A DNA stretch of 64,000 nt from Ardenticatenia bacterium (lineage in GTDB: Bacteria; Chloroflexota; Anaerolineae; Ardenticatenales; Ardenticatenaceae), in assembly GCA_030949995.1 (NCBI GenBank), contig JAUZRY010000086.1, forward strand, positions 1 to 64,000, given 5' to 3'. Position numbers and translations under genes: made by a program. Of this stretch, positions 1-64,000 are shown piece by piece; position 1 is the stretch's first letter, and each line of letters starts with the position of its first letter. The notes under the pieces were generated by a model. That model was not told where the DNA came from and searched no databases. It saw nothing but the letters and a program-made list of their open reading frames with translations.

Positions 1-1
1 G

Positions 2-505
2 CCGGCGGAACCCGGTTCCCATCCGGTCATGCCGCCGGGCCCCTTTGGCGGCAACATGGACATTCGCCACCTCACCGTGGGTACCAAACTCTTCCTGCCT
101 GTTCAGGTTGAGGGAGCCCTCTTCTCCGCCGGGGACTGCCACGCGGCCCAAGGGGACGGGGAGGTCTGTGTGACCGGCATCGAGTGTCCCATGTACGGCG
201 CGCTGTGCTTCAGGCTGCACAAGAGGCGCTCTATTCCGTCGCCCCAGTTTCAGACGCCCGGGCCACTCACGGCCAAATACGATCACAAGGGGTACTACGC
301 CACAACCGGCATTGGCCCCGATTTGATGGAGGCCGCCCGTGACGCCTTGCGCCACATGATCGATCACATGGCGGCCACCTACGGCCTCACGCCCGAGGAG
401 GCCTACGTGTTGGCCAGCATTGTGGTGGACTTGAAGATCAGCGAGGTGGTGGACAAGCCTAACTGGATCGTGAGCGCTTACTTGCCCCTGGCAATCTTCG
501 AGTAA
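2..505 (+). CDS. Acetamidase/formamidase family, C-terminal part (cut by window start)
   Basis: The frame is open from the first bases of the window, so the listed ATG at 29 is internal and the gene begins upstream. The visible 167 residues carry the C-terminal signature of the FmdA/AmdA family: a GGN-D motif, then a stretch like GTKLFLPVQVEGALFSAGD, followed by HAAQGDGEV. These enzymes hydrolyse formamide or short amides to ammonia and the acid in the cytoplasm. The last codons overlap the end of the convergent histidine kinase by 28 bp. The exact substrate cannot be told from this part. Confidence 0.85.
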   Translation, partial: PAEPGSHPVMPPGPFGGNMDIRHLTVGTKLFLPVQVEGALFSAGDCHAAQGDGEVCVTGIECPMYGALCFRLHKRRSIPSPQFQTPGPLTAKYDHKGYYATTGIGPDLMEAARDALRHMIDHMAATYGLTPEEAYVLASIVVDLKISEVVDKPNWIVSAYLPLAIFE

Positions 506-2013
506 TCGTGCGGGGGAGCCATCTTCCGGGACGGCACCCTCGTGCTCCTCATGGCTTGCTCGCCTGGGGCGATGCCCCTGTGGGAACCTTCCTCGGGCGC
601 AGGCCGTGGGGCCAAGGGCAGGTGAACGGTGAACGTGCTCCCCTCTCCTTCCCGGCTCTCCACGGTCACGTATCCACCGTGAGCCTCGGCGATCCAGCGC
701 ACAATGGCCAAGCCGAGCCCACTCCCTCCCAGTTCGCGTGAACGAGCCTTGTCCACCCGGTAGAAACGCCGAAAGAGGTGGGGAATGGCTTCTGCGGGGA
801 TGCCGATGCCAGTGTCCTGCACGAGCAGACGCACCCATCCGTCATCCCGGTAGAGGGAGAGGATCACTTCCCCTTCGCGGGTGTACTTGATGGCGTTGTC
901 CACCAAGTTGAGGATCAACTGTTTCAGGCGGTCCCGGTCGCCCAGCACGATGGCCTGGTCCTCGTGGCCGAGGCGTACGCGGATGGGCTTGCCGCTGGCT
1001 TCGGCCAGGACTTTGGCCTGGAGGTAGACTTCCAAGAGGAGTGTGTCTAACTCCACAGGCTTGCGCTCGATAGGTTCCCCTTCATCAGCCCGTGCCAATA
1101 GGAGCAGATCGGCCACCAGCCGGTTGAGGCGAGCCACCTCGCTTTCAATGGTCTTGATGGCCTGGGCACGAGTCTTGGGGTCGTCCAGCACCCCCCGCTT
1201 GAGGAGGTCAATGGTGGCCTGGAGAGCGGTCAGGGGCGTGCGGAGCTCGTGGCTCACGTCGGCTACAAAGCGTTGCTGATCCCGGAAGACATCGTCAAGG
1301 CGGGCGAGCATCTCGTTAAAGGCGCTCACCAGTCGGCCGATTTCATCGCTGGTGCCCGGCTCGGGGATGCGCTTGCCCAAATCCTCCGCACGGGAGATGC
1401 GCAGGGCGGCTTGAGTGACTTGGTCCACCGGAGCGAGGGCGCGCTGGGCCAGCCACGCCCCCACGACCAGCGCCGCCAACAGGGCCAGCATCCCCCCGAA
1501 GAGCACGACAGTGACCAGGCGGCGCATGTTGCGGTCAATCTCGTCCAGGGATTTGCCCACCTGGACGATGGCGATGGGCCTGCCCGAGGCATCGATGACC
1601 GGATAGGTCAAAATGCGCATCCGCCCTCCCTCGGAGCCGCGCACCGTGCGCAAGGTGGGCAGCCCCCGGTAGGCTTGCCGGTACGCCTCCTGGCTCAGCT
1701 CCAGGCTTTCCTCGCCCAAGTTGGCACTGCGCATCCAGACGTTGCCGTCAGCCAAGCGCAGCTCCACGAAGATGTCCGGGGAGCCGAAGGCGTCGAGGGG
1801 GGGCATGGCCAAGGGGGTGTTCACATCGGCCTGGCGGGCCTCGTGCACCACGAGCACCGAGGCGGCCACGCGCCGGGCGACTGACTCCAGCTCCCGCGAG
1901 ACTTGTTGGTTCATGGCAATGTAGACGGAGCCCACCAGCAGCAGGCTGAACAAGACCAACGTGGCTGCCAGCAGGCCGACGTACCAGAGGGTCAGGCGGA
2001 GGCGGATGGGCAT
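478..2013 (-). CDS. Sensor histidine kinase (two-component)
   Basis: This is a membrane histidine kinase of about 511 residues. A first membrane helix lies near residues 10-35, followed by an extracytoplasmic sensor region of about 110 residues and a second helix (LLAALVVGAWLA). A HAMP linker follows, then the H-box FVADVSHELRTPLTALQ, the N-box NLVDNAIKYT and the G boxes DTGIGIPAE and GGSGLGLAI. The ORF track starts much further upstream in a frame that belongs to the regulator gene. The ATG beginning MPIRLRLTLW, 31 bp after the regulator stop, is the sensible start. It is downstream of and co-directional with the OmpR-type regulator, forming a classical pair of the MprAB/ArlSR kind. The signal is unknown. 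The neighbouring calcium pump and the Pho-like box at 5561 make ion or phosphate sensing possible, but this is only inference. Confidence 0.92.
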   Translation of the reverse strand: MPIRLRLTLWYVGLLAATLVLFSLLLVGSVYIAMNQQVSRELESVARRVAASVLVVHEARQADVNTPLAMPPLDAFGSPDIFVELRLADGNVWMRSANLGEESLELSQEAYRQAYRGLPTLRTVRGSEGGRMRILTYPVIDASGRPIAIVQVGKSLDEIDRNMRRLVTVVLFGGMLALLAALVVGAWLAQRALAPVDQVTQAALRISRAEDLGKRIPEPGTSDEIGRLVSAFNEMLARLDDVFRDQQRFVADVSHELRTPLTALQATIDLLKRGVLDDPKTRAQAIKTIESEVARLNRLVADLLLLARADEGEPIERKPVELDTLLLEVYLQAKVLAEASGKPIRVRLGHEDQAIVLGDRDRLKQLILNLVDNAIKYTREGEVILSLYRDDGWVRLLVQDTGIGIPAEAIPHLFRRFYRVDKARSRELGGSGLGLAIVRWIAEAHGGYVTVESREGEGSTFTVHLPLAPRPAPEEGSHRGIAPGEQAMRSTRVPSRKMAPPHDYSKIARGK

Positions 2014-2044
2014 GTTCTGGTAGAAAGTGCCCCGGAACACGCCG

Positions 2045-2722
2045 CTACTCCTCGCGCAAGACGTATCCCACCCCGCGCACTGTGTGGATAAGCCTGGGCT
2101 CGCCGCCCGCCTCCAGCTTGTTGCGCAGATAGCGAATGTACACGTCCAGCAAGTTGCTCTCCCCGCCGAAATCGTAGCCCCACACCCGCTCGTAGATGAG
2201 CTCACGGGGCAGCACTTGGCGGGGATGGCGCATGAAGAGCTCCAACAAATCGTACTCCTTCGGCGTGAGGTCAATCACTCGGTCAGTGCGGCGGGCCTGG
2301 CGTGTGCCCGTGTCGAGCTCCAAGTCGGCGAAGCGCAACACCTCGGGTGTGGCCTGGGTGCGGGCCCGTCGCAACAGTGCCCGCACGCGGGCCAACAGCT
2401 CCTCGAAGGAGAAGGGCTTGACGACATAATCATCGGCCCCGCTTTCGAGGCCCAGCACGCGGTCGGCCACCGCGTCCTTGGCCGTCAGGATCAGGACGGG
2501 CACGTCGTCGGCCCGTCGCAAGCGGCGCAGGACATCGAGGCCGTCCATGTCGGGCAGCATGAGGTCCAAGATGACCAGGTGAGGGGGACGCTCGCGGGCC
2601 AGGCGGAGCCCCTGCTCCCCGTTTGGGGCGACGTCCACCTCAAAGCCTTCGTAGAGGAGTCCACGGCGCAAGAGGTCGGCAATTTTGGGATCATCTTCGA
2701 TAACCAGAACGCGTTCGGCCAT
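2045..2722 (-). CDS. OmpR/PhoB-family response regulator
   Basis: This is a 225-residue regulator. The receiver domain has acidic residues VIEDD, the phospho-acceptor Asp in [12 protein letters not shown], the conserved Lys in [10 protein letters not shown] and a Thr in ILTAKD. It is followed by a C-terminal winged helix ending with [13 protein letters not shown]. The start was set at ATG 2722 ([11 protein letters not shown]) because the family begins there; the longer ORF runs into the divergent promoter region. It is the first gene of a two-gene unit with the kinase. OmpR-type regulators bind direct repeats spaced by about 11 bp, which is the pattern seen at 5561-5599 upstream of the first PepSY gene, so that site is a candidate target of this regulator or the one at 11266. 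Confidence 0.93.
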
Positions 2723-2768
2723 ATTGTGTCCTCTCCGTGTGCTTGCCAAAATAGCCTTTCCCCTTACT

Positions 2769-2774
2769 ATTGTA
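2769..2774 (-). promoter_or_regulatory. Possible -10 box of the regulator/kinase unit
   Basis: On the minus strand a TACAAT hexamer lies 47 bp before the regulator ATG, in the 156-bp divergent region shared with the calcium ATPase. No good -35 hexamer sits at the right distance, so activation by a regulator would be plausible. Confidence 0.35.
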
Positions 2775-2878
2775 GCACGTCCGCGCAAGAGGAACGAGAA
2801 CGCGCGTGGCCGGACGAGGAGGAGCACTGGCCGGCCACACCGTCCCCCGACGTGGCAGCTTGTCAACCAATCGAACCC

Positions 2879-5564
2879 ATGCACCACTGGCACACGCTCT
2901 CCCCCGAAGAGGTGGGCACCCAACTGAAAAGCGATGTGCAGCGCGGCCTGTCACAGGATGAGGCTGCCCGCCGGCTGGCCAGGTACGGCCCGAATGAGCT
3001 CCAGACGGCCGGCCACCACAGCCCGTGGCAGATTCTGGCCGCTCAGTTCAAGGAGACCATGGTGCTCATCTTGGTGGCGGCCGGCGTGATCTCATACTTC
3101 ATCGGTGACGTGAAGGACACAGTGGTCATCGCCGCCATCGTAGTGCTCAACGCCGCGTTGGGCTTTGTGCAGGAGTATCGGGCTGAGCGGGCTCTGGAAG
3201 CCCTTCAGCGGTTGGCCGTGCCCCACGTTCACGTGGTGCGTGACGGACACGTGACGGAGATCGAGGCCACGGCACTCGTGCCCGGCGATGTGGTGCTCCT
3301 GGAGGCAGGCAACAGCGTTCCGGCCGACGCCCGGCTGGTAGAAGCGGTGAACTTGCAAGTGCAGGAGGCGGCCCTAACCGGCGAGTCGGTGCCCACGGAG
3401 AAACGGGTTGACCCCATTCCCGACGATACTCTTCCCCTGGGCGACCGTCACAACATGGTCTACATGGGCACGGCTGTCACCTACGGCCGCGGGCGGGCCA
3501 TCGTGGTGGCCACCGGAATGAAGACCGAACTGGGCCGTATCGCCTCCCTGTTGCAGGGCGTTGAACAGGAGGCCACGCCACTCCAGCGCCGAATGGACCA
3601 ATTGGGCAAGCGGTTGGCCCTGGTGGCCCTCCTGCTGGTGGGCGTGGTCTTCGCCCTTGGCATGTGGCGCGGGGGTGATCTGGGCGACATGTTGCTCACG
3701 GCCATTAGCCTGGCCGTGGCCGCCGTGCCCGAGGGGCTGCCCGCCGTGGTCACCATCTCTCTGGCCTTGGGCGCACGGCGCATGGTGCGCCGGAACGCCC
3801 TGGTGCGACGCTTGCCCGCCGTGGAGACGTTGGGCTCCGTCACGGTCATTTGCTCGGACAAGACGGGTACCCTCACCGAGAACCGTATGACCGTCACCGT
3901 GCTCGATATCGCCGGCCGCACGGTGGAGCTGGACGCGCCCCGCAGCGGCCTCTTGGACGCACCTCCCCCAGTTTCCCTCACCCCCTCCCTTGAATTCCTC
4001 ATTGTGGGCGGTGCCCTCTGCAACGACGCCCAAGTGCGCCACGACCGGGCTGAGCTCGGGCGGTTTCACGTGATCGGGGATCCCACCGAGGCCGCGCTGG
4101 TGATGGTGGCCGCCCGTTTCGGCTTCCTGAAGGACGAGCTGGAACAGCTCTTTCCCCGCGTGGCCGAGGTGCCCTTTTCCTCCGAGCGGAAGCGCATGAC
4201 GACGGTCCACCACGTGCCGGCCCGTCACGAGTGGCTCCGAGCTGTGCACACGCCTTACGTGGCCTTTTGCAAGGGGGCCGTGGAGGAGCTGTTGGAACGC
4301 TGTGTGGGGGTCTGGGACGATGGCATCATCCACCCGCTGGACGGGGCATGGCGTCGGCGCATCCTGGCCGCCAACGAACGGCTGGCGGCCAACGGCCAAC
4401 GTGTGTTGGGCGTGGCCTTTCGCCCCCCTCGACGCTGTTGAGACCGGGAGCGTGGAGCAGGAACTGATATTCATTGGGCTGGTGGGCATGATCGACCCAC
4501 CCCGCCCAGAGGCGCGGGAGGCTGTGGAGAGCGCCCGGCGGGCCGGAATTCGTCCGGTCATGATTACCGGGGACCACCCGCTGACAGCTCAAGCCGTGGC
4601 CGCCCGGCTCGGCATGTACTCTCCCGGCGACAGAGTGCTCACCGGCCGGGAGCTGGACCGCATGGACGTGGTGGAGCTGGTCCCCATTGTGGAGCGCGTG
4701 ACCGTCTACGCCCGTGTCAGCCCGGAGCACAAGCTCAACATCGTGGCCGCCCTCCAAGAGCACCATCACATTGTGGCCATGACCGGGGATGGCGTGAACG
4801 ACGCGCCGGCCCTCAAGAAGGCGAACATTGGCGTGGCCATGGGCATCACGGGCACCGACGTGGCCAAGGAGGCGGCCGACATGGTGCTCCTCGACGACAA
4901 CTTTGCCACCATCGTGGCCGCCGTGGAGGAGGGGCGTACCATTTACGACAACATTCGCAAGTTCATCAAATATTTGCTGACCAGCAACTCGGGCGAGATT
5001 TGGACGATGCTTTTTGGCCCGCTTGCGGGGCTGCCCGTGCCCTTGCTCCCCCTCCAGATTCTCTGGATCAATCTGGTCACTGATGGCTTGCCGGCCCTGG
5101 CCCTCAGCGTGGAGCCACCGGAGCCGGATGTGATGGAGCGCTCGCCTCACCCGCCCCGCGAGACCATCTTCGCCAGGGGATTGGGCACTCACATCCTGTG
5201 GGTGGGCCTGCTCATGGGCATGCTCACCTTCGGCGTGCAGTGGTGGGCCTACGGGCGTAGCGACAACTGGCAAACCATGGTCTTCAACACCCTCGCGTTG
5301 GCCCAAATGGCCCACGTGTTAGCTATCCGCTCCGAACGGGAGTCCCTCGTGGTTCAAGGGCTCTTCTCCAACCCGTGGATGGTTTGGGCGGTGGTGAGCA
5401 CATTGCTCTTCCAGGGGCTGGTGCTCTACGTTCCGTTTCTCCAGCGCACTTTCTCCACATCCCCCCTCACGGTCGGTGAACTCCTGCTCACTTGGAGTGT
5501 TGCGGCCATAATCTTCGTGGCCGTGGAGCTGGAAAAGTGGGTTCGTCGGCGTTCCGGCCGTTAA
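2879..5564 (+). CDS. Calcium-type P2A P-type ATPase (one frameshift)
   Basis: This is a cation-pumping P-type ATPase of SERCA/PMCA type, about 894 residues after repair, acting in the cytoplasmic membrane. It has an N-terminal cation-ATPase domain, the TGES-type actuator loop ([11 protein letters not shown]), a membrane helix with the P2A motif [13 protein letters not shown], and the phosphorylation site [13 protein letters not shown]. The hinge is [14 protein letters not shown], and a sixth membrane helix carries [13 protein letters not shown]. The PEGL and NLVTDG residues are those that bind calcium in the family. Two track ORFs (to 4441 and from 4302) are one gene: a run of six C at 4423-4428 carries one base too many. 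The ATG at 2879 ([12 protein letters not shown]) was chosen; GTG 2852 is an alternative. The gene is divergent from the regulator pair and 128 bp before the Asp-rich PepSY gene. Confidence 0.92.
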
Positions 5565-5625
5565 CACCCCTTTAACAGACCGCTAAGTCGAGGTTAACCA
5601 ACTGCCTCCCTGATGTTGGTACACT
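5561..5625 (+). promoter_or_regulatory. Pho-box-like tandem direct repeat with extended -10 promoter
   Basis: Four hexamers lie at exact 11-bp intervals: TTAACA (5561), TTAACA (5572), CTAAGT (5583) and TTAACC (5594). The first overlaps the ATPase stop codon. An extended -10 (TGG-TACACT, 5617-5625) follows, so the last repeat covers the position where a -35 would be, as at class-II activated OmpR/PhoB-family promoters. The sequence and spacing match the known Bacillus PhoP box (TTAACA-like repeats separated by about 5 bp). The downstream gene is the Asp-rich PepSY protein at 5693. Regulation by a PhoP-like regulator is inferred. Confidence 0.65.
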
Positions 5626-5692
5626 GGAGACACCACAGGCACGAAGGACGCGAAGGAAAAGCAACGACCAACATGCTTCAGGGAGGAATATC

Positions 5693-6589
5693 ATGAACCG
5701 TGTAGCGCTCTTTCTCTCAGCCGTTCTCACCTCGTTTGTGCTGGTGATTGCCGGTGCCCTCATCGGCAACATGCGTGCCTCGCCGGCCGATTCGGCTGCC
5801 GAGGCACCGGTCTCCACCCAGGTGGTGAGCCAACCAGCCGACTCCGCCGAGGTCACGTCTGTTGGCTCGCACGATCAGGGTGCCTCAGGAGCGGCTACTG
5901 CGGAGGCTGTGCCCTCCCAACCGCCGGCCCCGGACATGGCCGAGGTGGTGAACTCCTTCAACGAGGCCACCGTGGACGCCGTGGAGAACATCATGCAACA
6001 GCGCGAGTCCCAATACCAGGCACTGTTGGATCAGGCCAACCGCCAGTTGCAACAGGCCTACGCCAAACAGGAGGAGCTAGCCCGTATTGCCCAGGAGGCC
6101 CAGGCCGCTCAGGCTCAGGCTGAGCAGTTGGCCCAACAACTGGCCGAACAGCTCGCTGCCGTCCAAGCTGCCCAACAAGCCCAGGCGGCTGCACAGGCCC
6201 AAGCCCAAGCCCAACAAGCCCAAAACCAGACGGCCAGCCGCCCAGCGGCCCAGCCCCCGGCACCGACCTATGCCGTGTCCCCCGATCAGGCCGTTCAGAT
6301 CGCCTTGTCGGCTGCTAATGGGGGCACGCTCACCAAACAGCCCGAGCTGGTGCTCTTCGAGGGGACGCCAGCCTACGAGGTGGGCTTTGACCGTGGAATG
6401 ATTTATGTGGATGCCAACACTGGTGCTATACTGTACAATGGCACAGTGCCTCCTCCTCCGCCCCCCCAACAGACACGCTACGACGATGATGACGACGAGT
6501 ATGAAGAGCGTGAAGATGACGACGATGAATATCGGGAGCGTGATGACGACGACGATCACGATGACGAGCGTGAGGATGACGACGATTAA
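5693..6589 (+). CDS. Secreted or anchored PepSY-domain protein with coiled coil and Asp-rich tail
   Basis: This 298-residue protein begins with a hydrophobic N-terminus (signal peptide or anchor, residues about 5-25). A Ser/Ala/Pro linker follows, then a Gln/Ala-rich coiled-coil stretch (about 95-180) and a PepSY-like domain (about 195-255: SPDQAVQIALSAA, then YEVGF and YVDANTGAILYNG). The tail of about 40 residues is almost only Asp, Glu, Arg and His (DDDDDEYEEREDDDD). The start is ATG 5693 with a GGGAGGAA ribosome site. Such acidic tails commonly bind calcium or other cations or mineral surfaces. The gene lies directly after a calcium ATPase and before ApbE and a ferric-reductase-like protein. 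Function is unknown; a cation-binding extracytoplasmic partner of the redox proteins is inference. Confidence 0.75.
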   Translation: MNRVALFLSAVLTSFVLVIAGALIGNMRASPADSAAEAPVSTQVVSQPADSAEVTSVGSHDQGASGAATAEAVPSQPPAPDMAEVVNSFNEATVDAVENIMQQRESQYQALLDQANRQLQQAYAKQEELARIAQEAQAAQAQAEQLAQQLAEQLAAVQAAQQAQAAAQAQAQAQQAQNQTASRPAAQPPAPTYAVSPDQAVQIALSAANGGTLTKQPELVLFEGTPAYEVGFDRGMIYVDANTGAILYNGTVPPPPPPQQTRYDDDDDEYEEREDDDDEYRERDDDDDHDDEREDDDD

Positions 6590-6751
6590 CGGGGGAGGCC
6601 AGGCCCGGTGAGCTCCGGGAGTCCTGGAACTCGCCGGGCAGTCGGCCTTCTCGATGGCTCGGCGCCGCGCCGCACGGCATGACACACGTGTATCGGCAGA
6701 CGCCGAACGACCGGACCTGAACACGCACCTAGGGAATTTCAGGGCACACAT

Positions 6752-7642
6752 ATGCTCAAGGAGATACTCGGCACGATACGGGCGTTGTTGTTGGGAGTGC
6801 TGGTAGGTGTGGTCTTTGTCGTCGGCTTGACTACCGGCACTCGACTGGAGGGCGTTTCCGGAATCCGTGCCGACCGAACGCCGACGCCCGACCTCGTGGC
6901 CACTATCTCTGCCCTTGAGGCCCGGATCGAAGAGCTTGTCCAGGAAGCGCCCGGCGGGGCGATGAGAGCCTCCACACCAACATCGCCGCGCCCACCAACG
7001 CCCACGTTGCGCGTGGTCACCCGGGGCACCGTCGTGGGCACGTGGGGAAGTGTCGAGAAGGACCGGGCCGTCGAGATCGCGCGGGAGTACGTGGGCGGCG
7101 GTGAGGTAATCGCTGTTACCCAGGAGAAGAAGTACGGCACCGTGGTCTTGGAGGTGGAGTTCCGCTACGGCAGTGAGGTCTACGTGGACGTGCAGAGTGG
7201 TCGTGTGCTCTACGCCGAGATCTCGCCAGCCGACCGCCAGGCGGGGACCAACACCACGTCCACGCCGACACCGGTGCCAACGTCTACGCCCACGTTGGTG
7301 CCCCCGACGGCTACGCCGCTGCCCACGGCCACGCTGGCGCCGACGGCCACACCTACGCCAGAACCGGTGCCCCTCGCGACTGGCGACGAGGATGAACAGG
7401 GCGAGATGCGTGATGAGGAAGCTCAACAGCAACCTTCGGCAGAGGAAGCCGAAGAAGATGAACAAGCTGTGTCACCTCCTGCCCCTCAAGAACATGAGGA
7501 GGATGATAGCCCTCATCAGGATGAGAGCCGATCCGACAATGACGATCAGGATGACCGCGACGACGGTACAGACGATGATGACGATAAAGACGATAATAAT
7601 AAAGATGACGATGATGACGATGAGCACGAGGATGACGATTAG
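6752..7642 (+). CDS. Second PepSY-domain surface protein with Thr-Pro stalk and Asp-rich tail
   Basis: This 296-residue protein has the same plan as the preceding gene. An N-terminal membrane segment (ALLLGVLVGVVFVVGL) is followed by a short helical region and a PepSY-like domain (about 105-160: KDRAVEIAREYVGGGEVIAV, VYVDVQSGRVLYAEI). A Thr-Pro repeat stalk (TPTPVPTSTPT) leads to a Glu-rich and then Asp-rich C-terminus (DDDDDKDDNNKDDDDDDEHE). The two proteins share architecture rather than close sequence, so they look like old paralogues. The 162-bp gap before it holds no gene. It probably belongs to the same transcription unit as the Pro-rich protein and apbE that follow. Confidence 0.72.
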   Translation: MLKEILGTIRALLLGVLVGVVFVVGLTTGTRLEGVSGIRADRTPTPDLVATISALEARIEELVQEAPGGAMRASTPTSPRPPTPTLRVVTRGTVVGTWGSVEKDRAVEIAREYVGGGEVIAVTQEKKYGTVVLEVEFRYGSEVYVDVQSGRVLYAEISPADRQAGTNTTSTPTPVPTSTPTLVPPTATPLPTATLAPTATPTPEPVPLATGDEDEQGEMRDEEAQQQPSAEEAEEDEQAVSPPAPQEHEEDDSPHQDESRSDNDDQDDRDDGTDDDDDKDDNNKDDDDDDEHEDDD

Positions 7643-7686
7643 TGCCTTGACATAACAAGGCAACGTGGCAAGGCTGGAGGACGATC

Positions 7687-8166
7687 ATGGCAACGCCCAA
7701 GAGAAAGCAACAGAAGCGCAAGTCCCCTGCGGGCATTTCAGACAGCCTGAAGACGCTGATAACCGTGGCCTCGGTGGCGAGCACATTGACTGGGTGGGGG
7801 ATCTTGGCCCGCACGGACGGGAGCACAGCTCAGGCAGCAGCGGAGCCTGTGCCCACCCTGCCGCCCCCAACGCCAACCTACACGGCTACGCCAACGCCGA
7901 TCGCAACGCCAACGCCCGACTTGGCTGCCCTGCAAGCCCAGTGGCAGCAGGAGATCGAGCAACTGGTCAACACCTTGCCCCCGATCCCCACCCTGGTCCC
8001 GGCGCCAGACGTGCCCGACGTGCAGGTCAGGCCTCCGGCCCAGATCACCGTGCCGACCATTCAGGTGCCGCCCCCGCCACCCCCGGCACCAGCAGCAGCA
8101 CCGGCTAGCAGTGGAGGGGGGGGGCTCCGCCCCCACCACCGCCTCAACAGGAACTGCGGTCAGTGA
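7687..8166 (+). CDS. Small anchored Pro-rich protein, C-terminal frame uncertain
   Basis: It starts with a Lys/Arg-rich cytoplasmic stretch and a single hydrophobic segment (TLITVASVASTLTGWGIL). A Thr-Pro region, a short helix (LAALQAQWQQEIEQLVNTL) and Pro-rich sequence follow. Then comes a run of nine G (8116-8124), a likely miscount. With ten G the frame continues as APPPPPPQQ... to a TAG at 8214-8216; with eight it continues as an Ala-rich tail to 8221. Either gives 176-177 residues instead of 159. No domain is recognised. Its place between the PepSY genes and apbE suggests a scaffold of the same surface complex. Confidence 0.6.
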   Translation: MATPKRKQQKRKSPAGISDSLKTLITVASVASTLTGWGILARTDGSTAQAAAEPVPTLPPPTPTYTATPTPIATPTPDLAALQAQWQQEIEQLVNTLPPIPTLVPAPDVPDVQVRPPAQITVPTIQVPPPPPPAPAAAPASSGGGGLRPHHRLNRNCGQ

Positions 8167-8239
8167 GCGCGCCGCCCCCGCCGCCCCCGCCGCCCAGAAC
8201 GAGTTCGTCGCGGTAGGCTGAGGACCAGGAGGCATGGCC

Positions 8240-9190
8240 ATGTTGCTGCTCCACTTTCGTGCCATGGGATGTCAGATGGAAGCTCGCCTGGACTCGGATG
8301 TGCCGGGCGCACAGATGCTGTTGGCCTGGATTCCCGTCTGGTTCGAGGTCTGGGAGAGCATTTTGAGCCGTTTTCGCGACGACAGCGAGCTCTCGCGGCT
8401 CAACGCCCAAGCAGGCCGTGGGCCGGTGAAAGTCTCCACAGTGCTTTGGGAGGTGCTTCGCGAGGCAATGGAGGCAGCCGAGATGAGCGATGGCTTGGTG
8501 GTCCCTACCATATTGCCCGCTCTGCTCGCCTCTGGGTACACTTGGTCCTTCGAGCTCATGGCCAGCCGACTGTGGGACGAGCAGGCATCCATGGCCTATG
8601 CCCCGGTGACCACGGTGGGAGCATGGCGGTCTATTGTGTTGGACGAGCGCCGGCGCACTGTGGCGCTGCCGGCTGGCGTGCAGCTTGACTTGGGTGGTGT
8701 GGCCAAAGGGTGGGCCGCGGAACAAGCAGCCCGCAAGCTGGCCCACCACGCGCCAGCCCTGGTGAACGCCGGAGGGGATATTGCCGTCAGTGGCCCTCAA
8801 CGAGATGGTTCCCCTTGGCGAGTAGCCGTGGCCGATCCTTTCCACCCGGACCGCGATGTGGCCATCATCAAGCTGCACCGTGGTGCTGTGGCTACATCAG
8901 GGCGCGATTACCGGCGTTGGCAATGGGGAATGGAGTGGAAGCACCACATCATTGATCCGCGCCGTGGGGCTCCGGCCGAGACCGATTTGGTGAGCGTGAC
9001 GGCCATCGCCGAACGGGCCACACGCGCTGAGACGGCTGCCAAGACAGTCTTGATCTTAGGCACAGATGAGGGGATGCGCTGGCTCACACATCATGCTGAC
9101 GTGGCCGCCTTACTGGTACGAGAGGACGGTGATATACTCACCACCGCTACGTGGTCGAAGTACATGGTGGACGAGGAAGGAGTGCGCTGA
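8240..9190 (+). CDS. apbE: FAD:protein FMN transferase (ApbE family)
   Basis: The protein has about 316 residues with ApbE landmarks: MGCQMEA near the N-terminus, RFRDDSELSRLNA, DLGGVAKGWAAEQAA, VNAGGDIAVSG, ATSGRDYRRW and HHIIDPRRGAPAETDLVSVTAI. ApbE enzymes use FAD to attach FMN covalently to a Thr/Ser of extracytoplasmic flavoproteins. ATG 8240 was preferred to ATG 8234 because the AGGAGG ribosome site at 8227-8232 would touch the earlier start. No obvious N-terminal lipobox is seen. No protein with the usual S/T-GAT-S/T flavinylation motif is visible next door, so the substrate is either encoded elsewhere or atypical. It is followed after one base by the cyclase gene. Confidence 0.88.
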   Translation: MLLLHFRAMGCQMEARLDSDVPGAQMLLAWIPVWFEVWESILSRFRDDSELSRLNAQAGRGPVKVSTVLWEVLREAMEAAEMSDGLVVPTILPALLASGYTWSFELMASRLWDEQASMAYAPVTTVGAWRSIVLDERRRTVALPAGVQLDLGGVAKGWAAEQAARKLAHHAPALVNAGGDIAVSGPQRDGSPWRVAVADPFHPDRDVAIIKLHRGAVATSGRDYRRWQWGMEWKHHIIDPRRGAPAETDLVSVTAIAERATRAETAAKTVLILGTDEGMRWLTHHADVAALLVREDGDILTTATWSKYMVDEEGVR

Positions 9191-9191
9191 A

Positions 9192-10433
9192 ATGCAGCCT
9201 ACAACCTTTCGTCAACGTTTTTGGGACGCTCTGTTGACCAACGCCTTGCACTATCGACGCTCAACATGTTGATCGAGTGGCTGGTCATTTCCCACACAGC
9301 CTTTTTTTTCCGGGTGGACCCCTATTTGATTATCGGAGCCGCCGTGGTTCAGGCTGTCGTGTTGGCATTGCCGGCTGTCGAAGGGCGGGCATTGCGGGTG
9401 TTCGTAGCCAACTTCTCGTCGGGAGTAGCCGTCTACACGGCTGTGGAAATGATGATAGAAGGCATGGAGTTCTGGGAGAAGCCAAACCACGTGCTCTATT
9501 GGGTCTACAGCCTGGCCATTGGCCTCTTTGCCGCCTGGGGGACGCGTGTGCCCGAATGCCGCGTGGCCATCTTCGGCGCCTACCTGACCCGAGCCTCGGC
9601 CCTGTTGGCTGTCTACACCGTTGGTGAGTTCTATCTGAGTGACAACGTGAGCCTTCTCCACTGGATCCAAGATGCTACTCACACCTTCATTGGCCTGGCT
9701 GTGCCCCCTCCTGGGGGTTGTCGGGGCTCTGGCCGATGTGAATGCCAAGCGGTATATGCTCCTGCTTCAGGACGCCAACCGCCGCCTACGGACATACGCT
9801 GAGTGGTCGTTCGGCAAGCGGCTCTTCCGGGAACTTCTCAACAATCCCCAGGCAGGGAATCCTCGCCGGCAACATCGAACCATATTCTTCAGCGATGTGC
9901 GCGGATTCACCGCTTGGAGCGAGAAGCGTACGCCTGAGGCTGTCATGGAGATCCTTCAGGCATGGTACTTGGCGGCCGAGAAGGTGTGGGAGCAGTGTGA
10001 GCCGGTGCATTACAAGTTCACTGCCGACGAAGTCATGGCCGTCTTTGCGAGTGTGGAGGAGGCGGCACGGGCGGCCATCCTGTTCCACAGTGCCAGCCGG
10101 TCCATCTGGGAGCCCCACGGCCTTCACGTCGGCATCGGCATCCACTGGGGAGCTGTGGTGGAAGGTCTGATCGGTGGGCGCGAGGTGAAATTTTATGACG
10201 TGATCGGCGACACGGTGAACACGGCTCAGCGCATAGAGAAAGGAGCGAGCAAGGGGCAAATCCTCATCTCTGAGAAAGCATACCGTCACCTCCCGCCAGA
10301 AAAGTTTGAGGCGGGTCCCACAATGCGTATTTCCGTGAAGGACAAAGCTCACTTGGAAGTCCGGGTTCTGCACACGCGGACAGAACAGGAGACTGTGGCA
10401 GAATACATGGAGGCACAGGAGGTATCAGCATGA
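9192..10433 (+). CDS. Membrane-anchored class III adenylate/guanylate cyclase (two indels)
   Basis: The repaired gene gives about 413 residues. The N-terminal half has five or six hydrophobic helices (WLVISHTAFFF, YLIIGAAVVQAVVLAL, ASALLAVYTVGEF and others). The C-terminal half is a class III cyclase catalytic domain: IFFSDVRGFTAWSEK (metal Asp), FTADEVMAVFAS, LHVGIGIHWGAVVEGLIGG and FYDVIGDTVNTAQRIE. The start at ATG 9192 has a good GGAAGGAG site but needs one missing base near 9260 to join the membrane frame. The second indel is an extra C in 9704-9708. If the first repair is wrong, the start would be TTG 9221 or ATG 9266. It overlaps the next gene by ATGA. Substrate (ATP or GTP) is not settled by inspection. 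Confidence 0.85.
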
Positions 10434-11242
10434 CCACAGCTCAAGGATTTCAGGATTTTGACCAATATCCGCCGGCCGTCGCGTTTCAGACCGTGATGTT
10501 GATGCTGGTGGCTGCAGCCGTGGGCGCCATTGCTGCCGTCTTCGTGGTGCCGACTTGGCTGCCCGGGCTCTCGGCCTCGCTGCTCGGCGAGAGCCCTAAG
10601 GTGTACTGGTACTTAGCCCGCTCCAGCGGAGTGACAGCCTACGTGCTCTTGTGGTTTTCCATGGCCTTTGGCGTGATGATGACCAACAAGATGGCCCGAG
10701 TGTGGCCCGGGGGGCCGACGGCATTTGACTTGCACCAGTACACCAGCCTGCTGGGGTTGACCTTTGCCCTCTTTCATGCCATCATCCTCTTGGGCGACAC
10801 GTACATCGAAGCGGGGCTAACCAACGTGTTGACGCCCTTCGGTTACACAGGATACCGCCCTCTGTGGGTGGGCATTGGGCAGGTCGCCTTTTACCTGATG
10901 GCCGTGATCGCGTTCAGCTTCTACGTGCGCCAGCTCATTGGCCGTCGCATGTGGCGACTCCTCCACTATCTCAGCTTTATCACCTTTGTGGCGGCGTTGG
11001 GCCATGGCATCATGGCCGGCACGGACACGTCCTCGGCGTTCATGCAAGGGCTCTACTGGACCACAGGAGGCGGGTTGCTGTTCCTGACGCTCTACCGGAT
11101 GCTGGTGGGCGTGTGGGGATGGCGCCAAAAGGCCGCCCGCCGTAAGCGTAAGGCACACGCGGTGCCCTCAGCCAACGTGCGAGCGCGCTCGGTGCCTCCC
11201 AGTGAGCCCCAGGATCAGGCCAAGGCCGGGGCCCAAGGATAA
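10430..11242 (+). CDS. Ferric-reductase-like transmembrane haem protein
   Basis: This 270-residue integral membrane protein has about six helices and the pattern of the ferric reductase-like (MsrQ/YedZ/NOX) domain. Histidines occur in the right helices: DLHQYTSLLGLTFALFHAIILL, RMWRLLHYLSF and ALGHGIMAG. It probably binds two b-type haems and passes electrons across the membrane. It ends with a basic Lys/Arg-rich tail. Start ATG 10430 overlaps the cyclase stop (ATGA), so translation is coupled. Together with ApbE upstream it suggests a flavin/haem electron path to the cell exterior; the final acceptor is unknown. Confidence 0.83.
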   Translation: MTTAQGFQDFDQYPPAVAFQTVMLMLVAAAVGAIAAVFVVPTWLPGLSASLLGESPKVYWYLARSSGVTAYVLLWFSMAFGVMMTNKMARVWPGGPTAFDLHQYTSLLGLTFALFHAIILLGDTYIEAGLTNVLTPFGYTGYRPLWVGIGQVAFYLMAVIAFSFYVRQLIGRRMWRLLHYLSFITFVAALGHGIMAGTDTSSAFMQGLYWTTGGGLLFLTLYRMLVGVWGWRQKAARRKRKAHAVPSANVRARSVPPSEPQDQAKAGAQG

Positions 11243-11265
11243 CTAGGGCGGAGGATGTGAGCACC

Positions 11266-12030
11266 ATGACCCAAGTTGTTCAGGCCACCATCTTGCTCAT
11301 CGAAGACAATCCCGAAATCGCTGAACCCCTTGCCTTTGGCCTGCACCAGGAGGGGTATCGGGTTCTCCACGCACACACTGGGGAAGAAGGGCTCCACCTG
11401 GCCCGAATACACCAGCCAGACCTCATCCTGCTCGACATTATGCTCCCGGGGATGGATGGCTTTCACGTCTGCCGTACTCTGCGGGCGGAGTCCAGTGTGC
11501 CCATTCTGATGCTCACGGCCCGTTCCCAGGAGCTTGACCGGGTGATGGGCCTTGAGCTGGGGGCTGATGATTATATCGTCAAGCCCTTCAGCTTCCGAGA
11601 GCTGGTGGCGCGCGTGCGGGCCATGCTGCGCCGGCGTGAACTGGATCGCACTGAGTGGCAGGCGGATGGCACAGGGGAGGACGAACAGGCACGCTCCTCC
11701 CATCAGCTTCACCTGCATGACCTGCGTCTCGACATGCAAGCTCGCCTGGTCTGGAAGGGCGAAGACCAGTTGGCCCTTTCAGGCCGGGAGTTCGACTTGT
11801 TGGCCCACCTGATGAGCCATGCCGGCGAAGCATTGCATCGCCAGGCGATTTTGGACGCTGTGTGGGGTGAGGAGTGGGTGGGTGATCCCCGCACGCTTGA
11901 TGTGCACATTCACTGGTTGCGCGAGAAATTGGGCGATGATCCGGCACATCCGCGCTATATTCAAACCGTTCGGGGCTACGGCTACCGGTTTTTGGCGCCG
12001 TCTCAGTCCCAGCATGTTCAGGAGAAGTAA
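11266..12030 (+). CDS. OmpR/PhoB-family response regulator
   Basis: This is a regulator of about 254 residues. The receiver has LLIEDN, the phospho-Asp in LILLDIMLPGMDG and DDYIVKPFSF. A 25-residue acidic linker leads to a winged helix ending QTVRGYGYRFLAP. ATG 11266 is preferred because the GGAGG at 11250-11254 is too close to the GTG at 11257. It overlaps the following kinase gene by 17 bp and follows the redox/cyclase genes by 23 bp, so it is likely in their operon and may control it. Confidence 0.92.
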   Translation: MTQVVQATILLIEDNPEIAEPLAFGLHQEGYRVLHAHTGEEGLHLARIHQPDLILLDIMLPGMDGFHVCRTLRAESSVPILMLTARSQELDRVMGLELGADDYIVKPFSFRELVARVRAMLRRRELDRTEWQADGTGEDEQARSSHQLHLHDLRLDMQARLVWKGEDQLALSGREFDLLAHLMSHAGEALHRQAILDAVWGEEWVGDPRTLDVHIHWLREKLGDDPAHPRYIQTVRGYGYRFLAPSQSQHVQEK

Positions 12031-13470
12031 ACGCTTCTGGACGGCTCCTAAGCTCCACGTGCTCCTCCTTTGGCCCTATCTGGTCTTGGCGACTGTGGGT
12101 CTGGCTGTTTTGGTCCTGTGGGCTGGCCTCATCATTCGCACCCTAATGATCGAAAAGGTCGAGCACGAGCTTGAAATTGAGGCGCTTCTCATTGCCAATG
12201 CTCTGCGCGACGCGCTGGAAAGCTGGATGGAGGAGGAACTGCCAGCCGGGCGCCCCATTGGCAACTTGGTGCTCTCATACGCGGAGGAGACAAATGCCCG
12301 CATTATCGTGACCTTGCCCGACGGGTCCATTGTCTTCAGCTCCGACCCCGACACCCCTTTGCGCGTGCTTCCGGCCAGTGTTGAGTTGCGGGCAGCTCTG
12401 GCCCTCACAGAACAACACAACATTCGCCCTGACGATTTCGGCTCCGGGGAGCTACGCCTCTACACGGCTGCCCCTGTGGTTGAAGGGAATGAGGTGTTGG
12501 GGTTGGTGCAGCTCTCCGTGCCCTATGAGCCTATTCAGCAAGCGATTCTTGTGCCATGTGGCCAGCGACCGGTCTTCTCGTCAGCGCCGGATTGATAACG
12601 GCCATTGGGTTTGCCAGCGTGATGTTAGCCAGATGGCTTTCAGCCCCCATTCGCCACTTGACCGAGATGGCCGACCGCATGGCAGAGGGTGACTTGGAGG
12701 CGCCCATCCGACCCCACGGCCCCCATGAGATTCGCCGGCTGGCTGTGGCCTTCGAGACCATGGCACGCCGTGTGCGGGAGATGTTGGTCCAACAGCGCCA
12801 GTTCGTGGACAACGCCGCCCACGAGCTGCGCTCTCCTCTGGCGAGCATCCGGCTGCGCGTTGACATGTTGGCACGCCTGGCCAACGGCCAAGCACAGGAC
12901 AAGGAGCGTTTCGAGCGGTACCTTCGAGAGACACAGGTACAACTGATTGGCCTTGAGCACCTGGTGAACGATTTGCTCCTGCTCTCCTCTGTGGAACAGG
13001 AACATCTGCCAACAGAGCCGTTGGACTTGGCGCCACTCCTCTACGAGCTGGCGGATGAAATGGCCCCCTTGATGAGGGCCAAAGCCCTCCACGTGCGGAT
13101 GGAGGTGCCTCCCCATTTGCCCACCGTGCAGGCTAACCGCACATACTTGCGCGTGGCCGTGCGCAATGTGTTGGACAACGCTATCAAGTACACGCCTGAG
13201 GGAGGAGAGGTGGTGCTGCGAGCCTATGCTACTGCCAATGAGGTGATTGTCGAAGTGGAGGACACGGGTCCGGGCATTCCCCCTGATGAGGTGGAGCATA
13301 TCTTTGACCGCTTCTACCGCAGCCAGACAGCACGGAGCTCCCGGACGAGCGGTGTGGGATTAGGCTTAGCCCTCGTCCACACGATTGTGACCAACCATGG
13401 GGGACGGGTGGACGTGGAGAGTTGGCCCGGAAAGGGGACCTGTTTCCGTCTCCACTTGCCTACCTCATAA
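12014..13470 (+). CDS. Sensor histidine kinase with HAMP domain (one frameshift)
   Basis: The repaired gene gives about 485 residues. It has TM1 (LVLATVGLAVLVLWAGLII), an extracytoplasmic loop of about 130 residues, TM2 (MWPATGLLVSAGLITAIGF), a HAMP linker, the H-box FVDNAAHELRSPLASIR, the N-box NVLDNAIKYT, and G boxes DTGPGIPPDE and GVGLGLALV. Two track ORFs join across the CC at 12554-12555, where one base appears to be missing exactly at the second membrane helix. Start ATG 12014 lies inside the regulator gene. It pairs with the regulator just upstream. Confidence 0.9.
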
Positions 13471-13476
13471 CTTGGA

Positions 13477-13517
13477 GCCCTCCTGCAGAACCACACCGGG
13501 TGATCCTGCGGGAGGGC
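13477..13517. terminator. Hairpin between convergent transcription units
   Basis: GCCCTCCTGCAG pairs with CTGCGGGAGGGC (12-bp stem with one G-U, 17-nt loop). It lies between the kinase stop and the end of rpsI, which converge here. No clear U tract follows on either side, so it is a likely but not typical bidirectional terminator. Confidence 0.55.
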
Positions 13518-13546
13518 CAGAGGACTCATGAGGATGAGTGTTAACC

Positions 13547-13945
13547 TTACCGTTTGGTGTAGGTGGGTGCTTTGCGGGCCCGTTTCAGGCCCGGCTTCTT
13601 GCGCTCCTTCATGCGGGGGTCGCGGGTGAGGAAGCCGCCACGCCGCAAGAGAGGGCGCAAGGACTCGTCGTACTTCAACAGGGCCCGCGCGATGCCGTGC
13701 TTGATGGCGCCTGCTTGGCCGGTGACGCCTCCGCCGCGAACCACCACAGTAATGTCGAAGTGTTCCTCGTGGCCGGTGTAGCGCAACGGCGCCGTGACAT
13801 CCAACAGGTCCTGGATGCGTGTGAAGTACACGTCCAGCGGCTTCCCGTTGACCGTAATCTGGCCGGTGCCCTCCGGGTAGAGGCGCACCTGTGCGGATGC
13901 GGTTTTCCGGCGGCCGACGGCATAGAAATAGCGGTTCTCGGTCAC
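13547..13945 (-). CDS. rpsI: Ribosomal protein uS9
   Basis: The product has 132 residues with the S9 signatures AVGRRKTASAQVRLYPEG, GGGVTGQAGAIKHGIARAL and the basic C-terminal tail ending KAPTYTKR that reaches the P-site tRNA. It is a 30S subunit protein. This is the last gene of the long minus-strand ribosomal cluster, 12 bp after rplM, and it is followed by a hairpin. Confidence 0.97.
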   Translation of the reverse strand: MTENRYFYAVGRRKTASAQVRLYPEGTGQITVNGKPLDVYFTRIQDLLDVTAPLRYTGHEEHFDITVVVRGGGVTGQAGAIKHGIARALLKYDESLRPLLRRGGFLTRDPRMKERKKPGLKRARKAPTYTKR

Positions 13946-13957
13946 GATACGCCCCCT

Positions 13958-14392
13958 TTACTTCTCAAACTGAAGCGGTTTTGGCTGTTGGGCCTGATGT
14001 GGGTGCTCGGGGCCGGCGTACACCTTCAGTTTCTTGAACATCTTGCGCCCCAAGCGGTTCTTGGGCAGCATGCGCTTGACAGCCAGCTCAATGACCCGCT
14101 CCGGGTGCTTCTGGAGCTGCTCCCTCAGCGTGCGCTGGTAGAGCCCGCCGGGATACCCGGAATGGCGGTAGTAGATCTTCTGGTCGAGCTTGCGCCCGGT
14201 GACTCGAATCTTTTCGGCGTTCACCACGATCACGTAGTCCCCACAGTCCACGTGGGGGGTGTAGTAAGACTTGTGCTTCCCGCGCAAAATAGCGGCCACC
14301 CTGGAGGCAAGACGCCCCAACGTCTGCCCCTCGGCGTCCACTACCCACCATTCGCGTTCCACGTCGGTTGGCTTGGCAAAGTAGGTTTTCAT
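13958..14392 (-). CDS. rplM: Ribosomal protein uL13
   Basis: The product has 144 residues with typical L13 motifs: [39 protein letters not shown] and [12 protein letters not shown]. It is an early-assembling 50S protein. Its start overlaps the truA stop (ATGA), so the two are translationally coupled. The rplM-rpsI pair behind truA is the usual arrangement. Confidence 0.97.
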
Positions 14393-15189
14393 CGTTCCGT
14401 CCCCCTGGTCTCTTCCCTTGAAAGGATTTGGGCAAGGGCCTCCTCGTGTTCCCTGTACGTGACGGCCACAAGACAGAGGCCTTGTGGGGCTACGGCCGGC
14501 CCGGCCGCGTGGGGCTGACAGGCCATGAGCACCTCCCGAACGTGAGGGGGATCAACCTCACCCCACCCAACCGGCAGGAGGGTGCCCACGATGCGGCGTG
14601 CCATTCGGTAGAGGAAGGCGTTGGCCTCCAGCTCCACGTAGACCCACGCTCCCTGCCTGTGCACATCAGCGCGCATCAGGTGGCGCACGGTCGTCTCCCC
14701 CGATGTGGGCCGGCCGAAGCTGGCAAAGTCATGTTCGCCTACCAGGAATTGAGCGCCCTCGTGCATGGCCTGTGCGTCCAACGGCCGTGGCTCGTGGAGG
14801 GCGAAATGCCGGGCCACAGGGCTGCGAACGCGGTCGTTCCAGATGGTGTACCGGTAGACCCGGCTCACGGCGCTGTATCTGGGATGGAAAGCGTCCGGCG
14901 CCCGCTCCAAGTACCGCACGGCCACATCGTCTGGGAGGAGCGCGTTGAGCGCGCGCCACAGCTTCTCATCAGCGTGCTCCCAAGCCATGAAGAAGTCGAT
15001 TACCTGGCCTTGGGCGTGAACACCGGCGTCCGAGCGCCCGGCCCCTCGCACCCGTACTCGCCGGTTTCCACAGAGCCGTGCCAGCACGGCCTCCAGCTCC
15101 CCCTGAACAGTTCGCGCGTTGGGCTGCACTTGAAAGCCGGCGAAGTGGGTGCCATCGTACTCGATGACCGCCCGGTAGTGTGCGGCCAT
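14389..15189 (-). CDS. truA: tRNA pseudouridine(38-40) synthase TruA
   Basis: The protein has 266 residues, a normal TruA length. The start is ATG 15189 ([20 protein letters not shown]); the track ORF runs on upstream through rplQ in another frame. The catalytic Asp lies in [16 protein letters not shown] (family GRTDAGVHA, with Ser for Thr here). TruA converts U38-U40 in the tRNA anticodon arm to pseudouridine. It overlaps rplM by 4 bp. Confidence 0.95.
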
Positions 15190-15203
15190 GGCTCGCCAGC
15201 GGT

Positions 15204-15575
15204 TCAGTCCACCAGTTCGAGAATGACCATGGGCGCACCGTCCCCGCGGCGGGGGCCGTATTTCACGATGCGCGTGTAGCCGCCGGGCCGGTCCAAGAAC
15301 CGGTCCACCTTGTCGTCGAACAGGTCGTGAACCACGGTCTTGTCGGTCACGAAGGCCAGGGCCTGTCGGCGTGCGTGCAGGGCGCGCTCTGGGTTCAGGC
15401 GTGCCTTGCGGGCCAAGGTGATGATCCGTTCGGCCATTGGGCGCACGGCCCTCGCTTTGGCCTCCGTCGTCATAATCCGCTCGTGGCGGAGGAGTTCGGT
15501 CACTAAGTTCCGGTAGAGGGCCCGACGGTGGTCGCGGTCCCGGCCGAGATGTCGTCGTTTCACCCGGTGCCTCAT
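15204..15575 (-). CDS. rplQ: Ribosomal protein bL17
   Basis: The product has 123 residues starting MRHRVKRRHLGRDRDHRRAL, with the conserved RNLVTELLRHERIMTTEAKA. It is a 50S protein near the exit tunnel. It overlaps the rpoA stop by 4 bp, the standard rpoA-rplQ coupling. Confidence 0.97.
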   Translation of the reverse strand: MRHRVKRRHLGRDRDHRRALYRNLVTELLRHERIMTTEAKARAVRPMAERIITLARKARLNPERALHARRQALAFVTDKTVVHDLFDDKVDRFLDRPGGYTRIVKYGPRRGDGAPMVILELVD

Positions 15576-16600
15576 GCCGATGTCTCCTCTTTGGTTTTCT
15601 CTTTCTTGCCCCGACGGGCCTTCGTGGTGCCCGCGTCCACTTCGATCTCGACGTATTGGAGATACCCCTTCTCCTCCAAGGCGTTGAGCAACTCATCGAG
15701 GGACTTTTCGCCGAAGTTGCGAATGGCGAGCATCTCCTCCCGGCCCCGTTGCAGGCGCTCCAACACTTCACCGACCTTGGTGATGCCGGCGCGCTTCAAG
15801 CAGTTGAAGGCGCGTACTTGGAGCCCCAAGTCCTCGATGGGGCGGTTGTAGATGGAGTGTGGGATGCCCTCCTCCCGCTTCTTGGGGGGCGTGGGGGTGG
15901 CAATGGTGGGCTCCACGGCGATGCCCTCCTCAACGCCGGCCACAATGGCGAAGTGGCTCATTAGGATCTTGGCCGCCTCGACAAGGGCTTCGTCCGGCCC
16001 CATGGTGCCGTCGGTCCAGACGTTCAGGATGAGGCGGTCAAAGTCGTGGCTTTGGCCCACGCGTTCCTGTTTCACGTTGTAGCGCACGTGGCGGATCGGG
16101 CTGAAGATAGCGTCCACGGGGATTTCGTCAACGGGAAGTCGGCCCCGCTGGTCGGCCGGGGAGTAGCCTCGGCCGCGCTGGACGGTCATCTCCATCTCGA
16201 ACTCGGCCTCATCGCTGTCAAGGGTGAGCAGGTGAAGCTCGGGGTTCACGATTTCCACCTGAGCGGGGGCCTGGATGTCAGCCGCTGTGACCAAGCCGGG
16301 CCCCCGGGCTTCGATCCTCATGCGCACGGGGTCGTCGGTATGGCACCGCAGGCGCAGTTGTTTGATGTTGAGGATGAGTTGGATCATGTCCTCTCGGGCG
16401 CCCGGAATGGGGCTGAACTCGTGGTGGACGCCTGTGACGCGGATGGATGTCACGGCGGCACCGGGCAGGGAGCTCAGCAACACGCGCCGCAGGGCGTTGC
16501 CGACCGTGATGCCATAGCCCCGCATGAGGGGGCTAATGACAAATCGGCCGTGCGTTTTGGTCATGACTTCTCGCTCGATCCGCGGAAATACAATGTCCAA
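15572..16600 (-). CDS. rpoA: RNA polymerase alpha subunit
   Basis: The protein has 342 residues. The N-terminal dimerisation domain has the GYGITVGNALRRVLLSSLPG motif. A linker leads to a complete C-terminal domain (RPIEDLGLQVRAFNCLKRAGI, IRNFGEKSLDELLNAL) that contacts UP elements and activators. The tail is Lys/Glu-rich. It is intact, unlike rpoB. It lies between rpsD and rplQ, the usual alpha operon position. Confidence 0.98.
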   Translation of the reverse strand: MDIVFPRIEREVMTKTHGRFVISPLMRGYGITVGNALRRVLLSSLPGAAVTSIRVTGVHHEFSPIPGAREDMIQLILNIKQLRLRCHTDDPVRMRIEARGPGLVTAADIQAPAQVEIVNPELHLLTLDSDEAEFEMEMTVQRGRGYSPADQRGRLPVDEIPVDAIFSPIRHVRYNVKQERVGQSHDFDRLILNVWTDGTMGPDEALVEAAKILMSHFAIVAGVEEGIAVEPTIATPTPPKKREEGIPHSIYNRPIEDLGLQVRAFNCLKRAGITKVGEVLERLQRGREEMLAIRNFGEKSLDELLNALEEKGYLQYVEIEVDAGTTKARRGKKEKTKEETSA

Positions 16601-16641
16601 CGGGCACCTCCTTTATGACTTCTGTCACCGTGGGCTCGGGC

Positions 16642-17277
16642 TCAGCGCGAGTAGAATTCGACCACCAATTGTTCGTTGACGGGGATGTCGATCTGGTGTC
16701 GCTCGGGCATGGCCACCACGCGCCCGGTGAGCTCGTCCGGGTTCACGTCCAACCACTCGACCACTCGCTTGCCGGCCATGATCTCGGGCAGGTATTTGAA
16801 GTACTCGCGTTTGCGGCTTTCGGGGCGCACGCTGATCACGTCGCCCGGCTTCACCAGGTAGCTGGGAATGTTCGTGCGCCGGCCGTTGACCATGAAGTGA
16901 CCGTGGGAGACGAGCTGGCGTGCTTAGGCGCGGGAGTCGGCAAAGCCCATTCGGTAGACCACGTTGTCCAGCCGCCGCTCGAGGAGGCGCAGCAAGTTTT
17001 CTCCGGTCATGCCGGGCTGGCGTTGGGCCTCGCGGAAATACCGGCGGAACTGACGTTCCAGCACGCCGTAAATGCGGCGTACTTTCTGTTTTTCGCGCAG
17101 CTGGAGCCCGTAGTCGGACATTTTCCGGCGGTAACGCTGTTTGGGCCCGTGCATTCCGGGCGGGTAGTTGCGTTTCTCAATGGGGCACTTGGGCGAGTAG
17201 CATTTCTGGCCCTTTAGGTAGAGCTTGACGCCCTCACGACGGCAAAGCCGACAAACAGGTCCTGTGTACCGTGCCAT
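16642..17277 (-). CDS. rpsD: Ribosomal protein uS4, zinc type, interrupted by an in-frame TAA
   Basis: The full span encodes 211 residues, a normal S4 length, but codon 118 is TAA. The reading ADSRA[20 protein letters not shown] continues in the same frame without any indel. The family normally has Gln here (SRAQARQLV), so a single C-to-T change (CAA to TAA) explains it. The N-terminus has the zinc-binding Cys set (CRLC...KCYSPKC). S4 nucleates 30S assembly and is essential, so a true null is very unlikely; base-calling error or a mixed population is more likely. The track splits it into 16924-17277 and 16642-16893. Confidence 0.9.
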
Positions 17278-17310
17278 GTTGCCTTCCTTCTCCTCTGGCT
17301 CTTTTCCTCA

Positions 17311-17700
17311 CTACACACGCCGTTTCTTGGGTGGCCGGCATCCGTTGTGGGGAATGGGGGTCACGTCGGTGATGCTGACCACCTTCAGGCCGGCCTGCAT
17401 AAGTGCCCGGATGGCCGATTCTCGGCCCGGCCCAGGGCCTTTGACGAAGACATCCACTTCTTGTACCCCGTGCTCCTGGGCCGCGCGAGCGGCCTGGAGC
17501 GCGGCCATTTGGGCGGCGTAGGGGGTGCCCTTGCGAGTTCCCTTGAACCCCACTGTGCCGGCACTGGCCCACGTGATGGTATTCCCCTTTTGGTCGGTGA
17601 TGGTGACGATGGTGTTGTTGAACGTGGCGTGAATGTGGGCCTGGCCGTGGGGCACGTTCTTCCGTTCGCGGCGGCGTGTGCGGCGGGTTCGACGGGCCAT
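17311..17700 (-). CDS. rpsK: Ribosomal protein uS11
   Basis: The product has 129 residues with [24 protein letters not shown] and the C-terminal [18 protein letters not shown]. It is a 30S platform protein near the mRNA exit. It is intact and lies in the alpha operon between rpsM and rpsD. Confidence 0.97.
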
Positions 17701-17753
17701 GCTTTTCTTGCCTCCTTTACTCCCTGGGAACTGGACTGATTGCTACGTGCAGG

Positions 17754-18137
17754 TTACTTCTTGGCACGACTGCGCTTCTTGCCCGGCACCGTCTTGCGCG
17801 GCCCCTTGCGCGTGCGCGCGTTGGTGCGCGTGCGCTGGCCGCGGACGGGCAGGTTGCGCCGGTGGCGCAACCCCCGGTAGCAGCCGATTTCGATCAGCCG
17901 TTTGATGTTCATGGTGACTTCACGGCGCAAGTCACCCTCGACTTTGTACTCCCGTTCGATAATTGAGCGCAGGCGCGTGATTTCATCCTCGGTCAGGTCC
18001 TTCACCCGGGTGTCTGGGTTCACCTGTGCCTTGAAGAGGATCTCGTTGCTGCGCGTGCGGCCGATCCCGTAGATGTAGGTCAGGGCGATCTCGACTCGCT
18101 TGTCCCGCGGAAGGTCAACGCCGGCTATGCGTGCCAT
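17754..18137 (-). CDS. rpsM: Ribosomal protein uS13
   Basis: The product has 127 residues starting [20 protein letters not shown], with [14 protein letters not shown] and the basic tail [15 protein letters not shown]. It is a 30S head protein contacting P-site tRNA and the 50S bridge. It is second in the rpmJ-led operon. Confidence 0.97.
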
Positions 18138-18159
18138 GAGTTCCCCTCACTCTTCCTGG

Positions 18160-18273
18160 TTACCCTTGTCGCTGCTTGTGTTTGGGGTTCTTGCAGATCA
18201 CGTACACTTTGCCGTGACGCCGAATAATGCGGCAGTCATCACAGATAGGTTTTACCGAAGGACGCACTTTCAT
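18160..18273 (-). CDS. rpmJ: Ribosomal protein bL36, zinc type
   Basis: The protein has 37 residues ([19 protein letters not shown], then [14 protein letters not shown]) with the C-x2-C...C...H zinc set of the C+ form. It is shorter than the track ORF; the start is ATG 18273. It is the first gene after the promoter at 18336-18363. infA, which usually sits between map and rpmJ, is absent. Confidence 0.96.
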
Positions 18274-18335
18274 GGGTTGCCTCCTTACCTCGGTTGAGAA
18301 GACACGCTGGGCCGCGGCCAGAGTGCCAAACCAAC

Positions 18336-18363
18336 ATTTTACATAAACGGGCGCGTACGTCAA
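18336..18363 (-). promoter_or_regulatory. Promoter of the rpmJ-rpsM-rpsK-rpsD-rpoA-rplQ unit
   Basis: On the minus strand TTGACG (18358-18363) and TAAAAT (18336-18341) are separated by 16 bp. This is a near-consensus sigma70-type promoter 63 bp before rpmJ, in the only sizeable gap downstream of map. Confidence 0.75.
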
Positions 18364-18388
18364 GTGGGCAGTTGCTGCCGTGGTCGCG

Positions 18389-19135
18389 CTACGGCAGCGT
18401 CAAGATGTCGGCGCCGTTGTCGGTAATCGCGACCGTGTGCTCGAAGTGGGCTGTCAGGCTGCCGTCAGCGCTCACGACCGTCCACTGGTCGTGGAGCACA
18501 CGTGTTTCCCAAGTGCCCATGCTGACCATTGGCTCAATGGCCAATGTCATGCCAGGGCGTAGGAGTAAGCCCTTGCCCGACTCCCCGTAGTTGGGCACCT
18601 GGGGGGGTTCGTGCATCTCGCGGCCAATGCCGTGGCCCACATACTCGCGGATGACCGAGAACCCGGCCGCTTCCACCACCTGTTGGATAGCGTGCCCCAC
18701 GTCGCCCAGCCGTTTGCCCGCCCGTGCCTGGGCTATGCCGGCCATGAGGGCCGTCTCGGTGGTCTGCAACAGCCGGCGGGCCTCGGGTGAGATGTCGCCC
18801 ACGGCGTAGGTCCACGCCGAGTCGCCGTGGTAGCCCCGGTAGATGACGCCGATGTCCACGCTGACGATGTCACCGGCGCGCAGGCGACGGCGGCCGGGTA
18901 TGCCGTGGACAAGCTCCTCGTTGATGGAAATGCACGTCGAGGCGGGAAATCCCCGGTAGCCCTTGAAACTGGGCACGGCCTTGTGGGCGCGGATGAACGT
19001 CTCAACGTGCTGATCAATCTCCGCCGTGGTCACGCCCGGTCGCAACAACTCACGCACCAGTTGGTGGGCTTGGGCCACAAGGCGCCCGGCCTGGCGCATA
19101 AGCTCAATCTCTCGGCGCGATTTGAGCACGATCAT
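18389..19135 (-). CDS. map: Methionine aminopeptidase, type I
   Basis: The protein has 248 residues. All five metal ligands are visible: two Asp ([17 protein letters not shown]), His ([12 protein letters not shown]), Glu (LAIEPM) and Glu (HFEHTVAI). It removes the initiator Met from new proteins. It starts inside the adk stop (4-bp overlap), the usual secY-adk-map order. Confidence 0.97.
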
Positions 19136-19809
19136 GGGCCCTGCCGGTCAACAATCGCGGCCACAATGGCACGGTTCACGTCGTCAATGGGCGCTTCTCC
19201 GTCGATCGTGGTGAGCACGCCCCGCCGACGGTAGTACTCGATGACCGGGAGCGTCTCCTGCATGTAGATCTCCAGTCGCCGCCGGATGGCCACCTCGTCC
19301 TTGTCGTCGTCCCGCTGGTAGAGGGGGCCGCCGCAGCGGTCGCACACGCCCTCCTCACGTGGGGGGTTGAAGACCACGTGATATGTGGCCTGACATTCCC
19401 GGCACACGCGCCGGCCGGTCAGGCGGCGCAGGAGTTCCGCCTCGCTCACCTCAATGTAGATGGCCTGTGTGACGCGGGCACCCCACTCGGCCAACATGTC
19501 GTCCAGGGCGCGGGCCTGGTTTAAATTTCGCGGGTAGCCGTCCAGAATGGCGCCACCTTGGGCGTCCGTGCGGGAAAGGCGATCTTGGACCATGGCGTTG
19601 GTCACTTCGTCGGGCACCAACTCGCCCCGCTCCATGTACGCCTTGGCCAACCGACCCAGTTCTGTCTCTTCCTTTAAGTTGTAGCGAAACAAATCGCCCG
19701 TGGCCACCTGGGGAATCCCGAAGTGGTCTTGGAGCAAGCGGGCCTGTGTGCCCTTGCCCGATCCTTGGGCGCCGAACAGGATAATGTAGCGGCGAGCCTC
19801 TCCGTTCAT
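19132..19809 (-). CDS. adk: Adenylate kinase, zinc-lid type
   Basis: The protein has 225 residues starting MNGEARRYIILFGAQGSGKGTQ (P-loop). The lid carries a four-Cys zinc site (CREC...CDRC). DGYPRNLNQA and the Arg-rich NMP site are present. It interconverts ATP + AMP and 2 ADP. The start was moved from 19866 to ATG 19809. It lies between secY and map. Confidence 0.96.
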   Translation of the reverse strand: MNGEARRYIILFGAQGSGKGTQARLLQDHFGIPQVATGDLFRYNLKEETELGRLAKAYMERGELVPDEVTNAMVQDRLSRTDAQGGAILDGYPRNLNQARALDDMLAEWGARVTQAIYIEVSEAELLRRLTGRRVCRECQATYHVVFNPPREEGVCDRCGGPLYQRDDDKDEVAIRRRLEIYMQETLPVIEYYRRRGVLTTIDGEAPIDDVNRAIVAAIVDRQGP

Positions 19810-19849
19810 CACTTCTGCCCTCGATAGGTTCCACAGTGCTTCGACTGTG

Positions 19850-21181
19850 CTATGACCGCAGCCCACTCCGCCGGATGAAGCCCTCGTAGTGGCGCATGAG
19901 CAATTGGGCCTCGAGCTGCTTCATGGTGTCAATGACCACGCCCACCACGATCAGCAGGCCCACGCCGCTGATGATCATGGGGTCCACCTGTCCCCCTGGC
20001 AGCGTGATGCCGAAGGGCACCAACACCAGGCGCAGAATGTAGGGCAGCACGGCAATGAAGCCCAAGAAGAGGGCACCGGCAAAGGTAATGCGGTGGAGCA
20101 CGCCGTTCAAGTATTCCTCTGTAGGCCGGCCTGGCCGAATGCCCGGGATCGATCCACCTTGGCGCCGCAACGTTTCCGCCAAGTTCTGCTGGCGGAAGAT
20201 CACGTCGGTGTAGAAGTAGGTGAAGGCGACCACCATGAGGAAGTACATCACCCAGTAGAAGGGACTGTTGCTGCTGAAGGCCTGAGAGATGGAAAAGGCG
20301 ATGTTGGCCACTGTTGGAACGTTCACCGTGCTCAGGTAGCTGGCGATGATGCCGGGAAAGATCAACAGGCTTTGGGCGAAGATGATGGGAATCATGCCCG
20401 ACGAGTTGACGCGCAGCGGGATGTAGGTGTTCTGCCCCCCGTACACCCGCATACCCCGCACCCGGCGGCCGTATTGGACGGGAATACGGCGTTGACCTTC
20501 TTGGATGATCACGATGGCGAAGATGGTCACCACCATCAGGATCAGAAAGAGCACCAACGTCACCACGCCGCTGGCCCCCATGAGCTGAGCCATGCGGGAC
20601 GGCGCTTGGGCCACAATGCCGCCCAAGATGATGATGGAGATGCCGTTTCCCAGCCCACGCTCTGTGATCAGGTCACCCAGCCAGATGGCGAACATGGTGC
20701 CGGCTGTGAGGGCGAAGAGGGTGGCCAAGGTGGCGAGCAAGTTCGGGCCGGCGAAGCTGAAGTTGGGCAACACGCCGGCCTGGCGCATGAGAGCAGCTTG
20801 GCCCAACCCCTGCAGGAAAGCCAGGGGCACGGTGAGCCAATAGGTGTACTGGTTCAACTTATGGCGCCCCTGTTCGCCCTCCTTGCTCAGCTCCTGGAGC
20901 CTGGGGATCAAGGGAGTGAGCAACTGCAGGGCGATGGAGGCGGTGATGTAGGGATACACCCCCATGGCCACCACGGAGAAGTTGGCCAGGGCGCCGCCGG
21001 AGAGCAGGTCAAACAGGGCTCCCAACTGGTTGTTGCGCAGAAAGAGGTCGAGGGCCTCACGGTCCACGCCGGGCACTGGAATGTGGGCCACCAGCCGGTA
21101 GATGACCAGAATGCCCAGCGTGAAGAGCAGCCTGGCCCGCAAGTCGGGCAGACGGAAGGCGTTGCGCATGGCGTCAAACAT
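19850..21181 (-). CDS. secY: Preprotein translocase subunit SecY
   Basis: This 443-residue protein has ten membrane helices and the SecY landmarks HIPVPGVD, GVYPYITASI, LNQYTYWLTV, RGLGNGISIII, IPLRVNSSGMIPIIFA and FRQQNLAETLRRQGGSIPGIRPG. It is the channel of the Sec system in the cytoplasmic membrane. It is intact and lies in the spc operon after rplO. Confidence 0.98.
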   Translation of the reverse strand: MFDAMRNAFRLPDLRARLLFTLGILVIYRLVAHIPVPGVDREALDLFLRNNQLGALFDLLSGGALANFSVVAMGVYPYITASIALQLLTPLIPRLQELSKEGEQGRHKLNQYTYWLTVPLAFLQGLGQAALMRQAGVLPNFSFAGPNLLATLATLFALTAGTMFAIWLGDLITERGLGNGISIIILGGIVAQAPSRMAQLMGASGVVTLVLFLILMVVTIFAIVIIQEGQRRIPVQYGRRVRGMRVYGGQNTYIPLRVNSSGMIPIIFAQSLLIFPGIIASYLSTVNVPTVANIAFSISQAFSSNSPFYWVMYFLMVVAFTYFYTDVIFRQQNLAETLRRQGGSIPGIRPGRPTEEYLNGVLHRITFAGALFLGFIAVLPYILRLVLVPFGITLPGGQVDPMIISGVGLLIVVGVVIDTMKQLEAQLLMRHYEGFIRRSGLRS

Positions 21182-21229
21182 GGCTCACTCCTCTTCTCTC
21201 ACAGCCGCCGTGTGGGCCGGCGGTGCACT

Positions 21230-21706
21230 TCACCCCTCTTCCCAAGCCACTTCCACGGCTCGGCCGCCGGCGGCTTCGATCTTCTCGCGGGCTGAGCCCG
21301 AGAAGGCGTGGGCGTTGACGGTGAGGGCTTTCCGCAGCTCTCCTTGGCCCAGCACCTTGACGGGCGACTTGCCCTTCTTGATCAACCCCCGTTCCAACAG
21401 GTTGTCCGGGGTCACCTCTTCGCCGTCTGCGTACTTGTCGTTGAGGCGTTCCACGTTCACAATGCGGTACACCGTGCGCGAGACCAGGCGGAAGCCCACG
21501 CCCCGGGCGTAGGGAACCCGGTTCATGCGCGTGCTCATGCCCCGAAACCAGGGCTGCTTGGTGCCACCGCTGCGCGCCCCCTGGCCCTTACGGCCCCGGC
21601 CGGCATACGTGCCCCCTTTGCCGGCGTTGCCGCGCGCCACCCGCTTGCGGCGCTTCGTGCTCCCGGGGGCAGGACGCAGGTCGTGCAGTCGAATCTCCTC
21701 GCTCAT
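21230..21706 (-). CDS. rplO: Ribosomal protein uL15
   Basis: The product has 158 residues starting MSEEIRLHDLRPAPGSTKRRKR, followed by the Gly/Arg-rich loop GNAGKGGTYAGRGRKGQGAR. It is a 50S core protein. The start is ATG 21706 with an AGGAGA-type site; the longer track ORF is not needed. It is followed by secY. Confidence 0.96.
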   Translation of the reverse strand: MSEEIRLHDLRPAPGSTKRRKRVARGNAGKGGTYAGRGRKGQGARSGGTKQPWFRGMSTRMNRVPYARGVGFRLVSRTVYRIVNVERLNDKYADGEEVTPDNLLERGLIKKGKSPVKVLGQGELRKALTVNAHAFSGSAREKIEAAGGRAVEVAWEEG

Positions 21707-21762
21707 GGCCTTCTCTCCTTGGGTAACAGCCTTGATGCACACTTCCGTGTTGTCGGGACCTC

Positions 21763-21981
21763 TTACCCGTCGGCGCGGGAAGTCTCCTCGGGCCCCTCGA
21801 TCTCCTCGTAGTCCACGAGATGGGCCACTTTTCGGCACATGCCCAGAATGGAGGGCGTGGCCCGGTGGACCACTTCGTCACCCAAGCGGCGCAGGCCCAA
21901 GGCCCTGATGGTTTCCTTCTGGCGCCGGGAGTACCCGATGGCGCTCTTCACGTACCGGACGCGGACGTACTTCTCAGCCAC
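21763..21981 (-). CDS. rpmD: Ribosomal protein uL30
   Basis: The protein has 72 residues starting at GTG 21981 (read [20 protein letters not shown]), with a GGAGG six bases upstream and an 8-bp overlap with the rpsE end. [22 protein letters not shown] is the L30 core. The C-terminus is a little longer than usual and acidic. Confidence 0.94.
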
Positions 21982-22519
21982 GGTGTGCCTCCTCCACATG
22001 GTCTCGGTACCAAGGCGGCACAATCTGCTTGAGCGGTTTGCCGCGCCGCTCGGCCTCCTCGTAAATGTCCTTCATTTGCTTGAGGCCCTCGAAGGTGGCT
22101 TGCACGACGTTGAGCACGTTGTTGCTTCCCAACGACTTGGTGAGCACGTCGCGCACGCCGGCGGCCTCCAACACGGCGCGCACGGCGCCCCCGGCAATGA
22201 CGCCGGTGCCAGGCGCGGCCGGCTTCATGAAGACGCGGGCGGCGCCGAAGTCCACCGTGATGGGGTGGGGGATCGTGGTGCCCAACAGGGGCACCTGGAT
22301 CATGTGCTTCTTGGCCCGTTCCACCCCCTTGCGGATAGCAGCCGGCACCTCACGGGCCTTGCCAATGCCGATGCCCACGTGGCCTTGGCCGTCGCCCACC
22401 ACCACGATAACCCGGAAGCCGAAGCGGCGGCCACCCTTGACCACTTTGGCCGTGCGGATGATGCTCACCACCTTTTCCTGCAGTTCGCCTTCTGGTCGGA
22501 CTTCTTGCCGTGCAGTCAT
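21974..22519 (-). CDS. rpsE: Ribosomal protein uS5
   Basis: The product has 181 residues with [19 protein letters not shown] (the loop where ram mutations occur), [25 protein letters not shown] and [11 protein letters not shown]. It is a 30S protein involved in decoding accuracy and mRNA unwinding. It overlaps rpmD. Confidence 0.97.
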
Positions 22520-22536
22520 GGGGACGTCTTCCCTCC

Positions 22537-22926
22537 TTAGAATTCCAGCCCGCCCTCGCGAGCGCCTTCGGCGAGCGCTTTGACGCGCCCGTGGTACTTG
22601 TATCCGCCTCGGTCGAAGACCACTTTCGTGATGCCGGCGGCCCGGGCCCGCTCGGCCAAGGCCCGGCCCACGTGGCGGGCTGCCTCGACGGGCCGAAGCC
22701 CCTTGACTTGATCTCGGAGCTGGCGGTCGAGCGTGCTGGCCGACACCAGCGTGTGGCCTTGGGTGTCGTCGATAATCTGGGCGTAGATGTTGGTGAGGCT
22801 TCGGTAGACGTTCAGGCGCGGCCGTTCGGGCGTGCCGAAGACCCGCTTCCGGACTCGCAGGTGGCGCCGCTTACGGGCCGCCCGTGGCATACGGCGTCGC
22901 TGTCGCTGGCTCATTCGCTGGCCCAT
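22537..22926 (-). CDS. rplR: Ribosomal protein uL18
   Basis: The product has 129 residues. The start is ATG 22926 ([12 protein letters not shown]) with GGAGGAGAAAAGGT upstream. [20 protein letters not shown] and [28 protein letters not shown] are typical. It binds 5S rRNA. Confidence 0.96.
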
Positions 22927-23045
22927 ACCTTTTCTCCTCCGCGCTGCCGACGCCGGCGCTCCTCCGCTCGCCGTCCGCCGGCGAATGTTCATTTCGGCTG
23001 ACCGTGGAAGCCGCGTTGACATGCCTGCATTGGCACACGGTCTCA

Positions 23046-23591
23046 TTACTTGCGGCCGCTCTTGCCGGCCTTGCGGCGAATGACCTCATCGGCATAGCGA
23101 ATGCCCCTCCCCTTATACGGTTCGGGCGGGCGCACGCGCCGCACGCGGGCGGCGATCTCGCCGACGAGCTGCTTGTCAATGCCCCGCACGATGAGTTGTT
23201 TGCCGCTGCGGTCCGGCACCTCGAAGGTGATGCCCTCGGGGGCCGGGATTTCCACCGGGTGGCTGTATCCTACGTTCAGCACCAACTTGTCCCCGCGCAC
23301 GTCGGCCCGGTACCCGGTCCCTTCCAGGATGAGGCGTTTCTCGTATCCCTTGGTCACGCCCTGCACCATATTGTTGATCAACGCCCGGGTCAACCCGTGC
23401 AGGGCCTTGTGCCGGCGGTGGTCACTGGGGCGTTGGACAACGATCTGTCCGTCCCGGACCTCCACCGTCAAGTCGGGGTCGAACGTGTAGCTCAACTCGC
23501 CCTTGGGCCCCTTGACTGTTACCGTGTGGCCCTGGACGTTCACGGTGACACCGTGTGGGACGGGCACAGGCATCCTACCTATGCGAGACAT
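23046..23591 (-). CDS. rplF: Ribosomal protein uL6
   Basis: The product has 181 residues starting [17 protein letters not shown], with [34 protein letters not shown] and the C-terminal [24 protein letters not shown]. It is a 50S protein near the factor-binding site. About 120 bp separate it from rplR, with no gene seen. Confidence 0.97.
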
Positions 23592-23643
23592 GGCTCTTTC
23601 CCTCCACTGACGAACTCCGCAGCCCAGTACCGGGGCGCTCCCC

Positions 23644-24039
23644 CTACCAGACGTAGCAGATCACTTCGCCCCCAATGCCAAGACGCCGGGCCTGTCGGTC
23701 GGTCATAATGCCCTTGGACGTCGTGAGGATGGCGATACCAATACCGCTCAACACCCAAGGAATCTCCTCCTTGCCGACGTAGATGCGCCGTCCCGGCTTG
23801 CTCACGCGCTTCAGGCCGGTGATGATCGGCTTCTGGTTCCGGTCGTACTTGAGCCACAGGCGCAGCATTGGCCGGGGCTTCTGGTCCAACACATCAAAGC
23901 GTTCGATGTACCCTTCCTTCACAAGGATTTCGGCAATGGCCTTCTTCATCTTGCTGGAAGGGACCAACGCGTACTGCTTGCGCACCATCAGCGCATTGCG
24001 AATGCGCGTCAGCATGTCGGCAATCGGATCGGTCATCAT
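23644..24039 (-). CDS. rpsH: Ribosomal protein uS8
   Basis: The product has 131 residues starting MMTDPIADMLTRIRNAL, with the C-terminal ILTTSKGIMTDRQARRLGIGGEVICYVW. The start is ATG 24039 with AGGGAGGAAG upstream. It is a primary 16S rRNA binder and, in E. coli, the translational regulator of the spc operon. Confidence 0.97.
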   Translation of the reverse strand: MMTDPIADMLTRIRNALMVRKQYALVPSSKMKKAIAEILVKEGYIERFDVLDQKPRPMLRLWLKYDRNQKPIITGLKRVSKPGRRIYVGKEEIPWVLSGIGIAILTTSKGIMTDRQARRLGIGGEVICYVW

Positions 24040-24073
24040 GGTTCTCTTCCTCCCTGAGCGCTCCACCCGCCAC

Positions 24074-24256
24074 CTACCAACTCGCCTTGCGGACGCCGGG
24101 GAGCTCGCCCCGCAGCGCCAACTGGCGGAAGCAGATGCGGCAGAGCCGGAAACGCCGCATGAACGCCCGCGGGCGCCCACACCGTTCACACCGGTTACGC
24201 ACTTGGTTTGGGTACTTGCGCCTTTTCTCACGGGCAATCATACACTTCTTGGCCAC
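24074..24256 (-). CDS. rpsZ: Ribosomal protein uS14, zinc type Z
   Basis: The protein has 60 residues ([18 protein letters not shown]) with two CxxC pairs (CERCGRP, CRICFRQ). This is the short zinc-binding form, in the usual place between rplE and rpsH. Confidence 0.97.
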
Positions 24257-24299
24257 GGTTCCTCTCCTTCCTTGAGATGCGGATGATCAGGGGGGCAGC

Positions 24300-24845
24300 T
24301 CAGCGCCGGCGGAAGGGCATGCCCAGGAGGGCGAGCAGCCGGCGTGCCTCCTCATCCGTCTTGGCCGTTGTGACAATACTGATCTCCATGCCGCGGATCT
24401 TGTCGATCTTGTCGTAGTCCACTTCCGGGAAGACGAGTTGTTCGCGCAGGCCCAAGGTATAATTGCCGTGGCCGTCAAACGAATCGGGCGAGACGCCGCG
24501 GAAGTCCCGTTGGCGGGGCAGGGCCACGTTAATGAGACGGTCCAGAAAGCTCCACATGCGCTCGCCGCGCAAGGTGACCTTGACCCCAACGGGCTGGCCG
24601 GCGCGGAGGCGGAAGTTGGAGATGCTCTTCTTCGCCCGGGTGACCACGGGGCGCTGGCCGGTGATGGTCATCAGGTCCTGGACGGCGAAGTCGAGGGCCT
24701 TGGGGTTTTGGACGGCTTCGCCCATGCCGATGTTGACCACTACTTTTTGGATTCGCGGCACCTGCATGACGTTTTTGTACTTGAACTCCTCCATGAGGGC
24801 CGACACGACCCGTTCACGGTAGATCTGCTGCAATCTTGCGGCCAT
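24300..24845 (-). CDS. rplE: Ribosomal protein uL5
   Basis: The product has 181 residues with [48 protein letters not shown] and [18 protein letters not shown]. It binds 5S rRNA and contacts P-site tRNA. It is intact. Confidence 0.97.
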
Positions 24846-24856
24846 ATCTGCTCACC

Positions 24857-25216
24857 TCAATACTTGTCAATGGGCTGACCGCACTTCTTGCACACGCGTA
24901 CCTTTTTGCCCGTCGAACGGTCAATGTGGACTCGTGTGGGGCGGTCGCAATGGGGGCAGACCAGCATCACGTTGCTGTGGTGGATGGGGGCCTCGCGCGT
25001 GATGCGCCCCGTTTGGGTCTGAACGCGGCCGGTGGGCCGCTGGTGTTTGATGATCAAGTTTACCCCGGCCACCACCACGCGGTCCTGTTGGGGATTTCGC
25101 TGGCCCTTCCGCCGGCCGTACTTGAACTTACCGCGCACGACGCGCTGGACCTCGCCCCGCTTGCCCCGGTCCTTGCCCCGCATCACTTCTACAAGGTCGC
25201 CTGTCTTGATGTACAT
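24857..25216 (-). CDS. rplX: Ribosomal protein uL24
   Basis: The protein has 119 residues starting at ATG 25216 (MYIKTGDLVEVMRGKDRGKRGEV) with AGGAGGTA upstream. The KOW domain is followed by two CxxC pairs (CPHC, CKKC), a zinc ribbon seen in many bacterial L24. It helps initiate 50S assembly. Confidence 0.96.
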   Translation of the reverse strand: MYIKTGDLVEVMRGKDRGKRGEVQRVVRGKFKYGRRKGQRNPQQDRVVVAGVNLIIKHQRPTGRVQTQTGRITREAPIHHSNVMLVCPHCDRPTRVHIDRSTGKKVRVCKKCGQPIDKY

Positions 25217-25251
25217 GGCAGATACCTCCTCCTGGCGGCCATGCCCCTCGG

Positions 25252-25620
25252 TCACCACACCTCGGGGGCCAAGGAGACGATGCGGCTGAACCCCTTCTCG
25301 CGCAACTCGCGGGCTACAGGCCCGAAGACCCGCGTGCCCCTTGGGTTGCCGTGGTGGTCCAGCAAGACGGCCGCGTTGTCGTCAAACCGGATGTAGGTGC
25401 CGTCGGGGCGTTTGTATTCCTTGTGGGTGCGCACGACGACGGCCCGCACGACATCACCCTTCTTCACGGAGCCACCAGGTTGGACTTCCTTCACGCTGGC
25501 GACGATCACGTCGCCCACGGAGGCGTACCGCCGGTGGCTGCCGCCCAGCACGCGAATGCAGAGAATCTCGCGTGCTCCAGAGTTGTCGGCCACTTTGAGA
25601 CGGGATTCCTGCTGGATCAT
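25252..25620 (-). CDS. rplN: Ribosomal protein uL14
   Basis: The product has 122 residues starting [19 protein letters not shown], with [18 protein letters not shown] and [23 protein letters not shown]. It is a 50S protein at the subunit bridge and the RsfS binding site. The start is ATG 25620; the longer track ORF overlaps rpsQ in another frame. Confidence 0.97.
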
Positions 25621-25622
25621 AG

Positions 25623-25880
25623 CTACTGCTCCGCCCGTTCGAGAATTTTGGTGACCACCCACCGCTTGGTTTTGCTCAGCGGACGGGATTCGAGGATCTC
25701 CACTCGATCGCCGATGCGGCACGAGTTGTGCGCGTCGTGGGCGTGGTATTTCTTCGAGCGGCGGATCGTCTTGCCGTACAGGGGATGACGGATCATGCGC
25801 TCGACCCGCACCACGACGGTCTTGTCCATTTTGTCGCTCACCACGACCCCGACTAGTCGTCGTCGCCGTTCGCGCGCCAT
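25623..25880 (-). CDS. rpsQ: Ribosomal protein uS17
   Basis: The product has 85 residues starting [22 protein letters not shown], with [18 protein letters not shown] and [11 protein letters not shown]. It is a primary 30S assembly protein. It ends two bases before rplN starts. Confidence 0.97.
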
Positions 25881-25883
25881 CGG

Positions 25884-26129
25884 TTACACCTCCTGCTCGT
25901 TGGCCTGTTCTGCCTGTTGGGCGCGCTCGTACTCGGCCCAGAGCTCCCGTTCGCGCAGGATGGTCTTGATGCGCGCGATCTCGCGGCGCGCCTTGCGCAT
26001 TTGGGAGGTGTCCTGCAGTTGGCCTGTGGCGCGTTGGAAGCGCAGGCTCCACAGGCGCTGGTAAGCCTCGTCGAGCCGTTCGCGCAACTCGTCGTCGGAC
26101 AACCGGCGGAGTTCATCAGCCCTGCTCAT
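25884..26129 (-). CDS. rpmC: Ribosomal protein uL29
   Basis: The product has 81 residues with [20 protein letters not shown] and [14 protein letters not shown]. It has a slightly long acidic, Gln-rich C-terminus compared with the usual 65-70 residues. It sits at the tunnel exit. It overlaps rplP by 4 bp. Confidence 0.96.
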
Positions 26130-26560
26130 CCGCCACCTCCTTCGATGGTCTGATCAGCCCGGCTGACGATTTGGGTCTTGATGGGCAGTTTGTGGGCGGC
26201 TAACCGCAGGGCCTTGTGGGCGTCCTCTTCGGAGACCCCACCGATCTCGAACATGATGCGGCCCGGCTTGACCACGGCCACCCAGTGGTCCACAGAGCCC
26301 TTTCCAGACCCCATGCGCGTTTCAGCCGGCTTCTTGGTGACCGGCTTGTCCGGGAAGATGCGAATCCAGACGGTGCCGTTGCGGCGCACGAAGCGCACGA
26401 TGGCCCGGCGGGCGGCCTCGATCTGGCGGGCAGTGATCCAGGCGGGTTCGAGGGCCTGCAGGCCGTACTCGCCGAAGCTGATCCGGTTGCCCCGGGATGC
26501 CCGCCCCTTCATGCGGCCGCGGAACTGCTTGCGATACTTCACCCGCTTTGGCATTAACAT
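26126..26560 (-). CDS. rplP: Ribosomal protein uL16
   Basis: The product has 144 residues starting [21 protein letters not shown], with [24 protein letters not shown]. It helps position tRNAs at the A site. ATG 26560 has the better ribosome-site spacing; ATG 26554 is possible. Confidence 0.97.
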
Positions 26561-26615
26561 AATTGCCTCACTCCTTCCCCACAGCCTCGTCCTGTGGTTG
26601 TGCCACCACGCTCCC

Positions 26616-27292
26616 TCAGAGGACGGAGGGCGTGGTGGCTACAAAGGGCTGTTCAGTCTGGCCTTCGGGAAGCACGTCCCCTTTGTAGACCCACACCTTG
26701 ATGCCAATGCGGCCAAAGGTGGTCAGGGCCTCGGTCTGGGCGTAGTCGATGTCAGCTTGGAGTGTGTGGCGCGGCACGCGCCCTTCCTGTGCATCCTCGC
26801 GACGAGCCATCTCGGCGCCGCCCAAGCGGCCGGCCACGCGAATCTTCACGCCCTTGGCGCCGGCCCGCATGGCCCGTTGGATGGCCTGTTTCATGGCCCG
26901 CCGGTGGCTGACGCGCCGCTCGAGCTGGGTGGCGATGTTCTCGGCGATGAGGTAGGCGTCCAAGTCGGGGTTTTCCACCTCGTGCACGTCAATGTGATGC
27001 GCTTGCCGGTCATGGCCTCGAGCGCTTCCCGCAACGCGCGGACGTTCTCGCCTCGCCGGCCGATCACGATGCCCGGGCGGGCGGTCCACAAGGTGATGTG
27101 GATCTCGTTGGGGAAGCGTTCGATGTGGATGTCGCTGATGCCCACCCGGCCCAGCGACTGCCGAATGTGCTCACGAATGCGCCGGTCTTCCTGGACCTGT
27201 TCGGCGTACTGACGGCCTTCGGCGTACCAGCGCCCCTTCCAATCCTTGATAATGCCCAGCCGAAATCCGTAGGGATGAACTTTGCGTCCCAA
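26616..27292 (-). CDS. rpsC: Ribosomal protein uS3 (one frameshift)
   Basis: The N-terminal part ([19 protein letters not shown], then the KH motif [11 protein letters not shown]) and the C-terminal part ([44 protein letters not shown]) lie in different frames. Adding one base at 26996 gives [13 protein letters not shown] and a protein of 225 residues, the normal length. S3 forms the mRNA entry helicase site with S4 and S5. The break is probably an assembly error, since no second rpsC is seen. Confidence 0.92.
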
Positions 27293-27295
27293 GGC

Positions 27296-27670
27296 TCAAC
27301 TCCTTTGGTCTGCTTCCTCTTCGCGCTCTCGCAACACAACGGTGATGTGACAGCTTCGGCGGATGATGGGTTTCCACCGGCCTCTGGCCTCGAACCGCCG
27401 CCACAAGCGCCGTGGCCCCTCGTCCACGAAGATGCGGTGAATGTAAAGGTCGTGTCGGCTCAACCCTTCGTTGTTTTCAGCGTTGGCCACAGCGCTCTCG
27501 ATGACTTTGGCAATGGGCTTGGCGGCCCGCTGGGGCATCAGGTGAAGCCGGGCCAGGGCCTCGTCCACGTCCATGCCCCGTACCACGTTGGCCACACGGC
27601 GCACCTTGTAGGGCGATAGTGGAAGGTAGCGCGCTACGGCGCGCACTCCGCCCAACTCCTGGTTCTGCAT
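27296..27670 (-). CDS. rplV: Ribosomal protein uL22
   Basis: The product has 124 residues with ARYLPLSPYKVRRVANVVRG, AVANAENNEGLSRHDL and a C-terminal FEARGRWKPIIRRSCHITVVL. Its loop lines the exit tunnel. It ends 3 bases before rpsC. Confidence 0.97.
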   Translation of the reverse strand: MQNQELGGVRAVARYLPLSPYKVRRVANVVRGMDVDEALARLHLMPQRAAKPIAKVIESAVANAENNEGLSRHDLYIHRIFVDEGPRRLWRRFEARGRWKPIIRRSCHITVVLREREEEADQRS

Positions 27671-27695
27671 GGCTGCACCTCGGTTTCCTCAGAGT

Positions 27696-27980
27696 TTACC
27701 GGCGAACCTTGCTCTTGCGGTCTTTGGCATCGTGCCCCCGGAAGGTGCGCGTGGGGGCGAACTCCCCCAGCTTGTGGCCCACCATCTGCTCAGTGATGTA
27801 GACGGGCACATGTTGCCGGCCGTTGTGGACAGCGATGGTGTGGCCCACCATCTGGGGAAAGATGGTGGAGTCCCGGCTCCACGTCTTGATCACTTGTCGC
27901 TTGCCGGTTCGGTTAAGCTCCTCGATCTTCTTCAGGAGCTTGGGGTCAACATAGGGCCCTTTTTTCAGTGAACGTGCCAT
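27696..27980 (-). CDS. rpsS: Ribosomal protein uS19
   Basis: The product has 94 residues: [42 protein letters not shown] and [20 protein letters not shown]. It is a 30S head protein. About 140 bp without a gene separate it from rplB. Confidence 0.97.
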
Positions 27981-28120
27981 ACCACTTTACTCCTTTGCCT
28001 TTTGCCCTCCGTCTCAGAGAGACCCATCTGGTGGACAGCCGTTGGGGTACACCCCACGTGTGCCTGGTGACAGCCCGCTGCCCACGCCCGAGTGCCGGAG
28101 TGCGCCGCGGTGTGTGCCAC

Positions 28121-28945
28121 TTACTTGCGGCGGCGGACGATGAAGCGGTCGCTGCGCTTGTTGCGGCGAGTTTTCTTCCCCAACGCGGGCTTGCCCCATG
28201 GTGTCTTGGGGCCGGGCAGGCCGATGGGCGCCTTGCCCTCGCCGCCGCCGTGGGGATGGTCCCTGGGTGTCATGGCCGAGCCGCGCACGGTGGGTCGCCA
28301 CCCCATGTGGCGCTTGCGGCCGGCCTTGCCCAAGTCGATGTTGCCGTGTTCCACGTTCCCCACTTGGCCGATGGTGGCCCGGCAGCGAATGTGGATCATG
28401 CGCATCTCGCCACTGGGAAGGCGCACGGTGGCGTAGTCACCCTCTTTGGCCATGAGCTGGGCCGAGGTGCCGGCAGCCCGCACGAGTTGGGCCCCTCGTC
28501 CGGGCTCCAGCTCGATGTTGTGGATGACGGTACCCACGGGAATGTCGGCCAATGGCAGGGCATTGCCCACGCGGATTTCAGCCTCCGGGCCACTCATGAT
28601 CACGTCGCCCACTTTGAGTCCCACGGGGGCGATGATGTAGCGCTTCTCGCCGTCGGCGTAGACGACCAGCGCGATGCGCGCCGAGCGGTTCGGGTCGTAC
28701 TCGATGCTGGCCACGCGGGCGGGGATGCCGTCCTTGTCCCGCTTCCAATCAATGATACGGTACTTGCGCTTGTGGCCCCCGCCACGGTGGCGCACGGTGA
28801 TTCGGCCCTGGTTGTTTCGGCCGGCGTGTTTCTTCAGGGGCTCGACCAGGGAACGCTCAGGCTCGGTCTTGGTGATCTCGCTGAAGTCGTACCCGGTCAT
28901 GCCCCGTCGGCCGGGTGATGTCGGCTTGTAGACTTTGATGCCCAT
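28121..28945 (-). CDS. rplB: Ribosomal protein uL2
   Basis: The product has 274 residues starting [21 protein letters not shown], with [22 protein letters not shown] and the peptidyl-transferase-near [13 protein letters not shown]. It is essential for subunit association and is intact. Confidence 0.98.
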
Positions 28946-29016
28946 CGTCTTGCTCCTCGTCTGCTCTTGTGGAGTTGCGCGTGGGCGTGGGCCGAGGACG
29001 CCTCATACCCACGCTC

Positions 29017-29304
29017 TCAGACACCTTCGAAGAAGGTGATCTTGTCCCCCGGCGCCAGCGTGACGATGGCCTTCTTCCTGGGGGAGGTCTTGACCACCTT
29101 GCGTCCCCAGCGCCGGGTCTTGCCGGGCAGACGCACGATGCGCACTTTCGTGACGGTGACGCCGAAGGTGGTCTCCACTGCTTCTTTCACTTGCCGCTTG
29201 TTGGCCCGCGGGTCAATCTCGAAGGTGTACTGGTTGAACTCCTCCTGCTGCAACATGGTCTTTTCTGTGATGATGGGCCGCTTGAGCACCTCGTACACGT
29301 GCAT
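29017..29304 (-). CDS. rplW: Ribosomal protein uL23
   Basis: The product has 95 residues (MHVYEVLKRPIITEKTMLQQ, then NKRQVKEAVETTFGVTVTKVR). It sits at the tunnel exit and docks SRP and trigger factor. Confidence 0.96.
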   Translation of the reverse strand: MHVYEVLKRPIITEKTMLQQEEFNQYTFEIDPRANKRQVKEAVETTFGVTVTKVRIVRLPGKTRRWGRKVVKTSPRKKAIVTLAPGDKITFFEGV

Positions 29305-29323
29305 GGTGGTTCACCTCCATCCG

Positions 29324-29950
29324 TTATCCCCACAGGGCCTCAATCTGACGCAGGGCCTCCAGTGGCATGAGGAGGTAGTCGTGGCCCAAGAGGTCCCGCA
29401 CGTTGAGGTAGCGCCAGTGCAGGGTGCGCACGTCCGGCAAGTTCCGGGCAGAGCGCTTGACGTGTTCGTCCCCGTTCACGCCGGTGAGCACGACGACGCT
29501 GTGGCCGGCCAAGCCGAGCCGCTCCAGCAGGGCCGCCATCTCGCGGGTTTGAGGGCGCTCCAGCTCCAAGCGGTCTACGATGACGATGCGCTTCCCTTGG
29601 GCTTTGGCGGCCAATGCCGAGCGAATGGCCAGGCGACGCATCTTCCTGGGCATCTGCTGGGTGTAGTCACGGGGTTTGGGGCCGAAAGCGACGCCGCCGC
29701 CCACCCAGTGGGGTGCCCGGCGGGAACCCTGCCGTGCCCGGCCTGTCCCCTTCTGGCGCCAGACTTTGCGGCCAGTACGGGCCACTTCGGCCCGTGTTTT
29801 GGTGCTGTGGGTGCCCTGCCGCTTGTTGGCGAGCTGCCGCACCAACGCCTGGTGCATGACCGGAATGTTGGGTTCGACCTCGAAGATGTTGGGCGCCAGT
29901 TCTACTTCGTCCACCTGTTCGCCCTGCATATTGTAAACGGCGACCTTCAT
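29324..29950 (-). CDS. rplD: Ribosomal protein uL4
   Basis: The product has 208 residues. The loop [21 protein letters not shown] and [24 protein letters not shown] is the L4 tunnel loop. In E. coli L4 is the autogenous regulator of the S10 operon. It overlaps rplC by 4 bp. Confidence 0.97.
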
Positions 29951-30609
29951 TTGGTCCTCCTCTCAGCCTGCCGGCGTTCGCGGACTTTGACGGCCTCGCG
30001 GATGATGAGCAGTCCGTTGCGGGCGCCGGGCACGGCCCCCTTGACGGCCAGCAGGTTGCGTTCTGGGTCCACCAACATCACCTTTAGATTTTGGATGGTA
30101 ACCCTGCGGTTGCCCATGCGGCCGGCCATGCGTTGTCCCTTGAAGACCCGGCCGGGGTCGGTGCCGGCACTGATGGCACCCGGCGCGCGTTCGCGGTCGC
30201 TCTGGCCGTGGGTTTTCGGCTGGCGCCGGAAGCCGTGGCGTTTGATGGTGCCCGCGAACCCCCGGCCCTTGCTGTAGCCGGTGACATCCACCAGGTCTCC
30301 CTGCTGGAAAATGGAGACATCGATGCGCTGTCCCACCTCGAACTCCTCGCCGTCGTCCAGCGGGAACTCTCGCAGATAGCGCAGCGGGGGCACGCCGGCC
30401 TTTTCCAGGTGGCCCAGCTCGGGCTTGTTGAGGCGTTTCTTGGTCACTTCCTCGAAGCCGAGCTGTATGGCGCGGTACCCGTCGCGCTCCTCGGTGCGAA
30501 CTTGGGTGACGTAGCACGGGCCGGCCTGGATGACCGTGACGGGCACGACCTCGCCGTTTTCGTCGAAGATTTGGGTCATGCCGATCTTCTTGCCAAGAAT
30601 GCCTTTCAT
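29947..30609 (-). CDS. rplC: Ribosomal protein uL3
   Basis: The product has 220 residues starting [19 protein letters not shown], with [17 protein letters not shown] and [15 protein letters not shown]. The start is ATG 30609. It is an early 50S assembly protein. Confidence 0.97.
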
Positions 30610-30728
30610 CGTATCCTCTCCCGCGCCCATTGGACCAAGGCCCCCGTGTGCTGAACAACCATGGGGGGCAAGGCCCTTCTCAGGGTACGCCGTTGGCACA
30701 TCGCGGTCCCCTGTGGAGGAGGCCGCGC

Positions 30729-31038
30729 CTAGATCTTGATTTCAATGTGGACGCCTGCCGGCAGGTTCAACTTCATCAGGCTGTCAATGGTCCGGCTGTC
30801 TGGGTTGAGCACGTCGATGAGCCGCTTGTGGGTGCGAATCTCGAAGTGCTCCTGCGAGTTCTTGTCGATGAAGGGCGAGCGCATGACTGTGAAGCGCTCG
30901 ATGCGCGTTGGCAGGGGGCACTGGCCCGACCACACGTGCTCCCGTGCGCTCGGCCGTCTCCACGATCAGCCGGGCCGATTGGTCCAGCAGGCGGTGGTCA
31001 TACGCTTTGAGACGGATACGAATCCTTTGATGGGCCAT
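30729..31038 (-). CDS. rpsJ: Ribosomal protein uS10 (one frameshift)
   Basis: The N-terminal part ([20 protein letters not shown]) and the C-terminal part ([20 protein letters not shown], then [11 protein letters not shown]) are in different frames. The G run at 30914-30918 has one base too many. The repaired product has 102 residues, exactly the family length. It leads the S10 operon, 98 bp after tuf. Confidence 0.93.
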
Positions 31039-31136
31039 CGGAACCTCTCAATCAACTCCTCTTGTGTGGTGCCGCTCCCTGCTCCTCCTTGGTGGCCGGA
31101 ACGGCGCCAGTTGACCGCCGATGACGTGAGGGCACC

Positions 31137-32339
<1,203 letters not shown>

Positions 32340-32360
32340 GATTGCTGTCCTCCTCAGATA

Positions 32361-34442
32361 TTACTTTTGTCGTCGGCTTCCGATTATGGTCTCCGCGATG
32401 TTGGGCGGCAAGGGGGCATAGTGGTCAAATTCCATGGTGAACACACCTCGTCCGCGGGTCATGGAGCGGAGCGCCGTGGCGTAGCCGAACATTTCGGCCA
32501 GGGGCACCTTGGCGCGAATGGCGGTCAACCCCTCGCCGCGTGGCTCCATGCCCTCGATGTGGCCTCGGCGGGCGCTCAAGTCGCCGATCACGTCGCCCGT
32601 GTACTCGTTGGGCACGACGGCTTCCACTTTCATGATGGGCTCGAGCAATACGGGGCCGGCCTTGGGCACGGCCTCCTTGAGGGCCAAGGAGCCGGCGATC
32701 TTGAAGGCCAGTTCGCTGGAGTCCACTTCGTGGTAGGAGCCGTCTACCAGTGTGGCCTTCAGGTCCACAATGGGGTAGCCGGCCAACACGCCCGCCTCCA
32801 TGGCCTCGCGGATTCCCTGTTCCACGGCCGGGATGTACTCTTTGGGGATAACGCCGCCCACGATTTTGTTCTCGAACTTGAACCCTTCACCTGAGGGAAG
32901 GGGTTCGAACTCCACCACACAGTGGCCGTACTGGCCCCGCCCGCCGGTCTGACGCACGAAGCGCCCCTCAGCGCGTACCGGCCGGGTGATGGTTTCCCTG
33001 TAGGCCACTTGGGGGCGGCCTACCTTGGCCCCCACGCGAAATTCGCGCATCAGGCGGTCAACGATCACCTCCAAGTGGAGCTCGCCCATGCCCCAGAGGA
33101 GCGTTTGGCCCGTTTCCGGGTCGGTGCGCACTTGGAAGGTGGGGTCCTCTTCGGCCAGGCGCCGGAGGGCATCGGCCAACTTGTCCTGGTCCTGTTGGGT
33201 TTTGGGCTCCACGGCAACGGAGATGACCGGCTCTGGGAACTTGATGCTCTCCAGCACGATGGGGGCGTTGGGGGCACTGAGGGTGTCGCCGGTGAAGGTG
33301 ACCTTGGGCCCCAAGACCGCACCAATATCACCGGCGTAGATGACGTCGATCTCCTCGCGCCGGTTGGCGTGCATCCGCATGAGCCGGCCGATGCGCTCTC
33401 GCTTGCCGCGCGTGGTGTTGAGCACGGTCTCACCGCTGCGCAGGGCGCCGCTGTAGACGCGCACGTAGGCCAGACGTCCCACGTAGGGGTCGGTCATGAT
33501 CTTGAAGGCCAGGGCGGCCAATGGCTCGTCCACGCTGGCCCGCCGGTGGATGACCGTTTCCTCGTCGTCGGGGTGGAACCCTTTGACGGCGGGAATGTCC
33601 ACCGGCGAGGGCAAGTAGTCCACGACAGCGTCGAGGAGGGGTTGCACGCCCTTGTTCTTGAGGGCGGAGCCGCAGAGGACGGGCACGAGTTGGCCACTGA
33701 TGGTGGCCGCGCGCAGGGCGCGCTTGATCTCCTCGGGCGTGATCTCCTCCCCTTCCAGGTATTTTTCGGTGAGTTCATCGTCAGTTTCGGCGACGGCTTC
33801 GATGAGGCGTTCACGGGCCTCGGCGGCTTCGGCGGTGAGTTCAGGGGGGATGTCGGTGTCCTCGCTGCGGGTGCCCAAGTCGTCCACGTAGATGAGGGCC
33901 CTGTTGTGAATCAAGTCCACCACGCCCACAAACGAGTTCTCGGCGCCGATGGGGAGCTGCACGGGAATGGGGTTGGCCCGCAGCCGTTCCCGGATCATGT
34001 CCACACAGCGGACAAAGTTAGCCCCTACGCGGTCCATCTTGTTGACGAAGCAGATGCGGGGCACCCCGTAGCGATCGGCTTGGCGCCACACGGTCTCGGA
34101 TTGGGGCTCCACGCCGGCCACGGCGTCGAAGACCACTACGCCGCCGTCGAGCACCCGCAAGGAGCGCTGGACCTCGACGGTGAAGTCGATGTGGCCGGGG
34201 GTGTCAATGATGTTGATCTGGTGGCCCCGCCATGTGGTTGTGGTCGAGGCAGCCGTAATGGTGATCCCCCGTTCGCGCTCCTGTTCCATCCAGTCCATGG
34301 TGGCCGAGCCCTCGTGGACTTCGCCCATGCGGTGGATCTTGTGCGTGTAGAACAGGATGCGCTCGGTCGTGGTCGTCTTGCCGGCGTCGATGTGGGCAAT
34401 GATGCCGATATTGCGAATTGTGGTGATGTCGTACTCGGTCAT
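32361..34442 (-). CDS. fusA: Elongation factor G
   Basis: The protein has 693 residues starting at ATG 34442 ([21 protein letters not shown]). G motifs: [36 protein letters not shown] and NKMDRVGA. Domains II-V follow, with [14 protein letters not shown] and [14 protein letters not shown]. It is a translocation GTPase and is intact. It lies in str operon order rpsL-rpsG-fusA-tuf. Confidence 0.98.
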
Positions 34443-34462
34443 AAGTGTTGGCTTGGCTCCTG

Positions 34463-34933
34463 TTACCAGCGGTAGTGGCTGTAAGCTTTGTTGGCCTCGG
34501 CCATGCGGTGCGTGTCTTCCTTTTTCTTCACCGCGCCGCCGGTGTTGTTGTAGGCGTCCATGAGCTCGTTGGCCAGCTTTTGGGCGAACCCCCGGCCGGA
34601 GCGGGCCCGTGCTGCTTGGACGAGCCACCGGAGAGCCAGGGAGATCTGGCGTTCGGAGCGTACTTCGATGGGCACCTGGTAGGTGGCCCCCCCCACGCGG
34701 CGGGGACGCACTTCAACGAGGGGGGTGGCGTTCTTGACGGCCCGTTCGAAGACATCCAAGGCCGGCTTGTTGAGGCGCTGTTCCACGATATCAAAGGCCT
34801 CGTAGACGAGGCGTTGGGCCAAGCTCTTCTTGCCGTCCCGCATGACTTTGTTGATCAGCCTGGCCACGAGCTCGCTGTTGTACTTTGGGTCCGGTGCAAT
34901 GGGCCGACGGGGTGGTTGTCCTCGCCTCGGCAT
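34463..34933 (-). CDS. rpsG: Ribosomal protein uS7
   Basis: The product has 156 residues ([55 protein letters not shown]). It nucleates the 30S head and in E. coli represses str operon translation by binding the rpsL-rpsG gap. That gap is long here and contains a hairpin with a T tract. Confidence 0.97.
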
Positions 34934-34975
34934 AGGATGCTCTCCCCTTTTTCAATATTTTTCCGAGTTCCGGGC

Positions 34976-35058
34976 AAAAAAAGTCCCTCGCTCCTTGCAT
35001 CGCCGACACCTGTTCACCTTGTGGCCGGGCAGGCGCACCGGCACTGTTCGCGAGGGAC
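34976..35058 (-). terminator. Hairpin plus T7 between rpsL and rpsG (possible attenuator or S7 site)
   Basis: On the minus strand GTCCCTCGC (35058-35050) can pair with GCGAGGGAC (34991-34983), which is directly followed by seven T. The 58-nt loop is GC-rich and can fold further. It lies inside a co-directional operon in a 213-bp gap, the position where E. coli S7 binds its own mRNA. This fits an attenuator or autoregulatory leader rather than a plain terminator. Function is inferred. Confidence 0.45.
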
Positions 35059-35146
35059 CTCCAAGGGCGTGTGATGGGGCCTGGACCCCTTCTCTTGCCT
35101 GCGGTTCTTGCAGCCCGGGGGGGCTACAGCGGAACCGGCCGAGGGC

Positions 35147-35566
35147 TCACGATCTGGGCCTCTCCGTGCCGTACTTGCTGCGGCTACGCCGGCGCCCGTC
35201 GACGCCGCCGGCGTCTAAGGCGCCGCGCACGATGTGATAGAGCACGCCCGGCAAGTCCTTTACGCGGCCACCGCGTACCAGTACCACCGAGTGCTCCTGG
35301 AGGCCGTGGCCTTCTCCGGGAATGTAGGCGGTGACCTCGATGCCGTTTGTCAGGCGCACACGGGCAATCTTGCGCAGGGCCGAGTTGGGCTTCTTGGGCG
35401 TCATGGTGCGCACCACAGTGCACACGCCGCGCTTCTGGGGCGAGCCCTTGGGCAGCCGGACGCGCTTGTTCTTCAGGGCGTTGTAGGTGTACTGAAGCGC
35501 CGGCGCCTTGCTCTTCCCCTTCTTGCGCTTGCGGCCTTTGCGGACGAGCTGGTTGATTGTCGGCAC
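35147..35566 (-). CDS. rpsL: Ribosomal protein uS12
   Basis: The protein has 139 residues starting at GTG 35566 (read [20 protein letters not shown]) with GGGGAGGAGAG just upstream. The conserved region [20 protein letters not shown] includes the decoding-site Lys associated with streptomycin sensitivity. [25 protein letters not shown] and a basic tail follow. It is the first gene of the str unit, with its own promoter and leader. Confidence 0.97.
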
Positions 35567-35598
35567 CTCTCCTCCCCTTGTTCGGTCTCGTTGGGCAA

Positions 35599-35646
35599 GC
35601 ACGTGAACGGACGGCCTTGGGGACAGCGGGCCGTCCGTTCACGTGC
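35599..35646. promoter_or_regulatory. Perfect 18-bp hairpin in the rpsL leader
   Basis: GCACGTGAACGGACGGCC is followed after 12 bases by its exact reverse complement. It lies between rpoB and rpsL, downstream of the rpsL promoter and 33 bp before the rpsL start. No T tract follows on the minus strand, so a processing site or leader structure is more likely than a terminator. Confidence 0.6.
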
Positions 35647-35706
35647 ATTTTGTCGAGATCGTGGTCCCAAACGGGGACGTTTGCCCGCCTGGGCTCACGG
35701 CAGCAT

Positions 35707-35735
35707 ATCCTACCACAGAGCCGCGAGCCTGTCAA
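35707..35735 (-). promoter_or_regulatory. Promoter of the str unit (rpsL-rpsG-fusA-tuf)
   Basis: Minus strand TTGACA (35730-35735), 17-bp spacer, TAGGAT (35707-35712). It starts 24 bp after the rpoB stop and gives a leader of about 130 nt that contains the 18-bp hairpin. Confidence 0.65.
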
Positions 35736-35758
35736 ATGCCTTGGTCCGAAGGAGCAAG

Positions 35759-39646
<3,888 letters not shown>

Positions 39647-39879
39647 GCTGGCGCCCACTCCTTCACTGGTTTCAAGTCTTTGGCCGGCACTGACCGGAGG
39701 TGGCCCGGCATGAGCTTCGAGGGCTCACGGCACGGGGCAGACCGCCGACAGCGTGGGAGACAAGGGGCCCCACCACGTGCCTTGACCCGTTCGTGCTGTG
39801 TGCGCCGGACGCTTGCGGGGACAACATGAACACGAGCTTTTTGAGGTTAGGGGTAGGCGGCTGGCAGATCGGGGATCAA

Positions 39880-39896
39880 AACCGGCCAGGCCGGTT
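39880..39896 (-). terminator. Weak hairpin in the rpoB leader (possible attenuator)
   Basis: AACCGGC-CTG-GCCGGTT followed by TTGATC on the minus strand, about 90 nt after the predicted start of transcription of rpoB. The T tract is short. The rest of the leader (39647-39979, about 330 nt) holds no ORF I would support; genes rplJ and rplL that often precede rpoB are not here. Confidence 0.35.
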
Positions 39897-39986
39897 CTTC
39901 TGCCAGAGCGTAGACTCGCCCTCTCCGCACATCCCGTCAGACCATATGGTCACAGCACGCGGCGACGAGTGCTGCCGCAACCACCT

Positions 39987-40015
39987 ATTATAACGAGAGG
40001 TGAATCATGTGTCAA
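39987..40015 (-). promoter_or_regulatory. Consensus promoter of rpoB
   Basis: Minus strand TTGACA (40010-40015), 17-bp spacer, TATAAT (39987-39992): a perfect sigma70-type promoter. It gives a leader of about 335 nt before rpoB. Confidence 0.85.
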
Positions 40016-40057
40016 AAACCAACGCGCTTTAGGGTGGCAGGCGCCGGAGAACAGGAA

Positions 40058-40063
40058 TATAAT
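40058..40063 (+). promoter_or_regulatory. -10 box before the GNAT gene
   Basis: TATAAT lies 58 bp before ATG 40122. The -35 region (TGGCAG, 40035-40040) is poor. It is divergent from the rpoB promoter. Confidence 0.45.
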
Positions 40064-40121
40064 GATCAACCTGTGGCCGCCCTGCGGCCTTGGAAGGACC
40101 AAGATGGTGTAGGAGGGAACG

Positions 40122-40592
40122 ATGGAGGTTCGCTTTCGTGAGGGGCGACCGGAGGATGTGCCCACGCTGCTTCGCCGGGTGGCGGAGACCGCCTGGCACG
40201 ATCTGCCCGCTGAGGCCAAGGCCATCTACACGCGCGAAGAGGTGGCGCGCCACGCCCAAGAGACGGCCACCTTGCTCCGGCGCCGCGGGGAGAGCCGCTT
40301 GGTCGTGGCCGAGACACCTGGCGGAGAGAACGTGGGCCACGTGTGGCTGGGCGTGGTGCGCGACAGCTACACCGGGGCCAAGCGGGGATACATTTACGAT
40401 CTCTACGTGGAGCCCGCCTGGCGTGGCCGAGGGGTGGGCCGTGCCCTGCTCGCCGAGGCCGAGCGCCACAGCCGCGAGCTGGGCTGTGTTGAGCTGGGCC
40501 TGACGGTTGCTGCTACCAACGTCCCGGCACGGCGCCTGTACGAGGCGGCCGGCTTTGGGGTGGAGCGCCTGCTGATGGGCAAGCGCCTGTGA
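40122..40592 (+). CDS. GNAT-family N-acetyltransferase
   Basis: This 156-residue protein is a single GNAT domain: HVWLGVV (beta 4), YDLYVEPAWRGRGVGRALLAEAE (acetyl-CoA loop) and GLTVAATNVPARRLYEAAGFGVE. The start is ATG 40122 with AGGAGGG at a good distance. The substrate is unknown; it looks monocistronic and converges with the peptidase gene. Confidence 0.9.
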   Translation: MEVRFREGRPEDVPTLLRRVAETAWHDLPAEAKAIYTREEVARHAQETATLLRRRGESRLVVAETPGGENVGHVWLGVVRDSYTGAKRGYIYDLYVEPAWRGRGVGRALLAEAERHSRELGCVELGLTVAATNVPARRLYEAAGFGVERLLMGKRL

Positions 40593-40605
40593 GGTCACCT
40601 GCGGC

Positions 40606-41961
40606 TCATGTCCCTTGGGCGAAGCGTTCCACGAAGGCGGCCATCATCAGGATGCCCTCGAAGTAGTCGTCCAGCCGCACGTTTTCGTTGGGAGCGTGGA
40701 CGTTGGAGCCCGGCCACCCGACCCCGAAGCCCACGGCCGGAATGCCGAACGCGTCACACAGGTCATACATGGGGCCGCTGGCTGCCATGTTGGGGTAGAT
40801 CACCGGCTCGTGTCCGCCCACGTCCCGGGCGGCGGCAGCGGCAGCTTGTGCCACGGCCGAGTCCACGGGGCTGCGAGCCGGCCGCACGCCGTCGACCAGG
40901 ATAACCTCCACGTCGGCGAACCCGCGGCGGCGCAGGTGAGCCTCCACTAGGTCGCGCACCAGCTCGGGGGTGAGATCGGGCACCAGCCGGAAGTCCACCT
41001 TGGCCACGGCGTGGGCGGGGAGCACGGTCTTGGTGCCGGGGCCGCCGTAGCCGCTGCACAGCCCGCAGATGGTGCACGTGGGCGCGTAGAGGTGGCGCAC
41101 CAGGGCGTCCGGGCCGTCCACGCCCCCCACGAACTCGGAAATGGCGTGGCGTTCCCGGATGGCAGCAGCGTCAAAGGGGAGCCGGCGCACATGTTCGAGC
41201 TCGGCCGGATCAGGAGGACGCACGTGGTCCATGAGCCCCTCCACCGTAATGGTCTCATCTTCGGCCTTGAGTGTGGCCAAGGCCCAAACAAGCCGCCAGG
41301 CTGCGTTCGGCACCAGCGTCCCCCAGGAGGAGTGGAGGTCCTGCGCGGCGCCCCGGGAGCACAGTTCCAAGTACGCGATCCCCTTGAGGCCGCAGTAGAG
41401 CACGTGGCGGCCGGCCGAGTCCTTGTAGCCGCTTTCCCAGAGACAGCCGTCCGCGTCGGCGAAGCGCTCGCCGTGTTGAGCGGCCACTTGGGCCACGTGG
41501 GGACTGCTGTTTTCCTCCTCCCCCTCTACAATCCACTTGATGCGCAGGGGAAGCTCGCCTTGGACGGCCAGCCACGCCTCCAGCGCCTGAGCGCGGGCCA
41601 CAATGTTGGCCTTGTTGTCGGCCACGCCGCGCGCGTAGAGGTGTCCGCCGCGCACGTGGGGCTCAAAGGGAGGGGTCTCCCATAAGTCGAGGGGGTCAGC
41701 CGGCTGGACATCGTAGTGGTTGTAGATCAGGAGCGTGCGGGATGCGTTGGCCGGCCCCAGTTCGGCGTAGACCACGGGGGGCGCGCCGTTGATCCCCCAA
41801 AATGCCACGTCGGCCCCCAGGGCTTCCAGGCGGCGGGCCACCCAGCGTGCGGCCTCCCATCCGTCGTCGCCCTCGGCCGTCACGCTGGGAATGCGGCAAA
41901 AGGCGATCAGCTCTTCCAAAAACTGCTCACGGTGAGCGCGGACGTACTCTGCCAGGGCCAT
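40606..41961 (-). CDS. M20-family metallopeptidase (dipeptidase-like)
   Basis: This 451-residue cytoplasmic hydrolase has the M20 metal and catalytic residues: YNHYDVQP, GVADNKANI, the catalytic EGEEEN and a C-terminal GSNVHAPNENV. A dimerisation domain lies near residues 190-330. The start is ATG 41961 (MALAEYVRAH) with GGAGG upstream; the track ORF begins 8 codons earlier. It probably cleaves dipeptides or acylated amino acids. It has its own good promoter. Confidence 0.92.
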   Translation of the reverse strand: MALAEYVRAHREQFLEELIAFCRIPSVTAEGDDGWEAARWVARRLEALGADVAFWGINGAPPVVYAELGPANASRTLLIYNHYDVQPADPLDLWETPPFEPHVRGGHLYARGVADNKANIVARAQALEAWLAVQGELPLRIKWIVEGEEENSSPHVAQVAAQHGERFADADGCLWESGYKDSAGRHVLYCGLKGIAYLELCSRGAAQDLHSSWGTLVPNAAWRLVWALATLKAEDETITVEGLMDHVRPPDPAELEHVRRLPFDAAAIRERHAISEFVGGVDGPDALVRHLYAPTCTICGLCSGYGGPGTKTVLPAHAVAKVDFRLVPDLTPELVRDLVEAHLRRRGFADVEVILVDGVRPARSPVDSAVAQAAAAAARDVGGHEPVIYPNMAASGPMYDLCDAFGIPAVGFGVGWPGSNVHAPNENVRLDDYFEGILMMAAFVERFAQGT

Positions 41962-42029
41962 GTGTGCCTCCTCGCCGGTGCACAATGGGGGCTCGGCTGC
42001 CCTTCACGCCAGCGATGTTCTGGTCCGCC

Positions 42030-42058
42030 ATTGTAGTCCCCATGGGCGCGGGCGTCAA
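42030..42058 (-). promoter_or_regulatory. Promoter of the M20 peptidase gene
   Basis: Minus strand TTGACG (42053-42058), 17-bp spacer, TACAAT (42030-42035), 69 bp before the ATG. Confidence 0.7.
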
Positions 42059-42169
42059 AGGAAGACGATATGTGCCAAGGGGGGCTTATGGGGGGGATAA
42101 TCTGTCAAAGCTGTTTTGCCTTTTATGTCCTTCCCCTGAGGGATCCTGGCCGGACCACCCGCTCCGATA

Positions 42170-42301
42170 ATGTGCCTACTATCGTCTGACCGGGATTTCT
42201 CAACAATTGAGCGTCGCTCTGGAATGAGGAACGCGATTGTTGTTGGTCTGATCATCATCCTGATGGGGCTCGGTCTTCTGGGTGTTAGGCTGCACCAATG
42301 A
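42170..42301 (+). CDS. Possible small single-helix membrane protein
   Basis: A 43-codon frame from ATG 42170 ends at TGA 42301. An internal ATG at 42224 gives a 25-residue peptide that is almost one membrane helix (MRNAIVVGLIIILMGLGLLG). It is too short for the ORF track. No strong ribosome site precedes either ATG, and the promoter is unclear (GATAAT at 42166). The surrounding 550 bp (41962-42519) hold no other gene on this strand. It could be a chance hydrophobic frame. Confidence 0.35.
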   Translation: MCLLSSDRDFSTIERRSGMRNAIVVGLIIILMGLGLLGVRLHQ

Positions 42302-42450
42302 GCACTGAATGTGCACCGTTACAAACCATCACACGGCTGACATCCACTTGAAGCACAAATAGGGGAAAAGACGAACGCTTCCTCGCCCGCCACTTGGGCG
42401 GCCGATATGAACCCGGGCCGGACGGCGGCTGATGGCGCTGGAACAACGTG

Positions 42451-42479
42451 CCGGAGGGGTGAGCGGAGGGCCCCTCCGG
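42451..42479. terminator. 9-bp GC hairpin before tRNA-Leu
   Basis: CCGGAGGGG pairs with CCCCTCCGG around an 11-nt loop, ending one base before the tRNA -35 box. There is no T tract. It could insulate the tRNA promoter from upstream transcription. Confidence 0.35.
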
Positions 42480-42480
42480 C

Positions 42481-42508
42481 TCGACAAATGAACAAGGTTG
42501 GGTACAAT
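42481..42508 (+). promoter_or_regulatory. Promoter of tRNA-Leu
   Basis: TCGACA (42481-42486), 16-bp spacer, TACAAT (42503-42508), 12 bp before the mature tRNA 5' end. Confidence 0.6.
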
Positions 42509-42519
42509 AAAAGTGTTCC

Positions 42520-42604
42520 GGGCCGGTGGCGGAACCGGTAGACGCAGGGGACTTAAAATCCCCTGGGCATCGCGCCCGTGTGGGTTCGAGTCCCACCCGG
42601 CCCA
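42520..42604 (+). tRNA. tRNA-Leu (anticodon TAA)
   Basis: This is an 85-nt cloverleaf. The acceptor stem GGGCCGG pairs with CCGGCCC and has discriminator A. The anticodon stem-loop GGGGACTTAAAATCCCC has TAA. A long variable arm (class II) and the T arm GTGGGTTCGAGTCCCAC follow. CCA is not encoded. Confidence 0.95.
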
Positions 42605-42630
42605 CTCCGCGGCATTCGGCCCTTGGCCGG

Positions 42631-43026
42631 TTATCCGTTGACGTACATGCTGCCCACGGCAAAAGTGAGGAGCACAAAGACAAAGGTCAAACCCGTGACG
42701 GCTGCCGTCGCGTAGGTGCGCCGTACTTCATCGCGGAGGGGCAGCCAAGAGAGCACCAGGTACAGGCCAATGGGGGCAAACCCGCCCACGTAGTGAATGT
42801 AGAGCTGACGCACGCCGTGTCCTTGGTCGAGCAGCTTGATGCCGATGAGCGTCTGTGCGAGCAACAAGAGCTGTAACGCCGCCAACACGCTCACCGTCGT
42901 GCGGCTCAGGGGATGTCGCCGGCGGGCTTCTAGGGCCGTGAGCACAAGGGCTGCCGCGGCCACCAGGAAGAGCACGCCGCCGGCGGCAATGTGAACGCTT
43001 GGGGGAACGACAATTCGGTCAATCAT
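42631..43026 (-). CDS. Hypothetical four-helix membrane protein
   Basis: This 131-residue protein has four hydrophobic segments (GVLFLVAAAALVLTAL, VLAALQLLLLAQTLIGI, YVGGFAPIGLYLVLSWL, GLTFVFVLLTFAVGSM). A His-rich patch (GHGVRQLYIHYVGG) lies between helices 2 and 3 and could bind haem or metal. The start is ATG 43026 with GGAAGGAG upstream; the longer track ORF is not supported. The family is not recognised. It is transcribed alone from a good promoter. Confidence 0.75.
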   Translation of the reverse strand: MIDRIVVPPSVHIAAGGVLFLVAAAALVLTALEARRRHPLSRTTVSVLAALQLLLLAQTLIGIKLLDQGHGVRQLYIHYVGGFAPIGLYLVLSWLPLRDEVRRTYATAAVTGLTFVFVLLTFAVGSMYVNG

Positions 43027-43135
43027 GTGGCACTCCTTCCTCCAAGTCCAATTGGTGTGGCCGGCTCCCTCAGGGGGCGGCCGTGAACTACGTTGGCGTG
43101 GGGCCAACACCCGGGCGGGCCGGATGTTGGGAAAG

Positions 43136-43163
43136 ATGATAAACTCAATTAACTTTCTGTCAA
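43136..43163 (-). promoter_or_regulatory. Promoter of the four-helix membrane protein gene
   Basis: Minus strand TTGACA (43158-43163), 16-bp spacer, TATCAT (43136-43141), giving a leader of about 100 nt. Confidence 0.65.
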
Positions 43164-43197
43164 GTTGAGCCGGCCGGTTGGCAAGCGGGCGCATACC

Positions 43198-43225
43198 TTG
43201 ACATGGGAGCCCGCTGTGGTATAAT
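43198..43225 (+). promoter_or_regulatory. Consensus promoter of tRNA-Cys
   Basis: TTGACA (43198-43203), 16-bp spacer, TATAAT (43220-43225), 12 bp before the tRNA. Confidence 0.8.
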
Positions 43226-43236
43226 GGAAAACGCGG

Positions 43237-43308
<72 letters not shown>

Positions 43309-43312
43309 TCCC

Positions 43313-43336
43313 AGCCCGCCAACGGCGGGCTTTTTT
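43313..43336 (+). terminator. Rho-independent terminator of tRNA-Cys
   Basis: AGCCCGCC-AAC-GGCGGGCT followed by T5: a classical intrinsic terminator five bases after the tRNA. Confidence 0.9.
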
Positions 43337-43491
43337 CCTTGGTTTCCGGTGAATTCGACACATGTTCCCGTGGGATCCCGTGTTCCCGCCAGGGATGACG
43401 TCGGTGGGGCCGGGAACCCGAATCAGCAGTGGGAAGAGTGAGGCGAGGGCGCCCCATCCTCCCACGGCGTACACGAGAGAGGAGGCCCCCA

Positions 43492-45580
43492 ATGCCCAAC
43501 CGCTTGGCCCAGGAAACGAGCCCGTACCTGCTCCAACACAAGGACAACCCCGTGGACTGGTACCCGTGGGGGCCGGAAGCCTTCGAGCGGGCGCGGGCCG
43601 AGGACAAGCCCATCTTCCTCAGCATCGGCTACTCCGCCTGCCACTGGTGTCACGTCATGGAACGGGAGTCCTTCGAGGACCCCGAGACCGCTCGCCTGAT
43701 GAACGCGCACTTTGTGAACGTGAAGGTGGACCGGGAGGAGCGTCCGGACGTGGACGCCATGTACATGGACGCCGTCCAAGCCCTCACCGGCTCCGGCGGC
43801 TGGCCCATGTCCGTCTTCCTCACGCCGGAGGGCAAGCCCTTCTACGGCGGCACCTACTTTCCGCCGGTGCCCCGCCACGGCCTCCCCTCCTTCAAGCAAG
43901 TGCTCCTCTCCATCGCCCATGCCTGGAAACACCAGCGGGACCAGATCGAGGACCAGGCCGGCCGGCTGGTGGAGTACATCCGCCGGCGCACTCTGGTCGA
44001 GCCCCAAACTGATAATCTCACCCCGGACGTGATCGCCCAAGCCCTGGAGCAGGCGATCCGCCACTACGACCCCGAGTGGGGCGGCTTCGGCCGCGCGCCC
44101 AAGTTCCCCCAGCCGTCGGTGCTCGCCTTCCTGCTGCGCGCCCACCACCGCACAGGGGACAATCGTGCCGCCCACATGCTCCGCCGTACGCTGACCCGCA
44201 TGGCTCGTGGCGGCATCTACGACCACCTTGGCGGCGGCTTCCACCGCTACGCCGTGGACCGTTTCTGGCTGGTACCCCACTTCGAGAAAATGCTCTACGA
44301 CAACGCTCAGCTCGTGCGCGTCTACCTGTGGGCGTGGCAGGCCTTTGGTGACCCCCTGTACCGTCAGGTGGCCGAGGAGACGCTGGCCTACGTCCTGAGG
44401 GAAATGCGCCACCCGGACGGGGGCTTCTACAGTGCCCAAGATGCCGACAGCGAAGGGGAGGAGGGCAAGTTCTTCGTCTGGCACGAGGCGGAGATTGACG
44501 CCCTCCTGCCCCCCCGAGGTGGCCCACGCCGTGAAGACCTTCTACGCCGTCTCCGCCACGGGCAACTGGGAGGGCAAGAACATCCTGTGGGTGCCCAATG
44601 ACCCTGACGTAGTGGCGCGCACCTTGGAGATCTCCCCCGAAGAGCTGGACGCCCTCCTGGCGCGCGCACGCCGCACCCTGTTCGAGGCCCGTCGGCAGCG
44701 CGTGCCCCCGGCCACCGACACCAAGGTGCTCACCTCGTGGAATGCCCTTATGTTGGCCGCCTTTGCGGAAGCCGGCCGCATTCTGGGCCGCCCGGAGGAC
44801 GTGGCTGTCGCCGTCGAGAACGCCGAGTTCCTGCTCACCGCCCTGCGCGACAGCGATGGTGCCCTCCGCCACGTGTGGAGCCCCTTGGACGGGCGGGCAC
44901 GGGTGCACGGCCTGTTGGAGGACTACGCCTTCCTCGCGGACGCACTCGTGACCCTCTACGAGGCCACCCTCGACGTACGCTGGCTGACCGAGGCCCGCGG
45001 GCTGGTCGAGCGGATGCTTGCCCACTTCTGGGACGAGGCACGGGGCGGCTTCTTCGACACGTCCGCCGGGACTGACGACCTGATCGTGCGCCCCAAGGAG
45101 CTGGTGGACAACGCCATCCCTGCCGGCAACAGCGTCGCCGCCACAGCACTCCTCCGGCTGGCCGCCTATTGGGACGACGACACCCTGCGGGAGCGGGGCG
45201 AACAGACCGTCCGCCTGGTGGGCCGCGCGGCCGCCGAACAACCCTTGGGCTTTGCCAACTGGCTCTGTGCCCTGGACACCCTCCTCCACCCGCCCGTGGA
45301 GCTGGCCCTAGTGGGGCCGGTTGGGGAGTGGGCGCCCTTCCTGGACGTGTTGGCCCGCCGCTACGTGCCCACACTGCTCCTGGCAGCCGCCGAGGCGGAG
45401 GAACAGGCTGCTCCGCTGCCCCTCCTGCGGGGACGCACCGCTTTGGGGGGAAAAGCCACCGCCTACCTGTGTGAACACTTCGCCTGCCGAGAACCCACCA
45501 CTGATCCCGACGTGCTGGCCGCCCAGCTTGACAGACTCCTTGGCCGGCACGGGGAAGACGAGGAGGAGCCCTTCCCGTGA
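43492..45580 (+). CDS. DUF255 thioredoxin-like protein (YyaL/SPATA20 family), one frameshift
   Basis: The repaired protein has 695 residues, normal for the family. The N-terminal thioredoxin-fold domain has [33 protein letters not shown] and GGTYFPP. An (alpha/alpha)6 barrel like N-acylglucosamine epimerases follows ([65 protein letters not shown]). The extra C lies in the run 44519-44525. The start is ATG 43492 with GAGGAGG. The biochemical role of the family is not settled. It overlaps the next gene by 4 bp. Confidence 0.9.
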
Positions 45581-46164
45581 ACGCACCACCGTCCCTGCGA
45601 CCAACCGACCCGGTCCTGATCGCCTATGTGCCGCGCCCCCGTGACCTCGACTTGGCCCGTCAACAGCACTGGTATCGGGTGCCCGCTGACCGCGCACCTC
45701 GCGCCCTGGAGGACGCCCGCGCCCTGGCCTTCTACCAGGGGGGGCGTTTCGGGGAGGAGCGGTGGCGCGTGGCCTGGTGGGCGCCGGTGGTGGACCGACA
45801 GCACCTGCCCCGCCGGGAGCTGTTGCCCCAGGAGCCCGACCACCCGCGGGCCGATCACCTCTACGTGCGCGTGGACTTGGGGCCCCTGACGCCGCTGCCC
45901 CACCCCCTTGTGGCCCGGCGGGGGCGCCGGCTGCTCTTTAAGCCCACGACGTGGGGCGAACTCTTGGGCGCTGCCACCTTGGACGACCTCTTCGCGGCAC
46001 GTCATGCCGCGCGGGCCCATCCCCTGTACCCTGTGCTTCACGCCCTCTGGCCCGAAGAGCTCTTCCACATCCGGCCGGGGGAAGCGCGCCAACTGCGGCT
46101 CCTGAAGGAGCCTCCCCTCGGAGGCACACAGTGGGCGCGCGCCGGGGGGAGCCCCGCGGCGTGA
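45577..46164 (+). CDS. Conserved-looking hypothetical protein
   Basis: This 195-residue soluble protein starts at GTG 45577, overlapping the DUF255 stop (GTGA), so the two are coupled. Features: VLIAYVPRPRDLDLARQQHW, ALAFYQGGRFGEERWRV, RRELLPQEPDHPRADHLYVRV, LFKPTTWGELLGA. No catalytic motif can be named with confidence. The pattern recalls uncharacterised proteins I associate with Chloroflexota genomes. The end is Ala/Gly-rich. Confidence 0.75.
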   Translation: MNAPPSLRPTDPVLIAYVPRPRDLDLARQQHWYRVPADRAPRALEDARALAFYQGGRFGEERWRVAWWAPVVDRQHLPRRELLPQEPDHPRADHLYVRVDLGPLTPLPHPLVARRGRRLLFKPTTWGELLGAATLDDLFAARHAARAHPLYPVLHALWPEELFHIRPGEARQLRLLKEPPLGGTQWARAGGSPAA

Positions 46165-46224
46165 GCTGCGGCCCCGAGGCCGAACGCGGCACATGCCACC
46201 ACGAGTGTCAAGGGAGGAACCACC

Positions 46225-46725
46225 ATGCGCGTGGCGGTCTTGAGTGACATTCACGACAACATCTGGAACCTGGAGGCGGCCCTGCACGACATCGCCGGGC
46301 GGGGGGGCGACGTGCTCCTCTTCCTGGGGGACTTCTGTGCGCCCTTCACTCTGGCCCAAATGGCCGAGGGATTCCGGGGCCCTATCCACGCGGTCTTCGG
46401 CAACAACGACGGCGATCCCTTCCTGTTGGCCCAAGTGGCCTCTAAGTTCGACCACGTGCACCTGTACGGCCCCTTCGCCGAGCTGGAACTGGCCGGACGG
46501 CGCGTGGCGCTGAATCACTACCCGGAGATCGCCCGCCGGCTCGTGGAGAGCGGCGCCTACGACGCGGTCTTCAGCGGACACAACCACCAGCGCCACCTGG
46601 ACGTGGTGGGCACCACTCTCTGGGCCAACCCCGGTGAGGTGATGGGCCGCTTTGGGGCCCCGAGCTACGGCCTCTACGATCCGGCCAACCACGTGTTCGA
46701 GCACGTGGACATCCGCCGGGAGTGA
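46225..46725 (+). CDS. YfcE/MJ0936-type metallophosphoesterase
   Basis: The protein has 166 residues with the five metallophosphoesterase blocks: SDIHDN, FLGD, GNNDG, a His in LNHYPE and SGHNHQRHL, then WANPGEV. It is a small cytoplasmic phosphodiesterase; the substrate is unknown. The start is ATG 46225 after GGGAGGAACCACC. It is followed after 6 bp by holB. Confidence 0.92.
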   Translation: MRVAVLSDIHDNIWNLEAALHDIAGRGGDVLLFLGDFCAPFTLAQMAEGFRGPIHAVFGNNDGDPFLLAQVASKFDHVHLYGPFAELELAGRRVALNHYPEIARRLVESGAYDAVFSGHNHQRHLDVVGTTLWANPGEVMGRFGAPSYGLYDPANHVFEHVDIRRE

Positions 46726-46731
46726 GGGCGG

Positions 46732-47811
46732 ATGGAGGAGATCATCGGGCACCGCCGGGCCGTGGAACGCCTGGCACGGGTGGCCGCCCAACAGGCTCCT
46801 GCCCACGCCTACCTCTTCGTTGGCCCTCCCCACGTGGGCAAGCGCACCGTGGCGCGCTGGTTTGCCCGTGCCCTGGTCTGCGAGGGGGATGGACCGGCCC
46901 CCTGTGGCCGCTGCCGGGCTTGTGGGCTCGTCCACGCCGGCCGTCACCCGGACGTGCGCGCTGTTGACCTGGAGGCCCAACGCCACCTGTTGGGCGAAAA
47001 ACGGCCCTCCGCCGTCTACAAGGTTGAGCTGGTGCGCCGGCTCCAGGCCGACTGGGCCATTCGCCCTCTTGAGGCCCCCTGGAAGGTGCTCATCGTGGAA
47101 CGGGCCGACCGCATGACCCCCCAGGCGGCCAACGCCTTTCTCAAGACCCTCGAGGAACCCCCTCCCTTCGTGGTGCTGATCTTGACCGCCCTGGACGAGG
47201 AGAACCTGCTGCCCACCATCCGCTCCCGGTGTCAGCTTGTCCGCCTGCGTCCCGTGCCGGCAGGCGAGATTGAGGTTGCCCTGCGCGGGCGCGGTGCCGA
47301 CGCCGAAGAGGCGCGCCGGCTGGCTCGCCTGAGCGGAGGGCGCGTGGGATGGGCGATCCGGGCCCTCGATGAGCCCGCCGTGGTGGCCGCCTACCAGGAG
47401 GCTGTCGAGCTCCTGGAGCGCCTGCTGCGGGCCACCCGGAGCGAACGCCTCCAGGAGGCCGAGCGCTTGGCCCGCCGCCCGGACGGGTTGGATATCTTGG
47501 CCTGGTGGCTCACGTGGTGGCGAGATATGTGGCTCCGACACCACGGCGTGGCCGATGCCCTTGGGCTGCCATCACCCCAAGGCCTTCAGGAGGCGGCCGG
47601 CCGCCTGTCACCCCTGGCAGTGTACTGGATCGTGCGTCGCGTGGAGCGCTCGGCGAGGATACTGGAGGAGACCAACGTCAACCCTGAACTCGTGTGGGAC
47701 ACTGTTGTGCTCGGCCTCCCGCGCCTTGGAGATGGAGGCCGGGCGCGGAAGGCCAACCGTGGCCGCGGAGAGCGATTAGCCGGACGGGAGATGCGGGCGC
47801 CGGGGGATTAG
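46732..47811 (+). CDS. holB: DNA polymerase III delta' subunit
   Basis: The protein has 359 residues with a RuvB-like AAA fold: P-loop variant VGPPHVGKRTVARWFARAL, zinc site CGRCRACGLVHAGRHPD, IVERADRMTPQAANAFLKTLEEPPP and the SRC sensor IRSRCQLVRLRPV. It is a clamp-loader subunit; delta' usually has no ATPase activity. It converges with spoVS, with a 4-bp overlap. Confidence 0.9.
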   Translation: MEEIIGHRRAVERLARVAAQQAPAHAYLFVGPPHVGKRTVARWFARALVCEGDGPAPCGRCRACGLVHAGRHPDVRAVDLEAQRHLLGEKRPSAVYKVELVRRLQADWAIRPLEAPWKVLIVERADRMTPQAANAFLKTLEEPPPFVVLILTALDEENLLPTIRSRCQLVRLRPVPAGEIEVALRGRGADAEEARRLARLSGGRVGWAIRALDEPAVVAAYQEAVELLERLLRATRSERLQEAERLARRPDGLDILAWWLTWWRDMWLRHHGVADALGLPSPQGLQEAAGRLSPLAVYWIVRRVERSARILEETNVNPELVWDTVVLGLPRLGDGGRARKANRGRGERLAGREMRAPGD

Positions 47812-48098
47812 CCTGCCGTGGTCGGCGCTGCTGGCTGCTCGCGTCGCTCGACAGTCAACTTCACCGCGGTGCGTTCCTGGCCGTCGATGTCGATCTCCAC
47901 GAACGAGGGAATGCAGACAATGTCAATGCCATCTTCGGCCAGGTAGGTGCGCGCGATGGCCACGGCCTTGACCGCCTGGTTGACGGCGCCGGCGCCAATG
48001 GCCTGCACCTCGGCCACATGGCCCTCCCGGATGACGCCGGCGATGGCCCCGGCCACAGCCGTGGATCGCGAGCGGGCTGAGACTTTGAGAACCTCCAT
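47808..48098 (-). CDS. spoVS: SpoVS-family protein
   Basis: The protein has 96 residues with the Alba-like SpoVS pattern MEVLKVSARSRSTAVAGAIAGVIREG, IGAGAVNQAVKAVAIARTYLA and VCIPSFVEIDIDGQERTAVKLTVE. In Bacillus it affects spore development; it also occurs in non-spore-formers such as Deinococcus-Thermus and Chloroflexota, where it may bind nucleic acid. It is monocistronic with its own promoter. Confidence 0.92.
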   Translation of the reverse strand: MEVLKVSARSRSTAVAGAIAGVIREGHVAEVQAIGAGAVNQAVKAVAIARTYLAEDGIDIVCIPSFVEIDIDGQERTAVKLTVERREQPAAPTTAG

Positions 48099-48234
48099 GC
48101 CACCCTCCTTTATCGCGGGATGCTGCTTTGATTGATACGCTCATGCATGGCCTCACGACCTGCGCCGAAGCCCCCGCGCCCTCCCGTGCCCCGTGGTGGC
48201 AGCCGGGCAGGCGGCGACAGCGTGGGTTGCCCCC

Positions 48235-48264
48235 ATTGTAGCACAAAAGGGGGCATTTGGTCAA
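48235..48264 (-). promoter_or_regulatory. Promoter of spoVS
   Basis: Minus strand TTGACC (48259-48264), 18-bp spacer, TACAAT (48235-48240), with a leader of about 130 nt. Confidence 0.55.
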
Positions 48265-48324
48265 CGTGGCCCCGTGGAGGAAAAACGTTCAGCCCCAATG
48301 GGCCCCAAAAGGCCCCTCAGCGGG

Positions 48325-48353
48325 TTGACGTTCCGCCCATTTCATGCTATAAA
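48325..48353 (+). promoter_or_regulatory. Promoter of the TraR/DksA-like gene
   Basis: TTGACG (48325-48330), 17-bp spacer, TATAAA (48348-48353), 74 bp before the ATG. Confidence 0.7.
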
Positions 48354-48426
48354 AGGCCACTTTTGGAGCGATTCCCGTGAGGTTTTCGTTGAACGCCTCA
48401 AAAATCCCCACGCGGAGGAATGCTCG

Positions 48427-48774
48427 ATGGACAAGGACGCCACACGCGAACGCCTTGAACAGGAGAGACGCATTGTCGAACAGGAAATTGAACGCCTCAA
48501 GCGCGCCATCCAGGCCGAAACGGAGTTCGAGCCCGAGGATAGTGCCCCTGACCTCATCGAGCGGGAGAAAAGTGTAGCCCTGCTCCAGTCGTTCGAGGCT
48601 CGCCTGCGGGAGATCCTCGACGCGCTGGAGACCGTTGAACAGGGCACGTATGGCATTTGTGAGCGGTGTGGCCGCCCCATTGACCCGGAGCGCCTCAACA
48701 TCATGCCCGAAACTCGCCTCTGCGTGCGCTGCAAGGCCGAGACCGAACAGCGCTACCGCCGCCGTTTCCTGTAG
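48427..48774 (+). CDS. DksA/TraR-family zinc-finger protein
   Basis: The protein has 115 residues. An N-terminal coiled coil (about 1-70) precedes a C4 zinc finger (YGICERCGRPIDPERLNIMPETRLCVRC). Such proteins enter the secondary channel of RNA polymerase, although the acidic DxxDxA tip of DksA is not evident here. The start is ATG 48427 with GGAGG nine bases upstream; the track ORF starts too early. It is followed by upp. Confidence 0.88.
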   Translation: MDKDATRERLEQERRIVEQEIERLKRAIQAETEFEPEDSAPDLIEREKSVALLQSFEARLREILDALETVEQGTYGICERCGRPIDPERLNIMPETRLCVRCKAETEQRYRRRFL

Positions 48775-48816
48775 GGCGCTCTTCCTGTCCGTGAACTTTG
48801 GTGGAGAGAATCTCCT

Positions 48817-49479
48817 ATGGCTGATGTCCACGAGTCACAGCACCCACTGGTGAAGGAGCAACTGACACGGCTGCGCGACCCCGCCACGCCGCCGGCCACC
48901 TTCCGCGCCGTGATGCGCCGGCTGACGGGGTTGCTCATGTACGAGGCCACCGCCGACATGCGCGTTCACCCCGTGACGGTGACCACGCCGCTGCACGCCG
49001 AAGCCCAAGGCGTGTGCGTGGCCGAGCGTGTGGGGCTGATCCCCATCCTCCGGGCCGGGTTGGGCATGGTCGAGGGGGCCCTTGACCTCTTCCCGGACGC
49101 CGAGGTGTGGCACATCGGCCTCTACCGTGACGAGGAAACCTTGCGTCCCGTCACCTACTACAACAAACTGCCCCGCCGTCCCCGGGTGGATGTCTGCTTC
49201 ATCCTGGATCCCATGCTCGCCACCGGCGGGTCAGCAGCGGCGACGGCCTCGATCCTGAAGGCGTGGGGGGTCGAGCGCATCAAATTCGTCGGCATCTTGG
49301 CCGCGCCCGAGGGCATTCATCACCTGCAGGCCCACCACCCCGATGTCGTTGTCCACGTGGCCCACGTGGACCGGCACCTCACGCCCTCCCCCCAAGGTCC
49401 TGACGACCCGCCGGCGGGCTTCATCGTGCCCGGCTTGGGGGATGCCGGCGACCGCCTCTTCGGAACCGGACCACGATGA
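48817..49479 (+). CDS. upp: Uracil phosphoribosyltransferase
   Basis: The protein has 220 residues. Motifs: [61 protein letters not shown] and the PRPP site [17 protein letters not shown], then [12 protein letters not shown]. It salvages uracil to UMP. It overlaps the following transferase gene by 4 bp. Confidence 0.96.
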
Positions 49480-50564
49480 GCCTCTTCCTGGTGCCGCTGC
49501 TGGTTGGCTTTGGGGTGACTGTGGCGGCCGTGCCGCCGACCATGTGGTTGGCCGGGCGTTGGCGCCTGATTCAGCACCCCCGCCGGCCCCAGGACGTACA
49601 CGTGCGCCCGGTGCCCAGGGCCGGAGGGGTGGCTATGGTGCTGGGGTTCCTGGTGGCTGTGGCCGTGGCCCAGTGGCTGCCGGTGGAGCGCTCGGACCCG
49701 AACGAAGTGATACGCCTGCGGGGGCTCGTGGTCGGAGCGGTGCTGGCCGCCGTGGCCGGCCTGGTGGATGACAGGCGCGAGCTCCCGCCGGGGCCCCAGC
49801 TCGCCGTTCAAGTGGGGCTGGCGCTCGTGGCCGCGTGGCACCTGATCTTCATCGAACGCTTCCGCAACCCCGTGGACGGCTCCCTGGTGGTGGTGCCCCT
49901 CTGGATCGTGGTGCCCTTCACCGTCCTCTGGTTCGTGGGCACCATGAACACCCTGAACTGGCTGGACGGGCTCGATGGCCTGGCGGCCGGCGTGGCCGCC
50001 ATTGCCGGGACAATCTTCGCCCTCCACATGCTCCGCATGCAACAGTACAGCGTGGCACTGCTGCCCCTGGCCTTGGTGGGAAGCGCGTTGGGGTTTCTGC
50101 CCTACAATTTCAATCCGGCGCGTGTCTTCATGGGCACCACCGGTTCCCTCTTCCTGGGGTACACCTTGGCCGCGCTGAGCATCATGGCCGGGGCCAAGGT
50201 GGCCACCATGCTGTTGGTCCTGGCCGTTCCCATTCTCGACGTGGCCTGGCAGATCGTGGCCCGCCTGCGGCGGGGGGTGAGCCCTTTCCAGGGCGACCGG
50301 GGGCACCTGCACCACCGCCTCTACGACGCCGGCTACTCCCAGCGGCAGGTGGTGGTGGGCTACTGGGGGGTCTGCGCCTTTCTGGGGGCCCTGGCCCTCC
50401 TCCTGCCGGCACCCCTCTACAAGCTCCTGGCCTTGACCTTCTTCGGCTCCTTAGGCGCCTTGGTCCTGCGCGTGCTGGTGCCCCCTCATGTCTCGCCACC
50501 GGTCGCTCAGGGCCCGGCCACCGAGGCAGAGGGCTCCGAGATGGGCACCTCAGGATCGGAGTGA
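49476..50564 (+). CDS. MraY/WecA-family undecaprenyl-phosphate sugar-1-phosphate transferase
   Basis: This 362-residue protein has about ten membrane helices. Motifs: [15 protein letters not shown], the metal/substrate DD in [31 protein letters not shown] and the His motif [21 protein letters not shown]. The block that is usually FMGDxGSLFLG reads [11 protein letters not shown], so a normally conserved Asp is Thr. It transfers a sugar-1-phosphate (commonly GlcNAc-1-P) to lipid carrier at the start of surface polysaccharide synthesis. It converges with the oxidoreductase gene (58-bp overlap). Confidence 0.9.
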
Positions 50565-51679
50565 ACCGGCCCGCCGTGGGGGGCCTCCGCGTCCAGGCGG
50601 ACCAGCGTGGCGCCGGCCGCGCTCCGGTAAATGGCCTCAATGATCTGCACGCCCACAAGCCCCTCTTCCGGCGTCACCAGGGGTGCTTCCCGCCCCAGAC
50701 AAACGTCCACGAAATGCTGGAGCTCTCGCAGGTGGGAGGGCTCCTCGTTCTCCACAATGTGGGGCTCCAAGTTCATGCGCGTGCCGAAGAGCTCGCCCCG
50801 GACGCGCAACACCTTGCGCCCGCCCACCGGATTGCGCAATTCGGCGGCCCCACGGGTGCCTTCCAAGCAGAGGGAGATCTCGTCCACGTCTTCGAGGCGG
50901 GAGACCCACGAGACATTCAGCCCAATGGCGGCGCCCGTGGCGAAGCGGATCAGGGCTGTGGCCGCGTCCTCCACCGGGTAGGGGCTTGGCTCCATCGGGG
51001 CGATGAGGGCGCCAGGTTCCTCGTCCGTCACGTCCGAGAGGCCTGTGAAGAGGACGCCGAAGACCGTCTCCGGCCTGGGAAAGTCGAGCATCCAGAGGGC
51101 TAAGTCGAGCATGACGATGCCGGTGTCCCAGAGGGGACCGCCCCCGGCCTGAGCCTTGCTGGTGAACCAGCTTGCCATTTGGGGATGGCGGGTGGCGCGC
51201 AGCCAGCTTGCCCGCACGTGGTAGACATCGCCAATGGCGCCCTGGGAGACCATCAGCTTGAGCGCGCGCACGTCGTTGCGGAAGCGGTTGTTCATGCCGA
51301 CGAAGAGGGTGCGGTTGGCGGCCCAGGCTGCCTCGACCATGCGGCGCGCGTCCGCGGCCGTGAGGGCCATTGGTTTCTCGACCAACACGTGAACGCCGTT
51401 CTGGAGACATCCCACGGCGATGGCCGCGTGCAGGTAGTTGGGCGTGCAGATGCTCACGGCGTCCAACTCCGTGTGGGCCAACATGTCCCGGTAGTGGGTG
51501 AAGACGTGGGGGATGTCAAACTTGTCGGCCACGTAGCGGGCCCGTCGGCCGTTCACGTCGCTCAGGGCGACCACCTCCACGTCGGGAATGCGCAGGTAGT
51601 TGGGAATGTGGCCGTGGACATCATCGGTGGCGATGGCGCCCACGCCGATCACGCCCACGCGCAGTTTGCGGGTGGACAT
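50507..51679 (-). CDS. Gfo/Idh/MocA-family oxidoreductase
   Basis: The protein has 390 residues. An N-terminal Rossmann domain (LRVGVIGVGAIA, the EKPMAL-type motif in VLVEKPMALTAADARRMV) precedes a C-terminal alpha/beta domain (GGGPLWDTGIVMLDLALWML). It is an NAD(P)-dependent sugar or inositol-type dehydrogenase, substrate unknown. The start is ATG 51679 with GAGGAGGGG upstream. The tail beyond about residue 370 overlaps the transferase end and looks unstructured. Confidence 0.9.
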   Translation of the reverse strand: MSTRKLRVGVIGVGAIATDDVHGHIPNYLRIPDVEVVALSDVNGRRARYVADKFDIPHVFTHYRDMLAHTELDAVSICTPNYLHAAIAVGCLQNGVHVLVEKPMALTAADARRMVEAAWAANRTLFVGMNNRFRNDVRALKLMVSQGAIGDVYHVRASWLRATRHPQMASWFTSKAQAGGGPLWDTGIVMLDLALWMLDFPRPETVFGVLFTGLSDVTDEEPGALIAPMEPSPYPVEDAATALIRFATGAAIGLNVSWVSRLEDVDEISLCLEGTRGAAELRNPVGGRKVLRVRGELFGTRMNLEPHIVENEEPSHLRELQHFVDVCLGREAPLVTPEEGLVGVQIIEAIYRSAAGATLVRLDAEAPHGGPVHSDPEVPISEPSASVAGP

Positions 51680-51791
51680 TGTACCCCTCCTCGTGTCTCG
51701 AAGTTGCGGTGCCGCCGTTGGCAACCGCCTTTGCCTCACCGTTGCCTAGCACTTGGCCTCCCCATCCACGGCTGCCCTCTCCGCCAGGTGC

Positions 51792-54068
51792 TTAGGACAG
51801 CTTCTCCAGTTTGGCCAAGCTGGCCAACAGTCGCCGGGTGCCCTCCTCCACAAAGGCCACGGTGACCTCTTCGTCCTCACCCGATGGGCGGGAGGTGATC
51901 ACGATGCCCTCGCCGAATGTGGGGTGGCGGACGCGTTCGCCGGGCTTGAAGCGGAGGGTGACCTTGTGGGCCCTGGTGGCAGCCTGGCGTCGTTGGCGGG
52001 CGGCGGCTAGCTCCTCGTCGCGCCGGTGGCGTGGCCGTGCCGTGGACAGGGTGTGGCCCACGTCGAGCCCCAGCGGGACCTGGCGCGACGTGCGCGTTCG
52101 TGGGCGCCGGATCAGGCGCTCCGGGATGTCGCGGAGAAACCTGGAGGGCTCAGAGAGCTCGCTGCGGCCCCACATCTGTCGGCGAAAAGTGTGGACCAGG
52201 TAGAGGCGCTCCTTGGCCCGGGTGATGCCCACGTAGGCGAGGCGACGCTCCTCGGCCAGGGCCTCCTGGTCGTCCAAGCTGCGCACGTGGGGGAACAGGC
52301 CTTCCTCCATCCCCACGATGAAGACCACCTTGAACTCCAACCCTTTGGCCGTGTGGAGTGTCATCAACGTGACGGCGTCCCGGGAGGAGTCCACGCGGTC
52401 GGCGTCCGAGATGAGGGCCACCTCCTCCAGAAACGTGCTCAACCCGCTCTCCACGGGCAAGAGGGCGTATTGGGCGGCCACATTGCGGAGCTCCCTGACG
52501 TTGTCCCACCGCTCCTCCCCCTCATTGGAGCCGTCCCGCACGTGGAGCTCGTAGCCGGTGCGCTCCACGATCATGTCGAGGAGTTCCAGCACGTTGCGCT
52601 CCCGCCGGGCGCGAATGAGCTCCTGGAGCAGGGTGAAGAAGGCGGTGAGCACGCGCTCGGCACGCCGGTCAAAGGGGGGTGGGACGTTGGGGAGGAGGGG
52701 AGACCTCCCCTCCTCGCCGGCGCCGTCCTGGCCCTGGTGCTCGGCCAACACCTGGAGGGCCGTGTAGACGGGCAAGCCCATTTCCTCGGCCCACCCCAGG
52801 AGGGCCAACCACGTCCTCTGGCCGATGCCCCTTGGGGGCACGTTGATGATGCGCTCCAGGCTGATCAGGTCAAAGGGATTGTGGACAACGCGCAGGTAGG
52901 CCAGCAGGTCCTTGATCTCGCGTCGCTCGTAGAAGCGGGTGCCCCCTACCAGCACGTAAGGCACCGCGGCCCGCACGAAGGCTTCCTCCAGGGGGCGGGA
53001 CTGGGCGTTGGTGCGGTACATGACGGCGATCTCGCGGCGCTGAGCCTCACCCCGAGCCACCAGGCGGGCGACCTCGCGCACGACGAAGTTGGCCTCGTCC
53101 ACCTCGTCATACGCTTCGTGGACCACGACCTTGGGGCCAGGCCCCTTGGTGGTCCACAGGCGTGTGGGCTTGCGGTGGGGGTTCTTGGCGATCACGGCCT
53201 GGGCCACGTCCAGAATGGTTTGGGTCGAGCGGTAGTTCTGTTCGAGGTAGACCACGTGGGCGTCGGGGAAGTCCTCCTCAAAGCGCAGCACGTTGCGGTA
53301 ATCGGCCCCCCGCCAGGCGTAAATGGACTGGTCCACGTCGCCCACGACGAAGACGTTGCGGTGTGTTTCCCCCAGCAGGCGCACCAGCTCGTATTGGACG
53401 GCGTTGGTGTCCTGGAACTCATCCACGTGGATGAAGTGCCACCGCCGGCGGTAGGCGTTCAGGACATCGGGGACGTGGCGGAAGAGCTCCACGGTGCACA
53501 GGAGCAGGTCGTCAAAGTCGAGGGCGTTGGAGGCGCGCAGGCGCTCCTGGTAGGCGGCGTAGACCCGGCCGACGACTTCCTCCCAGTACGCCGTGGCGTG
53601 CTTCTGGTAGGCGGTGACGCTGATGAGCTCGTTCTTGGCCCGCGAGATGGCCGCGTGGATGGCCGTTGGCCGGTAGGTGCGCTCGTTGAGGTTGAGTTCC
53701 CGGATGATCTGGTGGACCAGCCGGCGCTGGTCGTCGGCGTCGTAAATGGCGAAGTCGGGCTCGTAGCCCAGGTGGTGGATGTGGCGGCGCAGGATGCGGG
53801 CGCAGGTGGCGTGAAACGTGCCCAAGGTCACGTGCTGGGCGCGTTCGCCCAGAAGCTGCTCCAGGCGGGCGCGCATCTCGCGGGCGGCCTTGTTGGTGAA
53901 CGTGACGCCCAAGATGTTGGCGGGCTCGATGCCCGCCGTTTTCATCAAGTAGGCGATGCGGTAGGTGAGCACGCGCGTCTTGCCGGAGCCAGGGCCGGCC
54001 AGGACCAGCACCGGCCCCTCCATGCGCGTCACGGCGTCCCGCTGTTGGGGGTTTAACTCGTCGAGCAT
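51792..54068 (-). CDS. pcrA: UvrD/PcrA-type DNA helicase
   Basis: The protein has 758 residues. Superfamily 1 motifs: LNPQQRDAV (Q), VLAGPGSGKTRVLTYRIA (I), VTFTNKAAREMRAR (Ia), FIHVDEFQDTN (II), VVGDVDQSIYAWRGAD (III), VYLEQNYRSTQTI (IV), VTLMTLHTAKGLEFKVVF (V) and RRLAYVGITRAKERLYL (VI). A C-terminal Tudor-like region (GERVRHPTFGEGIVI) follows. It is a 3'-5' helicase of repair and replication. The start is ATG 54068. It lies downstream of the CNB gene. Confidence 0.96.
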   Translation of the reverse strand: MLDELNPQQRDAVTRMEGPVLVLAGPGSGKTRVLTYRIAYLMKTAGIEPANILGVTFTNKAAREMRARLEQLLGERAQHVTLGTFHATCARILRRHIHHLGYEPDFAIYDADDQRRLVHQIIRELNLNERTYRPTAIHAAISRAKNELISVTAYQKHATAYWEEVVGRVYAAYQERLRASNALDFDDLLLCTVELFRHVPDVLNAYRRRWHFIHVDEFQDTNAVQYELVRLLGETHRNVFVVGDVDQSIYAWRGADYRNVLRFEEDFPDAHVVYLEQNYRSTQTILDVAQAVIAKNPHRKPTRLWTTKGPGPKVVVHEAYDEVDEANFVVREVARLVARGEAQRREIAVMYRTNAQSRPLEEAFVRAAVPYVLVGGTRFYERREIKDLLAYLRVVHNPFDLISLERIINVPPRGIGQRTWLALLGWAEEMGLPVYTALQVLAEHQGQDGAGEEGRSPLLPNVPPPFDRRAERVLTAFFTLLQELIRARRERNVLELLDMIVERTGYELHVRDGSNEGEERWDNVRELRNVAAQYALLPVESGLSTFLEEVALISDADRVDSSRDAVTLMTLHTAKGLEFKVVFIVGMEEGLFPHVRSLDDQEALAEERRLAYVGITRAKERLYLVHTFRRQMWGRSELSEPSRFLRDIPERLIRRPRTRTSRQVPLGLDVGHTLSTARPRHRRDEELAAARQRRQAATRAHKVTLRFKPGERVRHPTFGEGIVITSRPSGEDEEVTVAFVEEGTRRLLASLAKLEKLS

Positions 54069-54161
54069 GACGGACAGGCACTCCTGAGCCGCTGAGAAGA
54101 GGAAGGAGGCGCCTCGACGCCTCCCCCTCGACGCCTTTCTGTGCGGGAGCAACACGCCTCG

Positions 54162-56795
54162 TTACGGCTTGAGGACCCGCTGGAACTTAATCATGTACTC
54201 CACGTGGACAGTGCGCCACCGCTCCTCGATGTCGCCCAGCCCGAGGCCGTTGACTCGCTCGCTCGGCAAGCCATCCACCCAGACGGAGTAGGCCTGGCCG
54301 GCGGCGTACATGGGAAAATTGGTGGCGTACTCGGGGAAGGGCTTGTTTTCGGTCACGCTCACCGTGCGCCCGTCGGCCCAGGCGAAGACGACGGGTTGGC
54401 CCACAATGCGGTTGCCGTTCTCGTCGAGCACTTCGACGTTGACGCTGTGCCGGCCTTGGGCCTCCTGCTCGTCGCGCCAGAGCACCTCGATCACCCGCCA
54501 GTAGGCCTGTCCCGAGGGCACGTCAACCGACTGTATGGAGACGCCCAAGGGGCCTAAGCGTGGGTCCAAGTTGCGTGGCGGCTCGGGCGGCGCCTTGGGC
54601 GGCGCGGGCGTGGCCGTGGGGGGGCGAACCTGGCGGGCCGTTGTGTTGCCGGCTTGCTGAGCTGCCTCGGCCTGTGCCGGCGGGTGGGTGGCCGTAGGCG
54701 CCGGCGTGTTGGTGGGCGTGGCCGTCGGGACGGGCGTCGGCGTCTCGGTGGGCGCGGGCGTGGCCGTCGGGACGGGCGTCGGCGTCTCGGTGGGCACGGG
54801 CGTGGCCGTGGGCGCCGACGTCTCGGTGGGCGCGGGCGTGGCCGTGGGGTCGGACGCCAGGGCCACCACCTGTTCCCCACCGCCCACGTTGCTGCTGCCT
54901 TCCAGGAAAGCGCGGCCGTTGCCGTTGAACATGGCGCTGAGGGCCACGCTGGGGGCGGCGATGCCGGTCAGCCAGAGGAGCAGAATGGCCAGCACGACCA
55001 GGCGCACCTTTGCGGCCGTGCTGCGGGCCACAAACCAGGTGATGAGCTCGGCGAGCAGGCCTGGATGTGTGTCCGCCTCGGCTGCTGGAACGGCGGTGAC
55101 GGGCGCAGCAGCGACTTGACGGGCGGGCGCGGCCGCTGGCTCCGCAGTTGGCGGGGAGGGGGCTTCGGTCTCCCGTTCGGTCATCAGGCGGGCTGTCAAC
55201 ACCCGGGTCAACGTGAGCGTAACTTGGGGGTGGCGGGAGAGCATGGCCTCGAAGGCCTGGCGGGGAAGCACCAGGAGCGTGGCGTCCCGGACCACGTGGG
55301 CCGTTTCCCGCTGGCGGTTGCCCGTCAAGAGCCCCACTTCGCCGAAGAAGCCCGGCGATCGCACCGAGATGCTCCCCTTGCCAGGGCCCTCCAGCCGGAC
55401 TTCGCCCTCGTGGAGCAAGTAGAAGGCTTCAGCCAGCTCGCCCAACCGGTACAGCGTGTGGCCGGCCGGCACGTGCACCTCCTCCAACTGGGCGGCGAGC
55501 TCCTCCAGTTCCTCGGCAGTGAAGGCGGCGAAGAGGGGGAAGCGGCGCAGCGCGCTGATCACTGGCGTCTCGGGCGGGGCCGTCTCCTCGCCCAGCAGTT
55601 GCTGGAGCCGCTGGCTTACAGCGGTGCTCATGGCGGGGAAGCGGCTCGCCATGATGTCGAAGTCGGCCTTGGACAACACCCAGAGGGTGGATGGTTCGGC
55701 TGCCCGGGCACTGTAGGGCCAAGCTCGGCCGGTGAGCAAGGCCATCTCGCCCACGTGATCGCCGGACTGCAACTCGTCGAGGACTTCGTCCCCTTCGACC
55801 ACCTCAACTGTGCCCCGGTTCACCAGGTAGAAGGCGTCGCCGGGGGCACCGGCCCGGAAGAGCTGCTCCCCATCAGCCAGGTGGTAGACCTCCAAGTGGC
55901 CGGCCACCACGTCCAACGCATCATCGGGCACGCTGCTGAAGAGGGGCACGCGCCGGAGCATCTCCTCGGCGGCGGTGCGCTCCGCGGCCGAAAGAGGATG
56001 GTGTTTGACGTGTTGGGTAAAGGCCCGGCGCAGGTCAGCGTGTGTTTCCAGGAGGCGGTTCATGTCGTCGCGGCCAAGGCGCCAGAGCTGGACCTCTGTG
56101 GCCGCCCGGGCCACAGCGCCGTAGGTGTCGCCGGTGACGAGGGCGATGTGGCCGAAGAACTCGCCGGGGCCGATCTGACGGAAGGGCTCCGCGATGTCAG
56201 GGGAGGTGGAGACGAGAATGACCTCACCTGCCTCCAGGAAGAAGGCGCTCTCGGCTTTGGCGCCGGCCTGGAAGATGAGCGCTCCTCGGGGGATGAGTTC
56301 GGGGACCATGCGCTCGGCGAGGGCCCGGCGGCTCTCCGGGGAGACGTTGGCCAGCAGGTCACAGGTGGCCAAGTGGGCTTCCAGGTGACCGGTCAGGTCC
56401 ATCAGGGGTTCGCCCAGAAAGGCGCTCAGCTTGACGGCGATGGAGGGGTGTTGGGCTACCAGCTCGGCCCAGTGCTCAGCGGTCATCACCCACGTGTCCA
56501 GGTCGGTGCGGGCCACGCCGGTCACGCCGTAAGGCTGGTGCCGCAACACGTCCATCTCGCCGGCCAGTCCGCCGGGGCCGATGTTGGCCACGACCCGCCC
56601 ATCGGCCGAGCGTTCCACCAGGCTCAACAGGCCCGATTTGACCAAGTAGAAGGCGTGAGCCGGCCGGCCCTCCTCAAAGAGCACGCTTCCCTTGGGGAAG
56701 CGTGCCACGTCCATGGCGCGGGCCACGAGCCGGCGTTCCGCGTCAGTTAACACGCCGAAGAGCGGCGCGTTTTTCAGGAATTGGTTTTTCACCAT
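54162..56795 (-). CDS. Four cyclic-nucleotide-binding-like domains, one membrane helix, stalk and extracellular domain
   Basis: This is an 877-residue single reading frame. Four CNB-fold domains lie at about 10-125, 140-260, 285-400 and 420-535 (cores MDVLRHQPY, IALVTGDTY, MALLTGRAW, VGLLTGNRQ). A Pro/Ala linker and one membrane helix (VRLVVLAILLLWLTGIAAP, about 600-620) follow, then a Thr-Pro stalk. The C-terminal beta-rich domain of about 130 residues (GQAYWRVIEVLWRDEQ, VNVEVLDENGNRIVGQPV) resembles those of the two genes upstream. The Arg that normally binds the cyclic phosphate is Tyr, Tyr, Trp and Gln in domains 1-4, so the ligand may differ from cAMP. N-in/C-out topology is inferred. 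I know no named family with this order. It is third in a minus-strand unit of stalked proteins. Confidence 0.85.
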   Translation of the reverse strand: MVKNQFLKNAPLFGVLTDAERRLVARAMDVARFPKGSVLFEEGRPAHAFYLVKSGLLSLVERSADGRVVANIGPGGLAGEMDVLRHQPYGVTGVARTDLDTWVMTAEHWAELVAQHPSIAVKLSAFLGEPLMDLTGHLEAHLATCDLLANVSPESRRALAERMVPELIPRGALIFQAGAKAESAFFLEAGEVILVSTSPDIAEPFRQIGPGEFFGHIALVTGDTYGAVARAATEVQLWRLGRDDMNRLLETHADLRRAFTQHVKHHPLSAAERTAAEEMLRRVPLFSSVPDDALDVVAGHLEVYHLADGEQLFRAGAPGDAFYLVNRGTVEVVEGDEVLDELQSGDHVGEMALLTGRAWPYSARAAEPSTLWVLSKADFDIMASRFPAMSTAVSQRLQQLLGEETAPPETPVISALRRFPLFAAFTAEELEELAAQLEEVHVPAGHTLYRLGELAEAFYLLHEGEVRLEGPGKGSISVRSPGFFGEVGLLTGNRQRETAHVVRDATLLVLPRQAFEAMLSRHPQVTLTLTRVLTARLMTERETEAPSPPTAEPAAAPARQVAAAPVTAVPAAEADTHPGLLAELITWFVARSTAAKVRLVVLAILLLWLTGIAAPSVALSAMFNGNGRAFLEGSSNVGGGEQVVALASDPTATPAPTETSAPTATPVPTETPTPVPTATPAPTETPTPVPTATPTNTPAPTATHPPAQAEAAQQAGNTTARQVRPPTATPAPPKAPPEPPRNLDPRLGPLGVSIQSVDVPSGQAYWRVIEVLWRDEQEAQGRHSVNVEVLDENGNRIVGQPVVFAWADGRTVSVTENKPFPEYATNFPMYAAGQAYSVWVDGLPSERVNGLGLGDIEERWRTVHVEYMIKFQRVLKP
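54718..54845 (-). repeat. 42-bp tandem repeat coding for the Thr-Pro stalk
   Basis: The unit GTGGCCGTCGGGACGGGCGT... (42 bp, plus-strand reading) occurs about three times with few changes and encodes repeats of the type APTETPTPVPTATP in the CNB protein. Such repeats may vary in copy number between strains. Confidence 0.75.
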
Positions 56796-56824
56796 TCCCC
56801 TCCTTTGTGCTTGTCACCGACGTG

Positions 56825-57645
56825 TTATCGAGCCCGCCTGAAGCGCACAAACCACCCTATTGGCCGGTCGGGCTCCACATCATCGGTGCATTGTGCCGCA
56901 AGTTGTGCAGTTGTCAAATCCAGGGCGATTTCGCTACGCCCCTGGTCCACTTGGAGGGCGTAGCGGCCCTCCTGGGTCAGGGCGAAGTCAGCGTATCCGG
57001 GGTCGTCGGCGTGCAGGCCGGTGAAGAAGCGCTCCTCCCCTCCCGGCCAGGTGACGCGCAGGGGAATGCCGGGCAGGGGCACGCCTTGGCGGTCCTCCAC
57101 CCGCACCACGAGGAGCCGCGTCTCCGTGCCCTCGCCACAGGTAATGGGCCGGCGGGTGACCACGAGCCAGTCGAACCGGCCGGCGGCCACCACGGTGGGG
57201 AGGGGCGAGGGCCTAGGGGTGGGCTCAGGGGGGAGGGTGGGGGAGGGGATGGGGGCAACGGGGGAGCAGACGGAGTGCCGGCCAGCGCCCGGAGCCCTTG
57301 GCCACGCCCCCCAAGGGCGAGGGCCAGGCGGGCCAGCCGCCGGGCGTGCGCCGTTCGGCCCGCTTCGGCCTCCCGTTGGGCCAAGTCGGCCGTCCACTGG
57401 AGGATGTTGGGCGCCTGGAGGGCCTCCAGGCGCCGGCGGGCGGCTGCCAAGTCCCGCTCGACGGCGTAGGCATCGGCCACCATGCCGATGTAGACTTCTT
57501 TTTCGCGGAACCGCAGGGCGGCCGGGGACAACCCCACCGGCTGCACGGGATGAGCGATCCAGGCGATGTAGAGCCCCGCGCCGAAGCCGCCGAGCAGCAA
57601 GGCGAAGGTGCTGATGACGACGAGAAGGCCCCTGTGGTTTACCAT
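56825..57645 (-). CDS. Stalked single-helix surface protein (one frameshift)
   Basis: The repaired protein has about 273 residues. It has an N-terminal anchor (LLVVISTFALLLGGFGAGLYIAW), a helical region of about 90 residues (EVYIGMVADAYAVERDLAAARRRLEAL), a Pro-rich stalk and a C-terminal beta domain (ETRLLVVRVEDRQGVPLPGIPLRV, with two Cys) ending in FVRFRRAR. A G run at 57260-57264 (C on the coding strand) lacks one base, which splits the gene in the track. The start is ATG 57645, overlapping the end of the preceding gene by 7 bp. It is a paralogue of that gene. Function is unknown. Confidence 0.78.
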
Positions 57646-58662
57646 GATCGCCGAAACTCCACTTCCCACGAGTAGTGGCCGTAGCAGAGCTGGCGGGTGG
57701 CATCTCGCTCCCGGCAGTCGGCCTCATCGGCGCAGTAGCCCCCCTGGATGAGGTCAGCGTAGTCCGGGTTGACGCTGTCGATGCGCCGTGTCTCCTCGCT
57801 CGTGTAGGCGCGTCCGCTCACGTCCCGCACGACTTGGGCCCAGTAGGCCCCGTAGAGGGGGAACTCGGCCCGGCCAGGCCCCTTGGAGCCGCTCACGATT
57901 TCCTCTTGGCCGCCGGCCCAGCGGACGCGCACGATGATGCCGTCCAAAGGGGCGCCGTTGGCGTCCACCACCCGCAGGAAGAGGACGTTCATTCCGTCAC
58001 AGCCGCCGTTCTCCTGCACGGAGAGCATGCGGGCGACGGTCACCACGAAGTCGGCAGCCGCGGCCGGGGTGGCCGTGGGGGGGCATTGGGATGGGCGATG
58101 GGGGCAGGGGAGTGGGCGTCGGCGTGGGCGGCGGGTGGGTGGCCGTGGGCTGAGGCGTCATGGTGGGCAGCGGGGTGGCCGTGGGAGAGGGGGAGGGCGT
58201 GGCCGTGGGCAAAGGAGTGGTGGTGGGAGAGGGACGAGGCGTGGGAGAGGGGGTGGGGGTCGGGGATGGGGAGGCCGTTGGCGACAGCGTGGCGGTCGGC
58301 GTGGGCGTGGGCAACCAGGCGGCGAAGTCGGGCCGGTTCGCCCCCACGCCGTAGCTCAGGGCGGCCAGGGCGGGCGCCAGGGGGTCCCGGCGCCGGATGG
58401 CGGCTTCGGTGATCGCGGCCACGTCGTCGGCGTCGTACCCCAGCGCGGCCAGCCGCTGGCGGGCAAATGCCAGGTCCTGGTTCAACAGGTAGGCGGCGGC
58501 CACCAGGCGCACGTAGTCGTCGCGGTACTCCTGGGCCAAGTCGGCCGGATCCACGTCACGGTACTCGACGGGCGCCACGATCCAGCCGTACACCAGCCCC
58601 AAGACCAGGCCCACAGCGGCCAACATCACGAGCGCGAAGCCGATCCGTAAGGCTCGTATCAT
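57639..58662 (-). CDS. Stalked single-helix surface protein, paralogue (one frameshift)
   Basis: The repaired protein has about 340 residues. It has an N-terminal helix ([23 protein letters not shown]), a helical region ([29 protein letters not shown]) alike in its paralogue, a long Thr-Pro stalk (about 60 residues) and a C-terminal domain with [21 protein letters not shown] and four further Cys, ending in WEVEFRRSW. One G too many in the run 58077-58083 splits it. ATG 58662 or 58671 may be the start. It is the first gene of the unit that ends with the CNB protein, divergent from the ECF sigma gene. Confidence 0.78.
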
Positions 58663-58830
58663 GGAGCACATCACCCGTTGGCCAACACTTTGGCGGCCGG
58701 CCGAAATTGAAGTAGAATCTCCCACAGAGCGCGGCCCGTGAGCACCTTGCCGACGCCTCCAGTATCACAAGCGGGCACCTTGCATCGTTTGACCTGACAT
58801 CAGTACAGGATCGTAGAAGAACGCGGCCAC

Positions 58831-59577
58831 ATGAGTATAACGAAAACCAGGAGGGCGTCAAAACCACATGATGATCACAACCTGAGGGGAAGTGGCCGGC
58901 TGTTCGTTGCCGTAGTGGCCGGCGGACTGTTGGGAGTCCTCTGGTGGGCTTCGGCCTCCGTCGATTCTGACGATGCGGGGAACAGTGACCTGGAGCTGAT
59001 CCGGCGCGCCCAAGCAGGTGATGTGGAGGCGTTCAACCGGCTGGTGGGGCGCTATCAGCGGCTGGCCTACAACGTGGCCTATCGCCTCACGGGCGATCCT
59101 GACATGGCAGCCGATGCCACCCAGGAGGCTTTCCTGGCGGCGTACAGGGCGCTGCACGCCTTCGGGGGCGGCTCGTTTCGGGCGTGGTTGCTGCGCATCG
59201 TGACCAACAAGTGCTACGACATCCTGCGTTACCATCGGCGCCGGCCGGCCACCTCCTTGGACGCCCTCGTGGCCCAGTCCGCCATTCCAAAGGAGTTGGG
59301 CCGTGAAACAGCACTGCGGCCCGAAGAGATGGTGGAGCGCCTGGAGCTGGCGGAACTCCTCCAGGCGGCCATCATGGAGCTCCCCGAGGCCCAGCGGGTG
59401 ACCCTGATTCTGGCCGATGTCCACGGGTTCTCCTACGCCGAGATCGCCGACATCACGGGGGTCGAGCTGGGCACGGTGAAGAGTCGCCTCAACCGGGCAC
59501 GCCGCAGGTTGCGGGCGCTCCTGCGGCGCCACGAGGAACTTTTGCCCCCCCAATACCGTCTTGTGGGCAGCACCTGA
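58831..59577 (+). CDS. ECF-type RNA polymerase sigma factor with hydrophobic N-terminal extension
   Basis: The sigma region is complete. Region 2: LIRRAQAGDVEAFNRLVGRYQRLAYNVAYRLTGDPDMAADATQEAFLAAYRAL. Region 4: ELPEAQRVTLILADVHGFSYAEIADITGVELGTVKSRLNRARRRLR. From ATG 58831 it would have 248 residues with an extra 55-residue N-terminus containing a membrane-like segment (LFVAVVAGGLLGVLWWASA). A shorter start (GTG 58915, TTG 58936) would remove part of this. It is followed after 13 bp by its likely anti-sigma factor. It is divergent from the stalked surface proteins, which are candidate targets. Confidence 0.9.
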   Translation: MSITKTRRASKPHDDHNLRGSGRLFVAVVAGGLLGVLWWASASVDSDDAGNSDLELIRRAQAGDVEAFNRLVGRYQRLAYNVAYRLTGDPDMAADATQEAFLAAYRALHAFGGGSFRAWLLRIVTNKCYDILRYHRRRPATSLDALVAQSAIPKELGRETALRPEEMVERLELAELLQAAIMELPEAQRVTLILADVHGFSYAEIADITGVELGTVKSRLNRARRRLRALLRRHEELLPPQYRLVGST

Positions 59578-59590
59578 TCTGGTTGGGCAC

Positions 59591-60387
59591 ATGAGAGCGG
59601 GAGGCGAGCGAAGCGTGGCCCACATTCACCCGGAACAGCTTTCAGCCTACTTGGACGGCGAACTGTCGGAGGAGGAGCGCCGACAAGTGGAGGTTCACTT
59701 GGGCGTCTGTGTGGCCTGTCGGGAAGACGTGGAGGAGCTGCGCTGGGTGGTGGAGCTGGTGAGCACCCTCCCGTCGGTGGAGGTTCCGCGCCCCTTCTAC
59801 GTGCGCCAGGCCGACTTGGCCCCGACGGCACATGTCGCTCCGAACCTCTCCGCCCGCCTTGCCGGCTTCTTCCGCGCCCTCTCCTACGCCAGTGGCGTTG
59901 TCACCCTCTTCCTCGCCCTGATCACGGCCTTTTCAGCCATCTCGGCCCCACGCCCTGCGGCGGATTTGGTGAGGTCACAAGGGCGCGTTGAGCTTTCCGG
60001 GGCGCCGGAGGAGGAGCTGGAGGCATTCAAGACACAGGGCGAGGCGACGACATCTCCTTGGAAGGAGGTCGTGAAGCCCCCGCCGCCGGCCGGGGACGAT
60101 GATGGCGTGCGCAAGGCCGAGGTCGGGCTCGTCGCGCCGCCCACCGTGATGCCGGACGCCAACGCCATGGCCGAGGGAGTCGCTGCCACACCCATGCCCA
60201 CGGCGACCGGTGGGCGCCCCGTGCGGCCATCGGTTCTGCCCCTGTGCTCACACCTGCCGCGCCGTTGGTCCCGGAGGGTCGGGGCGCGGCAAGCCCCTTT
60301 GCCCTGCCGCCAGCCGCCTGGCTCGCCGTTGCCCTCCTGAGTACGATTCTGTTTGGAGCGCTGGCACGATGGCTGAACGCCCGCTGA
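59591..60387 (+). CDS. Zinc-finger anti-sigma factor with two membrane helices (one frameshift)
   Basis: The repaired protein has 265 residues. The N-terminal anti-sigma zinc finger (HPEQLSAYLDGELSEEERRQ, then HLGVCVACRE: H-x3-C-x2-C) precedes a first membrane helix (GVVTLFLALITAFSAI), a Pro-rich region and, after adding one G at 60212-60214, a second helix WLAVALLSTILFGALARWL with a stop at 60387. The track version ends in an unlikely Arg-rich tail at 60340. It overlaps polX by 19 bp. It should hold the ECF sigma factor at the membrane until a signal arrives. Confidence 0.85.
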
Positions 60388-62111
60388 GCAACCGGGATGT
60401 GGCTCGTCTCTTCCGGGAGATCGCCGACCTTCTTGACATAAAAGGAGAGAACCGCTACCGGATCCTGGCCTACCGCCGTGCGGCTGAGGCCATCGAGTAC
60501 CTGAAACAGGAGCTGTATCACATCTGGCAGGAAGGGCGCTTGGGCGAGATGCCCCACATCGGCGATGCCATCGCCGGGAAGATCGACGAGCTCTTCCGGA
60601 CAGGCCGAATCGACGACCTGGAACGCCTGGAGGCTGAGTATCCCCGTCAACTGGCGGAGCTGATGAGCGTTCCGGAACTGGGTCCCCGCCGAGTGCGCAC
60701 CCTCTACGAACAGCTCGGCATCACCACGTTGGAGGCACTGGCCGAAGCCGCCCGTGCGGGCAAGTTGCGGCGACTGACGGGATTCGGCCCCAAAATGGAG
60801 GCCAACATCCTGAGGGCCATCGAGGAACGACTGTGCGAGCGGGGCCGCGTGCTGCTCAGCCAGGCGTGGGAGGAGGCACAGGCACTCTTGAGGCCCTGCG
60901 CGCGGCCTCGGACGACGAGCTCCTCGTACGGGCTGAGGTAGCCGGCAGCCTGCGCCGGCGACAGGCCACCGTGGGCGACGTGGACCTGGTGGTGGCGTCG
61001 CCCTCCCCTTGTCGAGGTGATTGAGGCCTTTGTGCGCTTGCCCCAGGTGGAGGCAGTCGAAGAGGTGGGGAGCACCTGGGCTACCGTGCGCCTGCGCTCA
61101 GGCCTTCGGGCTGACCTGCGCGCGGTGGTCCCAGACCAATGGGGAGTGGCTTGGCAGCACTTCACCGGCAGCCAAGCCCACAACGCGCGCTTGCGGGAGC
61201 TGGCCTCCGGCCTGGGGCTACACCTGAACGAGGACGGCTTCCGGCGCCAGGACGGCACTGACATTCCCTGTGCTCATGAGAAGGCGGTGTACGCGGAGCT
61301 GGGCTTGCCCTGGATTCCCCCGGAACTGCGTGAGAACCGGGGCGAGATCGAAGCCGCCAGCGCGGGGCGATTGCCCTCGACGGTCGAGCTGCGCGCCGTG
61401 CGCGGCGACCTGCACGTGCACACCGTGTGGAGTGACGGCCGGATGACGGTGGAGGAGATGGTCCTGGCAGCCCGGGCAAGAGGGTACGAGTACATTGCAA
61501 TCACCGACCACTCCACCGGCTTGGGCGTTGTGAACGGGTTGGACCCGGAGCGCCTGCGACAACAACGAGAGGAGATCCAGGCCATCAATGCCCGGTATGA
61601 CGACATCACCGTGCTCCAGGGGGCCGAGGTGGAGATCCGATCGGACGGCACCCTCGCCTATCCCGACGACGTGTTGGCCTCGCTCGACATCGTGGTGGCT
61701 TCCCTGCACACCGGCCTGCGCCAGCCCCGGAAACAGATCACGGCGCGCCTGGTGGCCGCCATCCGTCACCCCCTCGTCCACATTATCGGCCACCCCACGG
61801 GACGACTGCTCCTGCGCCGGCCGGGGGCTGATCTGGACATGGAGGCCGTGTTGCGGGCGGCCGCCGAGACGGGCACGGCCTTGGAGATCAACGCATCGCC
61901 CCAGCGCCTGGACTTGGATGACCACCACGTGCGGCGTGCCGTCGAGCTGGGCTGTCACCTCGTCATCAACTCGGATGCCCACCGGACTGAGGAGCTGGCG
62001 AACATGTGCTACGGCGTCTGGCAGGCCCGCCGGGGCTGGGCGGAGACACACCACATTCTCAACACGCGCCCCTTGGGGGCGTTGTTGGCAGCCCTCAAAG
62101 GGCGGAGATGA
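60369..62111 (+). CDS. polX: DNA polymerase/3'-5' exonuclease PolX (two frameshifts)
   Basis: The repaired protein has 580 residues, the usual PolX length. The N-terminal 8-kDa helix-hairpin-helix part (NRDVARLFREIADLLDIKGENRYRILAYRRAAEAI, GIGDAI-like HIGDAIAGKIDEL) is followed by the Pol beta-like core (RAEVAGSLRRRQATVGDVDLVV with the metal Asp pair) and a C-terminal PHP domain (RGDLHVHTVWSDGRMTVEEM, ITDHSTGLGVVNGLD, GAEVEI, INSDAHRTEEL). A G is missing at 60890 and a C is extra in 61005-61008. It fills gaps in base-excision repair. Confidence 0.92.
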
Positions 62112-62884
62112 ACGTCCTCGCGCCTGCCGTGCCCCTTCATTTGCCCTCTAGCCCCTTTTGGGCTAGGATTGCGGCCAACCACGCCCGCGTGAACGGTGAG
62201 GAGAGGAGCAGCACGTGGCACCGGAAGGAAAGCGGAAAGCACCAAATCCTCGTGGAGCGCCTTGTGGTGGGGCCACTCCAGGTCAACTGTTACCTGGTGG
62301 CTCACCCTGAAACCCGGGAGGCCATCATCGTGGATCCCGGCGACGATCCGGAGCGCATTGCCGCGCGTGTGCGGGCTCTGGAACTCACGCCGTTGCGCAT
62401 TGTCAACACCCACTGTCACTTCGACCACGTGTTGGGCGTCCACGCCCTCAAGGAGGAGTTCAACATCCCGTTCTGGATCCCCCGTGGCGAGGAATCGCTG
62501 GTACAAATGGCGCCGCAGGTGGCCATGGAGTGGCTGGGCGTGGCGCCCGGCCCCGCGCCCGAGGTAGACGGCCTGATCGCCGAGGGCCAGAACATCGCGC
62601 CGCCGGGCCTCGAGCTGGTGGTCCGTGAGGCCCCTGGCCACAGCCCGAACGGCTGCGTCTTCATCGGCGAGGGGGTCTGCTTCAGCGGGGATGTGGTCTT
62701 CGCGGGAAGCATCGGCCGCTATGATCTGCCCGGCGCCGACTTCAATACCCTCATGCGGAGCATTCGCCGCGTCTTCCTGCCCCTGCCCGACGAGATCGTC
62801 ATCTACCCCGGCCACGGTCCCCCCACCACCATGGGCCAGGAACGCCGGTGGAACCCCTTTATTCAGGCGCTCCTGGGCGCGTAG
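62108..62884 (+). CDS. Metallo-beta-lactamase-fold hydrolase (glyoxalase II-like)
   Basis: The core starts at VERLVVGPLQVNCYLVAHPETREAIIVDPGDD. It has the metal motif THCHFDHVLGVHAL, a His in REAPGHSPNGCVFIG, an Asp in FSGDVVFAGSIGR and a C-terminal His in YPGHGPPTTMGQE. The ATG at 62108 overlaps the polX stop (ATGA) but adds about 45 unusual residues; GTG 62255 just before the core is an alternative. The substrate is unknown (thioester or similar). Confidence 0.87.
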   Translation: MNVLAPAVPLHLPSSPFWARIAANHARVNGEERSSTWHRKESGKHQILVERLVVGPLQVNCYLVAHPETREAIIVDPGDDPERIAARVRALELTPLRIVNTHCHFDHVLGVHALKEEFNIPFWIPRGEESLVQMAPQVAMEWLGVAPGPAPEVDGLIAEGQNIAPPGLELVVREAPGHSPNGCVFIGEGVCFSGDVVFAGSIGRYDLPGADFNTLMRSIRRVFLPLPDEIVIYPGHGPPTTMGQERRWNPFIQALLGA

Positions 62885-62939
62885 GCCGAGGAGTGCTCCC
62901 ACATGACCGTGACGCAACACGCTGAGGTAAGAGTTGCCC

Positions 62940-63438
62940 ATGAGCGATCTGACGACCACATTTAAGGAAGCGATGAGCCGGTTCGCCTCGGGCGTGACTG
63001 TGGTGACCACCAGGGACGGGGAGGCTGTCCACGGGTTCACGGCCAGCGCCTTCTGCAGCCTCTCCTTGGCCCCGCCGCTGGTGCTGGTCTGCGTGGCGCG
63101 CACCATTCGCTCCCATGACATGATCGCGCGCGCCGGCGCCTTCGCGGTCCAACATCCTCAACGCCGACCAGCGTCCCCTGGGCGAGCGCTTTGCCGGGCT
63201 GGTTCCCGACGTGGAGGATCGCTTCGAGGGGCTCACCTACACCTCGGCCATAACTGGAGCGCCCATCTTGCCCGACGTGTTGGCGTGGGTGGACTGCCGT
63301 GTGTGGGCGGCGTATGGGGGTGGGGATCACACCATCTTCGTGGGCGAAGTGCTCGCCGCCGGGGTGAACGACCCCGTGCCGGCGCCACTGCTCTACTTCC
63401 ACCGCCAGTGGGCCAAGCTCGACCCGCCGAAGGGATAG
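62940..63438 (+). CDS. Flavin reductase-like FMN-binding protein (one frameshift)
   Basis: The repaired protein has 165 residues. Motifs: FKEAMSRFASGVTVVTTRDG, GFTASAFCSLSLAPPLVLVCV, NILNADQRPLGERFAGL and WVDCRVWAAYGGGDHTIFVGEV. This is the small HpaC-type FMN reductase family that supplies reduced flavin or acts alone. One extra C at 63149-63150 splits it. TTG 62934 has a better-spaced GAGG and is an alternative start. Confidence 0.88.
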
Positions 63439-63445
63439 CCGGTTG

Positions 63446-63485
63446 CTGTTGGGGCGCGCTGGGCGCTTTGGGCGCGCCCCAACAG
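63446..63485. terminator. 14-bp hairpin between convergent genes
   Basis: CTGTTGGGGCGCGC pairs exactly with GCGCGCCCCAACAG around a 12-nt loop, 7 bp after the flavin reductase and 6 bp after the DUF35 gene end. There is no clear T tract. It is probably a bidirectional terminator. Confidence 0.6.
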
Positions 63486-63491
63486 GAGCCC

Positions 63492-63914
63492 TCAGTCGCT
63501 CTCAGCCTCGCCCTTCGGGTCCCCGATTCTGGGGCGGAACTTGTAGCCGTAGAGAATCAGGCCCCGTTCGCCCTCCTCACCCAGCTTGCGGAGCACCATT
63601 TCCACCGGCATCCCGATGGCGACCTCCTCCGGGTCCACGTCGGTCAACTGGGCCGTCACCCGCACCCCTTCCTCCAAGTCCACCAGGGCCACCACGTAGG
63701 GCACGTACTGCTCGAACCCCTCCGGCGCCTGGTAGACCACCGTGTAGCTGTACACCCGGCCGCGCCCCGTAAAGCGATACGGCTCCACGTGGCGCCCCCG
63801 GCAACGCGGACAAACAGGGCGGGGGGGGAAATGGTGGGCGCCACATGAGGCACAGCGCGTGCCCTGGAGCCGGTACCGCTGGTCTCGCAGTCGCCAGTTG
63901 CGCGGGATGTCCAT
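63492..63914 (-). CDS. DUF35 zinc-ribbon/OB-fold protein
   Basis: The protein has 140 residues. An N-terminal rubredoxin-like zinc ribbon (CASCGAHHFPPRPVCPRC) precedes an OB fold (GRVYSYTVVYQAPEGFEQYVPYVVALVDLEEG). These proteins act as acyl-CoA-binding partners of thiolases or HMG-CoA synthases. Its position right after a thiolase gene fits this. Confidence 0.9.
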   Translation of the reverse strand: MDIPRNWRLRDQRYRLQGTRCASCGAHHFPPRPVCPRCRGRHVEPYRFTGRGRVYSYTVVYQAPEGFEQYVPYVVALVDLEEGVRVTAQLTDVDPEEVAIGMPVEMVLRKLGEEGERGLILYGYKFRPRIGDPKGEAESD

Positions 63915-63928
63915 CGCGGTTGCCTCCT

Positions 63929-64000
63929 CTACGTGATGAGTCGTTCCAGAAGAGTGGTGATGACCGTGGCCCCGCTGCCGCCGATGTTCTGGGCCATGGC
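63929..64000 (-). CDS. Thiolase-family acetyl-CoA acyltransferase, C-terminal end (cut by window end)
   Basis: The last 23 codons read AMAQNIGGSGATVITTLLER before a TAG at 63929-63931. This matches the thiolase C-terminus (a Gly-rich GGSGATVV loop). It lies 14 bp upstream of the DUF35 gene. The rest of the gene is outside the window. Confidence 0.7.
   Translation of the reverse strand, partial: AMAQNIGGSGATVITTLLERLIT

Follow-up and report, generated by a model that had tools for sequence, protein, structure and literature searches.

Gene clusters that pair ApbE with a ferric-reductase-like membrane protein whose haem-ligand histidines are conserved have been described as MsrQ-like flavinylation systems (Meheust et al. 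2021, PMC8238504). The underlying survey retained only genes with a signal peptide or a lipidation site and does not name Chloroflexi in its main text; in about 4% of the genomes in its data set ApbE occurs without any known substrate, and these substrates remain to be identified (PMC8238504). The PepSY_TM flavinylation systems and FoxB also link the PepSY name to ApbE, through membrane haem proteins of the PF03929 and PF16357 types (PMC8238504, PMC11334425). Other PepSY proteins bind metals: according to a review, UipA binds uranyl and iron (PMC8963506), and LanPepSY of Methylobacillus flagellatus binds lanthanides and calcium (PMC11845868). In Vibrio cholerae a PepSY protein, DbfQ, is encoded together with a two-component system (DbfQRS; PMC12714742). 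ApbE beside PF01794 proteins, PepSY metal binders and PepSY/two-component pairs have all been described already. In the open-access literature we found no description of the gene set considered below (an acidic-tailed protein, a small protein ending in TRSSR, ApbE and a ferric-reductase-like protein), nor anything on the cluster under acidic-tailed PepSY proteins or flavinylation in Chloroflexi.

The window analyzed here is the whole stretch of 64,000 nucleotides from contig JAUZRY010000086.1 of an Ardenticatenia bacterium (Ardenticatenaceae). A contiguous series of genes on the + strand spans positions 5693 to 13470.

5693..6589, + strand: PepSY1; N-terminal membrane anchor (residues 3-28), Gln/Ala coiled coil (82-179), PepSY domain (193-251), Pro linker, acidic tail ending in DDDD
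6479..6586, + strand: Asp/Glu tail of PepSY1, by composition
6752..7642, + strand: PepSY2; N-terminal anchor, Thr/Pro stalk, PepSY domain (residues 100-158), second Thr/Pro stalk, acidic tail ending in DDD
7376..7639, + strand: Asp/Glu-rich tail of PepSY2, by composition
7687..8216, + strand: small N-anchored Pro-rich protein; frame broken near 8115-8124 (G run)
8234..9190, + strand: ApbE, FAD:protein FMN transferase family (PF02424, E 5e-58)
9221..10433, + strand: membrane domain plus adenylate/guanylate cyclase domain (PF00211); a frameshift near 9700 splits the gene
10430..11242, + strand: ferric-reductase-like (MsrQ-like) membrane protein (PF01794); His 102, 116, 179 and 192; no cytosolic NAD domain
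11257..12030, + strand: OmpR-type response regulator, by profile match
11936..13470, + strand: histidine kinase; a frameshift near 12550 splits the gene

The original prediction was that two different PepSY proteins at 6440-7642 both end in almost purely Asp/Glu tails. The proteins and tails are confirmed: PF03413 matches residues 195-247 of PepSY1 (E 5.7e-9, 36.6 bits) and residues 103-154 of PepSY2 (E 1.3e-6, 29 bits), the curated gathering cut-off being 24, and Asp and Glu constitute 80% and 72% of the last 25 residues, respectively. The interval itself needs correction, as it covers only the tail of PepSY1 together with PepSY2, the full features being 5693-6589 and 6752-7642. The linkers had been described as a Gln/Ala coiled coil in one protein and a Thr-Pro stalk in the other; Thr-Pro stretches are indeed present in PepSY2, on both sides of the PepSY domain, but the Gln/Ala coiled coil of PepSY1 precedes its PepSY domain, and the linker to the tail is merely VPPPPPPQQTRY. 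In the window PF03413 is the sole PepSY type detected by Pfam, PF03929 and PF16357 (PepSY_TM) not being found.

Since both proteins have a single hydrophobic N-terminal anchor behind basic residues, they are predicted to be single-pass proteins of the N-in/C-out topology, with the tails outside the cell. In the AlphaFold model of PepSY1 (built with 20 relatives), a 98-residue helix and the PepSY domain are predicted with confidence and the tail is disordered, with pLDDT above 90 over most of the coiled coil and the PepSY domain and below 50 over most of the tail. In the Foldseek search with this model the best match was YpmB, a PepSY protein (probability 1.00, E 0.017), and the top matches were YpmB and a Clostridium lipoprotein (probability 1.00, E 0.017 to 0.095); the PepSY domain used as a query against PDB sequences yielded no significant match. 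Among the relatives compared, an orthologue of PepSY2 is known so far only within the family to which the window belongs.

We compared the locus with two sets of relatives, the first including 60 stretches around ferric-reductase-like matches in the class Anaerolineae and the PepSY1 loci, and the second, 20 further stretches mainly from other families of Chloroflexota. This comparison shows a recurring set of genes, encoding an acidic-tailed protein, a small TRSSR-ended protein, ApbE, a ferric-reductase-like membrane protein with four histidines and, often, a two-component system. The core set is present in the window, in the class Anaerolineae and in further families, covering at least two classes of Chloroflexota. 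In loci L109, L111, L112 and L115 the gene order is as in the window; DDGDEHEDEKEKDDHDD is an example of their tails, and the small protein of L109 ends in RTRSSR.

As in the MsrQ-like systems, a PF01794-type membrane protein is clustered with ApbE, although its PF01794 match in the window is borderline (E 1.6e-5, 25.4 bits against a cut-off of 28); the four histidines (102, 116, 179, 192) are invariant in 71 relatives, and the protein lacks an NAD domain, similarly to the quinol-using MsrQ type. In contrast to the described clusters (PMC8238504), there is no FMN_bind protein, its place being taken by the Pro-rich small protein ending in TRSSR; the PF03413 PepSY/acidic-tail proteins are additional; and ApbE has no signal peptide. 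We class the cluster as a variant of the MsrQ-like flavinylation systems that lacks their typical FMN_bind protein. It also differs from the PepSY_TM systems and FoxB, with which it shares the name and the link to ApbE, as PF03413 here resides on a single-pass protein.

The likeness to the PepSY metal binders is partial as well. UipA (PMC8963506) is similarly a single-pass membrane PepSY protein with an acidic metal-binding surface and two-component genes upstream, but it carries two PepSY domains in tandem and binds metal through a folded, negatively charged face, whereas here a single PepSY domain is followed by a long disordered acidic tail and the partners are ApbE and the ferric-reductase-like protein. 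LanPepSY is likewise an exported PepSY protein, binding multivalent cations via Asp/Glu; unlike PepSY1 and PepSY2, it is periplasmic, has two PepSY domains and is tied to the lanthanide response (PMC11845868). DbfQ differs in being small and secreted, and the part of its description consulted makes no mention of an acidic tail or electron-transfer genes (PMC12714742).

The acidic tails themselves are retained. Among PepSY1-type relatives from the first set, selected with the PepSY profile as the sole criterion (n = 37), the last residue is Asp in 36 and the last two are Asp-Asp in 29, the net tail charge ranging from -1 to -37; for control ORFs of at least 85 aa from the Anaerolineae loci (n = 2472), an equally acidic end was observed in 6 and a DD end in 13. 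In the second set the acidity threshold was passed by 14 of 20 PepSY proteins vs. none of 660 other ORFs. Among the first-set loci with both ApbE and the ferric-reductase-like gene and with enough upstream sequence (n = 50), the slot before apbE holds an anchored acid-ended protein in 31 and a DD-ended one in 34; as these slot proteins were selected by acidity or by PepSY, the 37 PepSY-picked proteins provide the fair, non-circular figure. Where the PepSY domains are less than about 70% identical, the tail identity is 0.35-0.42 vs. 0.31-0.36 for shuffled tails (first set). Judging by these alignments, the tail composition is kept, while the order of residues drifts to near the shuffle level. 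Parallel retention of the tails had been taken as a sign of function, and this argument holds, the tails being neither missing from the orthologues nor a repeat restricted to this strain. Recent strain-specific repeat expansion was rejected as their origin: the codons are mixed (PepSY1: 9 GAT, 11 GAC, 3 GAA, 5 GAG; PepSY2: 18 GAT, 12 GAC, 7 GAA, 9 GAG), the repeats detected by TRF are all degenerate (66-77% matches in the long arrays), and the tail is kept in relatives.

The slot protein of at least nine loci combines an anchor, a coiled coil and an acidic tail, and no PepSY domain was detected in it (three proteins were checked with Pfam, the rest by profile search and reading); hence, as far as such searches detect PepSY, the constant feature of these loci is the tail rather than the domain. 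The tails vary in other respects, being His-rich in genomes G004, G009 and G027, short and weakly acidic in L046, L054, L055 and L078, and Lys-rich in L042, L062 and L064. Acidic ends also occur in other proteins: in Haem_bd cytochromes beside the ferric-reductase-like gene (L076:1164-1637, L103:8817-9272) and in lipoprotein-like repeat proteins near the cluster (L063:1390-2880, for which DUF5666 repeats were shown, and L068:11785-13848). In L047, where the cluster is absent, an RsgI-like protein (8315-9718) contains two PepSY domains and ends in a long D/H tail, so acidic PepSY tails are found outside the cluster too.

The small protein has an equally characteristic end. Among 76 loci (about L037-L128), it exactly fits [TS]xSS[RK] in 53, with TRSSR in 31 loci, SRSSR in eight, and close variants besides; five more loci have the same end plus one extra residue, and nine have related Ser/Thr-rich ends, e.g. 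RTRGS. Of 6136 ORFs, 62 end in [TS]xSS[RK], and 54 of these occupy the slot before ApbE; three of the remaining eight are immediate neighbors of the ferric-reductase-like gene (L078, L091, L127). In L043 one such ORF is situated between two PepSY genes of a cluster. For two of the TRSSR-ended ORFs beside the ferric-reductase-like gene (L091:7717-8163, L127:5478-5777) no apbE was detected in the stretch. In the window the conserved end is hidden by the frameshift in the G run: an intact relative ends in LRSVSAPPPPPPPPPRTSSSR, and the other frame of the window gene shows LRSVSAPPPPPPPPRTSSSR-stop, with the conserved end RTSSSR-stop.

ApbE of the window matches PF02424 (E 5e-58) and by inspection has no signal peptide. 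The DxxxT residue pair of ApbE plays a role in magnesium binding. It is replaced by ExxxK in the window and in most relatives, and by D with L in f16-type loci, so ApbE activity is not certain; a second ApbE of L056 (769-1515), outside the cluster, retains the canonical pattern. The cluster ApbE is the only one in the window genome. An FMN_bind protein (PF04205) encoded elsewhere was considered as its substrate, and none was found in this genome (86% complete); FMN_bind is also absent from 36 of 40 sampled genomes carrying the cluster. A canonical acceptor site in the PepSY or ferric-reductase-like proteins was rejected, as the D-x-x-[ST]-G-A-[ST] motif is present in none of 61 and none of 88 of them, respectively.

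In [TS]xSS[RK] the Ser/Thr residues are spaced as in [ST]GA[ST], the leading Asp being absent. According to a review of ApbE, seven residues at a protein terminus are enough for a motif to serve as a flavin tag, and the Asp is of little importance (PMC12052999). Given this spacing, the sufficiency of terminal tags and the absence of FMN_bind, we propose the small protein as the ApbE substrate; the TRSSR tag may be a new flavin cofactor attachment site. It is plausible, if still short of probable, that small proteins with this end constitute a new class of ApbE substrates, flavinylated on a C-terminal Ser/Thr tag without a flavin-binding domain by a signal-less ExxxK subfamily of ApbE, the acidic tail of the partner serving as a dedicated dock or a metal-presenting arm. 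The cluster thereby offers a specific candidate for the orphan ApbE problem.

The original prediction named calcium buffering, mineral nucleation and metal capture outside the cell as possible functions, in keeping with an adjacent calcium ATPase. Metal capture as such is plausible, given the predicted N-in/C-out topology and metal binding by UipA and LanPepSY, but the link to calcium is not upheld. Only the window genome and the sister genome G002 have a same-strand Ca-type P-ATPase gene (PMR1/SERCA-like, scoring just below curated cut-offs) upstream of PepSY1. This ATPase gene was not found beside PepSY1 in G001, G004 and G005, and the remaining loci examined together gave a single distant P-type ATPase match. 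On gene order, we thus reject a partnership with the calcium ATPase. The conserved neighbors, that is, ApbE, the ferric-reductase-like protein and the TRSSR-ended protein, point to redox chemistry instead of calcium. Among seven loci listed by eye, no conserved extra gene for iron transport was seen.

The cluster probably moves electrons across the cell membrane, and we infer the functions of the acidic tail and the TRSSR tag in this context. Our preferred reading, held tentatively and at somewhat less than an even chance, is that an MsrQ-like system transfers electrons across the membrane and that the acidic-tailed proteins are its extracytoplasmic components. As the ferric-reductase-like protein lacks an NAD domain, the di-haem membrane protein would draw electrons from quinol and hand them outward. 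With FMN placed by ApbE on a Ser/Thr of the tag, the small protein would become a mobile carrier of covalently bound flavin, tethered by its Pro-rich part; with ApbE devoid of a signal peptide and the tag predicted outside, flavinylation would need to take place ahead of export. The disordered acidic, often His-containing tail of the anchored neighbor would bind multivalent cations, most likely Fe(III), near the flavin/haem exit, its reach being set by the coiled coil or the Thr-Pro stalk, and selection would act on charge and terminal carboxylates and not on sequence. The cultured relative Ardenticatena maritima is an iron reducer, which favors this reading; on the other hand, its electron exchange with electrodes was ascribed to multihaem cytochromes (PMC5808234), the conserved set includes no iron gene, and the weakly acidic or Lys-rich tails fit metal chelation less well. 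If the small protein is indeed such a new ApbE substrate, this would be a Chloroflexota-wide electron-transfer system explaining part of the genomes with orphan apbE, and acidic PepSY proteins, described so far chiefly as stand-alone metal binders or as partners of sensors, would gain a defined redox context.

The response regulator/kinase pair, found in the window operon and beside most relatives, in the operon or divergent, suggests another role, in which the PepSY protein would control the neighboring kinase as DbfQ controls DbfS in Vibrio cholerae, the tail would report the metal or cation level, and the ApbE/ferric-reductase-like pair would be the regulated output. By analogy, this is possible but rather doubtful. 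PepSY genes are located close to two-component genes more than 60 times as often as chance would predict, DbfQ binds the DbfS sensor domain (PMC12714742), and UipRS is encoded upstream of uipA (PMC8963506). In DbfQRS-like modules the PepSY gene is within four genes of the two-component genes; in the window the kinase and regulator genes are in the same gene run as PepSY, 5-7 genes downstream, and in other families they are divergent and lie next to the PepSY gene (e.g. L112, L119). However, L057, L058 and L081 have PepSY and the tail, with two-component genes absent from the stretch examined; and f16-type loci retain the tail and the two-component genes with no PepSY detected. Slightly less likely still is electrostatic docking, in which the acidic tail would recruit the flavin carrier by binding its basic TRSSR tag (or would bind the ferric-reductase-like protein), metal binding being incidental: the two oppositely charged C-termini are encoded by adjacent genes and are both conserved to the last residue, and even Lys-containing tails finish in D or DD, but the tail charge varies from -1 to -37 whereas the tag is nearly constant.

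The two remaining explanations fare worse. A role of the tails in buffering calcium or nucleating minerals together with the adjacent ATPase agrees with calcium binding by LanPepSY (PMC11845868) and with the gene order in the window and G002; given the loci without this ATPase, we consider it very improbable. Neutral extension, with GAY/GAR repeats expanding and persisting without function, would account for the degenerate 30-base repeats and the fast drift of these low-complexity tails, but charge and terminal DD are shared across many GTDB families and nearly absent from other ORFs on the same contigs, making it about as improbable.

Relative to the sister genome G002, four genes within approximately 10 kb are frameshifted: the ATPase (about 4420), the small protein (8115-8124), the cyclase (9700) and the kinase (12550). 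Such a concentration in neighboring genes suggests assembly errors rather than gene decay. The cyclase gene is unbroken in L040 and L037. A membrane-anchored cyclase adjoins the ferric-reductase-like gene in Ardenticatenaceae (window, 9221-10433) and also in L109 (1940-3187).
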